Under the pieces are notes generated by a model. It worked only from the letters and a program-made list of their open reading frames with translations, was not told the DNA's origin and made no database searches. Made by a program: the position numbers and the translations under genes. From a virus, in the IMG/VR virus record IMGVR_UViG_3300036760_000162, positions 1 through 42,731 of that record: DNA of 42,731 nucleotides, one strand, 5' to 3'. Positions 1 to 42,731 of the stretch are shown in pieces (the stretch's first letter is position 1; the number at the start of each line of letters is the position of its first letter).

Positions 1-1612
1 CCCGACGCATCGGCTGGTACAACTCCGGCTGGAAGGCGTCCGAATGGGCATCGGCCCAGTCGATCTTGATGCGCGGGTTGACCGCGTACTGGCCGATGCG
101 GGCCATTTGCTCGCACAGTTTCTCGACGCCGGGAGCGCCCCTGACGTAGCGAACGTGGCCGTCGACCCAAAAGGTCGAAGCGGCATGCAGGCGTTCGTAC
201 TTCTTGGTGGAGCCTCGCTCGAACTCGATGAAGCGCGGCATAGGTTCGTTGGCATCGGCGAAGAAGTTCTTGAGGTTCATCTCCCACGAACCCTTCTTCC
301 CAGCTCTCGTCTTCTCGTCGGTGATCGCGATGATCCGGTGCCCGAGACGACGGTAGCGTTGGACGGTCGCGACGATCAGCCTGCCGAAGTCTTCGGCCCT
401 CAGCGAAGCATTTCCATAGCCTTCGATCACGTACACGTCGCCGGAACCGTTGCGCGGGTAGCCGTGTACCACGAGCACCGTCTCGTCCTTGGTGCTGACC
501 TTGTTGCCGTCCGAGAAGGCCGTATCGCAGCAGATCGCGAACCGCAGGTTGGACCACGGCACCTCCTTCTTCTCGACGCCGCACTGCACGATCTGCTCGC
601 GCGTGATCGGGTTCAGTTCGCTGATGGAAGGATCGTTCATGACCTGCGAAGCGTAGCGCAGGGGGTCGGTCTTCTGGTAGCGGGTCATGCGCTCCTCGGG
701 CCACACCTTCGGAGTCGTGGGGTGGTTGTTGGCATCGCGACCGGCGAGGAAGTAGACGTGGATGTTGCCGTCAGGAACCACCTGAATGGCATCCGTCTGC
801 ATGCCCGAGACAGAGGCCACACCCTGAGCATTCATCTGCTGGCCCAGGTGGTCCTCTACGTCATATCTCGTGCCGACATCCACATGCAGTCCGTCGCCTT
901 GAAGTACCGGGACCAGCGATGAACCCTGTGACATGACGGCGGCAATCCAGTTCGTGTCCGTGGTCAGGCGTTCGTAGGAGATGGGATCATCGCGGAAGAT
1001 GGCGTCTGGGTGAGCGCCGACGATAGAGGTTTCGACCGCGAACGTACCCAGCGAGGGGTCGGCGCGCGAGGTCTGGCGTCTCGCCGCGTGCGTGATGTAT
1101 TCGCGGGTCCACTGGCGGGCGTTGGTTGACCAGTCGCCGAAGAGCCTGACGAACAGCGAGTAGGGGTCCGAGCCGTCGATGACGCCGCGCATGATGTTCA
1201 AGAGTTTGCGTGATAGATCAAGGCTCTCAGAGCCGGTGAAGCTCGACAGTTCTGGGTCGAGGACGTGGAGCCACAACTGCCCGGCAGCGGTAATCATCCG
1301 CGACTTGCCCACCTCGCGGTGGACAATCACCATCAGGTGCTTCTGGCGAACGATTCCGTCCCGTCGCCATTGCTGCCACTCCTCGACGTGCATCTGGAAC
1401 CAACGGGCGAGCGGCTCGTGGATTTCCGGGTCGATCCATTTCTGGCCCTTGGGTGAACTACCGTCGCCGAAGGCCCAGAGGAAGAACGTCCAGAAATCGG
1501 TGCGGGCGAAGTGGCGCATGAGGTCGAACTCGGCACGGCCGTCCCAACCGAGTTTCTGGCGTGGTCGTTCGTCGTAAGAGCGTTTCGAGGGTCGTTCGTC
1601 GCGCAGGGTCAT
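1..1612 (-). CDS. terL: Terminase large subunit (3' end cut by window edge)
   Basis: DNA-packaging motor ATPase and headful/termini nuclease. Translating the minus strand from the ATG at 1612 gives 537 open residues with no stop before the window edge. Residues 98-104 (HREVGKS) occupy the Walker A position of phage terminases, and FRDDP near 206-210 fits Walker B. A C-terminal RNase H-like nuclease is suggested by acidic residues in ICCDTAF (D363), AITDEKT (D432) and DWADAHSD (D519-D525). The Walker A loop is unorthodox: it lacks the leading glycine and has Glu-Val before Gly-Lys-Ser. The start overlaps the stop of the upstream gene by one base (TGATG), as expected of a TerS-TerL pair. The last few residues are outside the window. 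Confidence 0.9.
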   Translation of the reverse strand, partial: MTLRDERPSKRSYDERPRQKLGWDGRAEFDLMRHFARTDFWTFFLWAFGDGSSPKGQKWIDPEIHEPLARWFQMHVEEWQQWRRDGIVRQKHLMVIVHREVGKSRMITAAGQLWLHVLDPELSSFTGSESLDLSRKLLNIMRGVIDGSDPYSLFVRLFGDWSTNARQWTREYITHAARRQTSRADPSLGTFAVETSIVGAHPDAIFRDDPISYERLTTDTNWIAAVMSQGSSLVPVLQGDGLHVDVGTRYDVEDHLGQQMNAQGVASVSGMQTDAIQVVPDGNIHVYFLAGRDANNHPTTPKVWPEERMTRYQKTDPLRYASQVMNDPSISELNPITREQIVQCGVEKKEVPWSNLRFAICCDTAFSDGNKVSTKDETVLVVHGYPRNGSGDVYVIEGYGNASLRAEDFGRLIVATVQRYRRLGHRIIAITDEKTRAGKKGSWEMNLKNFFADANEPMPRFIEFERGSTKKYERLHAASTFWVDGHVRYVRGAPGVEKLCEQMARIGQYAVNPRIKIDWADAHSDAFQPELYQPMRR

Positions 1613-2148
1613 CAGGCGGCCGTTTCGGGTTCTTCGATGGAAGCGTGGACGGCGATCTGGTCGAGCTTGGACTGTTCGCGATCCATGAACATCTTGAGCG
1701 CCATTTTCTGGCACCACTCGCCCTGTACGGCGAGGCCCTGACGGACGGGGAAGCCCTTGGGGATGCCAGCGCGGGGCTTCACTTCGGGGAACATCTTCCA
1801 CAGGGTACGCAGGGTGCGCGGCAGGGAGGCCTTGTCGATGGGGGGCAGATCGGCTTCGGTGACCTTCGGTGCGGCATCGGTGAGCTTGCGTTGTGCCGAG
1901 GGGAAGGCTTTGCGGTAGGCGAGACGGGCGGCGGTGGAACCGGCGGCACGGATCAGGCGTGCAAGACGTTCGATTATCTCGGCATCGAACAGAGGCGGGG
2001 GAAGGGTGGCGGCCTCGGTGTCCTTGTTGCGAAGCAACTGGATGGCGCGGATCTGGCTGGCACCTTCACCATCACGGACGATGTCGCCGAGGATCTGTTC
2101 GATTTCATCGACGCTGGGCGGCTTGCGTTTCTTGTCGGATTCGTTCAC
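1612..2148 (-). CDS. Putative terminase small subunit
   Basis: 178 residues if started at the GTG at 2148, which overlaps the upstream stop as GTGA; a start at 2172 would overlap the upstream gene by 28 bases and is less likely. The N-terminal 35 residues are charged and helical (VDEIEQILGDIVRDG), resembling the DNA-binding start of small terminases. The middle is helical, with PKGFPVRQG and a run ending MFMDREQSK. It sits directly upstream of TerL, where TerS would recognise the packaging site and stimulate the motor. The identification rests mainly on position, size and helical character; no diagnostic motif was recognised. It could instead be another packaging accessory protein. Confidence 0.55.
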   Translation of the reverse strand: MNESDKKRKPPSVDEIEQILGDIVRDGEGASQIRAIQLLRNKDTEAATLPPPLFDAEIIERLARLIRAAGSTAARLAYRKAFPSAQRKLTDAAPKVTEADLPPIDKASLPRTLRTLWKMFPEVKPRAGIPKGFPVRQGLAVQGEWCQKMALKMFMDREQSKLDQIAVHASIEEPETAA

Positions 2149-2819
2149 GAGACACCCCAGACTTCGGCCCACAGGTCAGCGACGTAGCAGGTGGTGAGGT
2201 TGTGCGATCCGCCATCATCGACGGCGAAACCCACATACATACGCAGGTCATTGATGTTCGCCGCATCCCACGGGTTGCCGTCCGGGTCGGTGGTGGCCTG
2301 CTGGCTGGTCAGCGTCTGGAAGACCGGGAAGGTGGGGAAGGCAGTATCGTCCGGGGCCTGGTCGGTGTCGCCGTTGGAGATCAATGCCCAGACGAGTGTC
2401 GCGGGTGGGTCGATGGGTCCGGCATCGGCGAACTCGACGGAGACGCGAGCCCTGAAAATCAGGTAAGCGATGGAAACGAACGATCCGGCGAAAGTTTGCA
2501 GGAACCCATCAGTGGCGACCGGCGGAACAATGAGGGACGTGGGTGCGGGTGCGGAGTCGGATTTAGTGGTGGCTTCTGACTGGTCGCCGAGGATTCCTGT
2601 TGGACGGAGCGTGGTGATGAGGCCGAACGAGGGTGCGCTAGTCGGGGCTCCACCGACGAGGACATCGAAGACGCGGTGGCGGACGAGTTCTTCGCGCAGG
2701 GTGGTGAGTCCGCAGGCCATGCAGGTGTAGCGGTCGACGTGGGTGAACCTGCTCGGCATGTGAACGCGAGCGGGGGCGGGCGAGCCGCAGGCGGGGCAGA
2801 GGAGCTCTTCGGTACTCAT
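2145..2819 (-). CDS. Zinc-ribbon protein with C-terminal beta-rich domain
   Basis: 224 residues from the ATG at 2819, which has an AAGGA ribosome-binding site 4 bases upstream; a longer in-frame start at 2915 lacks this. The N-terminus carries two Cys pairs (CPAC and CMAC, about residues 7-35) typical of a small zinc ribbon. The remainder is rich in Thr, Val, Ala and Pro and ends in alternating hydrophobic strands (NDLRMYVGFAVDD, then LWAEVW). That pattern recalls jelly-roll or lectin-like domains of phage structural proteins, whose last strand often ends this way. The gene lies upstream of the terminase genes in the leftward operon. A virion-associated or packaging-associated role is inference only. 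Confidence 0.65.
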   Translation of the reverse strand: MSTEELLCPACGSPAPARVHMPSRFTHVDRYTCMACGLTTLREELVRHRVFDVLVGGAPTSAPSFGLITTLRPTGILGDQSEATTKSDSAPAPTSLIVPPVATDGFLQTFAGSFVSIAYLIFRARVSVEFADAGPIDPPATLVWALISNGDTDQAPDDTAFPTFPVFQTLTSQQATTDPDGNPWDAANINDLRMYVGFAVDDGGSHNLTTCYVADLWAEVWGVS

Positions 2820-2854
2820 CGTTCCTTGAAGGTGTCGATGACCATGAGGCTCAC
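2816..2854 (-). CDS. 12-codon coupling mini-ORF
   Basis: GTG at 2854 overlaps the stop of the DUF6496-like gene (GTGA), and this ORF's own TGA overlaps the ATG of the zinc-ribbon gene (ATGA). The predicted peptide is MSLMVIDTFKER. It exactly bridges the 31-base gap and keeps ribosomes moving between the two genes. It may be only a translational coupler, or chance. Confidence 0.25.
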   Translation of the reverse strand: MSLMVIDTFKER

Positions 2855-3036
2855 CGGGGGGAGCTCGACGGCTTGCGCTGGCGCCGCGGAGAGTCGGCAA
2901 CCCCGGCAGCCTCATGGCGTTTCTCGGAGAGCATGATGGCGATGGCCTGTTTGCGTGATTTCACGACGGGACCGGACTTCGATCCTGAGTGCAGGTGACC
3001 GGCGGCGAACCTGGGCATGACGTTCTTGGCTGGCAT
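2851..3036 (-). CDS. DUF6496-like small basic protein
   Basis: 61 residues. Residues 8-41 contain the family signature: a hydrophobic start, then LHSGSKSGPVVKSRKQAIAI. This matches the small DUF6496 proteins common in phages and proteobacteria (pattern L-H-S-G-S-K-x-G-P-V-V-K-x-R-K-Q-A-I-A-I). Function is unknown; the basic helix suggests nucleic-acid binding or packaging within the head. The C-terminal 20 residues (Arg/Ser/Pro-rich) look like a non-conserved extension. The ATG at 3036 lies 1 base from the TAG of the preceding gene (3037-3039). Confidence 0.75.
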   Translation of the reverse strand: MPAKNVMPRFAAGHLHSGSKSGPVVKSRKQAIAIMLSEKRHEAAGVADSPRRQRKPSSSPR

Positions 3037-3252
3037 CTAGGCCTCCGGGATGCCGAGAGAGCGAAGGCAGTCGGTGGCGACCTGTTCGGGGGAGGGCGGG
3101 CGGGCGGTTTCGACCTGCTTCTTCGCGAACGAGTACATGACGATGCAGCGGAGACGGCGCAGGTCTTCGAGCGAAAGGGTACGGGCGAACTCGGGACTGA
3201 TGGCCGCCTCGGCGGCGAGCATGAACATGAACCTGCGCTGGTCTTCGTTCAT
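3037..3252 (-). CDS. Hypothetical 71-residue helical protein
   Basis: Start chosen at the ATG at 3252, which has GGAG five bases upstream. A longer in-frame reading up to 3507 is Pro/Arg-rich and looks like non-coding frame. The protein starts MNEDQRRFMFMLAAEAAI, is wholly helical in character and has a conserved-looking RRLRCIVMYSFAKKQ segment. No family recognised. About 205 bases of apparently empty sequence separate it from the next gene upstream in the operon. Confidence 0.6.
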   Translation of the reverse strand: MNEDQRRFMFMLAAEAAISPEFARTLSLEDLRRLRCIVMYSFAKKQVETARPPSPEQVATDCLRSLGIPEA

Positions 3253-3457
3253 GGGGACTCCGGGAATAAAGGCCCGCCCGCAGGATGGCTTTCGGTGCAT
3301 CCACCGCAGGTCTACACGTCGAGCACACGAGCGGGCCAAGAAGGGTGGGTGCGTGGGCGGACGTGGAAAGCGCTTCGCCTCGCTCCCGAGGGTTCTGCGG
3401 TGCCCATGCACCTGCGGGCAAGATGCGCGCGGGTTTGGCGTGTCGTCAAACGGATTC

Positions 3458-3967
3458 CTACGAGCGCGGCAGTTCGGCGTTGTGAACGCGGCAGGCGTGT
3501 GAGACATCCGGGGATTTCAGTTCGCTACCGAACAATCGGATGGCGTTCGAGGAGACACCGTTGAAGCGGCATTCGCAGCCGATGTGTCGTTCGGCGCGTT
3601 CGCACCAGTCGCGGTAGGCGTTGGGGTCGTCGTGGTGTTGGGGCATGGAGCGTTTCAAAGTTTCTTCGGCGGAAGTGGCACAGGAGGCGTTGAACCAGTT
3701 CCACGGGCGGTTCAGGTCGTGCCATTTGTGTACGGAGGGGAAGGCGGAGCGGACCCATTCGGGCTTGATCCGCAGGAGCATTTCGACATCGGCGGGGGAG
3801 AGGAACTGGTCTCTGACCTGTGTGGACACGTCGCGGACGAACGCAGTCACGTCGTTGTCGACGCGGGACTCGGAACGGAAGGCGGAACCGGACTGGGAGA
3901 AGCCCCAGAATGGCTTTGAAGTAGCGCGCTGGATAGCCGCATCAGAAACGACTCTTTTGACGGTCAT
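3458..3967 (-). CDS. Hypothetical 169-residue protein
   Basis: Start at the ATG at 3967, overlapping the stop of the replication-protein gene as ATGA, which excludes the longer reading from 4000. The middle is aromatic (KWHDLNRPWNWFNASC) and the C-terminal third has four cysteines (WCERAERHIGCEC, then SHACRVH), possibly a zinc site. No family recognised. Tight coupling to the replication gene suggests a partner in replication or in the switch to late expression, but this is inference. Confidence 0.6.
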   Translation of the reverse strand: MTVKRVVSDAAIQRATSKPFWGFSQSGSAFRSESRVDNDVTAFVRDVSTQVRDQFLSPADVEMLLRIKPEWVRSAFPSVHKWHDLNRPWNWFNASCATSAEETLKRSMPQHHDDPNAYRDWCERAERHIGCECRFNGVSSNAIRLFGSELKSPDVSHACRVHNAELPRS

Positions 3968-4743
3968 GCTTCGTCCTCCCAGCGGCGTTGGTTGAGCCAT
4001 GTGGCGGGGTGTGGAACGAACTCCAGTTCGTCATCCTTGTGCCTCGTATTCCAGACCTCAAGGCCGTCCATGATGGCGGTGAACAGGGCGGATTCCTCGG
4101 CCGGGGAGGTGAGAGACAGGCCCAGCCGGGTCCAGGTGGCGAGGGCGGCTCCCTTGCCAACGGGTCTCCGGTAGGCGGGCCAGAAGTCGGCGGCGAAGGA
4201 GTCGAGCCAGTCTTTCGAGGCCCGACGCTTCTCGCGGACAACGGTTTGAAGCACTTCTCCGATGCTAGGTGAGGGAGCGAGCCGCAGGCGAGCGGTCGCT
4301 TCTACTGCTTCTACTTCTACTTCTACTTCTGCTTGGGCTTTCTCTGGCTCACCTTGGCTTACATCGCTTACGCCAGATTTCTTCTCTCGGTGCCTGCGGA
4401 CGGCTTCGCGGACCTGTGCCTTACGTGTTTCGGCGTCACGGATGGCCCGGTACTTGGCGTAGTTCACGATCCTCCACCCCCAGTCCCGGTGTTCGTCTAG
4501 CCGGACGATTCTCCGGCCATCCTCCTCTGGGCTACGCGAAAGCCCGTCCGCCGACTCCAACTCTATCACCGCGGCCCTGACTCGGTCCTCGGGTAGCCCA
4601 GTGAGTGCTGCGATCACAGGGTGGTAGTAGTCCACCTCTCCAGTAGCGTCGGCGTGGCAAAGCATGAACACGAACACCAGCTGGGCATCGGAGCGCCCGA
4701 CTAAACTCCCTTGCCACAACGACTTGAATACCTTCGCGAACAT
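3964..4743 (-). CDS. Replication-initiator-like winged-helix protein (phage O/DnaD type)
   Basis: 259 residues. Residues 1-95 form the usual phage replisome-organiser N-terminus: LVFVFMLCHADATGEVDY, a second helix with LTGLPEDRVRAAVIELE, then WRIVNYAKYRAIRD leading to a basic helix (RREKK). A linker of alternating Glu and Val (about residues 136-146) follows, then a C-terminal domain ending HPATWLNQRRWED, a recurrent ending of phage replication proteins. Such proteins bind the origin and load host helicase. The start has a full AAGGAG site. It heads the leftward operon and faces the rightward early operon. The Glu-Val linker is encoded by a trinucleotide/hexanucleotide microsatellite at about 4300-4334, which could vary in length. 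Confidence 0.75.
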   Translation of the reverse strand: MFAKVFKSLWQGSLVGRSDAQLVFVFMLCHADATGEVDYYHPVIAALTGLPEDRVRAAVIELESADGLSRSPEEDGRRIVRLDEHRDWGWRIVNYAKYRAIRDAETRKAQVREAVRRHREKKSGVSDVSQGEPEKAQAEVEVEVEAVEATARLRLAPSPSIGEVLQTVVREKRRASKDWLDSFAADFWPAYRRPVGKGAALATWTRLGLSLTSPAEESALFTAIMDGLEVWNTRHKDDELEFVPHPATWLNQRRWEDEA

Positions 4744-4776
4744 TTACACCTCCTTGTGTAAGCTCCGTATGCTTAC
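4744..4776 (-). promoter_or_regulatory. Two overlapping hairpins around the ribosome-binding site of the replication gene
   Basis: Read on the minus strand, the leader contains GTAAGC-ATACGGA-GCTTAC (4758-4776) and then TTACAC-AAGGAG-GTGTAA (4744-4761) directly before the ATG. Both stems are perfect 6-mers. They share the TTAC arm, so only one can form at a time. In the second, the ribosome-binding site is the hexaloop. This looks like a two-state translational control element. Confidence 0.5.
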
Positions 4777-4789
4777 CACGACACAAGAG

Positions 4790-4818
4790 ATATTACTGTA
4801 TCGGCCTGTAGTACTCAA
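4790..4818 (-). promoter_or_regulatory. Leftward sigma70-type promoter
   Basis: Minus strand: -35 TTGAGT (4818-4813), a 17-base spacer, and -10 TAATAT (4795-4790). Each box matches the consensus at about four positions. Predicted transcription start near 4783 gives a leader of about 40 bases that includes the hairpin pair. Confidence 0.5.
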
Positions 4819-4984
4819 GAGATTTCTTAGGCCCATTCTGTGTTCGTGCTCTCCCTGTATTACCCCTGCTTACATGTGATGTGGTCCTCGTAATGCCACC
4901 CCTCCCTATCCACCTAACCCCTTCCCCCACAAAATCTTCCAGATATTTGCGGTCAAGGGTTACCTACGTGATCTCTCCAGCCTT

Positions 4985-4996
4985 GGGGGGCCCCCC
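4985..4996. repeat. G6C6 palindrome
   Basis: A run of six G followed directly by six C (seven C in all). It is a perfect 12-base palindrome of two homopolymers and could extrude or bind a dimeric protein. Confidence 0.5.
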
Positions 4997-5019
4997 CTGC
5001 CCACTTCGCCTACAGACAA

Positions 5020-5116
5020 ACTGTCAGTGTGTCATTCTGTCGCATTGCACAACCGTTCACTGTCCGATAATGGGACTGTCATAACATGATGATACACAAT
5101 GGGTTGGGAGTGACAG
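5020..5116. repeat. Cluster of (A)CTGTC elements
   Basis: CTGTC occurs at 5021, 5037, 5060 and 5076; three of the four are preceded by A. The reverse complement GACAG occurs at 5112-5116. CTGTCA at 5076-5081 and TGACAG at 5111-5116 form an inverted pair. The density in this AT-richer stretch suggests operators or origin iterons. Confidence 0.35.
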
Positions 5117-5446
5117 CTTTACATAACGTAGCGGATTGGACGGCTGAAGAGCTGGTATCCCATTCCTAGCATGAGGTGTTTCAGCGTAGGGCAAGGGAAT
5201 GCGCGTGGTTCGTGGGACCAACGAAATCAAGCCCAGCTCTTAGTGTCTGTGTGTGAGGAGTAGAGAGGCTTGCGGCGCGGCATCCGTCGCGGTGGTGCGA
5301 GCGGCAGTCCGCGCGGGGCGAGTAGCGGTCGCGCTAGCGTCCAAGGCGGCCGCGGTGCCCATGAGGCCTTGCCGTGTCCCGATGCCAGGGCCTCAAGTCC
5401 CGGACGCCTCGTGCCGAATAAATAGCACGCACCCGAAGAAACCCAC

Positions 5447-5475
5447 TTGACAGGCTAGCGGGCCGCATATATATT
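5447..5475 (+). promoter_or_regulatory. Rightward early promoter (near-consensus sigma70)
   Basis: TTGACA at 5447-5452, exactly 17 bases, then TATATT at 5470-5475. Transcription would begin near 5482 and run into the early operon. It is the strongest promoter-like sequence I see in the window. Confidence 0.8.
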
Positions 5476-5484
5476 GACTGTGAA

Positions 5485-5503
5485 GGCGGGAACCTCTCCC
5501 GCC
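5485..5503 (+). promoter_or_regulatory. Hairpin in the early leader, just after the transcription start
   Basis: GGCGGGA-acctc-TCCCGCC, a perfect 7-base inverted repeat lying 3-20 bases after the expected transcription start. There is no T-run, so it is not a terminator. It could be an operator for the repressor or a 5'-stabilising hairpin. Confidence 0.5.
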
Positions 5504-5531
5504 GATACTCCCCGACAGGAGACCCGACACC

Positions 5532-6077
5532 ATGACCAAACAGTTCAATCAGTCGAACACGCGCGGTTACACCGACGCCGAACTGGCCCGCGCGAACCAG
5601 CTGATCGCCGCGTGGGACCGCGAGAACCCCGCGCCCGAGACGTGGCCCGACGACGAGTGCCACAAGGGCGGCCGCGACCGGGCGTGCGAACGCATTCTGC
5701 GAGGGGTCGGCGTCGGGGAGGCGAGCGCCTACCGCCTGACGCATTCCGCGCCCCGCTCGTCCGCGCTGCGGGCGGGGCTGACGTGCCCGACATGCGAGGC
5801 ATTCAATGTGACGGTCGTTGTCGGCCAGCGCGAATGGTGCTACCGCTGCGGCGAGGAGTTGCTGTGCTGCCTCCACTGCTCGCTCCCGGTGGCCGAGGAC
5901 GAGCAGGACGCGGACAGCCGCGAGCCGCTGCACTGCGAGTGCGCCACGGCGTACGCGGCCGAGCGGGCGCAGGAACAGGCGGACAACCGGGCGGAGATGG
6001 AGAGGGAACGGAACTACGCCGACAACGCGGCCGACGCGGACAGCGATACGGCAGAGAGCGAAGGGGGAACGGAATGA
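5532..6077 (+). CDS. Hypothetical Cys-rich early protein, 181 aa
   Basis: First gene of the early operon, with AGGAG ten bases before the ATG. The N-terminal 60 residues are charged. Residues about 84-145 carry paired cysteines (CPTC, CYRCGEE, CCLHC, CEC) that suggest one or two zinc-binding folds. The C-terminal tail is strongly acidic with an Asn/Ala/Asp-rich stretch. It ends in an ATGA overlap with the next gene. No family recognised. First early genes of phages often counter host functions, but nothing here shows that directly. Confidence 0.7.
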   Translation: MTKQFNQSNTRGYTDAELARANQLIAAWDRENPAPETWPDDECHKGGRDRACERILRGVGVGEASAYRLTHSAPRSSALRAGLTCPTCEAFNVTVVVGQREWCYRCGEELLCCLHCSLPVAEDEQDADSREPLHCECATAYAAERAQEQADNRAEMERERNYADNAADADSDTAESEGGTE

Positions 6078-6457
6078 GCACGAACGCGCAGCACACGCCG
6101 TGGAAGGGGCCGCTGGCAGTTTCGATCAGCGGGGCAATCATTGACGCCACAGGCATTCCCGTGGTGTACGCGACAGGGTTTCACCACGCTGAGGCGGCGG
6201 CCATTGTGCGCGCTATCAACCTCTCGGACGCCCTGCTCGCGGCGCTCAAGGGGATGGCGCGCGAGGAAATCAGCGTGCGCGAGAACGAAGAGGGCGAAGA
6301 TTACGTCACGTGCCCGCGCTGCGAAGCAACCGGCTGGGGTGGCGGCGAGGACGCCAAAGACGACATTGACCACAGCAGGGCGTGCGTGTTCGCCCTCCTC
6401 GCGCAGGCGGAGGAGATGGGGCGCGAGCGGCGCTATTACGGGGAGGATGGACGATGA
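6074..6457 (+). CDS. Hypothetical protein with single CPRC motif, 127 aa
   Basis: ATG at 6074 overlaps the preceding stop (ATGA). The N-terminal half (HTPWKGPLAVSISGAII) forms alternating strands, as in small phage proteins that begin with a W-x-x-x-P segment. The middle reads HHAEAAAIVRAINLSDALLAALKG. The C-terminal part has CPRCEATGWGGGED, half of a DnaJ-type zinc knuckle, followed by HSRACVF. No family named. Confidence 0.65.
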   Translation: MSTNAQHTPWKGPLAVSISGAIIDATGIPVVYATGFHHAEAAAIVRAINLSDALLAALKGMAREEISVRENEEGEDYVTCPRCEATGWGGGEDAKDDIDHSRACVFALLAQAEEMGRERRYYGEDGR

Positions 6458-7053
6458 ACCAGCCCAAGTACGATATCGGGCAATCGGTGTGGGCGGCCGC
6501 GACCACCAGCGGCCCGGTGCGCGAAACGTGTCCCGACTGTTTGGGAGAGAGGGTTTGGGCGTGCGTGCTGCCCAGCGGCGAGGCGCTGAACGTCCCGTGC
6601 CCCACCTGTGCCCACGGCTACGACGGGTCGCGGGGCTACATCATGGATCGCTACGAGTGTTCCCCGCGCGTCTGGGAGGGGGTCGTGGGAAGCGTGCGGA
6701 TCGACACCAACGACCGCGAGCACCCTGTCTCCTACATGCTGCACGAGACGGGCGTCGGCTCCGGATCCATATCCATCTACTACGAGCCGAAACTGTTCCT
6801 TTCGCGCGAAGAAGCCGAGGCGTGCGCCACTGTGGAGGCAGAGAAGCAGCAGGCACGCCTGATCGAATCGAATGTCATGGCGCGCAGCCGCCGCAAGCAC
6901 GACCGCCCGGGCTCGCTCGTGGCCTACCTTCGCAGCGACATAAAGCGAAACGAGCGAGACATCGCACGCACGCGCGAGCACCTTGCCAGGATCATGGCGG
7001 CACACCCGCGCATGCTCGCCGCCCCGGCCGAGAGCGAAGGGGGAAAGCCGTGA
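6454..7053 (+). CDS. Zinc-finger protein with C-terminal coiled region, 199 aa
   Basis: Two CxxC pairs (CPDC near residue 26, CPTC near 49) are spaced like a DnaJ-type zinc finger. A beta segment follows (SYMLHETGVGSGSISIYY), then EEAEACATVEAEKQQARL. The last 50 residues are basic and helical (SDIKRNERDIARTREHLARIM), probably a coiled coil. It is coupled to both neighbours by 4-base overlaps. The layout (zinc knuckle, strand region, EEA-rich helix) recurs in small phage early proteins of unknown role. Confidence 0.65.
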   Translation: MNQPKYDIGQSVWAAATTSGPVRETCPDCLGERVWACVLPSGEALNVPCPTCAHGYDGSRGYIMDRYECSPRVWEGVVGSVRIDTNDREHPVSYMLHETGVGSGSISIYYEPKLFLSREEAEACATVEAEKQQARLIESNVMARSRRKHDRPGSLVAYLRSDIKRNERDIARTREHLARIMAAHPRMLAAPAESEGGKP

Positions 7054-7292
7054 CCGCGCTAGAACGCCGCGTGCGCCGCGTGATCCCGCTGGTGCGCGAC
7101 TACGGGCACGCCCGCCCACTGGTCATCCTGCTGCACCCGCCCACCGCGAGCACGCCAGCCGAACTAGAGGTGCGCGAGCTGGGCCGCCGCAAGGGCCCGC
7201 GCATCAGCATCGCGCGCCTCTACACGATGCTCGCCCGCAACGCCGCTGGCCTGCCCGCCCCGCGCGGTCGCAAGGCACGGAGGCTGCCGTGA
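7050..7292 (+). CDS. Hypothetical basic protein, 80 aa
   Basis: GTG start overlapping the preceding stop (GTGA). The central sequence VILLHPPTAST is followed by a basic segment with RISIARLYTMLARNAAGLP and an Arg/Lys-rich tail, which suggests a small DNA-binding protein. No family recognised. Confidence 0.6.
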   Translation: MTALERRVRRVIPLVRDYGHARPLVILLHPPTASTPAELEVRELGRRKGPRISIARLYTMLARNAAGLPAPRGRKARRLP

Positions 7293-7450
7293 CCCGCCCG
7301 TGGTGCGCCTGCGGCAAGGTCCGGCTCCAGGACTCCGCCGCCGTCCGCATCGAACAGCAGGGCAACCGCCTGCACGTTCACGAATCCCCGAAATGCACCG
7401 CCTACCGCATCGGCTCCGAAGACTCGTCCCCAAAGAAAGGCAGGAAATAA
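7289..7450 (+). CDS. Hypothetical 53-residue Cys-containing protein
   Basis: GTG start in a GTGA overlap. It has CACGK near the start and a single Cys in ESPKCTAYR later, consistent with one small metal site. The C-terminus is Lys-rich. Too short to classify. Confidence 0.5.
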   Translation: MTRPWCACGKVRLQDSAAVRIEQQGNRLHVHESPKCTAYRIGSEDSSPKKGRK

Positions 7451-7566
7451 TGACGAATGAACGCCTGCGCGCGGTCGGGCGATTTATTGCCGCGCTCATC
7501 CTCTTTGGCTTGTTAGCCGCCTCCATCTGGACAACTCTGGTCGTGTTCGGGCCCGCCAACTTCTAG
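7450..7566 (+). CDS. Small single-span membrane protein, 38 aa
   Basis: TAATG overlap with the preceding stop. After a short basic start (MTNERLRAVGR), residues 12-34 form one hydrophobic span (FIAALILFGLLAASIW, then TTLVVF), predicted N-in by the positive-inside rule. Small early membrane peptides of phages can affect superinfection or the host envelope; function unknown here. Confidence 0.6.
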   Translation: MTNERLRAVGRFIAALILFGLLAASIWTTLVVFGPANF

Positions 7567-7577
7567 GAGAATCCGCC

Positions 7578-7844
7578 ATGCACGTCACAACCGAAGCCCT
7601 CAAAATGCAGGAACGCCGCATCCACCGCGCCCGCCGTATCGCCCGCCGTGGCGACCAGGCCCGCAACATCGGCGTTCAGCACAAACGCGCCCAAGCCCTG
7701 CTGCCGCTCGATCTCGCCGAGCCGGGCAGCCTCGACCGCTACTTCGCCGATTCCGGGCATCGCCAGTTCAAGGCCGACCGTGCCTTCGAGATCGCCCGCC
7801 GCTACTACCAACTCGCCGAGCGCGTCCGGCTGGGGATCGCATGA
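7578..7844 (+). CDS. Hypothetical basic helical protein, 88 aa
   Basis: TAGGAG precedes the ATG. The first 40 residues are rich in Arg, His and Gln (RRIHRARRIARRG), and the rest reads RAFEIARRYYQLAERVRLG. All helical in character, without cysteines. Overlaps the next gene, a probable regulator, by ATGA. No family recognised. Confidence 0.6.
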   Translation: MHVTTEALKMQERRIHRARRIARRGDQARNIGVQHKRAQALLPLDLAEPGSLDRYFADSGHRQFKADRAFEIARRYYQLAERVRLGIA

Positions 7845-8131
7845 CCGACGAACCGCGCCGCCGCCCCGGACGCCTGTCCTCTAGCGTCCTCGCCACGATG
7901 GGCCAGCACGCCGGTTTCCAGACCGCCGACGAACGTGCCGCCGTCCTCGGTATCTCCCGTTCGCACCTGTTGCACGTTGAACGTGGCGCCGTCAGGCCGT
8001 CCGCCAAGGTCGTCGACGCCATGTCCGAGGCCTACCACCAACCCGTCGAGAAGATCGAACGCGCCGCCGTGCTTGCCCGCACTACGCTGGCACACAGGAT
8101 CATCGCGCAAGCAAACTCGGTCGAATCGTAG
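7841..8131 (+). CDS. XRE-like helix-turn-helix regulator, 96 aa
   Basis: After a basic arm (RRRPGR), residues 28-66 fit a lambda-repressor-type helix-turn-helix: TADERAAVLGISRSHLLHVERG, then VRPSAKVVDAMSEAYHQPVEKI. The second helix GISRSHLLHVERG is the recognition helix. It is the best candidate for a transcriptional regulator in the window, possibly acting on the 5447 promoter or its hairpin. No dimerisation or cleavage domain is present, so it is Cro-like in size rather than CI-like. Confidence 0.7.
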   Translation: MTDEPRRRPGRLSSSVLATMGQHAGFQTADERAAVLGISRSHLLHVERGAVRPSAKVVDAMSEAYHQPVEKIERAAVLARTTLAHRIIAQANSVES

Positions 8132-8215
8132 CCTTCTAGGTAGCCGCACCAATAGCATCCAGCCACCAATCGTCCGTCAACTCGCTAAGTGACACGTTCA
8201 CAATAGGAGCAGCAC

Positions 8216-8362
8216 ATGGAATCCGAGCGAAAGCACCCCCTGGCTGAGCCCGATTGCTCCCGGTGCACCGGTTCCGGCGATTACTGGTACGTCGATTCCG
8301 CCGGGACACTTCACATGGAGACATGCGACTGCGTCCTCATCCACCTCTACCCGGAGGACTGA
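8216..8362 (+). CDS. Small Cys-rich protein, 48 aa
   Basis: AGGAGC lies before the ATG. MESERKHPLAEPDCSRCTG has a CxxC pair, and a second, CDC, comes later (METCDCVLIHLYPED), so a single zinc site is plausible. The SSB gene starts four bases after its stop, and its final codons supply the SSB ribosome-binding site (GGAGGA). Confidence 0.6.
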   Translation: MESERKHPLAEPDCSRCTGSGDYWYVDSAGTLHMETCDCVLIHLYPED

Positions 8363-8366
8363 ACAA

Positions 8367-8969
8367 ATGGGCATGCCCAAGCCGAAAACCGAAGGCCGCT
8401 ACCTCAAGGCACCGAAAGCCGGACAATCCGTCACTCTCCGCATCCTCTCCGACCCCGTCGAGTTCTATCAGGCGTGGAAGACGGACGGGGAGGGCAAGCA
8501 GCGCCCGATCCGCAAGCCGTTCCTGACCGATTTCAAGCGTGGCGACTACGACGAGGTCAACAAGTACGGCACCCAGCAGTCCCCCGCCTACTGCCAGGCC
8601 TTCCCTGTCATCGGTCCCACCGGGGAGGTCATGGTATTCACCGCCCACCAGAAGACCATCCTCGATGGCCTGTACGCCCTCGATAACAAGCCCAAGTGGG
8701 GCGACCTCACCGGGTACGACGTGACCATCGAGGGGGCCGAGGACGGCAAGTCCTACAGCGTCACCCCGGACCCCAAGACCCCGCTCTCCGAGTCCCACAG
8801 GGCAGCATGGGAAGGGCTGGTCCGCAACGGGTTCAACCTGCGGCTCCTGATCGAAGCTCGCGACCCGTTCAAGGAACTCGGGGAAGTCACCGCCGAACAC
8901 GAACCGATGTCGTCCAGGGTGGATGACTTCGACCCGCCGCCCGTAGACGACGACATCCCTTTTGAATAA
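8367..8969 (+). CDS. Single-stranded DNA-binding protein
   Basis: 200 residues. The N-terminal portion YLKAPKAGQSVTLRILSDPV followed by WKTD and a strand-rich core resembles phage SSB proteins with an OB-like fold. Internal segments QKTILDGLYAL and WGDLTGYDVTIE are of the kind found in that group. The C-terminus is acidic and ends DDDIPFE, the tip by which SSB proteins recruit partner enzymes. It would coat single-stranded DNA during replication and recombination. Neighbours are an HNH nuclease and a Gp157 family protein. Assignment is strong from the tail and moderate from the core. Confidence 0.8.
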   Translation: MGMPKPKTEGRYLKAPKAGQSVTLRILSDPVEFYQAWKTDGEGKQRPIRKPFLTDFKRGDYDEVNKYGTQQSPAYCQAFPVIGPTGEVMVFTAHQKTILDGLYALDNKPKWGDLTGYDVTIEGAEDGKSYSVTPDPKTPLSESHRAAWEGLVRNGFNLRLLIEARDPFKELGEVTAEHEPMSSRVDDFDPPPVDDDIPFE

Positions 8970-8981
8970 CTCCCTTCTATG

Positions 8982-8997
8982 CTAGCCTCGGGGCTAG
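8982..8997 (+). promoter_or_regulatory. Hairpin abutting the ribosome-binding site of the HNH gene
   Basis: CTAGCC-TCGG-GGCTAG, a 6-base stem with a four-base loop, directly followed by the AGGAGGGAG site of the gene starting at 9010. No T-run follows. Hairpins at ribosome-binding sites are known to time expression of some phage homing-nuclease genes. Confidence 0.45.
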
Positions 8998-9009
8998 GAG
9001 GGAGCAAAA

Positions 9010-9462
9010 GTGACCGAGAAGGCCTGTTTCAAATGCGGAGAGGTTATGCCGCCGTCCGAGTTCTATGCCCATCCGATGATGAAAGACAAGCATCTTGGGA
9101 AGTGCAAAGGATGCACGAAGAAAGATGCTACAAACCACCGCGACAACAACTTGGACAAGATCAGAAAGTACGACAGAGAGAGGTTCAAAGACCCCGACCG
9201 CAAGAAAATGATCAAGGTCTACATGAAAAGGATGAGAGATAAGAGCCGAGACAAGTTCATCGCCAGGAGCAGGCTCGCTTACGCACTGAGAACAGGAAAG
9301 ATCGAGCGTGGAACATGTCGGGTGTGTGGCGATAAGAAAGTTCAGGCCCACCACACCGACTATAGCAAGCCGCTTGAAGTGATGTGGCTTTGCTCTCCGC
9401 ACCACTGGGACCAACACAGACGCGAAGAACTCAAGTCGAAAGGAATCCCACCATGCGACTGA
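9010..9462 (+). CDS. HNH homing-type endonuclease
   Basis: 150 residues from a GTG with AGGAGG upstream. An N-terminal zinc knuckle (CFKCGEV... CKGC) is followed by a Lys/Arg/Asp-rich helical linker (about residues 38-90) and a C-terminal HNH core: CRVCG, VQAHHTDYSKPLEV, MWLCSPHHWDQHR. The His-His of AHH is the catalytic pair. Free-standing phage HNH enzymes of this kind cut DNA and spread between genomes. The gene is clearly less GC-rich than its neighbours and uses AAG/AAA codons freely, signs of recent acquisition. It sits between the SSB and Gp157 genes and overlaps the latter by 10 bases. Confidence 0.85.
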   Translation: MTEKACFKCGEVMPPSEFYAHPMMKDKHLGKCKGCTKKDATNHRDNNLDKIRKYDRERFKDPDRKKMIKVYMKRMRDKSRDKFIARSRLAYALRTGKIERGTCRVCGDKKVQAHHTDYSKPLEVMWLCSPHHWDQHRREELKSKGIPPCD

Positions 9463-10040
9463 TCGACGTTGAATCCGACCTCATCGCCGCCCTCGAAGCC
9501 CTCATGCTGGCCGAGGAAGAAGGCCGAGAACCCGACCCGGAATCCCTCGCGCTGGCCAAGCAGTACGCCATCAACGCCACCGAGAAACGGGACGCCTGCG
9601 CCACCTTCCTGTCCTTCGTGGAAGGCCGTGAGGCGGAACTGGCCGAACGCATCAAAACCCTCTCCAAGCAGCGAATGGCCATCGCCAACGCCCGGGAACG
9701 GTTCGAGGGCTACATCCTCATGACCATGCAGGCCTCGGGGCTCATCATGGCCTGTGGGGCCCTGTCCAAGTTCGTCGTCAAGATCTCTGAGGCGACGGAG
9801 GTGGACAATCCCGATGCCCTGCCAGCCGACTTTACCCGGGTCAAGATCGAAGCCGATAAGACGGCCGTGAAGAAGTACCTGAAAGACGGCCACAAGCTCC
9901 CCGAGGCTGCCGGGGCACGGATTGTTTCACGTGAAACACTCGCCGTGAAGCCATTGGCCGTGAAGGACCGCCCCGGTTCGATGGTCTACGGGGGGACAGG
10001 GGAAGTCATCGAACCACTCACCACAGGAGAAACCCGATGA
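9453..10040 (+). CDS. Siphovirus Gp157-like protein
   Basis: 195 residues from the ATG at 9453, preceded by AAAGGAA. The layout matches the Gp157 family: a helical first half (LIAALEALMLAEEEG, ATEKRDACATFLSFVE, REAELAERIKTLSKQRMA), then NARERFEGYILMTMQASGL, then a strand pair (SKFVVKISE) and a C-terminal segment with Asn-Pro-Asp-Ala-Leu-Pro. The long helix pair would form a coiled coil. Family members accompany phage SSB and recombination genes and have been linked to phage resistance in streptococci; the biochemical role is unsettled. The neighbouring SSB gene fits. Overlaps the next gene by ATGA. Confidence 0.8.
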   Translation: MRLIDVESDLIAALEALMLAEEEGREPDPESLALAKQYAINATEKRDACATFLSFVEGREAELAERIKTLSKQRMAIANARERFEGYILMTMQASGLIMACGALSKFVVKISEATEVDNPDALPADFTRVKIEADKTAVKKYLKDGHKLPEAAGARIVSRETLAVKPLAVKDRPGSMVYGGTGEVIEPLTTGETR

Positions 10041-10591
10041 GCGGTAGCCTGCTGCACAATCTCGCCGAAATCCGTGAAATGCAGGGCCGCGAACCCCTGC
10101 CCGACCCCACGCGCATCCAGGGGTTCGAGGCTGGGTCCGCCCCGGTCCCCGAATCCCGCCCGGTCTATTCAGCCCCCCTGAACCCGCCCCTGCCCCCCGG
10201 GGTGGAGGATGAGTTCCTAGACGGCGGCCCGCCTGCGGAAGAAGCACAGGTCCCCGCGAGCCCCCTCATCCCACGCAGGAGGTCGGAACAGCACCGACTT
10301 GTCCAGCCCCCAGGGATGGACGAACAGGCACTCTCCAGTGCCCTCGCCGGGATGCCGGTTCCCCTGCTGGCCGTGCTCGACCGGGAGGCCACCTGGAAGG
10401 GCCGGGCGGTCGCCCTGTCCGAGTCGGACGAACGGGCCATCCGCGCCGTGGTCCTGAAGGCCATCCAGCGTGAGGTACAGGCGGACTTGCAGGCCGCAGG
10501 GGTCAGGCGCGTCCGCAGGCCCAAGGCGGTGCTGGAGGCCGCTACGGCCCAACCTGCGAAGCGTGGCAGGCCCCGCAAGGTGACGACGTGA
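10037..10591 (+). CDS. Proline-rich protein with C-terminal AT-hook-like motif
   Basis: 184 residues, ATGA overlap. Residues 20-100 are Pro-rich and probably disordered. A helical segment follows (DERAIRAVVLKAIQREVQADLQAAG). The C-terminus ends KRGRPRK, the core of an AT-hook that binds the minor groove of AT-rich DNA. It may organise or tether phage DNA or modulate transcription; only the AT-hook is direct evidence. Confidence 0.65.
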   Translation: MSGSLLHNLAEIREMQGREPLPDPTRIQGFEAGSAPVPESRPVYSAPLNPPLPPGVEDEFLDGGPPAEEAQVPASPLIPRRRSEQHRLVQPPGMDEQALSSALAGMPVPLLAVLDREATWKGRAVALSESDERAIRAVVLKAIQREVQADLQAAGVRRVRRPKAVLEAATAQPAKRGRPRKVTT

Positions 10592-10944
10592 GGAAGATCA
10601 TCTCCCTCGGAGCCGATTCCCGGTTTGCCGTCTGTGACGATGGGGCTGTGTTCTTCTGGACGGGCCAGAAGTGGGAGCCGTGGGGTCGACCGCCCATTCC
10701 GCAGCCGGACTGTCTCTGCCGGTGCGGGGACAGAACAGAGCCACACCTGCACTCCAACGGAGGCACCTACCTGCCGCCGCCGGTAGTCGATGCGGTGGCT
10801 GAGGCGAAGATTGAGCACCTCAACCCGACCGTCGCAATGGGCTCCGGACCAAAACCGATCGACCCCCCGCCCGACTACCGCACGCCGGACAAACCGGGCG
10901 GCCAGTTCTTCCCGCGCGACACAAAGCCAGGGAGGCGCCCGTGA
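10588..10944 (+). CDS. Hypothetical protein, 118 aa
   Basis: GTG start in a GTGA overlap. The N-terminal half is strand-rich and aromatic (GAVFFWTGQKWEPWG), followed by CLCRCGDRTEPHLHSNGG, a Cys/His group that could bind zinc. The second half is Pro-rich and probably unstructured. No family recognised. Confidence 0.6.
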   Translation: MRKIISLGADSRFAVCDDGAVFFWTGQKWEPWGRPPIPQPDCLCRCGDRTEPHLHSNGGTYLPPPVVDAVAEAKIEHLNPTVAMGSGPKPIDPPPDYRTPDKPGGQFFPRDTKPGRRP

Positions 10945-11123
10945 GCCTCACCCCCGAAGACCTGACTACCCTCTTGGAGGGGCTCTACAAGACGGGGGCG
11001 AAGCCAAACCTGCTTGAAGGAACGGCGAACGGCAGAAAATTTCGCCTCTGTCGAATGGCGGATGGGTACGAGTGCTACTTCTACGACACCCAAACCTCAA
11101 TCCGCATCGTGGAGCGCCCGTGA
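10941..11123 (+). CDS. Hypothetical protein, 60 aa
   Basis: GTG start in a GTGA overlap. One amphipathic helix (PEDLTTLLEGLYKTG) precedes a strand-rich part (RKFRLCRMADGYECYFYD). No recognised family. Part of an unbroken chain of five genes joined by 4-base overlaps. Confidence 0.55.
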   Translation: MSLTPEDLTTLLEGLYKTGAKPNLLEGTANGRKFRLCRMADGYECYFYDTQTSIRIVERP

Positions 11124-11392
11124 GCCCGGACTCCTTGGAAAAACTGCGGCGGGAGATCGCCCTAACGCTCGGCAGGGCTGCGTGGTCCGCAACCCAGCCT
11201 TCGCCACCTGCTGGGACGATCTACACCCAAGAGCAGTTTGCCATGTGGCTTGCCGCCGCCGACGAGTGCATCCGCCAGATGGAGTGGGCGCGGCGCACGG
11301 TCACTGGATCCGAGCAGGACTATTTCGTGTTCGGCGGACTCCGGTATCCGTTCCCGCCAATCGTCGCCGCCCCCGAAGGATGGAAGCCGTGA
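11120..11392 (+). CDS. Hypothetical helical protein, 90 aa
   Basis: The GTG at 11120 in the GTGA overlap is preferred over an ATG at 11072 that would overlap the previous gene by 52 bases. Helices SLEKLRREIALTLG and QFAMWLAAADECIRQMEWARR are followed by FGGLRYPFPPI. No family recognised. Confidence 0.55.
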   Translation: MSPDSLEKLRREIALTLGRAAWSATQPSPPAGTIYTQEQFAMWLAAADECIRQMEWARRTVTGSEQDYFVFGGLRYPFPPIVAAPEGWKP

Positions 11393-11584
11393 GCCCATAC
11401 TCTACGACCTGCGTGGTGGAAGAGGTGAAGCGCGTAGCGGTCTTTCCGGGGGGGGGGAGAGCCGCGACAGATACGTTTTCAGACCACCTTTAGCAACGGG
11501 CTTGTTTGTTTTCTGGATCGCCCACTTGAGGTGGGGGGGAGATTCCGCGTCACCGTACAGGACGATACCGGAGAGGATCGATGA
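11389..11584 (+). CDS. Small gene broken by a ten-G tract
   Basis: GTG at 11389 overlaps the preceding stop (GTGA). In this frame the ORF ends early at 11493 after a run of Gly codons. With one G fewer in the tract at 11448-11457, the reading continues to RQIRFQTTFSNGLVCF, then DRPLEVGGRFRVTVQDD, and stops with a TGA whose overlap with the next ATG is ATGA. That is the junction used throughout the operon, so the 64-residue product is almost certainly the real one. The extra base may be a sequencing error, phase variation, or a slippage site. Function unknown; the C-terminal half is strand-rich. Confidence 0.65.
11448..11457. repeat. Homopolymer of ten G
   Basis: Ten consecutive G within the coding region of the gene at 11389. 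It is the site where the reading frame is lost. Tracts of this length slip readily in replication and transcription and are often miscounted by sequencers. Confidence 0.85.
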
Positions 11585-11931
11585 CCTACGCCGCCGGAAC
11601 TGCCGTCACCGAGCCCGAGTCCCGGGCGCAGGTGCAGGCCCTCCTGCTGGCTCACCGCGCCACGCAGGTCGAAGTCGGCGCCAATGCCGCCGGGGATGCC
11701 GTCGTGAAGTTCACGCTCCGCCGACAAGTCCGCATGCTGGTTCCCATGCCCGCCGGTCGTGAACGCCAGCGGCGCTGGCGGGTCGTGCTGCTGCTGCTCA
11801 AGGCCAAGCTGGAAGCCGTGTCGTCAGGCCTCAGCACGTTCGATGACGAGTTCCTGGCGCACATCGTTGCAGCGAATGGCGAGACGGTCGGCCGCATGGT
11901 GCTGCCGATGCTCGCGGGGAGGACGGCGTGA
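11581..11931 (+). CDS. Conserved-looking phage protein, 116 aa
   Basis: ATGA overlap with the repaired reading of the preceding gene. Strands in the first half (TQVEVGANAAGDAVVKFTL, RQVRMLVPMP) lead to RQRRWRVVLLLLKAKLEAVSSG and TFDDEFLAHIV, a combination I associate with a common phage family without a known role. The last segment GETVGRMVLPMLAG is helical. Confidence 0.65.
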   Translation: MTYAAGTAVTEPESRAQVQALLLAHRATQVEVGANAAGDAVVKFTLRRQVRMLVPMPAGRERQRRWRVVLLLLKAKLEAVSSGLSTFDDEFLAHIVAANGETVGRMVLPMLAGRTA

Positions 11932-12254
11932 TGGACCAAGAGCTGAACGTCAACTGTGGTATCGCAGATTTTCTGGACCGGGTGTCGATGGTCCCGGAGA
12001 CGGCCGTTCAAGTTCCGTACTCCGGTCGGATAGTTATGTGGTCCCAGTATGAGTGGGGTCACTGCCTGAGGCATCTCAGGCCGGGCGCGAAACTTTGGCG
12101 CGACGGCCCCCGATGGTTCGTTTCCGACTGGGGCTTCGACTCCGCCCCACCGCCAGAGAAACCCCACAAACCACTCGCCGTCACACCGAGGAGGTCGCTT
12201 GTGGACAGGGTTTTTCGGAGAGCCTGGCCGCCGCTGCTGGGGCGGGCGTCGTGA
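11931..12254 (+). CDS. Hypothetical protein, 107 aa
   Basis: The ATG at 11931 shares its A with the preceding TGA; a GTG three bases earlier is an equal alternative. Contains RIVMWSQYEWGHCLRHLRPG and KLWRDGPRWFVSDWGF, aromatic-rich strands. The C-terminus is basic. No family recognised. Confidence 0.55.
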   Translation: MDQELNVNCGIADFLDRVSMVPETAVQVPYSGRIVMWSQYEWGHCLRHLRPGAKLWRDGPRWFVSDWGFDSAPPPEKPHKPLAVTPRRSLVDRVFRRAWPPLLGRAS

Positions 12255-12565
12255 GGCCGCTCCCGCTGTGGATGGAGTCAGCGCCAAACTCTGGCAGCCG
12301 CACAGGCCGCGACGCCGCCGCCGACATCGTGCCACACATCGTCACGCTGCGTGCTCGCGTGCTGGCCTACCTCGCCAGCCGGGGAGAACTCGGGGCTACG
12401 GCGGAGGAAATCCAGTTCGATCTTCACCTGTCCGGGAACACCGTCAGGCCACGGTTGGTTGAACTGGGCCCACCGCCCAAGGGAACGGATTGCATCTACC
12501 GCACCGGGGAGACACGCAAAACGCTCTCCGGACGCAACGCCGAAGTTTGGCGCTACAAACCATGA
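12251..12565 (+). CDS. Winged-helix protein, 104 aa
   Basis: GTG in a GTGA overlap. Residues 30-75 form a winged helix: LRARVLAYLASRGELGATA, EEIQFDLHLSGNTVRPRLVEL, then a wing with IYRTGETRKTLSGR and a last strand EVWRY. This pattern recurs in small phage proteins that bind double-stranded DNA; the wing ending R-T-G-E-T-R is typical. It may act as a late regulator or replication accessory. Target unknown. Confidence 0.7.
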   Translation: MRPLPLWMESAPNSGSRTGRDAAADIVPHIVTLRARVLAYLASRGELGATAEEIQFDLHLSGNTVRPRLVELGPPPKGTDCIYRTGETRKTLSGRNAEVWRYKP

Positions 12566-12578
12566 AAGAGGTGCCGAC

Positions 12579-13016
12579 ATGTTGAGCCCGAAGCGCAGGG
12601 CCGCCTTGGTAGTCGAGATGACGAACAGGTACGGCACGACTTACCTCACCGCGCGGGGGAGCTACGAGGACGCTCATCAAGCGGCCATCACTGAGCTTGT
12701 AGACACGATGCTCGCACGCGAGGAGGCTCGGGTCACGCCGCTGGTGGAGGCGGGTGTGCGGCTCTACGAGCAACTTCCCCCAGCATGGTGGCTCGCTATT
12801 GCGTGGCGCAAGGCCCTCGCCGACTACCACGCCTCTCAGTCCGATCCCGAGCCGGAGCCCCCGACGCTGGCGCAGGCGGTGGAGGCGCTGCTCGTGGACA
12901 TGAGCGTCCCCGACCACTACTCGGAGTCCGGCTGCACCACATGGACCGGAGTTCGCCTGCAAGAACTGTCGGCTGTCAAGGCCGCTCTCGCCCGCGAGCA
13001 GGGGCGTGCGAAATGA
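12579..13016 (+). CDS. Hypothetical protein, 145 aa
   Basis: AAAGAGG lies before the ATG. Mostly helical: RRAALVVEMTNRYG, EDAHQAAITELVDTMLAREEA, then PPAWWLAIAWRKALADYH. The C-terminal part is acidic. No family recognised. Stop overlaps the next start (ATGA). Confidence 0.6.
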   Translation: MLSPKRRAALVVEMTNRYGTTYLTARGSYEDAHQAAITELVDTMLAREEARVTPLVEAGVRLYEQLPPAWWLAIAWRKALADYHASQSDPEPEPPTLAQAVEALLVDMSVPDHYSESGCTTWTGVRLQELSAVKAALAREQGRAK

Positions 13017-13336
13017 GCACCCCGACGCCGAATCCACACGACGCTACCCACGATCCGGTGCGGCGCGATGCGTGGGATGAAGGGTATGCGGCGGCGCTGG
13101 CCCAGATGCCGTACGACCAGCAGGCCGCCGACACAATCAAGCGGCTGATGGCCGAGCGCGGAGAAGCCGTGGCGCAGGTCGCGGCGTTGAGGGAGGCGCT
13201 GGGGCGCATCTGCGCCTTCGACTGTAGAGATCTCGGGGGTTGGGCCGTCTGTAATAACTCGTGCCAATCGTGCATTGCTGATGCCGCGATCCACGCCATG
13301 ACCTGCCAAGCCGAGCGCGGAGAAGGGAGCACGTAG
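13013..13336 (+). CDS. Hypothetical Cys-containing protein, 107 aa
   Basis: ATGA overlap. A helical part (IKRLMAERGEAVAQVAALREALGRI) is followed by a Cys-rich stretch: CAFDC, CNNSCQSC and a final MTCQ. Four or more cysteines suggest a metal site or disulphide-linked fold. Ends in a TAGTG overlap. Confidence 0.55.
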   Translation: MSTPTPNPHDATHDPVRRDAWDEGYAAALAQMPYDQQAADTIKRLMAERGEAVAQVAALREALGRICAFDCRDLGGWAVCNNSCQSCIADAAIHAMTCQAERGEGST

Positions 13337-13629
13337 TGGGCTGCACAGACTACGAAGGTGACGTACACGCCGAACGTCGAGGCAAGCGCAGGACCCGCCG
13401 AGCCGAGCGACCGGACGCGCGCGGTTTTGTCGCCGGCCTGCGCGAGCGGTTGCTCGCCGAGATGCTGCCGTGCCCAACCTGTAAGCGGGTGAAGGTGACG
13501 CTGCGCGACATGGGCGGGCGGCTCGGAGTCTCGGCGGCGACGGTGATGCGCTGGCTCTCGCAGGGACGCGAGCCGAACGCGCGGACCATTGATGCAGCGG
13601 TGCGCTACCTCTCGCGGAGGCCCCGATGA
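13336..13629 (+). CDS. Helix-turn-helix protein with CPTC motif, 97 aa
   Basis: GTG start sharing a base with the preceding TAG. After a basic arm (RRGKRRTRRAERPD), CPTCKRVKVTLRDMGGRLGVSAATVMRWLSQG contains an XRE/Xis-like recognition helix (GVSAATVMRWLSQG), with SRR at the C-terminus. The CxxC before it is unusual. Likely DNA-binding regulator. Confidence 0.65.
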   Translation: MGCTDYEGDVHAERRGKRRTRRAERPDARGFVAGLRERLLAEMLPCPTCKRVKVTLRDMGGRLGVSAATVMRWLSQGREPNARTIDAAVRYLSRRPR

Positions 13630-13658
13630 GCGCGCCGCGCAAGCAGGCCCGCCCATGA
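13626..13658 (+). CDS. Leader mini-ORF (10 codons) at repeat A copy 1
   Basis: Predicted peptide MSAPRKQARP. It starts in an ATGA overlap with the gene before and stops in an ATGA overlap with the next. Its last codons are the repeat shared with the mini-ORF ending at 13943. Probably a translational coupler. Confidence 0.35.
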   Translation: MSAPRKQARP

Positions 13659-13669
13659 GCCGCGTGCTG
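13632..13669 (+). repeat. Direct repeat A, copy 1 (38 bases)
   Basis: Perfect copy of 13917-13954. It spans the end of a leader mini-ORF and the start codon plus first codons (MSRVL) of the following gene. Confidence 0.9.
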
Positions 13670-13861
13670 TATTGGCTGCGTCTGTATCGCCCGCTCATGC
13701 GGCTGGCGCATAGGTTCCACTGGCACTACGCGCCGCCCCTGTACCCGGACGGAGACACGATCCTCTGGTGCCAGTGGTGCGGATTTCGCGCGGTGGTCAA
13801 GCGGTGCGGCGATAAGCCGTTGATTGCGAACGCGCCACCGTCCGAGGGTCGCCATGCGTAG
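13655..13861 (+). CDS. Hypothetical protein, 68 aa
   Basis: Starts MSRVLYWLRLYR, where the first codons belong to repeat A. Basic amphipathic helix, then DTILWCQWCGF with a CxxC-type pair and a later Cys. Ends GRHA followed by TAG inside repeat B. The gene therefore starts and ends within sequences shared with the next gene, though the middles differ. Confidence 0.55.
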   Translation: MSRVLYWLRLYRPLMRLAHRFHWHYAPPLYPDGDTILWCQWCGFRAVVKRCGDKPLIANAPPSEGRHA

Positions 13862-13870
13862 GCCCGCCCT
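13847..13870 (+). repeat. Direct repeat B, copy 1 (24 bases)
   Basis: Perfect copy of 14264-14287. It contains the last codons and stop of one gene and, in another frame, the start MRRPAL of the next ORF. Confidence 0.9.
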
Positions 13871-13943
13871 TAAGGCGTGTCGGGAGGCAGGCTGCCGCAT
13901 CGGCCGCACGCTCCCAGCGCCGCGCAAGCAGGCCCGCCCATGA
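13854..13943 (+). CDS. Hybrid mini-ORF, 29 codons
   Basis: Begins MRRPAL as does the secreted protein at 14271, and ends APRKQARP as does the mini-ORF at 13626. It looks like a fusion of two cassette ends produced by recombination, with a Cys-containing middle (CREAGCRIGRT). It may be a relic or a coupler to the gene at 13940. Confidence 0.35.
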   Translation: MRRPALKACREAGCRIGRTLPAPRKQARP

Positions 13944-13954
13944 GCCGCGTGCTG
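13917..13954 (+). repeat. Direct repeat A, copy 2 (38 bases)
   Basis: Perfect copy of 13632-13669, 285 bases downstream. It again carries a start codon and the first codons of the following gene. Confidence 0.9.
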
Positions 13955-14278
13955 CTGTTCACCCGCAAGGTCGGCGGACAGCCGAAATGCGCGTGGCGCT
14001 GTTCTCGCGGCGTGATTCGGACCAGCGCATTCGTTGAGTGCGTAGCCGCGTTGAGGGATGGCTTGAGCGTGCTGCATGGGCCGGGTGAAGTAGCAGCCGC
14101 CGTGGCGTACGAATGGTGGCTGGTGGAGTGCGAGAACGCCGACGCGGGGCGGGCATGTATTGCGCTCGCGAAGGCATCCGGCTGGCTTCGCACCGAGTTC
14201 AACGACGACGCTTTCGTGGACGGCGGCACAGTGGAAGTGCGCGGCCGCATCCTCGCCTCAGGCGGTCGCCATGCGTAG
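13940..14278 (+). CDS. Hypothetical protein, 112 aa
   Basis: Begins MSRVLLFTRKVGG, of which MSRVL is encoded by repeat A. Helical middle FVECVAALRDGLSVL, then AYEWWLVECENADAGRACIAL. The end GGRHA and TAG lies in repeat B, as in the gene at 13655, although the middles of the two proteins are unrelated. No family recognised. Confidence 0.6.
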   Translation: MSRVLLFTRKVGGQPKCAWRCSRGVIRTSAFVECVAALRDGLSVLHGPGEVAAAVAYEWWLVECENADAGRACIALAKASGWLRTEFNDDAFVDGGTVEVRGRILASGGRHA

Positions 14279-14287
14279 GCCCGCCCT
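14264..14287 (+). repeat. Direct repeat B, copy 2 (24 bases)
   Basis: Perfect copy of 13847-13870. It holds the stop of the previous gene and the start codon of the secreted-protein gene. Confidence 0.9.
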
Positions 14288-14660
14288 GCTGCTCGCGCTC
14301 GCCCTGTGCGCTCCGGCGCAGGCGGCGACGCTGACGTGGACCTCCCCGCTCGTGAACCAGATTGGCGACACCCTCTCGACGCGCCCGCTCGCCTACCAGA
14401 TCGCCTACTCGACGCAGAGCGCAACGTGGGTGGCCTTCCGCGACTCGTGCCTGCGCGACACCGCTCTGTGGGCGAGGGTGGTCCGCGAGGCCGAGCCCGT
14501 GCCCGTCGCCAGCGGACACACGCTGCCAGGCGAGCACATGAGCGTGCCCGCGCCGCTCGTGATCTCGTTCTACTGGCCGTTCAGCCTATGGGTGAGGACC
14601 AAGCAGGACAGCAGCGGGTGGAGCGTGTGGAGCAACCCTGTCACGAGAGCAAGCAACTAA
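14271..14660 (+). CDS. Exported protein with fibronectin-type-III-like strands, 129 aa
   Basis: Residues 1-18 are a clear signal peptide: MRR, a hydrophobic core (LLLALAL), and CAPAQA before a likely cleavage site ahead of ATLTW. Cys12 lies inside the hydrophobic segment and no lipobox fits it well. The mature part is strand-rich (TWTSPLV, AYQIAYSTQSATWVAF) and ends SFYWPFSLWVRTKQDSSGWSVWSNPV. That resembles the last strands of a fibronectin type III domain. An exported early phage protein might act in the periplasm, for example in superinfection exclusion; this is inference. Confidence 0.6.
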   Translation: MRRPALLLALALCAPAQAATLTWTSPLVNQIGDTLSTRPLAYQIAYSTQSATWVAFRDSCLRDTALWARVVREAEPVPVASGHTLPGEHMSVPAPLVISFYWPFSLWVRTKQDSSGWSVWSNPVTRASN

Positions 14661-14687
14661 CCCGCCCGCGAGGGCAAGGAGGATGGA

Positions 14688-14999
14688 ATGGCAACGAAGA
14701 AGGCTGCGAAGTCGAGCGCGAAGCGATACGTGATCGTGCGGACCTACTCGGCTGGCGTTCACGCGGGAGTGCTCGAATCGCGCAGCGGGAAAGAGGTCGT
14801 GCTGACCGGGGCGCGGCGGCTCTGGTACTGGAAGGGCGCGATGTGCCTGAACGATCTGGCCGTGCTGGGCACGAAGAATCCCGGCGAGTGCAGGTTCGGC
14901 GTGCCGGTGCGGATCGAGCTGACGGAGGCAATCGAGGTCATCGACACGAGCGCCGAAGGCCGGGCATCCATCGAAGCGGTGAAGCCGTGGACGGCGTGA
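14688..14999 (+). CDS. DUF6948-like protein
   Basis: 103 residues. AAGGAGG lies before the ATG. After a Lys/Ala-rich arm the sequence reads YVIVRTYSAGVHAGVL, SGKEVVLTGARRLWYW and LAVLGTKNP, then RIELTEAIEVIDT. This order and these residues match the DUF6948 family of phage early proteins, whose function is not known. Its stop overlaps a GTG (GTGA) that starts the Gly-rich ORF. Confidence 0.8.
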   Translation: MATKKAAKSSAKRYVIVRTYSAGVHAGVLESRSGKEVVLTGARRLWYWKGAMCLNDLAVLGTKNPGECRFGVPVRIELTEAIEVIDTSAEGRASIEAVKPWTA

Positions 15000-15307
15000 A
15001 GGATTACGGGGCAGGGTCCGGGTCAGGGTCCGGGTCAGGGGACGGGTCAGGGTACGGGTACGGGTCAGGGTCAGGGTACGGGTCAGGGTCAGGGTCCGGG
15101 TCAGGGGACGGGTCAGGGGACGGGGACGGGTCAGGGTCAGGGTCAGGGTCAGGGTTAGGGTCAGGGTACGGGTCAGGGTACGGGTCAGGGTCAGGGTCAG
15201 GGTCCGGGTCAGGGGACGGGTCAGGGTACGGGTACGGGTCAGGGTCAGGGTCAGGGTCAGGGTCAGGGTCAGGGTTAGGGTACGGGTCAGGGGACGGGTC
15301 CGGGTAG
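14996..15307 (+). CDS. Glycine-dipeptide repeat protein, 103 aa
   Basis: GTG coupled by GTGA to the preceding gene. After VKDYGA the whole product is Gly-x dipeptides (x = Ser, Asp, Tyr, rarely Leu), encoded by a GGGTCA-type hexanucleotide tract. The frame fits the overlap and contains no stop until the end of the tract. Gly-Ser/Tyr/Asp repeat proteins occur in phage annotations, from memory. The sequence would be disordered. An alternative is that the tract is a DNA element and the ORF incidental. Confidence 0.5.
   Translation: MKDYGAGSGSGSGSGDGSGYGYGSGSGYGSGSGSGSGDGSGDGDGSGSGSGSGLGSGYGSGYGSGSGSGSGSGDGSGYGYGSGSGSGSGSGSGLGYGSGDGSG
15008..15306 (+). repeat. GGGTCA hexanucleotide tandem repeat
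   Basis: About fifty hexamers of the form GGGTCA, GGGTAC, GGGTCC, GGGGAC or GGGTTA. Runs of three or four G every six bases on one strand give G-quadruplex potential. Two plus-strand frames, (GlySer)n and (ValArg)n, stay open; the (GlyGln)n frame is interrupted where GGGTTA occurs. Confidence 0.9.
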
Positions 15308-15526
15308 AACGCAAAGCGAAGGTGCTGGCGGCGGCGTGGAAGGACACGCCCGGTCGTTGAGGGAGGGGTGGCCGTCCGTAGACGCGGAGCGCAACGGTTA
15401 TTGACGTACACCCGCCGAGCCGTTTACCCGGAGCCGGAATCAAGCCCGGCCCGCCAGCACCGAGTAGTCCGGTAGCACAACCGCCGCGCGAGCGGCAGAA
15501 GAAACACAACTCACAACGGAGGCAAT
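15308..15526 (+). other. Non-coding gap with gene remnant
   Basis: The frame starting at 15304 reads VERKAKVLAAAWKDTPGR and then stops at 15360. That peptide looks like a genuine helical C-terminus continuing out of the (ValArg)n frame, perhaps the tail of a gene interrupted by repeat growth. From 15361 to 15526 I see no gene; a weak TTGACG at 15401 lacks a good -10. Confidence 0.35.
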
Positions 15527-16105
15527 ATGGCAAAGGCAGCGAGCAAGAAGTTCGTGATCGAGAAGCCGGACATTCGCACCCTCAAGGTACGCGTAGTCGG
15601 GCTGTCGCCGCTGATGGTGTCGCAGTGGAGTGACAAGGCCCTGCGGCAAATGGCCGAAGCTCAGTCGGGCGCACCGAAGAACCGGAAGCACCCGCCGCGT
15701 GACCCGCAGAAGGAGTACGAGGATTCCTGTCCGAAGCTCTCGGACGGCTCTTATGGCTTCTCGGCAGCCGCCTTCCGGCTAGCGGCAGTATCGGCGTGCA
15801 GGCATGTGGACGGCCTAGCGATGACTTCGGCGCGTTCCATGTTCTTCGTGGTGGACGATCTCGTGAAGATCAAGGGCAGGCCGACGATGGACACGCGCGC
15901 CGTGAGGCAGGCGGACGGTGGCACGAACCTGCGCTACCGGGCGCGATTCGATTCATGGGAAACGACGCTGACGATCCGCTACAACGCCGGGTCCGCTACT
16001 GCCGAGCAGATTCTCAACCTGCTCGTGCTAGCCGGTGAGTTCGTGGGGGTAGGCGAGTACCGCGTCGAGAGGGGAGGGAACTATGGCCGCTTCGAGGTCA
16101 AGTAG
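15527..16105 (+). CDS. Conserved phage protein, 192 aa, unknown function
   Basis: GGAGG lies before the ATG. The sequence has a conserved look: TLKVRVVGLSPLMVSQWSDKA, RDPQKEYEDS, GFSAAAFRLAAVSACRHVDG, LRYRARFDSWETTLTIRYN, and a last block ending VGVGEYRVERGGNYGRFEV. I recognise this set of blocks from proteins in phage early regions that have no assigned function. The fold is strand-rich with a central helix. It overlaps the next gene by 23 bases and the two probably act together. Confidence 0.75.
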   Translation: MAKAASKKFVIEKPDIRTLKVRVVGLSPLMVSQWSDKALRQMAEAQSGAPKNRKHPPRDPQKEYEDSCPKLSDGSYGFSAAAFRLAAVSACRHVDGLAMTSARSMFFVVDDLVKIKGRPTMDTRAVRQADGGTNLRYRARFDSWETTLTIRYNAGSATAEQILNLLVLAGEFVGVGEYRVERGGNYGRFEVK

Positions 16106-16562
16106 GTGGCGGTGGAGCGAGGGCACCCGCAAGCCGGTCCGGTACGCGGCGGCCTTGGGCGCCACCATCGAACGGATCAAGTCTCGCTCCGGTGCGTTCA
16201 GCGCCAAGCAGGTCGTTGCGGCGGCCCGCGCCAAGGGCAGCCCGATCCACGGGCTGTTCGAGTGGGACAACCGCAAGGCAGCCGAGAAGTACCGCGAGAT
16301 TCAGGCCCGAGACATGATTCGGTGCCTCGTATACGTCAGCGGGGACGGTGATGGCGAGACGGAGATCCCCGCCGCCGTCTCGTTTGGTCCCGGGGACGGC
16401 TATGTGGGTGCGCGAGAAGTGCTGTCGAGTGCCGACCTGCGGGCCCGGCTCATCCGGCAGGCGCTCGCGGAAGCGGACTCGTGGCGCGGCAGGTACATCC
16501 ACCTCAAGGAGCTTGGTGCGGTGTTCGCGGCAATCGACAAAATCAAGGTTTCGCTAGGTTGA
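16083..16562 (+). CDS. Conserved phage protein, 159 aa, unknown function
   Basis: Start at 16083 inside the end of the previous gene, with GGGAGGG upstream. Segments SAKQVVAAARAKGSPIHGLFEWDNRKAAEKYREIQARDMIR, strands to PAAVSFG, and RYIHLKELGAVFAAIDKIK match a phage family usually found beside the previous gene. The block ending FEW(D) with a following Ala/Glu-rich helix is diagnostic. Role unknown; pairing of the two genes suggests a complex. Confidence 0.7.
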   Translation: MAASRSSRWRWSEGTRKPVRYAAALGATIERIKSRSGAFSAKQVVAAARAKGSPIHGLFEWDNRKAAEKYREIQARDMIRCLVYVSGDGDGETEIPAAVSFGPGDGYVGAREVLSSADLRARLIRQALAEADSWRGRYIHLKELGAVFAAIDKIKVSLG

Positions 16563-16565
16563 ACA

Positions 16566-16848
16566 TCGCAAGGCTGGGCAGCGCGCGGCACGGCAGGCTG
16601 GACGTGGAATGGCTGGGTCCGGTGTGGCAGCCCTTGGCATGGCGCAGCAGGCACGGCTAGGTGTGCAAGGCCGTCATAGGCATCGCAGGGACCGGCAAGG
16701 CAGGCACGGCCTGAACAGGCGAGGATGGGCTGGGCATGGCGAGGCAGGTATGGCAACGCGGGGACGGCCAGGCATGGCTGGGACCGGCAGGCAAGGCGTT
16801 GTCGGCGAGGCATCGTATCGCATGGCAGGCATGGCAGGCATGGGATGG
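16566..16848. repeat. Degenerate GGC-rich five-base repeat tract
   Basis: Almost every fifth base starts or ends a GGC, with units such as AAGGC, ATGGC, ACGGC, AGGCA and GGCAT. Order and phase drift. No protein-like reading exists: the plus frame reads Gly/Met/Arg-rich, the minus frame Cys-Leu-Pro. It fills a 390-base gene-free gap after the conserved pair. It could be a DNA-binding array, a recombination or replication element, or a structured RNA. Confidence 0.7.
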
Positions 16849-16921
16849 CGGTCGGTCGTGAGCCGCGCAAGCCGTGACTTGGACCCCTCCGGTTCAATCA
16901 CGGGCCGCCACACTTCACCCT

Positions 16922-16958
16922 GCCGGATCGCAGGCCGACAGAGGGAGGGAACGATGGC
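16922..16958 (+). repeat. Direct repeat C, copy 1 (37 bases)
   Basis: Perfect copy of 17232-17268. Contains the AGGGAGGGA ribosome-binding site and the ATG of the gene at 16954. Confidence 0.9.
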
Positions 16959-17223
16959 CAGATTCCGCAAGCGGCCCGTGGTAATCGAGGCGTTCCGGGT
17001 GGCCGCGTCGAACGAGAACGTGCAGCCGATGCCGTTGTGGGCCGTGCGAGCATTGGGCGATGGCGGCGTGATGCTAAGCAACGACGATGGCACATACACG
17101 ATCCACACGCTGGAGGGCGACCACCTCGCATCGCGTGGCGACTGGATCATCCAAGGCATCAAGGGCGAGCTGTACCCGTGCAAGCCGGAGATCTTCGAGG
17201 CGACCTACGAAGCGGTCGAGTAG
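16954..17223 (+). CDS. Phage protein of the GDWIIxGIKGE(L/F)YPCKP family, 89 aa
   Basis: Start at 16954 in repeat C; a longer in-frame reading runs back through the pentamer tract and is rejected. It begins FRKRPVVIEAFRV and ends HLASRGDWIIQGIKGELYPC followed by KPEIFEATYEAVE. This start and end recur in many small phage proteins. The central loop is variable. The function is not known. Confidence 0.8.
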   Translation: MARFRKRPVVIEAFRVAASNENVQPMPLWAVRALGDGGVMLSNDDGTYTIHTLEGDHLASRGDWIIQGIKGELYPCKPEIFEATYEAVE

Positions 17224-17231
17224 CACACCCG

Positions 17232-17268
17232 GCCGGATCGCAGGCCGACAGAGGGAGGGAACGATGGC
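17232..17268 (+). repeat. Direct repeat C, copy 2 (37 bases)
   Basis: Perfect copy of 16922-16958. Again contains the ribosome-binding site and ATG, here of the gene at 17264. Confidence 0.9.
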
Positions 17269-17785
17269 AGACATGAAGCGCGTAGACGCGTCCGAAGGAA
17301 GGGCGCTGCTGGCACAGTGGCTCAACCCCCCGGCCGACCATGCGCCGCAAGGCGGCACCGCGACGGCCGAGTGGAATCCTGAGTCTCGCAAGGTGCTGGA
17401 CGACTGGCTCCGCAACAACGCCGAGTCGCTGCTCGCGGAGTTGGCCGAACTGCGCCCGCGGGCTGCCGCGTTAGCAGAAGGCGCGGAGATCGTCGGCGAA
17501 CTGGAAACGTTGAACGCACGGCTTTCCGACCTACTCAACCGCACGGCCAACGCGCTCAAGGGTGAGCCGCGGCCGGGCTCGCTGCATTCGTGGCACGACC
17601 TGCCCGAAGTGGCGGCGCTCATGCGGGCGGTGCGGCAAGCGGAGGACGCGGTGGTGGAGGCGGCGATGGCGATGAACGATGAGGTTGGCCATCGAGGCGC
17701 GTGGCTGTCTGTCCCGTGCCTGCGCGCCGTGTGTGACGCCGTGGATGCCCTGCGCGCCGCACGAACTGGAGGACGAGATGCCTAA
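17264..17785 (+). CDS. Hypothetical helical protein, 173 aa
   Basis: Starts in repeat C. The middle is coiled-coil-like: LLAELAELRPRAAALAEGAEIV, then LNARLSDLLNRTANAL. The C-terminal 60 residues (RAVRQAEDAVVEAA..., ending VDALRAARTGGRDA) are shared with the next protein, so the C-terminal module has been duplicated. No family recognised. Confidence 0.6.
   Translation: MADMKRVDASEGRALLAQWLNPPADHAPQGGTATAEWNPESRKVLDDWLRNNAESLLAELAELRPRAAALAEGAEIVGELETLNARLSDLLNRTANALKGEPRPGSLHSWHDLPEVAALMRAVRQAEDAVVEAAMAMNDEVGHRGAWLSVPCLRAVCDAVDALRAARTGGRDA
17622..17646 (+). repeat. Direct repeat E, copy 1 (25 bases)
   Basis: Perfect copy of 17854-17878, encoding RAVRQAED in both proteins. With repeat D it frames the duplicated C-terminal module. 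Confidence 0.85.
17737..17783 (+). repeat. Direct repeat D, copy 1 (47 bases)
   Basis: Perfect copy of 18032-18078. It encodes the C-terminus of one gene and also the ribosome-binding site (CTGGAGGA) and start codon of the next. Confidence 0.9.
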
Positions 17786-18080
17786 GTCGCCAGCCAGCAT
17801 TGTAAGGGATGGGATTCAGGATCGCAGGATCGCTGCGCTTGACTTGGCGACCCTGCGGGCGGTGCGGCAAGCGGAGGATCGCGTCGTGGAGGCGGCGGTT
17901 GCCTACGCGCAGGCGTGGGGGCTGTTCAAGGAGCAGCAGGACCAAATGGGTCGCGGCGAGCACGGGTGGGATGCAACCGTGCAGGCATTGAACGACCACT
18001 TCGCGGTGCTCTGCTTCAACGCGCTCATGGCCGCCGTGGATGCCCTGCGCGCCGCACGAACTGGAGGACGAGATGCCTGA
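17778..18080 (+). CDS. Hypothetical protein sharing C-terminal module, 100 aa
   Basis: ATG lies inside the previous gene's last codons, in repeat D. The second half contains RAVRQAEDRVVEAAVAYAQ, and the end reads VDALRAARTGGRDA, both shared with the preceding protein. The central segment GLFKEQQDQMGRGEHG differs. It is a shortened paralogue made by duplication. Confidence 0.6.
   Translation: MPKSPASIVRDGIQDRRIAALDLATLRAVRQAEDRVVEAAVAYAQAWGLFKEQQDQMGRGEHGWDATVQALNDHFAVLCFNALMAAVDALRAARTGGRDA
17854..17878 (+). repeat. Direct repeat E, copy 2 (25 bases)
   Basis: Perfect copy of 17622-17646. Confidence 0.85.
18032..18078 (+). repeat. Direct repeat D, copy 2 (47 bases)
   Basis: Perfect copy of 17737-17783, carrying the ribosome-binding site and start of the gene at 18073. 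Confidence 0.9.
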
Positions 18081-18357
18081 CCGCGCAGCCGAACGCGTCG
18101 TGGCGGGACTCAAGGGAACATGGAGCGGGGTGTCGGAAGAATGCGGCGGCGAAGTGCTCATGGAGTGTGTGCCCGCCCTCGCGTCGTTCGTGGAGGCGTT
18201 CGCGTGGATGCGCCGCTACGGGTCTTTCGACCACTTGGAAAACTGCGCCATCACCGGCCCGTGCACCTGCGGATACGACGCGGAGTCGAAAACCTTCGGC
18301 AGCGTAGACGCGGCCCTGCGCGCGCTCGACGAGGCGCTGACGGGGGGTGCGGAATGA
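18073..18357 (+). CDS. Hypothetical protein, 94 aa
   Basis: Start codon inside repeat D. Contains VSEECGGEVLMECVPALASFVEAFAWMRRYG and then CAITGPCTCGYD, several cysteines that could bind metal. The end reads SVDAALRALDEALTGG. Unlike the two genes before it, the start of the protein is not shared beyond the repeat. Overlaps the next gene by ATGA. Confidence 0.6.
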   Translation: MPDRAAERVVAGLKGTWSGVSEECGGEVLMECVPALASFVEAFAWMRRYGSFDHLENCAITGPCTCGYDAESKTFGSVDAALRALDEALTGGAE

Positions 18358-18488
18358 ACGAAATAGGTGCGACCGTAGATGCGGTGTACGAACTGATGCA
18401 CCAGCCGATCATGGCCGAAATCTCCGAGGGCTACTCGCAGAGGCATGGCGCTGACGTACCGCGATCAGGTCGGCAAGGTGTCCGGTGA
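18354..18488 (+). CDS. Hypothetical 44-residue protein
   Basis: ATGA overlap at its start and GTGA at its end. Begins MNEIGATVDAVYELMHQPIM. Too short to classify. Its last third has a different feel, and an alternative reading (MALTYRDQVGKVSGE, from 18445) overlaps it. Confidence 0.45.
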   Translation: MNEIGATVDAVYELMHQPIMAEISEGYSQRHGADVPRSGRQGVR

Positions 18489-18784
18489 GTAGGCCGCCGC
18501 TGCGCCTGCTGCCGCTCCTGCGAGGCGATGCGGCCCCCGCGACTGATGGAGCGACGTGGCTTGTTCGCACCCTCACTTTGGCATCGCTCGCGCTCGGACA
18601 CGGCTTGGCCAGGCTGCGAGCACCCGGACTCGTCCGCGACTGTGAGATCGCGGACGAGTATTCCGGGCACCACCTACTCATCCAGAGCGGACCGATGTTC
18701 ACGCGGCTAACGATCAACGGCCGAGACTTCTACTTCGATCGCTTCACCGGCAAGTACAGCGGCACCGGATCCGGCTGCCGCTAG
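18485..18784 (+). CDS. Hypothetical protein, 99 aa
   Basis: GTG in a GTGA overlap. After a basic, hydrophobic first half the end reads FTRLTINGRDFYFDRFTGKY and SGTGSG, a strand-rich ending I associate with small phage proteins. It is the last gene before the inverted island; its stop overlaps the stop of the GIY-YIG gene on the other strand. Confidence 0.55.
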   Translation: MSRPPLRLLPLLRGDAAPATDGATWLVRTLTLASLALGHGLARLRAPGLVRDCEIADEYSGHHLLIQSGPMFTRLTINGRDFYFDRFTGKYSGTGSGCR

Positions 18785-19068
18785 CCGACCTTCTTGTTGC
18801 AGTGCGGTTTGTGTTCCAGAATCAGCCGCTTCTCTTCGGCGACGTAATCGTCCGTCACGATGCTGACCCAATGCGTGGGCCGCTCTCCCGTGATGCACGC
18901 GTTGTCGCCGCCGACGTGATCCAACATCCGCTGGCGAATGTCCCCGCTACCGACATAGACCCAGTGGCCGTTGGCGACGTAGATGCCGTAGCAGCCGTTC
19001 TGTCCCGGATTCAGCCTGAGAACAGCCTCACGGGTGAACGGCCGGGCCTGCTGTTGAGGGAAAGGCAT
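18781..19068 (-). CDS. GIY-YIG endonuclease, minimal
   Basis: 95 residues from the ATG at 19068; a longer in-frame reading passes through the tRNA and is not real. It has a GIY-YIG domain: CYGIYVANGHWVYVGSG (GIY and YVG in place of YIG), then the catalytic Arg in DIRQRMLDH, and the metal-binding Glu in KRLILEHKP. There is almost nothing else, so no separate DNA-binding domain. Such enzymes act as homing nucleases or as resistance or exclusion factors. It is opposite in direction to the surrounding early genes and 121 bases downstream of a tRNA on the same strand, which suggests a transferred unit. Confidence 0.85.
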   Translation of the reverse strand: MPFPQQQARPFTREAVLRLNPGQNGCYGIYVANGHWVYVGSGDIRQRMLDHVGGDNACITGERPTHWVSIVTDDYVAEEKRLILEHKPHCNKKVG

Positions 19069-19129
19069 GAAACTCCGTTCAGGTCGCCTTGCACACATGA
19101 GTACATGGCCGCAAGACCGGCCATCCGAA

Positions 19130-19149
19130 TCGCTTGACTGCTCAAGCGA
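19130..19149 (-). promoter_or_regulatory. Perfect hairpin between tRNA and nuclease gene
   Basis: TCGCTTGA-CTGC-TCAAGCGA on the plus strand, an 8-base stem with a four-base loop. No T-run follows in either direction. It lies 40 bases after the tRNA 3' end and 60 before the nuclease start, so it may help tRNA processing or control the nuclease message. Confidence 0.45.
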
Positions 19150-19189
19150 CACGGTTCGATATTGCCTGCATGTGATTGCCCGCGGTTCG

Positions 19190-19275
19190 TGCGCCCGTCC
19201 GGGTTCGAACCGGAACGCGAAAAACTTCGCCGGGAGTTCCAAGCTCCCTGCGTCTACCAGTTTCGCCACGGGCGC
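19190..19275 (-). tRNA. tRNA with leucine-type body and UGG anticodon
   Basis: All parts are perfect on the minus strand: acceptor GCGCCCG/CGGGCGC with discriminator A; D-arm GCG-AAACTGGTAGA-CGC; anticodon arm GGGAG-CTTGGAA-CTCCC; a long variable arm (GCGAA-GTTT-TTCGC); T-arm TCCGG-TTCGAAC-CCGGA. No CCA is encoded. The long variable arm makes it class II (Leu, Ser or Tyr), and the D-arm with its TGGCGAAA lead-in is that of bacterial tRNA-Leu. The seven-base loop gives C32 U33 U34 G35 G36 A37 A38, so the anticodon is UGG, proline. Leucine charging is the likely outcome (see findings). Confidence 0.85.
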
Positions 19276-19303
19276 ACTACCTTGGGCTGTGAGAGTCCTA
19301 GGT

Positions 19304-19355
19304 GCGAGGGTGAGCGCCCGTCTTGACCCTGTGGGCTCACCCTCGCTTTTGTTTT
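19304..19355 (+). terminator. Strong rho-independent terminator (plus strand)
   Basis: A 12-base perfect stem, GCGAGGGTGAGC at 19304-19315 with GCTCACCCTCGC at 19335-19346, followed by TTTTGTTTT. It ends rightward transcription that has passed the 18784 gene and the antisense of the tRNA island. Confidence 0.85.
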
Positions 19356-19597
19356 GGCGGGCCCGCCTAGTAGGCCCTCTCCGGTTTCATGCCGACCTCC
19401 CTGTTGGGCTGCCCCTGCGAGGGCTAGGCGTCAGAGCGAAGGTGCTCCCGCGCCTCATCCATTTGCTTCCCCGGGAACCAGGCTCGTTCACCCACCCCGT
19501 TTCGGCCACGGCGAATGATCTCATCGAAGCTGAGTCGGGGCGGCAGCACCGAGCCAGCCGAGGTTCCGAAGCCTCCAAGACCCCTGCGGTCGCTCAG
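19356..19597. other. Gap with no certain gene
   Basis: A GGCGGGCCCGCC palindrome begins at 19356. On the minus strand an ORF at 19424-19549 from a GTG gives VLPPRLSFDEIIRRGRNG followed by VGERAWFPGKQMDEAREHLRSDA, which looks protein-like but has no ribosome-binding site. The plus strand has no start with a site. No promoter recognised, so what drives the genes from 19598 is unclear. Confidence 0.35.
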
Positions 19598-19702
19598 ATG
19601 CGTGCGGCGGGATCGCTGTTCGCTTCGGAGGTAATCGACGTGTACGGAGAAGTTCTCAAGTCGAAGCTCGACGAGGCGCTGGCAACGAAAGGAGGAACGT
19701 AG
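19598..19702 (+). CDS. Hypothetical 34-residue helical peptide
   Basis: MRAAGSLFASEVIDVYGEVL then KSKLDEALATKGGT, an amphipathic helix. The stop directly abuts the next ATG (TAG then ATG), and the last codons provide the next gene's AAAGGAGG. No clear site upstream of its own start; a longer start is possible. Confidence 0.35.
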   Translation: MRAAGSLFASEVIDVYGEVLKSKLDEALATKGGT

Positions 19703-19915
19703 ATGACCCGCGTCCCGCCCGAGGCCGTCGCCGCCTTCGCCACCTCCACCGATCCGCGCGAGTGCGAACCGCGCGACCTCGCGGCCGACCTCATCGAGGC
19801 GCGGGTGCAGGTTCGCGGCTGGCTCGCGTTCCTGTCGCAGTTCCCCCACAACGCCGATTGCCGCGTCGTCATCGCCGAGATGCGCGCTTGGCTCAAGGAC
19901 CGACCAGCGCCGTGA
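19703..19915 (+). CDS. Hypothetical protein, 70 aa
   Basis: Preceded by a strong AAAGGAGG site. Helical: PPEAVAAFATST, then LAADLIEARVQVRGWLAFL and CRVVIAEMRAWLKD. Overlaps the methyltransferase start by GTGA. No family recognised. Confidence 0.55.
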   Translation: MTRVPPEAVAAFATSTDPRECEPRDLAADLIEARVQVRGWLAFLSQFPHNADCRVVIAEMRAWLKDRPAP

Positions 19916-20550
19916 AGCCCTACTACGAGCACGCGGGGATCACGATCTATCACGGTGACTGCCGGGAGGTGCTGCCTCACGTTCAGGCGGACGTGCTCGT
20001 GACCGACCCGCCGTATGGAATGGCGTTCGTGTCGTCCAAGACGACACGGCGACCAATCACAAACGACCACGACTCGTCAGCGCGCGACGAAGTGTTGGCC
20101 GTGTGGGGAGAGCGACCCGCCCTAGTATTCGGCAACTGGCGCGTTCCTAGGCCGCCCGCAACACGGCAGCTAATCACTTGGTTCAAGTCCAGCGTCGGCC
20201 CCGGGATGGGCGACCTGTCGCTGCCGTGGGGAAGCGCAACCGAGGAAATATACGTGCTCGGCAACGGCTGGCGCGGGGAGCGCCGCGCGAACTTCATCGA
20301 AACATCCGAGCAGCGCGGCAACCCCTACGGTGCCTCCGCGCTGCTCGGACACCCAACGCCAAAGCCGGTAGGCCTAATGGAGTGGCTGCTTCAATGCGCG
20401 CCCAACGGCGTTGTGCTTGACCCGTTTGCCGGTGTTGGCGCGACGCTCTTGGCCGCGAAGAACCTCGGCCGTCGCGCCATCGGCGTCGAGATCGAGGAAC
20501 GCTACTGCGAGATCGCTGCCAGGCGGCTCGCGCAGGAAATCCTACTCTGA
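19912..20550 (+). CDS. DNA methyltransferase (N4-cytosine/N6-adenine, beta-type order)
   Basis: 212 residues from the GTG at 19912. ITIYHGDCREVLPHV leads to the catalytic motif IV DPPY (residues 32-35) in VTDPPYGMAF. Motif I, DPFAGVGATLLAAK, follows near residue 170 after HPTPKP. Catalytic motif first and SAM motif last is the beta-type order. The target-recognition part between them is short (about 110 residues), as in orphan phage enzymes. No restriction partner is nearby, so it probably protects phage DNA from host nucleases or regulates its own transcription. Amino-methyltransferase specificity (A or C) cannot be read from the sequence. Confidence 0.9.
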   Translation: MKPYYEHAGITIYHGDCREVLPHVQADVLVTDPPYGMAFVSSKTTRRPITNDHDSSARDEVLAVWGERPALVFGNWRVPRPPATRQLITWFKSSVGPGMGDLSLPWGSATEEIYVLGNGWRGERRANFIETSEQRGNPYGASALLGHPTPKPVGLMEWLLQCAPNGVVLDPFAGVGATLLAAKNLGRRAIGVEIEERYCEIAARRLAQEILL

Positions 20551-20568
20551 CCGAAAGGAGACTGACCG

Positions 20569-20640
20569 ATGCTGCTCGACTGGCTGTTCCGGCTGGAAGG
20601 ACGCGGCCCAATCGACATCCTCTGGTGGCTCTGGAGATGA
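20569..20640 (+). CDS. 23-residue Trp-rich peptide
   Basis: MLLDWLFRLEGRG then PIDILWWLWR. AAAGGAG lies eight bases before the ATG, and its stop overlaps the next start by ATGA. It would be membrane-active by composition, or just a coupler. Confidence 0.45.
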   Translation: MLLDWLFRLEGRGPIDILWWLWR

Positions 20641-20873
20641 AGCGCCCGCCGCTTGTCGAAGTGGAATGGACCGACCATTGCGGGTGGTCGCAGTGGGCGC
20701 CGCGCGAGGAGCACGCCAAGGGAATGGGGCTAGCCTGCACCACGGCCGGGTATCTGTTGAGTAAGACGCCCAAGCATCTCGTGATCGCGCTCAACCTGTC
20801 GGAGACGCGAGCCGACAGCAGCATCACGCTCATCCGTTCGTGCGTGAAGCGCATCCGCAGGCTCAAGCGATGA
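20637..20873 (+). CDS. Hypothetical protein, 78 aa
   Basis: ATGA overlap. Strand-rich beginning VEVEWTDHCGWSQWAPREEH; then TTAGYLLSKTPKHLVIALN and a basic end SCVKRIRRLKR. The layout W-x-D-(A/H)-x-G-W followed by TxGYL(L/V) and xxHLVIA is like a common small phage protein of unknown role. Confidence 0.65.
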   Translation: MKRPPLVEVEWTDHCGWSQWAPREEHAKGMGLACTTAGYLLSKTPKHLVIALNLSETRADSSITLIRSCVKRIRRLKR

Positions 20874-20986
20874 GGTTCTACCCCAGAAAGGTGGACCGGA
20901 ACCACAAGGCAATCGCTGACGCCCTGACCGCCGCCGGGTGCACGGTCACGACCCTGCATGTCGATTCCGTCAGGACGAAGCCGTGA
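20870..20986 (+). pseudogene. Truncated phage nuclease, N-terminus only
   Basis: 38 residues in an ATGA overlap: MRFYPRKVDRNHKAIADALTA then AGCTVTTLHVD. It matches the start of small phage nucleases of the PD-(D/E)xK/Holliday-junction type, in which the same block (DxNHxxIxxALxxAG then V, then LH) precedes the catalytic Asp and E-x-K. None of the catalytic residues follow; the frame ends after eight further codons. It is probably the stub left when a NinG-like gene replaced the rest, or a very short functional peptide. Confidence 0.45.
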
Positions 20987-21381
20987 TTCGTCGACGAGCC
21001 AAATCCCGCGCGGGCATCACCGCAGCACAGAAGATCGAACTCGACTCGCTCGCCCGCTACTTCGTGATGCTCCGTGCCGGGGCGTTTCTGTTCACGGATG
21101 AAGGCCGCAGGCAGTGGCGAGGAGGCTGCCAACGATGCGGCAAGATCGAATGGCTCTCCTGGTGCCACGTCTTCACCCGTTCCCGCTACTCAGTCCGCTG
21201 GGACCCTGACAACTCCTTCGCTTGGTGTCGTGGGTGTCACAGGTGGATGGACCAGCATTGGGAGTCCAAGCGTGACTGGGTCATCGAAAGGATCGGTCAG
21301 AAGGCCTTCGACCGTCTCAAGATGCGAGCGCAAGCCTGCACGAAACCTGACTACAACCTCGTGAAGCTGTCGCTGCGATGA
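20983..21381 (+). CDS. NinG/Rap-like HNH recombination nuclease
   Basis: 132 residues from a GTG overlapping the stub's stop by GTGA. Core: CQRCGKIEWLSWCHVFTRSRYSVRWDPDN and FAWCRGCHRWMDQHW, then WVIERIGQKAFDRLKM. Two CxxC pairs hold zinc. The segment where NinG has GHF is here CHVF, followed by RW(D) and N. This is the arrangement of phage NinG (lambda Rap), which processes branched recombination intermediates. An ordinary HNH nuclease is an alternative. Neighbours (SSB, Gp157, methyltransferase) fit DNA metabolism. Confidence 0.75.
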   Translation: MIRRRAKSRAGITAAQKIELDSLARYFVMLRAGAFLFTDEGRRQWRGGCQRCGKIEWLSWCHVFTRSRYSVRWDPDNSFAWCRGCHRWMDQHWESKRDWVIERIGQKAFDRLKMRAQACTKPDYNLVKLSLR

Positions 21382-21602
21382 GCCCAACATCCCACCATGT
21401 TCTTAGGCTTCAGCGTGATGAACTCATCCGTTCTGGTCTCTGTGTGCGTTGCCACGAAGCCAACGACAACCGGCACAAGACCACCAAGAATGGCGTCCCG
21501 TGCGTAACCTGTACGGACTGTCTTGAGCATGAGCGCATGAAGATCGGCAAGCGCCGCCGTGAGGCGGTACGGCAGTTCACATCAATGAAAGGAGACGGCT
21601 AG
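21378..21602 (+). CDS. Small zinc-binding protein, 74 aa
   Basis: ATGA overlap. LIRSGLCVRCHEAN and VTCTDCLEHERMKIGKRRRE give two CxxC pairs and a basic helical end, like short phage proteins with a single zinc ribbon. Last gene of the rightward run. Confidence 0.6.
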   Translation: MSPTSHHVLRLQRDELIRSGLCVRCHEANDNRHKTTKNGVPCVTCTDCLEHERMKIGKRRREAVRQFTSMKGDG

Positions 21603-21640
21603 CGACGGTTGGAGAGGAACAGTTCAAATGGCAGAGAAAT

Positions 21641-21680
21641 GCCCCGGTGCCGTGGTGACGCCGGGGCTCTCTCTTTCGCT
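21641..21680. terminator. Bidirectional terminator between convergent operons
   Basis: GCCCCGGTG (21641-21649) pairs with CGCCGGGGC (21659-21667), a nine-base stem with one G-T pair. T-rich TCTCTCTTT follows on the plus strand, and ATTTCTC follows the stem on the minus strand. It lies 38 bases after the last early gene and just after the end of the leftward operon. Confidence 0.7.
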
Positions 21681-21685
21681 CCGCT

Positions 21686-22189
21686 TCACTTACCCATCAA
21701 CTCGGTCTTCCTCGCCGAGCCGCTGCTGGACCCGAAGTAATAGGACAGTACGCTCGTCACACCACCCGAGAGCATGCCAAGCAGCAGGGTGAACGCATCG
21801 CGGTTCTCGGCCGGTATCTTCTGCTTGAACATCAGGAACATCAGCGAGAAGAAAGCACCGTTGAGTCCAAGTGCAAGTACGGCGGGAATCCAGTCCTTGA
21901 CCGCCACCTCGCGTTTGCGGGCCGAATCACGATCCTCCACCCCGAGCTTCTCAAGGTTGAGTTCGTGGTCGAGAACGAACTTGGCGTACTCCTGCTCCAG
22001 CTCCTTGAGCTTGAGGAAGGTCGCGGGATCGGCCTTGAGAACCGCTTCGGCCACCTGAGTCTCGGAGGCCTTCTCATTTCCGAGCAAGACCCCGGCGAGT
22101 TTCCTGACGACGCCGCCAGCGAGAGGACCGCCCAGAGCCTGAGCAATGGTCGGGGCGACCTGCCCGAGAACATCTTTCCAGCCAGCCAT
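21686..22189 (-). CDS. Holin, GTA-type (three-span) family
   Basis: 167 residues. The ATG at 22189 is chosen because AAGGAG lies directly upstream; a GTG at 22195 overlaps that site. The protein has a Gly/Ala-rich helical start (IAQALGGPLAGGVVRKLAGVL), a charged coiled region (EEAKF-like: LELEQEYAKFVLDHELN), then two spans IPAVLALGLNGAFFSLMF and FTLLLGMLSGGVTSVLSYYFGSSSGS. The final block and the Asp/Arg-rich helix before WIPAVLA match the GTA_holin_3TM family, in which LxGMLxxGVxxVLxYYFGSSxGS is characteristic. Terminal gene of the leftward operon and probable membrane pore for lysis. Confidence 0.8.
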   Translation of the reverse strand: MAGWKDVLGQVAPTIAQALGGPLAGGVVRKLAGVLLGNEKASETQVAEAVLKADPATFLKLKELEQEYAKFVLDHELNLEKLGVEDRDSARKREVAVKDWIPAVLALGLNGAFFSLMFLMFKQKIPAENRDAFTLLLGMLSGGVTSVLSYYFGSSSGSARKTELMGK

Positions 22190-22204
22190 CGTCACTCCTT
22201 CTAG

Positions 22205-22528
22205 CTAGGGAAGCAGTCGGCGCATCTGGCGGAACTCTGCCAACGCCTTCACTCGTTCAACCGAACCCGCCGGTTCCAGCGTGAAGGTCGCTTGTAGTTC
22301 GGCGATGCGCGTCAGGCGTTCGAGGCGCATGTCCTCTGCGTCAAGCCGCTGGATCATCTTCAAGTCGGACGCCGCCCGTGCCTGCGCTTCTGCCTTGATC
22401 GGGCGCATGAGCCACCACGCGAGTCCACCATAGATGATGGCCGTCAGGGTCAGCACCGTGAGCGCCGACTGAGCGATGATCTGTATGCGTGTGCTGAAAG
22501 AGAGCAGGCCGTTTTCTTTCGCGTTCAT
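22205..22528 (-). CDS. Membrane-anchored coiled-coil protein (i-spanin/Rz-like)
   Basis: 107 residues. One predicted span (residues 17-41: [24 protein letters not shown]) is followed by a periplasmic helical stretch rich in Glu, Arg and Ala ([32 protein letters not shown]). That topology and size fit an inner-membrane spanin. It lies between a DUF5675-like protein and the holin. No lipoprotein partner (o-spanin) is seen as an embedded ORF, so a single-component alternative cannot be excluded. Overlaps its upstream neighbour by ATGA. Confidence 0.6.
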
Positions 22529-22941
22529 GCACTGGGTTCTCCGGAAGGAACCACGTCGATCCAGACTTCTTCCTCGTCCAGTACGGGGAACACCTTCGAT
22601 TCGAGGGCTTCAAGGGCGATGTGGCTGCGTTCCACCGTTGCCCCAACACGGTCACATCCCACGAGCGGACAACCCTCGGTGTCCCAGACGGTGTTCCCCG
22701 AATGGATGCGGATACCCGCGAAGTTCGGCACGTCGAGCAGGTGGAACATGACCCGCTTGAAACGGTTGCTGTAGTCCTTCACCACCCGGTAAGTGCCGTA
22801 GGGAATGGCCGTCTTGCCGGGAACTTTCGGACCGTCGCGAACAGTGTCTTCGAGGACCCAGCACTCGTAATGACCGTCGATGTAAAGCTGGCCCATCGTG
22901 TAGTCGGGTGTCAGGTCGAGGCGGGAGAGTCGGAGTCTCAC
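22525..22941 (-). CDS. DUF5675-like putative lysis enzyme
   Basis: 138 residues. [40 protein letters not shown], then [25 protein letters not shown] follow the DUF5675 pattern. His and Cys in IHSG...EGC resemble the active site of L,D-transpeptidase (YkuD)-like enzymes. Phage DUF5675 genes often sit in lysis cassettes, as here (spanin-like and holin genes follow). No other endolysin is visible in the window, so this is the best candidate for the peptidoglycan-degrading function; direct evidence is lacking. Confidence 0.7.
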
Positions 22942-24422
22942 TTGGCGGCCCTTCTCGGTTCGCTACCGAACGCCCCGACAAGGCGGGCCGTTTGACTGGT
23001 CGCGTCGGCAAGCGACGGATGGTTGAGGATCAGCGCGAGTTGGGAAAGGAGTTCCGGCGAAGAGATTGCCGCACCCACCCCGGCACCAATGCCGAAGTCT
23101 CGGTAGTTGTTTCCGCCGGGGATCGCAGCCGCAGCACTACCAACAGCGAGAGGCACCGCCGCCCGACGCGCGACCCTGCCCCAAACGTTCTTGTTCCCGA
23201 GCGGTGCGATGATGTCCCGCACGCCCATGAGTTCCTGCGTCAGGCGCTTGCTCTCCTCCAGACTGATCGCCCCACGCTCGGGATGGATCTCCGTGATGCC
23301 ATCCGAGATCACCCGCAGGAGTTTGCGCCCGTTGTCGGCGAACTTCTTGAGGAACACAGCCTCGGCCGACTGGGTCGCATCCAGTACAGGGGCTCCGAGC
23401 CCCTTCGCTGCAGCCGTGGCCTGCGCGTGTAGCGCCTTGGCCTCTTCGTCGGCGATCCTCACCAGGCGGTCAAGTTGGATGGGGGTGAAATCGCGGAACT
23501 GGGGTGCCATGCGCCTCCCCTGTCCACTCCCATAGGGGATGACGCCTTCCTCGAAAGTCGTGGGAAGATGGTTGCGCTTCAAGAAGGCGATCGCGTATTT
23601 CTTGAACTCGCTCTCCTGTACCGCACCGGACGGGAGAAAGTTTTCGGCCGTGGTTTCGCCGAGATCCTGCAGCACGTTCTTGATGAACGGAGCCGAGGGG
23701 ATCACGTTCCCCTGCTCGCCCGCACGCAACAGGATGCGACGGCTGATACCCGCGGCGTCCTCGATCTTGGTCTTGAGCTTCGCGATGCCGCCAGCGGTGG
23801 CCGCAATACCCTCTCGTATCGCCACCTGTGCGGCCTCGGGAGTCCACCTGCGGGCCGCCAGCATGGCCGCGTTCATCAGCGGCTTGCCGAGCGCCTTGGC
23901 CCCCGCACCGATCACTCGCCCACCACCCTCCATAGCCGTCTGGATGGCGGCCTCCGTGCCGATAGAAGACAGGGCGTCCTGCGGGGTCTTGGGGGCCTCG
24001 ATGCCCATTGCGTGGTCGACCAACTGGCGGACGGCCTCCCCACCCGCGCCGCCCACGGCCGCCCCCCCGAGGGCTCCGGGGACACCACCGATGCCCAAGC
24101 CGAAAACCGTGCCGCCTGCACCGCCAAGGGCACCCCCTGCGGCTCCTCCAATACCAGGAAGGTTCTTGACCAGCCACGGCTCGTCGAGGCCAGCAGGGGA
24201 CGCTACGGGCGGCTCAGCGGGCAACCCCGAGTCGGCCTGCTCTGCCGGGGTGAGGCGCTGCTCCTGTTTCCGGGTTGGCATGGCACGCGTATGGGCAGCG
24301 ATCATCACGTCACCGGCACGGGTGAAGCCTTTTTCGAGCGCCTTCTTGACGTTGAACTTGGTCGAGTCGACAACCTTGGTGGCGGTCCCGTCAGGAGAGC
24401 GTAGGCGGATCATCATTCCCAT
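22938..24422 (-). CDS. Internal virion/ejection protein, Gly-rich
   Basis: 494 residues. The N-terminus is basic; residues 90-140 form a Gly/Ala zipper ([20 protein letters not shown] and [18 protein letters not shown]) able to insert in membranes. A helical middle follows ([16 protein letters not shown]), and the C-terminus returns to small residues (AAAIPGGN). Together with the two genes upstream it fits the ejection-protein set of short-tailed phages, which leave the head and form a channel across the envelope. Glycine zippers of this kind occur in such proteins. No enzymatic motif. Overlaps the DUF5675-like gene by ATGA. Confidence 0.65.
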
Positions 24423-24425
24423 CGG

Positions 24426-25649
24426 CTACCTCTGCAGGTCGGGGTCGGAGAACGCATCACCACCGTCGGAGGTGGTGGGTCTGGGGCTTGCCTTCCCGAA
24501 GAACGATTCCTCCTTGCGCTTGAGGAAGTTGCGCTCCCAATCAAGGTTCTTCTTCGCCTTCTCGTAGGTGTCGGTGATCTTCGGCCACCGCTGCATCATC
24601 ATGTTGACCTCCGACTGGTTGAGTCGGAAGCCAGACCCGGCTCCTGCGGCAAGCGCCTGAATGGCACGGATGCCCACGATGGACGTGCTGTTGAAGGCTG
24701 CGATCTCATCGTTCGTCTGGAAAGTGCTCGCAAGAACGTTCTTTCCGGCCGACTCAAGGCGGACCACTGCCCCACGCGCTCCCTGTCCTGCCGTCTTGGG
24801 CAGGAACTTGGACATCGCCGTATCGATATCGTCCATGCTAGCCGTGACTTCTTTGATCGTCGCGAATCGGTCAGCGGTTTCCTTGTTGATTGCCTTCAAA
24901 CCATTGGCCTTTGCGTAGGCCATCGCCGCGTGTTTGTCCGTGGGGGTCGGTACGTTCGTCAGGTCGAGATAGCGATTCCCGAACGCGCTCTCGCTGATGA
25001 GTGAATCGAAGTAGTCCGCAGCAGCAGTCTTTGCGGCCGCCGCCTTGGCGTTTGCTCCGATCTCCGCCACACGGATGGAAGTCGCGTTGTTCATCCGTGT
25101 ACGTGCGGTGTCGCCCGTCTCCTGCGTCTGCAGCCGTGCCGCCGCCGCATTATCCTGCTGGGTTTGCAGCAGGACCTGCAGCGTCTTGGCAAGTTGCTCA
25201 GAATCCTTCCGTGATTTCTCCGCGATCTCTAGATTCCCCGCAGCCTCAGCAGCCGCAGCCTTCTTGTCGTAGGTGTCTTTCAGGGCCGTCAGGTTGTCCA
25301 TGCGGGCACGAATCAGGTCGTCCTGCGCGCCCTTCAAGTTCTCGTGGGCGCGTTGCGAGTAGGACTTGTCGCCCGACAGGATGCTCGCGACATTCCCTGC
25401 GAACTGCGGCATGGACTGGGCCAGAGGGTCCAACTGCGGGGGCGGGGCGGCTGCGGCACCCTGATAGGCAGTGCCTGCGGTAGCCGCCGCCTCCGATGCG
25501 GCTTTCGTCCGTGCGGCAAGTTCTGCCGCCTGCTGCTGGTTCGCTGCTTCGCTCTGGGACAACAGTCCCTGTGGGGTCAACGTATGCTGCAGGCTCGCCA
25601 TGAGCACGGCCCCAAGGTCCATGCCCTCGAAGCCGGGGATCAGTCCCAT
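24426..25649 (-). CDS. Internal virion protein, Ala/Gln-rich helical
   Basis: 407 residues. Residues 25-230 are rich in Ala, Gln and Thr and contain coiled-coil segments (QQAAELAARTKAASEAAATAG; DKKAAAAEAAGNLEIAEKSRKD). The last third reads FATIKEVTASMDDIDTAMSKF and FRLNQSEVNMMMQRWPKITD, resembling ejection proteins of podoviruses. It lies between two other probable ejection proteins and downstream of the tail genes. Function is inferred from composition and position. Confidence 0.6.
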   Translation of the reverse strand: MGLIPGFEGMDLGAVLMASLQHTLTPQGLLSQSEAANQQQAAELAARTKAASEAAATAGTAYQGAAAAPPPQLDPLAQSMPQFAGNVASILSGDKSYSQRAHENLKGAQDDLIRARMDNLTALKDTYDKKAAAAEAAGNLEIAEKSRKDSEQLAKTLQVLLQTQQDNAAAARLQTQETGDTARTRMNNATSIRVAEIGANAKAAAAKTAAADYFDSLISESAFGNRYLDLTNVPTPTDKHAAMAYAKANGLKAINKETADRFATIKEVTASMDDIDTAMSKFLPKTAGQGARGAVVRLESAGKNVLASTFQTNDEIAAFNSTSIVGIRAIQALAAGAGSGFRLNQSEVNMMMQRWPKITDTYEKAKKNLDWERNFLKRKEESFFGKASPRPTTSDGGDAFSDPDLQR

Positions 25650-25652
25650 GAC

Positions 25653-26240
25653 CTACCTCGCTGCCTGCGGCGTGAAGAGCGACGGGAACTTGGTCCGCAT
25701 GTACGCCTGCAGGTAGGGCTCGAACGCCGTCAGGCCAGCCCCGAACAACTGCTGGCTCTGGCTCGGTCCGCTGACCGTTCCCTTGAGGGCTTCGATCTGG
25801 CTGGCGATGTTCTGCTGCGCCATGTTACCCGCCGCCGTGTGTGCGGCCGTCCGGATGCCCGCGAGCTGGCTGCCCACGAGGCTGGGCGTCAGACCGCTCA
25901 GGACCGCCCCGGTGCCCGTGGTGCCGATTCCTCTAGCAGCAAGGCTGGCTGCCACCTCGTTGGAGGTCTGGTTGGCCCCGGTTGCGATGGTTCCCTGCGC
26001 CTGCGAGTAGGCGGGGCTGGAGATGTTCTGGCGGTAGAACTGCTCCGTCAGCTTGGCGATCTGGTCCGGTGACATGAGCGAGAGGATCTGGCGCCGCAGT
26101 TTGGCCTGCTGGTCCTCCCCCCCGAACAACTTGGAGAATAGAGCCGGACCGAAATAGATGAGCAGCGGCAGAAGCAGGCTCAAGCCGCCAGTGACGGGGG
26201 CGAGCGGGGCGGCAGCGACAACGGCAGGGGCGACAGACAT
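25653..26240 (-). CDS. Virion-associated hydrophobic protein
   Basis: 195 residues. Hydrophobic start (APAVVAAAPLAPVTGG, then LSLLLPLLIYFGPALFSKLF), one probable span, and an Ala/Thr/Gly/Gln-rich helical remainder with repeated small residues (GTTGTGAVLSG). Ends KFPSLFTPQ. It fits the smaller of the ejection proteins or a tail-tip component. GGGAGG precedes the start. Confidence 0.55.
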   Translation of the reverse strand: MSVAPAVVAAAPLAPVTGGLSLLLPLLIYFGPALFSKLFGGEDQQAKLRRQILSLMSPDQIAKLTEQFYRQNISSPAYSQAQGTIATGANQTSNEVAASLAARGIGTTGTGAVLSGLTPSLVGSQLAGIRTAAHTAAGNMAQQNIASQIEALKGTVSGPSQSQQLFGAGLTAFEPYLQAYMRTKFPSLFTPQAAR

Positions 26241-26295
26241 TTCGGTACCTCCCTTTGGTGCAACCCTACGCCCCGAGCGAACCGGGGGAAAGTGC

Positions 26296-27378
26296 TTATC
26301 CGAGCGCCTCGGTCCGGACGTGAATCTCGTAGGCGGGGCTGCCGGTTCCTGCCGTGAACGTGGTTGTGTAGGTGATGTTCTGACTCGCCGCGAGGTTCAA
26401 GACCACCGACCCCTGAGAATGCGCGTTGAGCACTGTCAGGTCATGAGCAACACCGACTGCGGCGGCAATCAATGGTACATCGAGCGTCTGGGCGGTGCCG
26501 TCATTCCACGCCACGGTGGCCTTGACCGATGCTCCACCACCTCCGGCCGTCGTCGTCTTGAGGTAGACGGAGACGCGGTACATCCCGGCCGTGTCTGCGG
26601 CCCCAGTAAGCAATGTGGTTGCGCCGACGCTGCCAGTCTGGGCAGTGAGATTACTCGTGCCCAGTACTCCTGCTGCACTGGCTGCATTGCCAACAAGGAC
26701 TGGTTGACCGGACAACGTTGCGCTCACGGCTTGTGGAACAAGTGTAAGCATGCCGCTGGTAGAACCATTTAGCTGTAGGCGCTTAGAATAGGCGTATCCA
26801 TTGGCGGTTATGCCAGCGATGAAGGCTGAGTTTCTTCTTACAAATATGGCGTCTGAGGTGTGGCCCGCCGTCAAGAATATTCCGATGCCTTGGGCCTCTG
26901 TGTTTGTTGGGGTTATCGACACACCATCATGTGGATAAATCGTCATCGTTGTTGAGTAGGTTGGGCTGTCTGAAGAGAGGGTGAGCCCATATGGCGATGT
27001 GGTATCAGTGTTGGCATGCGCTATTTTTGAGTTGGCATCGGCGACAGAAGATGGCGTAATGACGATGGTATGCCCTGCACTGGCCGAGAACGTAACCACG
27101 TCAGAGATGGTCTGTCCGCCCCGCCCGGCGAGCAGCAGGTACTGCGAATGGTCATCGAACGCCGTCAGATCGGTCAGCAGATGGTGGCTGCTCACCCCGG
27201 CAATCGTCGTTCCGCTTCCACTCGGTACCTGGCCTTGTTCCACCCGCGCCAGCCCGAACGAGGCATCGCGCGCCCACACGTCGAGCGTGGCGAGCATGGA
27301 GCGCAGGCGTGGAACGAAGTCAGGGGCCTTGGGGTCCGGGAGCGACCCCGGCGAGATGCCCGTGAACTGGGTAGGCAC
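26296..27378 (-). CDS. Tail fibre or tail-spike-like protein
   Basis: 360 residues from a GTG directly after the upstream stop. The N-terminus contains GQVPSGSGTTIAG and HHLLTDLTAFDDHSQYL, an attachment domain of the sort found at the head of phage fibres. The remainder is Ser/Thr/Gly/Val-rich beta structure, with a final lectin-like block (VTVAWNDGTAQTLDVPLIAAA; VVLNLAASQNI). No enzyme motif. The stretch at about 26740-27070 is much less GC-rich than the rest, as in receptor-binding parts exchanged between phages. Receptor binding is inferred. Confidence 0.6.
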   Translation of the reverse strand: MPTQFTGISPGSLPDPKAPDFVPRLRSMLATLDVWARDASFGLARVEQGQVPSGSGTTIAGVSSHHLLTDLTAFDDHSQYLLLAGRGGQTISDVVTFSASAGHTIVITPSSVADANSKIAHANTDTTSPYGLTLSSDSPTYSTTMTIYPHDGVSITPTNTEAQGIGIFLTAGHTSDAIFVRRNSAFIAGITANGYAYSKRLQLNGSTSGMLTLVPQAVSATLSGQPVLVGNAASAAGVLGTSNLTAQTGSVGATTLLTGAADTAGMYRVSVYLKTTTAGGGGASVKATVAWNDGTAQTLDVPLIAAAVGVAHDLTVLNAHSQGSVVLNLAASQNITYTTTFTAGTGSPAYEIHVRTEALG

Positions 27379-29928
27379 TTAGCGCCCCGAATCTTCCCGG
27401 CCGTAGGTCGTTGACCCCAGCACGATCATCTCCTGCATCAGCGTCCCTGCCCCTGAGGCGACCATGTTGATCCGCAGTCCCTCGCACTGGACCTTGGGGA
27501 TGACGTGGTGCAGCGGCTGGCCCGCGAGGGTGATGGTCTTGGCCCCCCTCGTCGTCTCCCCCGTGTCGTTCGTCTTGGTCCCCTTGAACGTGTAGGTCAG
27601 CAGCGGGCTCCCGGAGTAAGAGCCGCAGTACCCGTACAGGTCGTCCAGCATCCACTCGCCGGAGAGTCCAGCCTCGTACATCCGGCGACTCGTCCACTGT
27701 GCCGTGTCGTCGTTGGAGGGAATCGCCGTGCCCGTCTCGAAGTAGACCTTGCCGCCACCGGCAGCCGCAGACGTGCCGCCGTAGCCGATGTAGATGCCGG
27801 TGTTGCCGTTGGATCTCGGGACGGCCCATGCGCTCTCGACGCTCGCGTACCCACCCCCCGCGGCGCTGTAGTTGCGGCTGTGGACCGGTCCCGACACCTT
27901 GAACGAACCCTCGGAGTCGATGTCCGCCGCGTCGTAGGACAGGTGCAGGCACATGAACGTCTCGTTCCCCAGCGAGTCGTTCCGGTAGAAGAACCGCAGC
28001 GTCCGGTTCTCCGGATCGTTCAGGAGCGCAATCGGCGTGCTCGTGGACGTGAGCGAGATGAAGTTCCGCCACGTCTGGTTCTTGGTCCGCGTGATGAAGT
28101 TGTAGCCGTCTGTCGTGTGGATACCCTTGTAGCTGACGAACGCCAACTGCTCGGTCTGGCCGTCGATGGTGAACGTACAGGCACACATCGGGTTCACGAT
28201 ACCGAACGAGCGCGAGATCATCTCCGTCGCCTTACCGCGGTCAAAGCTGGCGTCCCGTTCGCTCGGCAGGTAGTTCACCCGCCACAGGCTCGTATCGAGC
28301 CCCACCACAAGTCGGTTGTTGACGACCCGGATGTGCCGGACCTGATCGTTCTCGCGCGTCTCGAAGTCGAGGAAGTAGGTCGGCGGGAAGGACTCCGGCT
28401 CGCCCGGGAACGAGTAGCGGATGATCGCCGCGTTGCTCATGTCGTTGACCACGAGCGAATCCTGATAGAGATCGCCGGTGTTCGACGAAGGCGGCGGGAA
28501 GTTCTTGCTGACCTGCGAGACGATGTCCCCGAACGTGTAGACCACCGTGGGATACACCGTTGTCGATTCTGTGCTGGCGTTCGTGTAGATGTAGATCTTG
28601 ACGTAGTCGATTCCCACGGCCAGCGTCGAGCCGCTGCCGAAGTTCGACACCTCCAGCACGACCATGAAGTTTCCGTCGAAGTCTGAGGCGGCGAAGACCG
28701 GACTGCCGCCGGAGTTCGCGGTCCAGTTATCGTTCGCCCCGCCGAGTGACAGCGTCGTGGGAGTGCCCGAACTCGTGCTGCTGATGAGGCCCGACTTGGA
28801 CGGCGGGTACTGGCCACCGTTAGAAAGCGGCGCCAGTTGCCCGCCCGTACTACGCTTGCCGATCGAGGCCGTGATCGATACCGGAGCAACACCCGTGCTG
28901 ACGTACCCCTGAATCTCCACGACGATGCCGCTGATGTTGCCCGTTAGGGCCCCAAGCGAGAAGGCGTAGAGCCCCTGCTGCTTGTTCACCGCATGCGCTG
29001 GCATCGAAGCCGAAGCGTAGACGCCATCATCAGCGAACATCGAGGAGGCGCTGGCGAAATCAAAGTAGAAGGTTGGGCTGGCATTCGCACTCGCCGGGAA
29101 CGACGAAGCGGAAACACCCGTCACGGACGAGTCCGGATGCGATGAAGCTCCCGTCGCCAACTCAGCGATCATGAACCCGCTCGGGAACTTCTTGTCCTTC
29201 GCGAGTTCCTTCTTGGGGCTCCGGTAGATGCGCCAGTGGGTTGTCAGGCTGTTGCGGATCGACGAACGCTGGATGCTCGGCACGACGCCCAGCGCACTCA
29301 CAAGCACCGTGGTTACGCCCGTATCGGATGAGAACGCCCCTTCAAGGTTCACCGGGGCACCATCCTGAGTCAGCTTCGCTACCTCCGTCGTCCAATACTC
29401 ATAGTATCCCGTGACCGTCAGCGCGAATGACCCTGCGCCAGTAGTCACCGTAGGTGCTGCGATGACCGGCAACAAGCCGTGCTGGCGAGTGGTGGGAGCG
29501 GTACCGGCGGCGGTGGCGCTCAGATAGGTGACGAGGTTCGTGCCGATGGCGGAGGCGTCCGCACTCGCCCCGTTCATCAGGAAAAAGCGGTTGCGGTACT
29601 GCACGACCTCCAGACTCGTTCCCGCCACAATGGTCGCGAGGTCCGCGAATGTCCCCGTGTCACCCATCGGCGCGATGCGGTACTTGTCGCCCGCCATCGC
29701 CACGAGGTAGTGGTCGCCGTTGTCGAAGTGGACATCGCGTAGCCCCACAACCCCGGTGGCCGTCGCCGAGACGGTGCCGAACACCGCGCGCCCCACGGCA
29801 CGCTCAAGGCCCACCGCGCCGTTCTTGTAGACCATGTTGCGGATGTCCGACAACTGCCCGGGCTTCAACAGTGCCGGGTCGCGGTCAGTGACCAGTCCGC
29901 CAGTCAGGGGCTCGGTCTTGCGCGGCAT
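27379..29928 (-). CDS. Large tail protein (tail nozzle/stabilisation-type)
   Basis: 849 residues from the ATG at 29928; the open frame upstream to 30612 is inside the adaptor gene and not protein-like. The N-terminus LTGGLVTDRDPALLKPGQLSD, then IRNMVYKNGAVGLERAVGRAVFG, is the typical start of large podovirus tail proteins that sit below the adaptor. The middle is beta-rich with many Ser/Thr/Gly and contains blocks like NRLVVGLDTSLWRVNYL, then MISRSFGIVNPMC. No enzyme motif found. It probably forms the tail tube, nozzle or stabiliser. Confidence 0.6.
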   Translation of the reverse strand: MPRKTEPLTGGLVTDRDPALLKPGQLSDIRNMVYKNGAVGLERAVGRAVFGTVSATATGVVGLRDVHFDNGDHYLVAMAGDKYRIAPMGDTGTFADLATIVAGTSLEVVQYRNRFFLMNGASADASAIGTNLVTYLSATAAGTAPTTRQHGLLPVIAAPTVTTGAGSFALTVTGYYEYWTTEVAKLTQDGAPVNLEGAFSSDTGVTTVLVSALGVVPSIQRSSIRNSLTTHWRIYRSPKKELAKDKKFPSGFMIAELATGASSHPDSSVTGVSASSFPASANASPTFYFDFASASSMFADDGVYASASMPAHAVNKQQGLYAFSLGALTGNISGIVVEIQGYVSTGVAPVSITASIGKRSTGGQLAPLSNGGQYPPSKSGLISSTSSGTPTTLSLGGANDNWTANSGGSPVFAASDFDGNFMVVLEVSNFGSGSTLAVGIDYVKIYIYTNASTESTTVYPTVVYTFGDIVSQVSKNFPPPSSNTGDLYQDSLVVNDMSNAAIIRYSFPGEPESFPPTYFLDFETRENDQVRHIRVVNNRLVVGLDTSLWRVNYLPSERDASFDRGKATEMISRSFGIVNPMCACTFTIDGQTEQLAFVSYKGIHTTDGYNFITRTKNQTWRNFISLTSTSTPIALLNDPENRTLRFFYRNDSLGNETFMCLHLSYDAADIDSEGSFKVSGPVHSRNYSAAGGGYASVESAWAVPRSNGNTGIYIGYGGTSAAAGGGKVYFETGTAIPSNDDTAQWTSRRMYEAGLSGEWMLDDLYGYCGSYSGSPLLTYTFKGTKTNDTGETTRGAKTITLAGQPLHHVIPKVQCEGLRINMVASGAGTLMQEMIVLGSTTYGREDSGR

Positions 29929-29930
29929 GG

Positions 29931-30857
29931 TTAGGCCATGTCCCAAGGAATCCAGCGGGTGGAGTTGTCCGACCACGATCCGAACGCCGCATGCCCGGGC
30001 AGGAACATCAGGCCATCGTCGGGGATCACCGTCTGGCTCCTGAGCATGGTCTTCAGGCCCTCTTGTGACATGACGAACCACGTCTTCATCTGGTCGCCCC
30101 GGCCCTCGCCCTTGTCGAGCAGGAAGTGCCACTTTGCCCACGCGATCAGGTATGGCTCGTAGTCCTGCACGATGTCGACCACATCGGCCGTAGCCGTAGT
30201 GCTCGGGATGGTCATGCGCCGGTAGTAGCGCATGAGCAGCGTGTCCGCGCCGGTGGGCGGCGGGAGCAACCGGATCTTGCCCCGCGAGCCGACCATCAGC
30301 AGGTCGTACCAGTAGGGGGTCGACGTGGTCTGCTCGTTTGCCCCGCCGCGATCGTAGGTGCGCCGCCCGATGTAGTTCAGCGGCGCGTTGTTCCCCAGCG
30401 TCCGCATGGTGTACGGGGCTTTCCAGTCCCCCGGCAGGTCGTACATGTCTCGAATCGCGGTCGCCGATCCGAACACGTCTGCCGTCGATACCCCGGCGAT
30501 GGTTCCGAAGATTCCGAATCCGCCAGCGGCTGTCGCAGAAACACGGGTACCGGGATTGAAGAATGGCCCGGTAACAAAGTCGTCGATCTTGAGTCCGTGC
30601 CCCGCTGGACACGCTGCCGATGCGATACCAGCATGGGCCGAAACACCACCGACACCAAACGGCGCAAACACCGTGATGGGTGTCGCCTCGGTCCTCAGAA
30701 AATCCCAGTTCGCCATGTTATTGAAGTGCTGCAGGGCGGCGAAAAGGGAACGCCCGGCACGGGTGGTCATCTCCCCGTCGCCGGACGCCCCGACTGTGTC
30801 GGCAATCTCCTGGGCTGCGGCGCTAACCGCTTTCGTTGAGGGCTGGAACAGGCTCAT
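29931..30857 (-). CDS. Head-tail adaptor / tail accessory protein
   Basis: 308 residues. Starts MSLFQPSTKAVSAAAQEIADTV; central YWYDLLMVGSRGKIRLLPPPTGADTLLMRYYRRM, then TADVVDIVQDYEPYLIAWAKWHFLLDKGEG. The RLLPPPTGADTL(L)xRYYRR block followed by a helical D-x-x-x-x-L-I-x-x-A segment is typical of adaptor proteins that sit beneath the portal in short-tailed phages. It overlaps the GT4 gene by 35 bases and precedes the large tail protein. Confidence 0.65.
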   Translation of the reverse strand: MSLFQPSTKAVSAAAQEIADTVGASGDGEMTTRAGRSLFAALQHFNNMANWDFLRTEATPITVFAPFGVGGVSAHAGIASAACPAGHGLKIDDFVTGPFFNPGTRVSATAAGGFGIFGTIAGVSTADVFGSATAIRDMYDLPGDWKAPYTMRTLGNNAPLNYIGRRTYDRGGANEQTTSTPYWYDLLMVGSRGKIRLLPPPTGADTLLMRYYRRMTIPSTTATADVVDIVQDYEPYLIAWAKWHFLLDKGEGRGDQMKTWFVMSQEGLKTMLRSQTVIPDDGLMFLPGHAAFGSWSDNSTRWIPWDMA

Positions 30858-32154
30858 CCGTGTTCTCTCCCTGCAGGGCCTCGCGCTGCTCCGCCTGGTC
30901 CTGCGCTTCGATCTGTGCCCACTCGGACTCGGTCGGGTGCGGCTGCTCGCGCTTGCGCTCCTCGCGCAGCTGTTCCCACGACTCGACGATCTTCGGGACT
31001 TCCTTCATGGCATCCCGATTCTGCGACACCCAGTCCTTCGCGTTCGCCCCGAGCGTTCGGCGCAGTTTCACGTCCTCGATCAGCAGCGAGAGTTTCTCCT
31101 CGAACTCCTTCGGATCGTTGAACAGCAGCGCCGTCTCGCCGTCAATGATCTCCCGCTTGTACGGTCCCGTGTTCTGCGCCAGCGTGGCCGCAGGCTTGCG
31201 GAGTACCGAAGCCTCGTACCACTTGATCGCCGACCGGCAGTCATTGAACACATTGCTGGTCAGGGGGGCCAGCGAGATGTCGTGGTCCATCATCACCAGC
31301 CGCAGCTTGTATTCCTGATACGCGCACCAGTCGACGTAGGTGTAGCGATGGGCCGGGATGAGTTCGTTGACCCACGGATACTGGGCGCCCCAGATGATCC
31401 AGTGGACCTCCGGGTACTTCGCCGTGATGTTGCCGAGGGCTTCCCGCAGCGGGAACCAGTCCTCGTAGTGGGCGATACCGCCCTGCCAGAGAATCTTGAT
31501 CTTGTCCGTCTCCTGCTGGATCGCCACCTGCGGGTAGTGGTCGAAGCGCATCAGGTTCGGGAACACGCGGGTCCGTGCCGGGGAAGTCTCGCGCAGTACC
31601 GCCGCCTCGACTGCCGGAGTCGAACATTGCACCTGATCGGCCATCTCCAGCACCTTGCGGTAACTCGCCATCGCCTGCCGGTTCCGGGCGATGGAGAACC
31701 CTTTCTCCCCGTCGCGCCACAGGACCTTGCGTTCACCCTCTTCGACCACGCCGATATGGTGGCCGATGGGGATCTGGTTGCCGTCCATGTCGCGGATGCC
31801 GAGATTCTTGAACGCCTGATTGAGCGGGCTGACGTTGAACAGGTTGTCATCTGTCTCGACGATGAACGTCGGCGGGTACTTCCACTCGCCGTTACGCTTG
31901 GAGGGAATGAACGACTTGATCCCGCGCAGGTTGTTCACCACCTGCTCGCCGATGGGCTGGTAGAGCGTGATGATGTCCGCCTCGCAGAACATGCGAACAC
32001 GGTCCTCTGCGGGCGTGCCCGCATCGTTGTGGTCGATGACCGAGCGGATCGGCAGGCCCAGTGTCGCAGCCGTGTCCAAAGGCACCTGCAATCGGTAGTA
32101 GAACGAGGCAGAATGGACGGGCGGAATCAGGGTGTAACAGACGAGTGGCTTCAT
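30823..32154 (-). CDS. GT4-type glycosyltransferase
   Basis: 443 residues, GT-B fold. N-terminal Rossmann half: CYTLIPPVHSASFYYRLQVPL, DIITLYQPIGEQVVNNL, FIVETDDNLF. C-terminal half: KIKILWQGGIAHYEDWFPLREAL, WIIWGAQYPW, then DISLAPLTSNVFNDCRSAIKWYEASVL with KREIIDGETALLFNDP. The EASVL...G..LLF block with the preceding Lys and Glu is the nucleotide-sugar end of GT4 enzymes. A charged C-terminal tail (about 50 residues, Glu/Gln-rich) overlaps the adaptor gene. Its place inside the virion-building genes, away from the other sugar genes, suggests it acts on a particle protein. Target and sugar unknown. Confidence 0.8.
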   Translation of the reverse strand: MKPLVCYTLIPPVHSASFYYRLQVPLDTAATLGLPIRSVIDHNDAGTPAEDRVRMFCEADIITLYQPIGEQVVNNLRGIKSFIPSKRNGEWKYPPTFIVETDDNLFNVSPLNQAFKNLGIRDMDGNQIPIGHHIGVVEEGERKVLWRDGEKGFSIARNRQAMASYRKVLEMADQVQCSTPAVEAAVLRETSPARTRVFPNLMRFDHYPQVAIQQETDKIKILWQGGIAHYEDWFPLREALGNITAKYPEVHWIIWGAQYPWVNELIPAHRYTYVDWCAYQEYKLRLVMMDHDISLAPLTSNVFNDCRSAIKWYEASVLRKPAATLAQNTGPYKREIIDGETALLFNDPKEFEEKLSLLIEDVKLRRTLGANAKDWVSQNRDAMKEVPKIVESWEQLREERKREQPHPTESEWAQIEAQDQAEQREALQGENTDEPVPALNESG

Positions 32155-32624
32155 GCATTTGCCTCGCTGGTTTCGGTTGTCGGACCGCCAGCGATCTCAC
32201 TGGCAGGATCGAGCGGGACATCCACGGCGTCCCACCCCTGTGCGTCATCGGGGCCACCCGGATAGTCGAGCCCCAGCGCCTTGAGTGGAAGTTTCAAGTC
32301 ATCCTTGGCCGTACCCCGGCCACCGTTACGGCGCTGGTAGGAGACGTATTCGGGGTACTTGTCGATGAAGCGGTAGAACTGCTTCTTGTCCTTGAGGAAG
32401 TCCGGATTGGTCAACTTCGCGGCAAGGAACAGCGGCACGTTGACGAACGAGGCCACGCGGCGAAACTCCTGCCCCCGGTGGCCTGTCCCGTCGTCTTCCT
32501 CACGCATCTCCTTGATCGACTCGAAGCGCGGTGCATAGTAGTCGGGCGCCGACTTGAGCAGCGTCTCGGGGTCCATGAGTTTGTCGAACACCTGCTCGTT
32601 CTTGCCCGTGAAGTAGATCGCCAC
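32151..32624 (-). CDS. Hypothetical virion-region protein, 157 aa
   Basis: GTG start. MAIYFTGKNEQVFDKLMDPETLLKS then PDYYAPRFESIKEM; LFLAAKLTNPDFLKDKKQFY followed by FIDKYPEYVSYQRRN. The C-terminal 35 residues are Pro/Gly/Asp-rich and probably disordered. ATGA overlap with the GT4 gene. Its position between capsid genes and the adaptor suggests an assembly or structural role. Confidence 0.55.
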   Translation of the reverse strand: MAIYFTGKNEQVFDKLMDPETLLKSAPDYYAPRFESIKEMREEDDGTGHRGQEFRRVASFVNVPLFLAAKLTNPDFLKDKKQFYRFIDKYPEYVSYQRRNGGRGTAKDDLKLPLKALGLDYPGGPDDAQGWDAVDVPLDPASEIAGGPTTETSEANA

Positions 32625-32625
32625 G

Positions 32626-32958
32626 TCAGACCCCCGGAACCGCCGGACCGCCCTTCAAGCCGTCGTTCGGAGAGCCCTTGAACACGCTCTCGTCGCCGGA
32701 TGTCGGTCCGATGCTGGTCGCCGTCTGGTCTTCGAGGTCGCTGCCCGAGGCTTCGGTTCCACCCGTGGGCATGAAGTCCCGAGTCGCCGTCTGCGGCATA
32801 TTCGGCCGGAACGTCTCTGCCTGCAGGTGAATGCTGGACGGCACGGGGCCGCTCGTCTCGGTGAACTGGATGGGCTGCGGACTGCCCGCACCGGGCACCG
32901 GTGGAGAGAAGTCCATCCCGCGATTCCCGCTGGTACCGCCCTTGAAGGTCACTGCCAT
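32626..32958 (-). CDS. Hypothetical disordered protein, 110 aa
   Basis: Gly/Pro/Ser/Thr-rich throughout with no hydrophobic core (MDFSPPVPGAGSPQPIQFTET). GGAGGACAAC lies before the ATG. Similar in feel to small head-decoration or linker proteins near the capsid gene. No family recognised. Confidence 0.5.
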   Translation of the reverse strand: MAVTFKGGTSGNRGMDFSPPVPGAGSPQPIQFTETSGPVPSSIHLQAETFRPNMPQTATRDFMPTGGTEASGSDLEDQTATSIGPTSGDESVFKGSPNDGLKGGPAVPGV

Positions 32959-32967
32959 GTTGTCCTC

Positions 32968-33279
32968 CTACGCTGCGCCGGGCATGCCGGGAATGGGGTT
33001 GGCGCCGCTGGTGCGACGGTTGACGTTCTCGCGGCCGACATCGGGAGCATTGAACGTCACCCGGGGTTCGCCGATGTTCGTGTCGAAACCGTCCGGGAAT
33101 CCCTTTTCGTGCGTGGGCAGGTTCGGGATATTGCCCACGACGAAGTCACCGCGAGCCGCGACATCGGGCACGTTGTTGAACGCGCTGATGTCCTCGCCCG
33201 ATCCTTCGATCTTGTTCGGGTCCCAACCTTTGGCCTTGGCGACGATCACCTGTGCCCGGGCCGAATCACCGAGAGCCAT
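32968..33279 (-). CDS. Hypothetical small virion-region protein, 103 aa
   Basis: Start at the ATG at 33279 with GAGGAGG upstream; a longer reading to 33387 overlaps the capsid gene. ALGDSARAQVIVAKAKGWDPNKIEG then Pro/Asn-rich (VPDVAARGDFVVGNIPN). Directly follows the capsid gene, so a decoration or head-completion role is possible. Confidence 0.5.
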   Translation of the reverse strand: MALGDSARAQVIVAKAKGWDPNKIEGSGEDISAFNNVPDVAARGDFVVGNIPNLPTHEKGFPDGFDTNIGEPRVTFNAPDVGRENVNRRTSGANPIPGMPGAA

Positions 33280-33356
33280 GTTGCCTCCTCTGATAGAGGG
33301 TGGGGACGGCGGCCGACACCGCCGCCCCCGGGTCCCTCGTTCGACCAGCCCGAAGG

Positions 33357-34346
33357 CTAGCCGGTGACGCCCGTGAACACCGCCCACGAGGACGGGTGGG
33401 CCAGTTCCAGCGTGCAGTCCATGAGCACGATGCCTCGCGTGTGGTCGCCGCCCTTGCCCATCGGCTTGTGCTGCGGAGGACGGTAGAAGGCGATCTTCGC
33501 CATCGACCGATCACCGATGTAGTAGCCGCAGCCCGAAGCCGAATAGGCCGACATCGGGATGAAGCGGTCGGTGATGACCGCATACAACTGGTTGAAGGGC
33601 GTCTCGAACACGTCGATGTTCGCCACCAACTTCTGGTCGGTCGCCGCGATGTTCCGCACGTTGCCCGAGCCCGAGGACACGGTGGCGTTGACGAACTGCT
33701 TCTTGCTCGCCGGAGCAAACCAGATCGAGTCCGGCTCGGCGCCGTTCTCGAACAGGGTCTGCGACAGCGTGACGATGTCGGCGGTCGTGACGGAGCCCGA
33801 GGCCGAACCCGAGGAACTGATGGCGAAGCCACGGATACCCGCCATGAGCGAGTAACTCGCGGTCGCTTCGGCGCCCGAGGCCGAGCCGGTGGTGCTGCCG
33901 CTGACGTTCCACAGACGCATCTCCGCGAAACGAGCGATGTTCTTGAACTCCTTCATCACCTGATGCTCGTACATGTCGCGGATGCCAGCCGGGTTGCCAG
34001 CACGCTCACGGTCGGAAACGCCCACATGCCGGGAGAAAACCTGGCACATGTTCATGAGGCGCGAAGGGCCGGTCAGCGCGTCGCCCGAGAAGTCGATACC
34101 TTCCGCGACCGCGAAGCTGCTGGCCGAAGCCACGCCGGTCAGCGGCGTGAGCGTGTCGACCGTCCACGAGTGGACCACGTCCTTGGCCCTGATCTTCGGA
34201 GCCGAGGAGAACAGTGGCGTCTGGAACGAGTCCAGAATCGTCACGATGTCCGCGAGGTCCTCGTGATGCACTCCACCCGCCGAGGGGAAGAACCCCGCGT
34301 CGTAAGTGGAGTAGATGTTGGCGAGGAGAACGGGTGTTGCGGGCAT
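33357..34346 (-). CDS. Major capsid protein, DUF5309-like
   Basis: 329 residues. The N-terminus is preceded by AAGGA. GGVHHEDLADIVTILDSFQTPLFSS, then HSWTVDTLTPLTG, FSRHVGVSDRERAGNPAGIRDMYEHQVMKEFKNIARFAEMRLW and DSIWFAPASKKQFVNATV match the DUF5309 capsid family, an HK97-type fold. Start DIV(T)xLxxxxTPLxS and the long helix with EHQVxxE are family hallmarks. Follows the scaffold gene as expected. No delta-domain protease is visible. Confidence 0.85.
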   Translation of the reverse strand: MPATPVLLANIYSTYDAGFFPSAGGVHHEDLADIVTILDSFQTPLFSSAPKIRAKDVVHSWTVDTLTPLTGVASASSFAVAEGIDFSGDALTGPSRLMNMCQVFSRHVGVSDRERAGNPAGIRDMYEHQVMKEFKNIARFAEMRLWNVSGSTTGSASGAEATASYSLMAGIRGFAISSSGSASGSVTTADIVTLSQTLFENGAEPDSIWFAPASKKQFVNATVSSGSGNVRNIAATDQKLVANIDVFETPFNQLYAVITDRFIPMSAYSASGCGYYIGDRSMAKIAFYRPPQHKPMGKGGDHTRGIVLMDCTLELAHPSSWAVFTGVTG

Positions 34347-34375
34347 GTCCTTACGCCTCCGACGAACGCCTTACT

Positions 34376-35104
34376 TTACTGGTTCAGGTGTTCGTCCTTG
34401 ATGACAGTGTGCAGCCGCGCAAGAGCGAACCGTTCCGCATCCCGGGTCGATCCCGTCCTCTGGAACTGCTCGTACAGTTTCTGCAGTTCCTCGGACTGGT
34501 CGGGGACACGACGGCCTTCACCGGCACGGCTCGACGGAATCTGTGCGTCCGTCACCGGAGGACCACCGCCATTGACTGCAGACGGTGGACCAGCGCGACG
34601 ACGCGAATCACCGAACTTGAGGAAGGCGTACTCCATCGCGCCCGCGGGGTCGGCCTCGAACATCTTCGGATAGGTCTCCGAGAGTTTCGGGTCATTGGCG
34701 ATGAAGTTTGCCACGTCGTTCTCGAACTGGACGTAGTCGGGATGCTCCGTGACCATGCGGCCACGAGCCTGCACGCCGTTGGTGAGCGGGGCGAGAATCT
34801 TGTTGATACCGGCCGTGATGCGCCCCCCGACATACTCATCCAAGGCGTCCACTGGCACGCCGAACTGGGTGAGCCTGTCCTCAGGGCTGGCGCTGCCGTT
34901 CCGGCGGTCGGGCACGTCCTGGCGTCCGTTCGGGAAGCCCTGCGTGACCACCTGCGCCACGATACCGTTCAACTTGGTGTTCTCGTCGTACAGCCGTTTG
35001 GCCTCGACATCGCTCGCCCGCTTGGCGGCGACGAGCGCCTCCACGTTGGGATAACCGAGAAGGTCGGGGTTGAGCGCCTGCTGGGTGCTGGGATCGTCCG
35101 GCAT
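34376..35104 (-). CDS. Scaffolding protein
   Basis: 242 residues, charged and helical, with Asn/Gln/Gly-rich linkers. Starts MPDDPSTQQALNPDLLGYPNVEALVAAKRASD, then VEAKRLYDENTKLN; the C-terminal third is helix LQKLYEQFQRTGSTRDAERFALARLHTVI. Asp/Glu-rich N-terminus, coiled middle and basic C-terminal helix, directly upstream of the capsid gene, are typical of scaffolds. No protease motif found. Confidence 0.7.
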   Translation of the reverse strand: MPDDPSTQQALNPDLLGYPNVEALVAAKRASDVEAKRLYDENTKLNGIVAQVVTQGFPNGRQDVPDRRNGSASPEDRLTQFGVPVDALDEYVGGRITAGINKILAPLTNGVQARGRMVTEHPDYVQFENDVANFIANDPKLSETYPKMFEADPAGAMEYAFLKFGDSRRRAGPPSAVNGGGPPVTDAQIPSSRAGEGRRVPDQSEELQKLYEQFQRTGSTRDAERFALARLHTVIKDEHLNQ

Positions 35105-35123
35105 GTTCCGACATCCTTTCCGA

Positions 35124-35444
35124 CTAGGGGTTCGCCCTTGTCGCGTCCTGTTGCGAGGCCTGACGGTCGAGTTCGTCGAGCCGCCGATTGTGCTCCGCCG
35201 CGGCGATTTCGTTGCTCCATACGGCGATCATCCATTCACAGTCTCGGATCATCGCCCGGAGCACTTCATCGTCCGTATCGAAGTCTGTGCCCTTGTACGC
35301 TGTCGTTCGTTCCGAACGAGACAGGCACAGGGCCTTTACTGCCTGCCGCCCACGGTTCGCGAGGGTCGGGTGCATCACGTCAGTCCAGCCGAGGGTCGCG
35401 AGGGTTACGCGAATCTTCTGGATCTGGTCATCGTTGAGTGCCAT
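35124..35444 (-). CDS. Hypothetical protein, 106 aa
   Basis: ATG directly abuts the upstream TAG. DDQIQKIRVTLATLGWTDVMHP then NRGRQAVKALCLSRSE, a helical segment, and WMIAVWSNEIAAAEHNRRLDELDRQ. Helical throughout. Lies between portal-adjacent genes and scaffold, as head-completion proteins do. No family recognised. Confidence 0.55.
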   Translation of the reverse strand: MALNDDQIQKIRVTLATLGWTDVMHPTLANRGRQAVKALCLSRSERTTAYKGTDFDTDDEVLRAMIRDCEWMIAVWSNEIAAAEHNRRLDELDRQASQQDATRANP

Positions 35445-35855
35445 CTAGGAAGTCGTCCTAGGCGTTCGCGTCGGTTTCTTGCCACGCTTGAACGCTTCTT
35501 CATCACTATCTTCTTTTGCCACATCTTCATTGAACTTGTGCGCCTGCTCGCGTCCCGCAACGATTCCGGCGAATTCATCGACCAAACCAGCGGGAGACAT
35601 CGCCGCACCACCCCAGCGTTGCCATCTCTTGAAATGGGTGGTCATCCTGCCCAAATCCCCGCCAAAGTGGGTAGCGGCCTCTTCCGCTCGCGTCGCCACT
35701 TTTGACTCGGCGGCCAGCACCTTGTCGATACCCTTGCCGCTGGCGTAACCACGCCCGACATTGGCGCTTTCGAGTTTCTTGAAAGACTCATGAACCTCGG
35801 GGGGGACCGGGAGTCTTTCCACCGCCTGAAACTGAGTCTTAGTGGGCCACGCCAT
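35445..35855 (-). CDS. Hypothetical protein, 136 aa
   Basis: MAWPTKTQFQAVERLPVPPEV then SGKGIDKVLAAESKVATRAEEAATHFGG, WQRWGGAAMSPAGLVDEFAGIVAGRE and a charged Lys/Arg/Asp-rich C-terminus. Codon composition here is less GC-rich than neighbours. Lies directly after the portal gene. No family recognised. Confidence 0.55.
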   Translation of the reverse strand: MAWPTKTQFQAVERLPVPPEVHESFKKLESANVGRGYASGKGIDKVLAAESKVATRAEEAATHFGGDLGRMTTHFKRWQRWGGAAMSPAGLVDEFAGIVAGREQAHKFNEDVAKEDSDEEAFKRGKKPTRTPRTTS

Positions 35856-35863
35856 AGTGCCTC

Positions 35864-37789
35864 CTAGTTCGCCCCCGCCAGTTGCGGCATGAGGCCGGTG
35901 TTCCCCGTCTGCATGAGCCTGCCGAGGATTTCTGGGCTCAGTTGTTCGAGTGGCTGGCTGACGGTGTTCGCTACGGCCAGCGGGTCCTGCCCGGTGTCCT
36001 GTGCAAGCCGGTTGACACCCGGTACCTTGCTCACGAGCAATTCATCGACGTTCTTGAAGTCGAACAGGTCGAATGCCTGCCGCGCGAAGTTGCCCCAGTT
36101 CACCAACTGCAGCAATACCGGGTTCGCGCTCATCATCTGCAGCAGCGCCACAAGGTTCTGCTGCCGGACCGAGCGTCCCATCATCTGCGAAGCGCCCACC
36201 GCGCGGGCACGGTAGTCGGGCACGAGGTCATCGTAGTCGACCGTCTGGTTGATCCCCGCATAGGGCAGGCCCGTGAGCGGGTCGGTTGTGGCGAGACTGC
36301 CGAGGATCTGCATCTCGTGCGGCATCGACAGCCACAGGCGGTCCATCTTGCGGAAGGCGTCGGCCATCGGCTCGATGAACCCGACCTCCGCAATCCGAGT
36401 TTCCATGGACAGGCGGGTGAGAGCGTTCTCCTGCCGTCCCATGAACCCACGGGCCGTCTCGCGTCCGGGGCCCGACTGGCCGAGAAGACTTTCCGTCTCC
36501 CCGGTGCCCAGCTGCATCATCTGGAACAACTGGCCGATTTCGGTGTACGCCGCCTGCAATCCCTGCATGTTGGGTACGAGTGCCCGGATTTGCGACTCGT
36601 CCGCCGAGCCGTCAACGAGAATGATCCTGCCCGCACGGGTGAACAGGTGCTGCGTGTTGATGTTCGCGCTGTTTGATGCGACGTACATCGGGTCGATCAG
36701 GGAATCGAGCGCATCGAGTTTCTGGTTCGCGATCCGGTTCGCCGTCTGCTGCGGTCCGAATGCGATCTCCGTCTTCGCCACCCCGTCGAACGAGTACGGG
36801 TCCGGCATGGGCGAGTAGGAGACGAACATCTTCTGCGCGTTGCCCATCGGGCCTTCGCGGTTCTTCAGGATCACCCGGCCGTTACCGATGGCGATGCAGC
36901 GGAAGCGAATGCCGTCCGGGGCGAACTCCTCGGGGACGTACCCGTGCATCTCCCAGATTTCGACCGGCTTGGCGAACTGCTCGGAGGCCCGCGCCTGATA
37001 GTCGTACTCCGAACGGTAGGAGACTCGCCGCTGGGCGAACTCACCGGCGGCCTGACCCGAGAGTGGGAAACCTTTCAAGGCCTTTACGGCACCGGGATCG
37101 AAGTACGGGGAGGGGCTGTTGGCGTCGGCAAGCAGGTCATCGAGGTCAGCCCAGTAGCGGTGGATCGCCCACGCCATGTCCTGCAGGCGGTTCTTGCCTG
37201 GCTGCTGCCAGAAGTCGAGCCGGTCGACGGTTTCCCACGTCGGGCCGTCGAAGATCGTCGACATGGACTCGCGGACCACCGGGACCGCATAGCCGGGCGC
37301 GATCTGCTCAAGTTTTCGGATGCGGGTCTTCTCGGTGATGTTCTTCCAGCCGTACCGGGCAACGGCCGTTCCGCAAATGTCGGCCTGCAGGAAGAAATCG
37401 GCGGCCTTGAGGATGGAGTCGGCGTCCCGCATCTGGGCCGAGATCAGGACTTCGTTCTTTTTGGCACGAGGGGCGTCCTCGGGGGCGTATCCCTCGAACG
37501 ATACAATGGGCCACGAGCCGAAGGAGGACTGGACCTTGCGCGCCACGTCCGACTGGATCATCGCGAACGTGAACGGAATGCTCACGTTGTTGCGGAACTG
37601 GGCCAGTCGTCCTCGCCAGACACCGCGATAGGTGTCGTACCACTGCTGCAACTTGGAGAACGTGCCATTGTTGTAGCGCAGCGAGTGCTGGCGGCGGGCA
37701 TCGACGAGTTCAAGGATGCGCGCGGGGGAAACGCGCACCGCCGGGAGTTCCGTCGTGCCTTTGCCGGGGTATGGATCAGCCTGAGCCAT
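35864..37789 (-). CDS. Portal protein
   Basis: 641 residues, preceded by GAGGAGG. N-terminus RILELVDARRQHSLRYNNGTF followed by WYDTYRGVWRGRLAQFRNNVSIPFTFAMIQSDVARKV, then SFEGYAPEDAPRAKKNEVLI. The middle includes WAIHRYWADLDDLLADAN and a strand-rich wing with CIAIGNGRVILKNREGP. The C-terminal half has a helix block with RIANQKLDALDSLIDPMYVASNSANI. The Gln/Asn-rich, helical end is typical. These are the landmarks of podovirus portals, the dodecameric ring through which TerL pumps DNA. It lies where expected, upstream of scaffold and capsid. Confidence 0.8.
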   Translation of the reverse strand: MAQADPYPGKGTTELPAVRVSPARILELVDARRQHSLRYNNGTFSKLQQWYDTYRGVWRGRLAQFRNNVSIPFTFAMIQSDVARKVQSSFGSWPIVSFEGYAPEDAPRAKKNEVLISAQMRDADSILKAADFFLQADICGTAVARYGWKNITEKTRIRKLEQIAPGYAVPVVRESMSTIFDGPTWETVDRLDFWQQPGKNRLQDMAWAIHRYWADLDDLLADANSPSPYFDPGAVKALKGFPLSGQAAGEFAQRRVSYRSEYDYQARASEQFAKPVEIWEMHGYVPEEFAPDGIRFRCIAIGNGRVILKNREGPMGNAQKMFVSYSPMPDPYSFDGVAKTEIAFGPQQTANRIANQKLDALDSLIDPMYVASNSANINTQHLFTRAGRIILVDGSADESQIRALVPNMQGLQAAYTEIGQLFQMMQLGTGETESLLGQSGPGRETARGFMGRQENALTRLSMETRIAEVGFIEPMADAFRKMDRLWLSMPHEMQILGSLATTDPLTGLPYAGINQTVDYDDLVPDYRARAVGASQMMGRSVRQQNLVALLQMMSANPVLLQLVNWGNFARQAFDLFDFKNVDELLVSKVPGVNRLAQDTGQDPLAVANTVSQPLEQLSPEILGRLMQTGNTGLMPQLAGAN

Positions 37790-37813
37790 CCTTGGCCCTC
37801 CTCGGACGGGACT

Positions 37814-38677
37814 TTATGTCGCAGTGCCCGAAGGTGCAAGAACCGTCTTGAGCCAACGGTCTCGAAAGATGGGCCAGTCCTTCCGCAGTTCGATCTCCGT
37901 CCGGTTGAGCTGGTTCGCCCCGAGGTTGTCCCAGATGACCCGGGGAGAACCCGAACCATCCCCGATCGTGTCGTGGACCCGGACTGCAGGGATTTTCAGG
38001 GCTCCCGCCAGCGTGATGGGGGCCGACCCAACGCCGATCATGCACCGGCTCCCAGCAATCAGTCGGGCGAGTTTCAGGAAGTCGCCGCCATCGTCGAAGG
38101 CGGTCCAGTTCGGGTAGGACGAAAGACCCACCTCCCGGTCCTCCGGGGAGCCGACGAACACGACTTCCTCGAATAGTTCGTGGACATCCTGCAGAATCGA
38201 GGAGAGGAACCGCCACATGGTCGGGGTGGAGCGGTTGTGGGGGTAGACGGACTTGCCGTGAATGACGAGCCGATTGGCAGGCGAGGAGTCGTCCACCGAC
38301 AGGTACGGCATCTCGGCGAACACCTCGGGCGAGACCGAGATAGGCACCTTGCAGTCGTTCAGGCACTGCAGGCTGATCTGGCGAACGGGGAAGCCCCGCA
38401 GCCCGAGATGGTAGATCGTGTTCCCTGCGAACTCCGAGGTCTTGAGGTTCATGTGGAATGGCTGCCCGCCGCAGTTCCAGTTCTCCACGCCGGAAATGAG
38501 CTTCACCACCTTGATGCCCGGCTGCGCCTCGAACAACGGGACGAGCGGCTTACAGGTGTTCTCGTCCATCCACAGTTCCACGTTCTCGTCGTGCGTCTGG
38601 TCGATATAGTGATGGACCACGGGGAACTGCAGGATGGCATCGCCCATTTTTCCTGCAAAAGTAAAGACTGTACTCAT
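37814..38677 (-). CDS. GT9-type (heptosyltransferase-like) glycosyltransferase
   Basis: 287 residues from the ATG at 38677 with AAGGAG upstream. GT-B-like: FAGKMGDAILQFPVVHHYI (N-terminal loop of GT9 enzymes), VHELFEEVVFVGSPEDREVGL, and DFLKLARLIAGSRCMIGVGSAPITLAGALKIPAVRV, a typical C-terminal sugar-nucleotide site. It is shorter than cellular heptosyltransferases (about 320-350). Its start overlaps the stop of the HNH gene by ATGA. It sits directly before the portal gene and after the sugar cluster, so it probably modifies a virion component rather than host LPS; the sugar is unknown. Confidence 0.75.
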   Translation of the reverse strand: MSTVFTFAGKMGDAILQFPVVHHYIDQTHDENVELWMDENTCKPLVPLFEAQPGIKVVKLISGVENWNCGGQPFHMNLKTSEFAGNTIYHLGLRGFPVRQISLQCLNDCKVPISVSPEVFAEMPYLSVDDSSPANRLVIHGKSVYPHNRSTPTMWRFLSSILQDVHELFEEVVFVGSPEDREVGLSSYPNWTAFDDGGDFLKLARLIAGSRCMIGVGSAPITLAGALKIPAVRVHDTIGDGSGSPRVIWDNLGANQLNRTEIELRKDWPIFRDRWLKTVLAPSGTAT

Positions 38678-39156
38678 GCGATTCTCCTTGTGCGACCGTG
38701 GCACCGGCTGCAAAGCCACTGGACTCGCTTCGGGTCCTTGTAATCCTCGTGGTGGGCCTCAATGCGCCTTCCGCTTTCGTGACAAAGCTCGCATTTATCG
38801 GGTTTCATCAGCCTCCCAGATCGCACAAGCGCCTTCACGACCCAATGCGCTCGGCGCCATTCTATTGGCGTGGCCTTGAGGCGATTTTTGGTCGCTTCTG
38901 GATTCGCTTGGTACTTGGCCGCCCCTCTGGCCCTACCGGATTCTGGGTCGGCCCAGTATTTCCTTCGGTCACTTTCTCGATTTATCCACCGAACTCGGTC
39001 CGGATGCGCCTTTTTCCAAGCGACCGAGTTAGCCATTGTACACGCCCGGCACCAAGCATCACGGTATCCAGTTCGTTTGTTTGTTCTAAATGCTACAAGC
39101 GGTGGCCTGCAACCGCACTTTGAACAAGGCCTAAAGTCATCACGGATTCGTGGCAC
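38674..39156 (-). CDS. HNH homing-type endonuclease inserted in the sugar cluster
   Basis: 160 residues, taken from the GTG at 39156, the first in-frame start upstream of the zinc knuckle (RPCSKCGCRPP and WCRAC). A basic linker (RRKYWADPESGRARGAAKYQ) leads to the HNH core: CELCHESGRRIEAHHEDYKDPKRVQ then WLCSRCHG. It resembles the enzyme at 9010 in layout. The gene is less GC-rich than its neighbours and overlaps both (17 bases at the start, ATGA at the end). It has probably invaded between the GT2 and GT9 genes without breaking either. The start is the uncertain part. Confidence 0.8.
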   Translation of the reverse strand: MPRIRDDFRPCSKCGCRPPLVAFRTNKRTGYRDAWCRACTMANSVAWKKAHPDRVRWINRESDRRKYWADPESGRARGAAKYQANPEATKNRLKATPIEWRRAHWVVKALVRSGRLMKPDKCELCHESGRRIEAHHEDYKDPKRVQWLCSRCHGRTRRIA

Positions 39157-39832
39157 TGCAAATGGCCTCCCGAAGTTTGGCGATGAGCCCACGGCGTTCA
39201 ATGGCGATCCAGCGAAAGGCTTCTCGTGCGTCCGTGTGCGCCCGCAGCACGCGAAGCTGGAAGTCGGACGGCAGGCCATTCTTCTGCGGCTCCTCGGGAT
39301 TCGGCATGATCCCGTAGTGGTCCATGCGGAACTCACCGGGGCTGGCGAAGGCAATCTGCGTGGCCTCCCCGACGATCTCCAGCGCGATGTCGTAATAGAA
39401 CTGCGCCGTCCCGAGTGGCACGAACGCCCCGGCGACTTCGATCCACCTCCGGGTCAGCCACGGGAAGTCCATCCGATCCACGGTCCCCGAGTAGGGGGCG
39501 ATGGCACCGATGCCGCCCTTGAACTCCCTGGCCCTCGCGAGCACCCACTGGTCCCAACCATGCGTGACGTAGGTGGAGTCGTCACAGGCGAGCCCGCAGG
39601 CTTCGTAGTCGGGGAAACGCCGGGCCAGTTCATTCAAGGCCGTACAGGCATCCGTTCGAGGCCCGACGATGACCGTGGCCCCGGTGATTTCGTCGTACAT
39701 CTCGCGCTGGTCATCGTCGACGTACACGGCGATGTCGGCATGAGTGGCCGTCTGTTGGACGGATGCGATCATGTCCTTGAGCCATTCGGGGCGGTCGCGG
39801 GATGGGCACATCACGAGTACGCGGCCGTTCAT
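39140..39832 (-). CDS. GT2-like glycosyltransferase
   Basis: 230 residues, GT-A-like. GRVLVMCPSRDRPEWLKDMI then ADIAVYVDDDQREMY, where DDD would be the metal- and nucleotide-binding DxD motif. The middle GLACDDSTYVTHGWDQWVL carries a second acidic pair. The C-terminal half includes RRWIEVAGAFVPLG and RMDHYGIMPN. It shares its layout (SRDRPE/SRNRPD; YVDDDQ/YIDDDQ; DDS/DDT) with the enzyme at 40443, so the two are paralogues. The start overlaps the upstream stop by ATGA. Donor and acceptor unknown. Confidence 0.75.
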   Translation of the reverse strand: MNGRVLVMCPSRDRPEWLKDMIASVQQTATHADIAVYVDDDQREMYDEITGATVIVGPRTDACTALNELARRFPDYEACGLACDDSTYVTHGWDQWVLARAREFKGGIGAIAPYSGTVDRMDFPWLTRRWIEVAGAFVPLGTAQFYYDIALEIVGEATQIAFASPGEFRMDHYGIMPNPEEPQKNGLPSDFQLRVLRAHTDAREAFRWIAIERRGLIAKLREAICSATNP

Positions 39833-40446
39833 TCGTCGATCCTGAGCCAGCAGTCGTTGTGAACATTACGCGCGGACTTCTTGTAGCCGAAGCCCTCAAG
39901 GTAGATGTCGATTGGTCCGACCTTGTCCCATACCTCCACGATCAGAACCTTCGGCTTCCAGCGTTCGATGTCGCAGCCTTTGAGCACATCGAGTTCGGTG
40001 CCCTCGCAATCGACGCACAGGATGTCCAATCGCGGCAGCTCCCAGCGGGCGGCGATTTCGTCGATGGTGCGGACCGGGACTTCGACCTGCTTCCACTTCG
40101 CGTCGCGCGCGTATAGCCAGCCCTCGACATCCTGGCGCTTAGTGGGGCTCAGGGATGAGAAGGCTTCCGGGTTCTGGGTGTTGATGTGGAAGGCCGCGGT
40201 CCCCGATTCCTTCCCCGCCGCGCACTTCTCGACGAACGCGCGGTGCTTCAAGAGCAGCGGGTAGAAGTCCGGGTTGGCCTCGACGGATACGATGGTCCAA
40301 CCCATCGCTTCCAGCCCGTAGGTCGTGTTGATGCTGATGCCGTCCGAGGCGCCTACGTCGATCCCGCAACCCAAGTAGCCGCGCGGGAACTGGTCGGCGA
40401 TCCACTGGGCGAGCGTACCGTTGTGCGGCCAGATCTTATGGCTCAC
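39829..40446 (-). CDS. FkbM-type methyltransferase
   Basis: 205 residues from a GTG overlapping the upstream stop (GTGA). LGCGIDVGASDGISINTTYGLE is the SAM-binding loop (motif I), followed by TIVSVEANPDFYPLLLKHR and, further on, LDILCVDCEGTELDVLKG, the two acidic blocks typical of FkbM methyltransferases (O-methylation of sugars or polyketides). The C-terminus reads IVEVWDKVG. It is slightly shorter than most members. Together with the neighbouring glycosyltransferases it would add O-methyl groups to a sugar. Confidence 0.8.
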   Translation of the reverse strand: MSHKIWPHNGTLAQWIADQFPRGYLGCGIDVGASDGISINTTYGLEAMGWTIVSVEANPDFYPLLLKHRAFVEKCAAGKESGTAAFHINTQNPEAFSSLSPTKRQDVEGWLYARDAKWKQVEVPVRTIDEIAARWELPRLDILCVDCEGTELDVLKGCDIERWKPKVLIVEVWDKVGPIDIYLEGFGYKKSARNVHNDCWLRIDE

Positions 40447-41153
40447 GCAGCCAACTCTTTCCGCAACCGCTCGACGTAGACGGGCAGCTTGAGCGAGACG
40501 TACTCGAAGAACGCGCGGGCATCCTTGTCGCGAACGTTCTGGTTCGTGTGCTCCAGCCCCTCGTGCTGGACCGCGAACGAGTCCTGCGGGGCGTGGACGA
40601 TGGCGGTCATCTCGCCGATCAGCCCGGTCAGGATAGGCCACGAGTAGTGGATCATGTCGGGGCAGGCGTAGAAGCCCAGCAGGTCGATCCACTCGCGCGA
40701 AACGAACGGCATGTCGACGTGGCCCCCGAGGTTGTGCCACGGGGAGACGACGACGAGCCGCTTGGGGAACGAGGCGAGCGCGGAGAACAGCCATTCGTCC
40801 CAGCGCCCGCTCACCATCGTCGTATCGTCGGTGATGAGCCCGTAGGCGGAGTAGTCAGGATAGGCGGCGACGAGGGTGTTGGCGGCGGGCGCGGGGCCGA
40901 TCCGTGGCCCCCTGTGGACGATGAGTCGTTCGCCCTCCAGTAGCCCGCCGTACATCTTCGCCTGATCATCGTCGATGTAGCACAGCACGTCCGCGCACCT
41001 GCTCGTGTCCAAGACGCTCTGGATGGCCGCCCGCAGGTGGTCGGGACGGTTGCGCGAGGGGATGAGGACGGCGCAGCGGCCGTTCACCGGAAGGCGCTTC
41101 GGCGGGAACTGCCGGTTCTCCGGCCACGGATCGGGGCTCTGGGTATGGTTCAT
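40443..41153 (-). CDS. GT2-like glycosyltransferase
   Basis: 236 residues; ATG at 41153 overlaps the upstream stop by ATGA. VNGRCAVLIPSRNRPDHLRAAI then ADVLCYIDDDQAKMY; GLITDDTTMVSGRWDEWLF; then WHNLGGHVDMPFVSREWIDLLGFYACP. This is a paralogue of the enzyme at 39140. The first 26 residues (Pro-rich) are a variable leader. Position inside the sugar cluster; donor and acceptor unknown. Confidence 0.75.
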   Translation of the reverse strand: MNHTQSPDPWPENRQFPPKRLPVNGRCAVLIPSRNRPDHLRAAIQSVLDTSRCADVLCYIDDDQAKMYGGLLEGERLIVHRGPRIGPAPAANTLVAAYPDYSAYGLITDDTTMVSGRWDEWLFSALASFPKRLVVVSPWHNLGGHVDMPFVSREWIDLLGFYACPDMIHYSWPILTGLIGEMTAIVHAPQDSFAVQHEGLEHTNQNVRDKDARAFFEYVSLKLPVYVERLRKELAA

Positions 41154-41392
41154 CGGAACGCCCCATACTTGGAGCGCATCGCCTTCCGAAGGGCGACGAT
41201 GGCGGCCTTGCGTACGTTGTAGGCCAGATCTTCCAGTTGGCCGTACTCATCTTTTCCAACGTCGAACGAGTCCCTGTGGGGCTCGCGCAGTTTCCAGTCT
41301 GCGGGATCGTCCATTGCACTTGCGCCATACTCAGTGTGCGACGCTCCCTCAAACTCAACTGTGACCGAGAACTTCCTGTGTTCGCGTCTCAC
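41150..41392 (-). CDS. Hypothetical protein, 80 aa
   Basis: GTG at 41392 overlaps the upstream stop (GTGA); a longer start at 41425 would overlap the methyltransferase gene by 37 bases. RREHRKFSVTVEFEGASHTEYG is strand-rich; the second half is helical (LEDLAYNVRKAAIVALRKAMRS). It lies between the sugar C-methyltransferase and a glycosyltransferase and may be an accessory. No family recognised. Confidence 0.55.
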   Translation of the reverse strand: MRREHRKFSVTVEFEGASHTEYGASAMDDPADWKLREPHRDSFDVGKDEYGQLEDLAYNVRKAAIVALRKAMRSKYGAFR

Positions 41393-42615
41393 AGCACGCA
41401 CTCGATATTGGGAAGGGGGAACCACAGGGTCGCGCCCGCATCAAGCGTCTCGCGTTCACGGGCGATGAACTCGTCGGCAAAGGCCCATGGCAGGACAACG
41501 ATGTGCCGGGGCCTGTCGGCGCGCATCTCGTCCTCTGACACGACCGGCAGCCACGTTCCGGTCATGCGCTTCTCAAACTTGAGCGGATTGCGGTCGGCGA
41601 TGGCGTGGAAAGCCTCGTTCATGTCGAGGTATTGCAGCAGCGCACAGCCCTTGGTGCTCGCCCCGTAGAGCCAGAGTTTGCCCGACTGGACGAGCGGTCC
41701 GGTGACGAGTTCGCCCATGCGGACCTTCCACTTCATCGTCCGTTCGGCGAACAGGCGGGCATCCTTATCGCTCACTCGCTTGTGCCCGTGCAGGGAAGTC
41801 GCACGGGACTTCCCGACCGGTTTCTCGGCGACAACGCGGGCGCTGCCGCCGTTCGTCTCGTTGTACGTCACATCGAGGATGGCAAGGCCATGCCGGGTGT
41901 AGAGGGCCTGCAACGAGTGCATGTCGTAGTAGCACAGGTGCTCGTGGCAGATGGCGTCGAAGGCGTTCTTCGCCAGCATCGTGGGCGAGTCGTTGAGCTG
42001 GTTGATCCAGACGCCGTTCGGGGAGAGCGCGCGGGCGATGTCGCTGACGAACCCGTTGGGATCGTCGAGGTCGTAGAACATCGCGGCCGAGGTGATGACA
42101 TCACACGCGCCGGTATTGCTATCGAGTGAGCGCAGGCAGTCGTGGTCGGCGGAGAAGAAGTCGGGGATGACGCTGTCGGCGATGTCCTCCAGTTCCTTCT
42201 TGAAGTTCAGTGCCGGTTCGCAGGCGATCTTGCGGAACCCCGGGGGGACCTTCGACAGCAGGTAGCCGTCATTGGCACCGATGTCGAGCCACGTCCCTTC
42301 GTGGTGGTAGACGAGGCCGGTCTTGACCACGTCGGCGAGCGCATCCTTCATCGTCTGGTTGACGCTGCTGCGGTACCAGAACTCGCGGTAGAGCAGTTCG
42401 GGATCGACGGTGTGCTCCAGTTGCAACAGGCCGCAGTCTTCGCAGCGCATCAGGTTCAATGGAGACCTGGGGAGCGAGAAATCGATCTCGGGCACGAAGT
42501 TGACGAGGTACTGGTTGCCCAGAGAGAGCACCGGTTGCAACTTCCCGGCGGGGCAGGAACGGCAGTGGGTGCGCTTCTTGGAGACACTGCTCGGTGCAAC
42601 CTCGCTGACGGTCAT
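41389..42615 (-). CDS. Sugar C-methyltransferase (zinc-binding, three-domain)
   Basis: 408 residues from the ATG at 42615, with AAGGA seven bases upstream; a longer frame to 42723 is rejected because an upstream gene ends within it. N-terminal zinc site: HCRSCPAGKLQPVLSLG and LMRCEDCGLLQLEHTVDPELLY. SAM fold: GTWLDIGANDGYLLSKVP then a helical region and NDSPTMLAKNAFDAICHEHLCYYDMHSLQAL. The C-terminal domain reads KLWLYGASTKGCALLQYL and ends PNIECVL. This is the order of NDP-hexose C-methyltransferases such as the one making mycarose-type sugars; the E-H-L/I-x-Y-Y segment is a family mark. It would supply branched deoxysugar units for the nearby glycosyltransferases. Confidence 0.8.
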   Translation of the reverse strand: MTVSEVAPSSVSKKRTHCRSCPAGKLQPVLSLGNQYLVNFVPEIDFSLPRSPLNLMRCEDCGLLQLEHTVDPELLYREFWYRSSVNQTMKDALADVVKTGLVYHHEGTWLDIGANDGYLLSKVPPGFRKIACEPALNFKKELEDIADSVIPDFFSADHDCLRSLDSNTGACDVITSAAMFYDLDDPNGFVSDIARALSPNGVWINQLNDSPTMLAKNAFDAICHEHLCYYDMHSLQALYTRHGLAILDVTYNETNGGSARVVAEKPVGKSRATSLHGHKRVSDKDARLFAERTMKWKVRMGELVTGPLVQSGKLWLYGASTKGCALLQYLDMNEAFHAIADRNPLKFEKRMTGTWLPVVSEDEMRADRPRHIVVLPWAFADEFIARERETLDAGATLWFPLPNIECVL

Positions 42616-42641
42616 GCTTCCATCCTTGTCGGCGGTGGCTT

Positions 42642-42731
42642 TCAGTTGCGTGCGTTCCACGGCATCTCCTTGAACATCTTTCCGGCACGGAAGCCGGACT
42701 TCCATGCCATCGCCATTGCCCATGCCCAGAA
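42642..42731 (-). CDS. C-terminus of a gene beyond the right edge
   Basis: 29 codons open to the window edge, ending KSGFRAGKMFKEMPWNARN and TGA. The reading is protein-like and ends 26 bases before the methyltransferase start, so it is the 3' end of the preceding gene in the leftward operon. Too short to identify. Confidence 0.5.
   Translation of the reverse strand, partial: FWAWAMAMAWKSGFRAGKMFKEMPWNARN

Follow-up and report, generated by a model that had tools for sequence, protein, structure and literature searches.

A phage tRNA with a leucine-type body and a UGG anticodon, one of a recurring set of candidate missense suppressors in phages and transposons

The window, a stretch of viral DNA of 42,731 nucleotides analysed here in full (IMG/VR record IMGVR_UViG_3300036760_000162), carries on its minus strand, at positions 19190..19275, a complete 86-nt class II tRNA gene of a soil-type phage, in which all stems are perfect and a leucine-type body is combined with the anticodon UGG. 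At least 15 further structurally intact tRNAs with a Leu body and a UGG anticodon were found in unrelated phages and bacteria, some of them within transposons of the IS1595 family. We consider it probable, if well short of certain, that the gene is an intact accessory tRNA which reads CCA as a leucine-charged missense suppressor and which moves horizontally as cargo. The recurrence of such tRNAs in unrelated phages and in transposons points away from a decayed gene and towards a mobile tRNA of a "wrong amino acid" kind.

Structure and isotype of the tRNA

The gene extends from G1 at position 19275 to the discriminator base A73 at position 19190, and the CCA tail is absent from the gene. The 5' part of the parsed tRNA reads GCGCCCG UG GCG AAACUGGUAGA CGC A GGGAG CUUGGAA CUCCC and is followed by GGCGAAGUUUUUCGCGU UCCGG UUCGAAC CCGGA CGGGCGC A. 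All stems are fully paired, namely, the acceptor stem (7/7; GCGCCCG/CGGGCGC in the gene), the D stem (3/3; GCG/CGC), the anticodon stem (5/5; GGGAG/CTCCC) and the T stem (5/5; T arm TCCGG-TTCGAAC-CCGGA), and the claim of the first-pass annotation that every arm of the tRNA is perfect was thus borne out. The long variable region (19215..19231, minus strand) comprises 17 nt, includes a 5-bp stem (GCGAA/UUCGC) and ends with U48. The loop C32 U33 U34 G35 G36 A37 A38 occupies positions 19237-19243, and its direct reading as CU-UGG-AA places UGG at 34-36 (19239..19241, minus strand) of a seven-base loop, as had been proposed; ARAGORN likewise reports tgg. Base 37 is A, whereas bacterial tRNA-Pro typically has G37. 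Minimum free energy folding shows a slight preference for a non-cloverleaf structure (-39.5 kcal/mol) over the cloverleaf (-37.7 kcal/mol). Searches found neither a second copy of this tRNA nor other phages or plasmids, distinct and homologous, that carry it.

ARAGORN labels the gene tRNA-Pro(tgg), a call made from the anticodon. By contrast, a Leu covariance model, built from 16 phage class II tRNAs that all have Leu anticodons and with the window tRNA left out, gave the gene 75.6 bits (E = 1.5e-18) when the whole window was scanned, with the next-best site anywhere in the window reaching only 18.6 bits; the Leu-body score is not a chance one. The Pro covariance model, built from 11 phage tRNA-Pro sequences, yielded 24.8 bits, compared with 79-84 bits for true Pro tRNAs. 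Anticodon-masked profile HMMs, made from ARAGORN-called tRNAs and compared without Arg, Met, Phe and Val models, ranked Leu first (25.8 bits), followed by Gln (9.7 bits), and gave no match for Pro. Since the masked HMMs and the two covariance models favour the Leu body, the mismatch between isotype and anticodon is real in the sequence as given. The earlier description of a class II leucine body with the D-arm of tRNA-Leu therefore holds, and the check proposed along with it, a comparison of isotype models that looked for a good Pro score, did not overturn it. The Rfam model RF00005 had no match to the tRNA up to E = 10, the gathering score of 29 bits being missed, and it matches 10/10 other viral records tested; because the class II Leu model matches strongly, the miss is attributable to the general model or to its filters, although it still counts against the gene. 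Annotation by anticodon, as in the tRNA-Pro call of ARAGORN, hides genes of the Leu-body/UGG kind.

Identity elements and CCA codons

Bacterial tRNA-Leu is recognized via A73, A15-U48, G18G19 and tertiary contacts between the D and T loops, the anticodon being unused, and bacterial tRNA-Pro requires A73, G72, G15:C48, G35, G36 and G37 (PMC9976931). The window tRNA displays all the Leu determinants checked (A73, the A15-U48 Levitt pair, G18G19 and the long variable arm), has C2-G71, which acts against SerRS, and bears UGG at 34-36 in place of a leucine anticodon (A35). From the Pro list it has only A73, G35 and G36; it carries G1-C72 rather than C1-G72, A15-U48 rather than G15:C48 and A37 rather than G37, and its body does not score as a class I tRNA with the Pro model (24.8 bits versus about 80). 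With the Leu list complete and only part of the Pro list present, leucine charging is better predicted for this tRNA than proline charging. The first-pass annotation had arrived at leucine charging on the grounds that bacterial LeuRS uses the body and A73 rather than the anticodon, and that Escherichia coli ProRS needs G72 with A73, base 72 being C here. The published bacterial identity sets likewise predict charging by LeuRS, and poor charging by ProRS (PMC9976931), and G1-C72 was recovered in the parsed structure.

The further suggestion, that the tRNA might serve phage genes with a particular use of CCA, was not supported. Among codon columns with at least 3 homologous residues, 27 of the 31 CCA columns have a proline majority, which rules out reassignment of CCA to leucine in this phage, and the mean proline frequency is the same for CCA (0.71), CCC (0.71) and CCG (0.71). 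In the structural genes, CCA constitutes 7.8% of proline codons, a value lying within the range of relatives without the tRNA (2.6-15.9%), so that avoidance of CCA owing to the tRNA is ruled out and CCA is not enriched either. The presence of CCA at conserved prolines, without avoidance, fits only a weak or conditional activity of the tRNA. Because CCA is neither reassigned nor avoided, leucine insertion, if there is any, would be a minority event or a conditional one.

Genomic context

The record is a linear viral contig of 42.7 kb. Its head and portal genes, which are podovirus-like, occupy the minus strand, the plus strand bearing small genes of early type; the capsid gene is common to 45 viral contigs. 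BLAST matched the window tRNA in none of 34 related phage records, and ARAGORN detected no convincing tRNA in the examined parts of related phages, the "tRNA-His" that it reported in L217/L225 (L numbers designate our records) being a false positive which falls in coding sequence. The region from approximately 12.5 to 22.5 kb, including the tRNA, is hardly shared with the related phages. With no relative carrying the tRNA and with its surroundings barely shared, the tRNA is, judging from these comparisons, an accessory gene located in a variable region rather than a feature of the lineage.

The tRNA is followed on its own strand by an ORF of 95 aa for a small GIY-YIG-like nuclease (18781..19068, minus strand), the sequence of which shows GIY...YVG, R, E and N and matches PF01541 with E = 0.0028 and 18.3 bits, under the Pfam cut-off of 22.6. 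On the other side, 28 nt upstream of the 5' end of the tRNA, there is a 12-bp inverted repeat (19304..19346), which is probably a terminator of rightward transcripts, because a plus-strand T-run comes next. No sigma-70-like promoter was found on the tRNA strand in the scanned region. A post hoc comparison showed a strong hairpin at most 120 nt upstream in 7 of 17 UGG, AGG or UUA tRNAs and in 4 of 111 Leu-anticodon tRNAs, the former being those of the window (19304-19346), L027, L040, L055, L168, L252 and L339.

The accessory region that contains the tRNA also encodes a phage N6/N4 DNA methyltransferase with a DPPY motif (19912-20550). DUF5131 and N6/N4 methyltransferase genes were considered as partners of the tRNAs and rejected: they are common to a few loci, yet are ordinary phage genes. 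No integrase was present among 25 of 45 PHROG families listed and none was indicated by predicted-gene size, in a contig that is perhaps incomplete.

Recurrence of Leu-body tRNAs with non-Leu anticodons

Whereas the first-pass annotation had presented the tRNA as a single oddity, the search for relatives in other phages that it recommended was productive, and the tRNA belongs to a set that recurs, in large part with linkage to IS1595 elements. Structure-checked loci from viral contigs and a bacterial genome sample include at least 13 distinct class II UGG tRNAs with a Leu D-arm, counting that of the window, and 392 genomes of Planctomycetota, the phylum of L099, contributed 3 more Leu-body UGG tRNAs (L685, L686 and L688). 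The first pattern scans, which relied on 14 fixed bases, returned 171 loci, mostly chance matches, from which only loci folding as tRNAs were retained; a pattern for native tRNA-Pro (GNWGNGC...TTGG) was too loose for use. The Leu covariance model assigned 65-80 bits to every one of 18 other tRNAs, including 3 of the AGG or UUA type. The variable arms of the set range from 14 to 33 nt, and mutual identity is mostly about 70-75% where the tRNAs can be aligned. Because the arms differ in length and mutual identity is generally low, comparison of the sequences suggests independent origins of the Leu-body UGG tRNAs, with a single lineage being unlikely.

The strict combination of a G1-C72 pair and A73 is found in 12 of 16 Leu-body UGG tRNAs, and 11 of the first 13 UGG tRNAs have A37, the scan pattern having also allowed G37. 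In L168 and L341 the first pair is C1-G72, as in tRNA-Pro, and these two may be long-armed proline tRNAs. The class II UGG tRNA with C1-G72 at L168:2981-3063, which neighbours nusA in a MAG of 0.6 Mb, is possibly the tRNA-Pro of the organism itself. Besides UGG, Leu bodies also bear UUA, which reads ochre, as well as AGG, GUC and further non-Leu anticodons. UGG is the commonest of the non-Leu anticodons in the complete scan and accounts for 3 of 12 among the matches listed in a second sample; its excess is suggestive. The candidates for mismatched tRNAs at first also included class II tRNAs for Asn, Gln and His in which the D-arm is Leu-like; these were dropped, their acceptor ends (U1-A72/G73, G-1:C73) identifying them as true isotypes.

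Association with IS1595-family transposons

Nine Leu-body UGG tRNAs adjoin an IS1595-family transposase or a remnant of one, and 3 of these lie within complete elements. With linkage defined as an antisense transposase 3' of the tRNA, whether whole or reduced to a C-terminal remnant, 10 of 27 mismatched tRNAs with A73 are linked to IS1595, compared with 0 of 115 Leu-anticodon tRNAs (Fisher p = 1.3e-8), an exploratory association in which the loci were chosen by anticodon, partly among the matches listed, 4 of the 10 linked cases are weak remnants (E = 7e-5 to 0.06) and L029 is included with a transposase farther away than the limit of 1.5 kb. L688, a later find, is likewise linked to IS1595. 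Complete IS1595 elements with TIRs and a perfect 8-bp target duplication (TSD) enclose a UGG tRNA in L605 (4872-7849; TCTTTCCT), L606 (8958-11659; AATTTTTT) and L099 (3108-6512; AGAGCCGT), and a UUA tRNA in L662 (L662:3408-6294). Since they reside inside complete IS1595 elements, the mismatched tRNAs are transposon passengers in several records. The window tRNA differs from the Leu-body UGG, AGG or UUA tRNAs that other records carry as passengers of IS1595 transposons, enclosed by TIRs with 8-bp TSDs, in that no such element, intact or as a remnant, was detected in the window: neither tblastn nor HMM searches revealed an IS1595 transposase or a C-terminal piece of one near the tRNA, and no TIRs with an 8-bp TSD were found around it.

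The C-termini of the transposases were compared across L606, L099, L605, L601, L602, L604, L607, L611, L603, L662, L449, L093 and L688. The third codon after the conserved GKRLxY motif is CCA in 7 of the 9 elements linked to a UGG tRNA and, among approximately 56 elements in which no tRNA was detected, in 1 (Fisher p = 4e-7), proline being common at this position in the relevant transposase branch; the same codon is CCT in 2/2 AGG-linked elements and a stop in 2/2 UUA-linked elements. Two elements do not fit this match between codon and anticodon, L093, which has CCT with a UGG tRNA, and L688, which has TAT and was found after the idea had been conceived. As a rule, the match failed in L688, the sole later case, and it stands as an unexplained lead. 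It is conceivable, but in our judgement unlikely, that mobile elements repeatedly evolve Leu-charged tRNAs (UGG, AGG and UUA) as private suppressors, missense or nonsense, that decode particular positions in their own genes, with the window tRNA as a phage-resident member.

Proposed activity and alternative explanations

On the reading that we favour, a leucine-charged missense suppressor, the host LeuRS would charge the window tRNA with leucine, and the host ProRS would charge it poorly if at all, as the identity rules imply. If transcribed, the tRNA would insert leucine at CCA and perhaps at other CCN codons, and its competition with the host Pro-tRNA(Pro) would result in low-level Pro-to-Leu substitution, with no new genetic code. 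Its arrival in the phage would most likely have been as horizontally moving cargo, because the relatives lack the tRNA and comparable tRNAs occur on IS1595 transposons and in other phages. If the tRNAs of this set are leucine-charged, mobile elements bear ready-made missense suppressors, which is relevant to the extent of deliberately ambiguous translation and to the purpose of phage tRNAs.

The gene could instead be an odd tRNA-Pro(UGG) that is charged with proline, provided that the host ProRS leans on G35, G36 and A73, all of which are present, and tolerates the class II body and the G1-C72 pair. ProRS of the archaeal type occurs in some bacteria. Archaeal-type identity uses G1-C72 with A73, G35 and G36 (PMC9976931), and L168 and L341, with their Pro-like C1-G72, are class II UGG tRNAs that would suit this explanation. 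However, the window tRNA lacks G72, G15-C48 and G37, receives only 24.8 bits from the Pro model and departs from most phage tRNA-Pro compared, which keep C1-G72, and three-quarters of the Leu-body UGG tRNAs (12/16) have the strict G1-C72 and A73; proline charging appears improbable. A trivial origin from a phage tRNA-Leu(UAG), by the single replacement of A35 with G, whether as a functionless recent mutation or as a sequencing or assembly error, is similarly doubtful. The Leu(UAG) loop CTTAGAA, seen in 7 of 100 sampled, is a single transition away from CTTGGAA, and the window tRNA is known from a single copy, but UGG is found again and again on diverse Leu bodies, mostly together with A37 even though the pattern accepted G37, and the one-step anticodons CGG, GGG and CGA are absent among the intact class II tRNAs listed from the same scans. 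Moreover, every stem of the window tRNA is intact, and an error in a single record would leave the other Leu-body UGG tRNAs unexplained.

Two further explanations concern functions other than missense decoding. The anticodon might have changed for recognition rather than for decoding, making the tRNA uncut by, or a decoy for, a host anticodon nuclease. Such a role would be in line with the proposal that phage tRNAs escape host tRNA nucleases via changes in the anticodon loop (PMC10264068) and with a report in which some retrons are defeated by phage tRNAs (PMC11555353). Nevertheless, we regard it as very unlikely: the known cases keep the decoding identity of the cleaved tRNA, a Leu body reading a Pro codon would replace neither tRNA, and no defence or counter-defence gene was recognised beside the tRNA. 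As for tRNA-dependent lysogeny, where the phage supplies a substitute for the host tRNA that is disrupted at attB, it is known in actinobacteriophages, including a case involving tRNA-Leu-CAA (PMC10865867), but is disfavoured here to the point of being nearly negligible, with the listed families including no integrase and the predicted genes none of sufficient size, and with a Leu body reading CCA complementing neither Leu nor Pro.

Comparison with known systems

tRNAs in which body and anticodon are mismatched are known from nematodes and Streptomyces, whereas the phage and transposon cases are undescribed in the literature searched; this applies both to Leu-body UGG tRNAs in phages and to tRNA passengers of IS1595, and the search covered full texts readable without subscription. 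The nev-tRNAs of nematodes are class II tRNAs that are charged with leucine in vitro and have the anticodons CCC (Gly) or UAU (Ile), with mistranslation being undetectable in Caenorhabditis elegans (PMC4300185). They share with the window tRNA a class II body and an anticodon of another amino acid, but are eukaryotic nuclear genes with other anticodons and are not on mobile elements. The tRNA-ProX family of Streptomyces and relatives, which goes with ProRSx, mistranslates when expressed in Escherichia coli (PMC10365949). Like the window tRNA, tRNA-ProX is a natural bacterial tRNA in which body and anticodon disagree; unlike it, tRNA-ProX bears an anticodon for Ala, Asn or Thr on a proline body, a mismatch in the reverse direction, and has a dedicated synthetase gene alongside, whereas none was recognised alongside the window tRNA. 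The window tRNA thus belongs to neither system, since lineage, direction and context differ.

The engineered tRNASer-UGG, which inserts the wrong residue at proline codons in yeast (PMC6827378, PMC9258585), resembles the window tRNA in its class II body and UGG anticodon, its own charging being independent of the anticodon, and differs in having a serine body, in being engineered and in operating in yeast. Phage tRNAs that evade nucleases (PMC10264068) are comparable in their altered anticodon loops, but their decoding identity is kept.

Other features of class II tRNA loci

Many phage tRNA-Asn(GUU) genes (L260, L278, L284, L302, L320, L402 and others) resemble tRNA-Leu in the D-arm and in the length of the variable arm, yet display the Asn ends U1-A72 and G73. 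A second tRNA, of class I and with an unexpected anticodon, is located near a UUA or AGG class II tRNA at L449:1603-1676 (GCT), L662:4590-4662 (ACC) and L331:340-412 (GCT). Genes for small related proteins resembling coiled-coil/winged-helix proteins adjoin a mismatched tRNA in 3 unrelated records (L007:4421-4858, L449:1720-2184 and L662:4701-5096).
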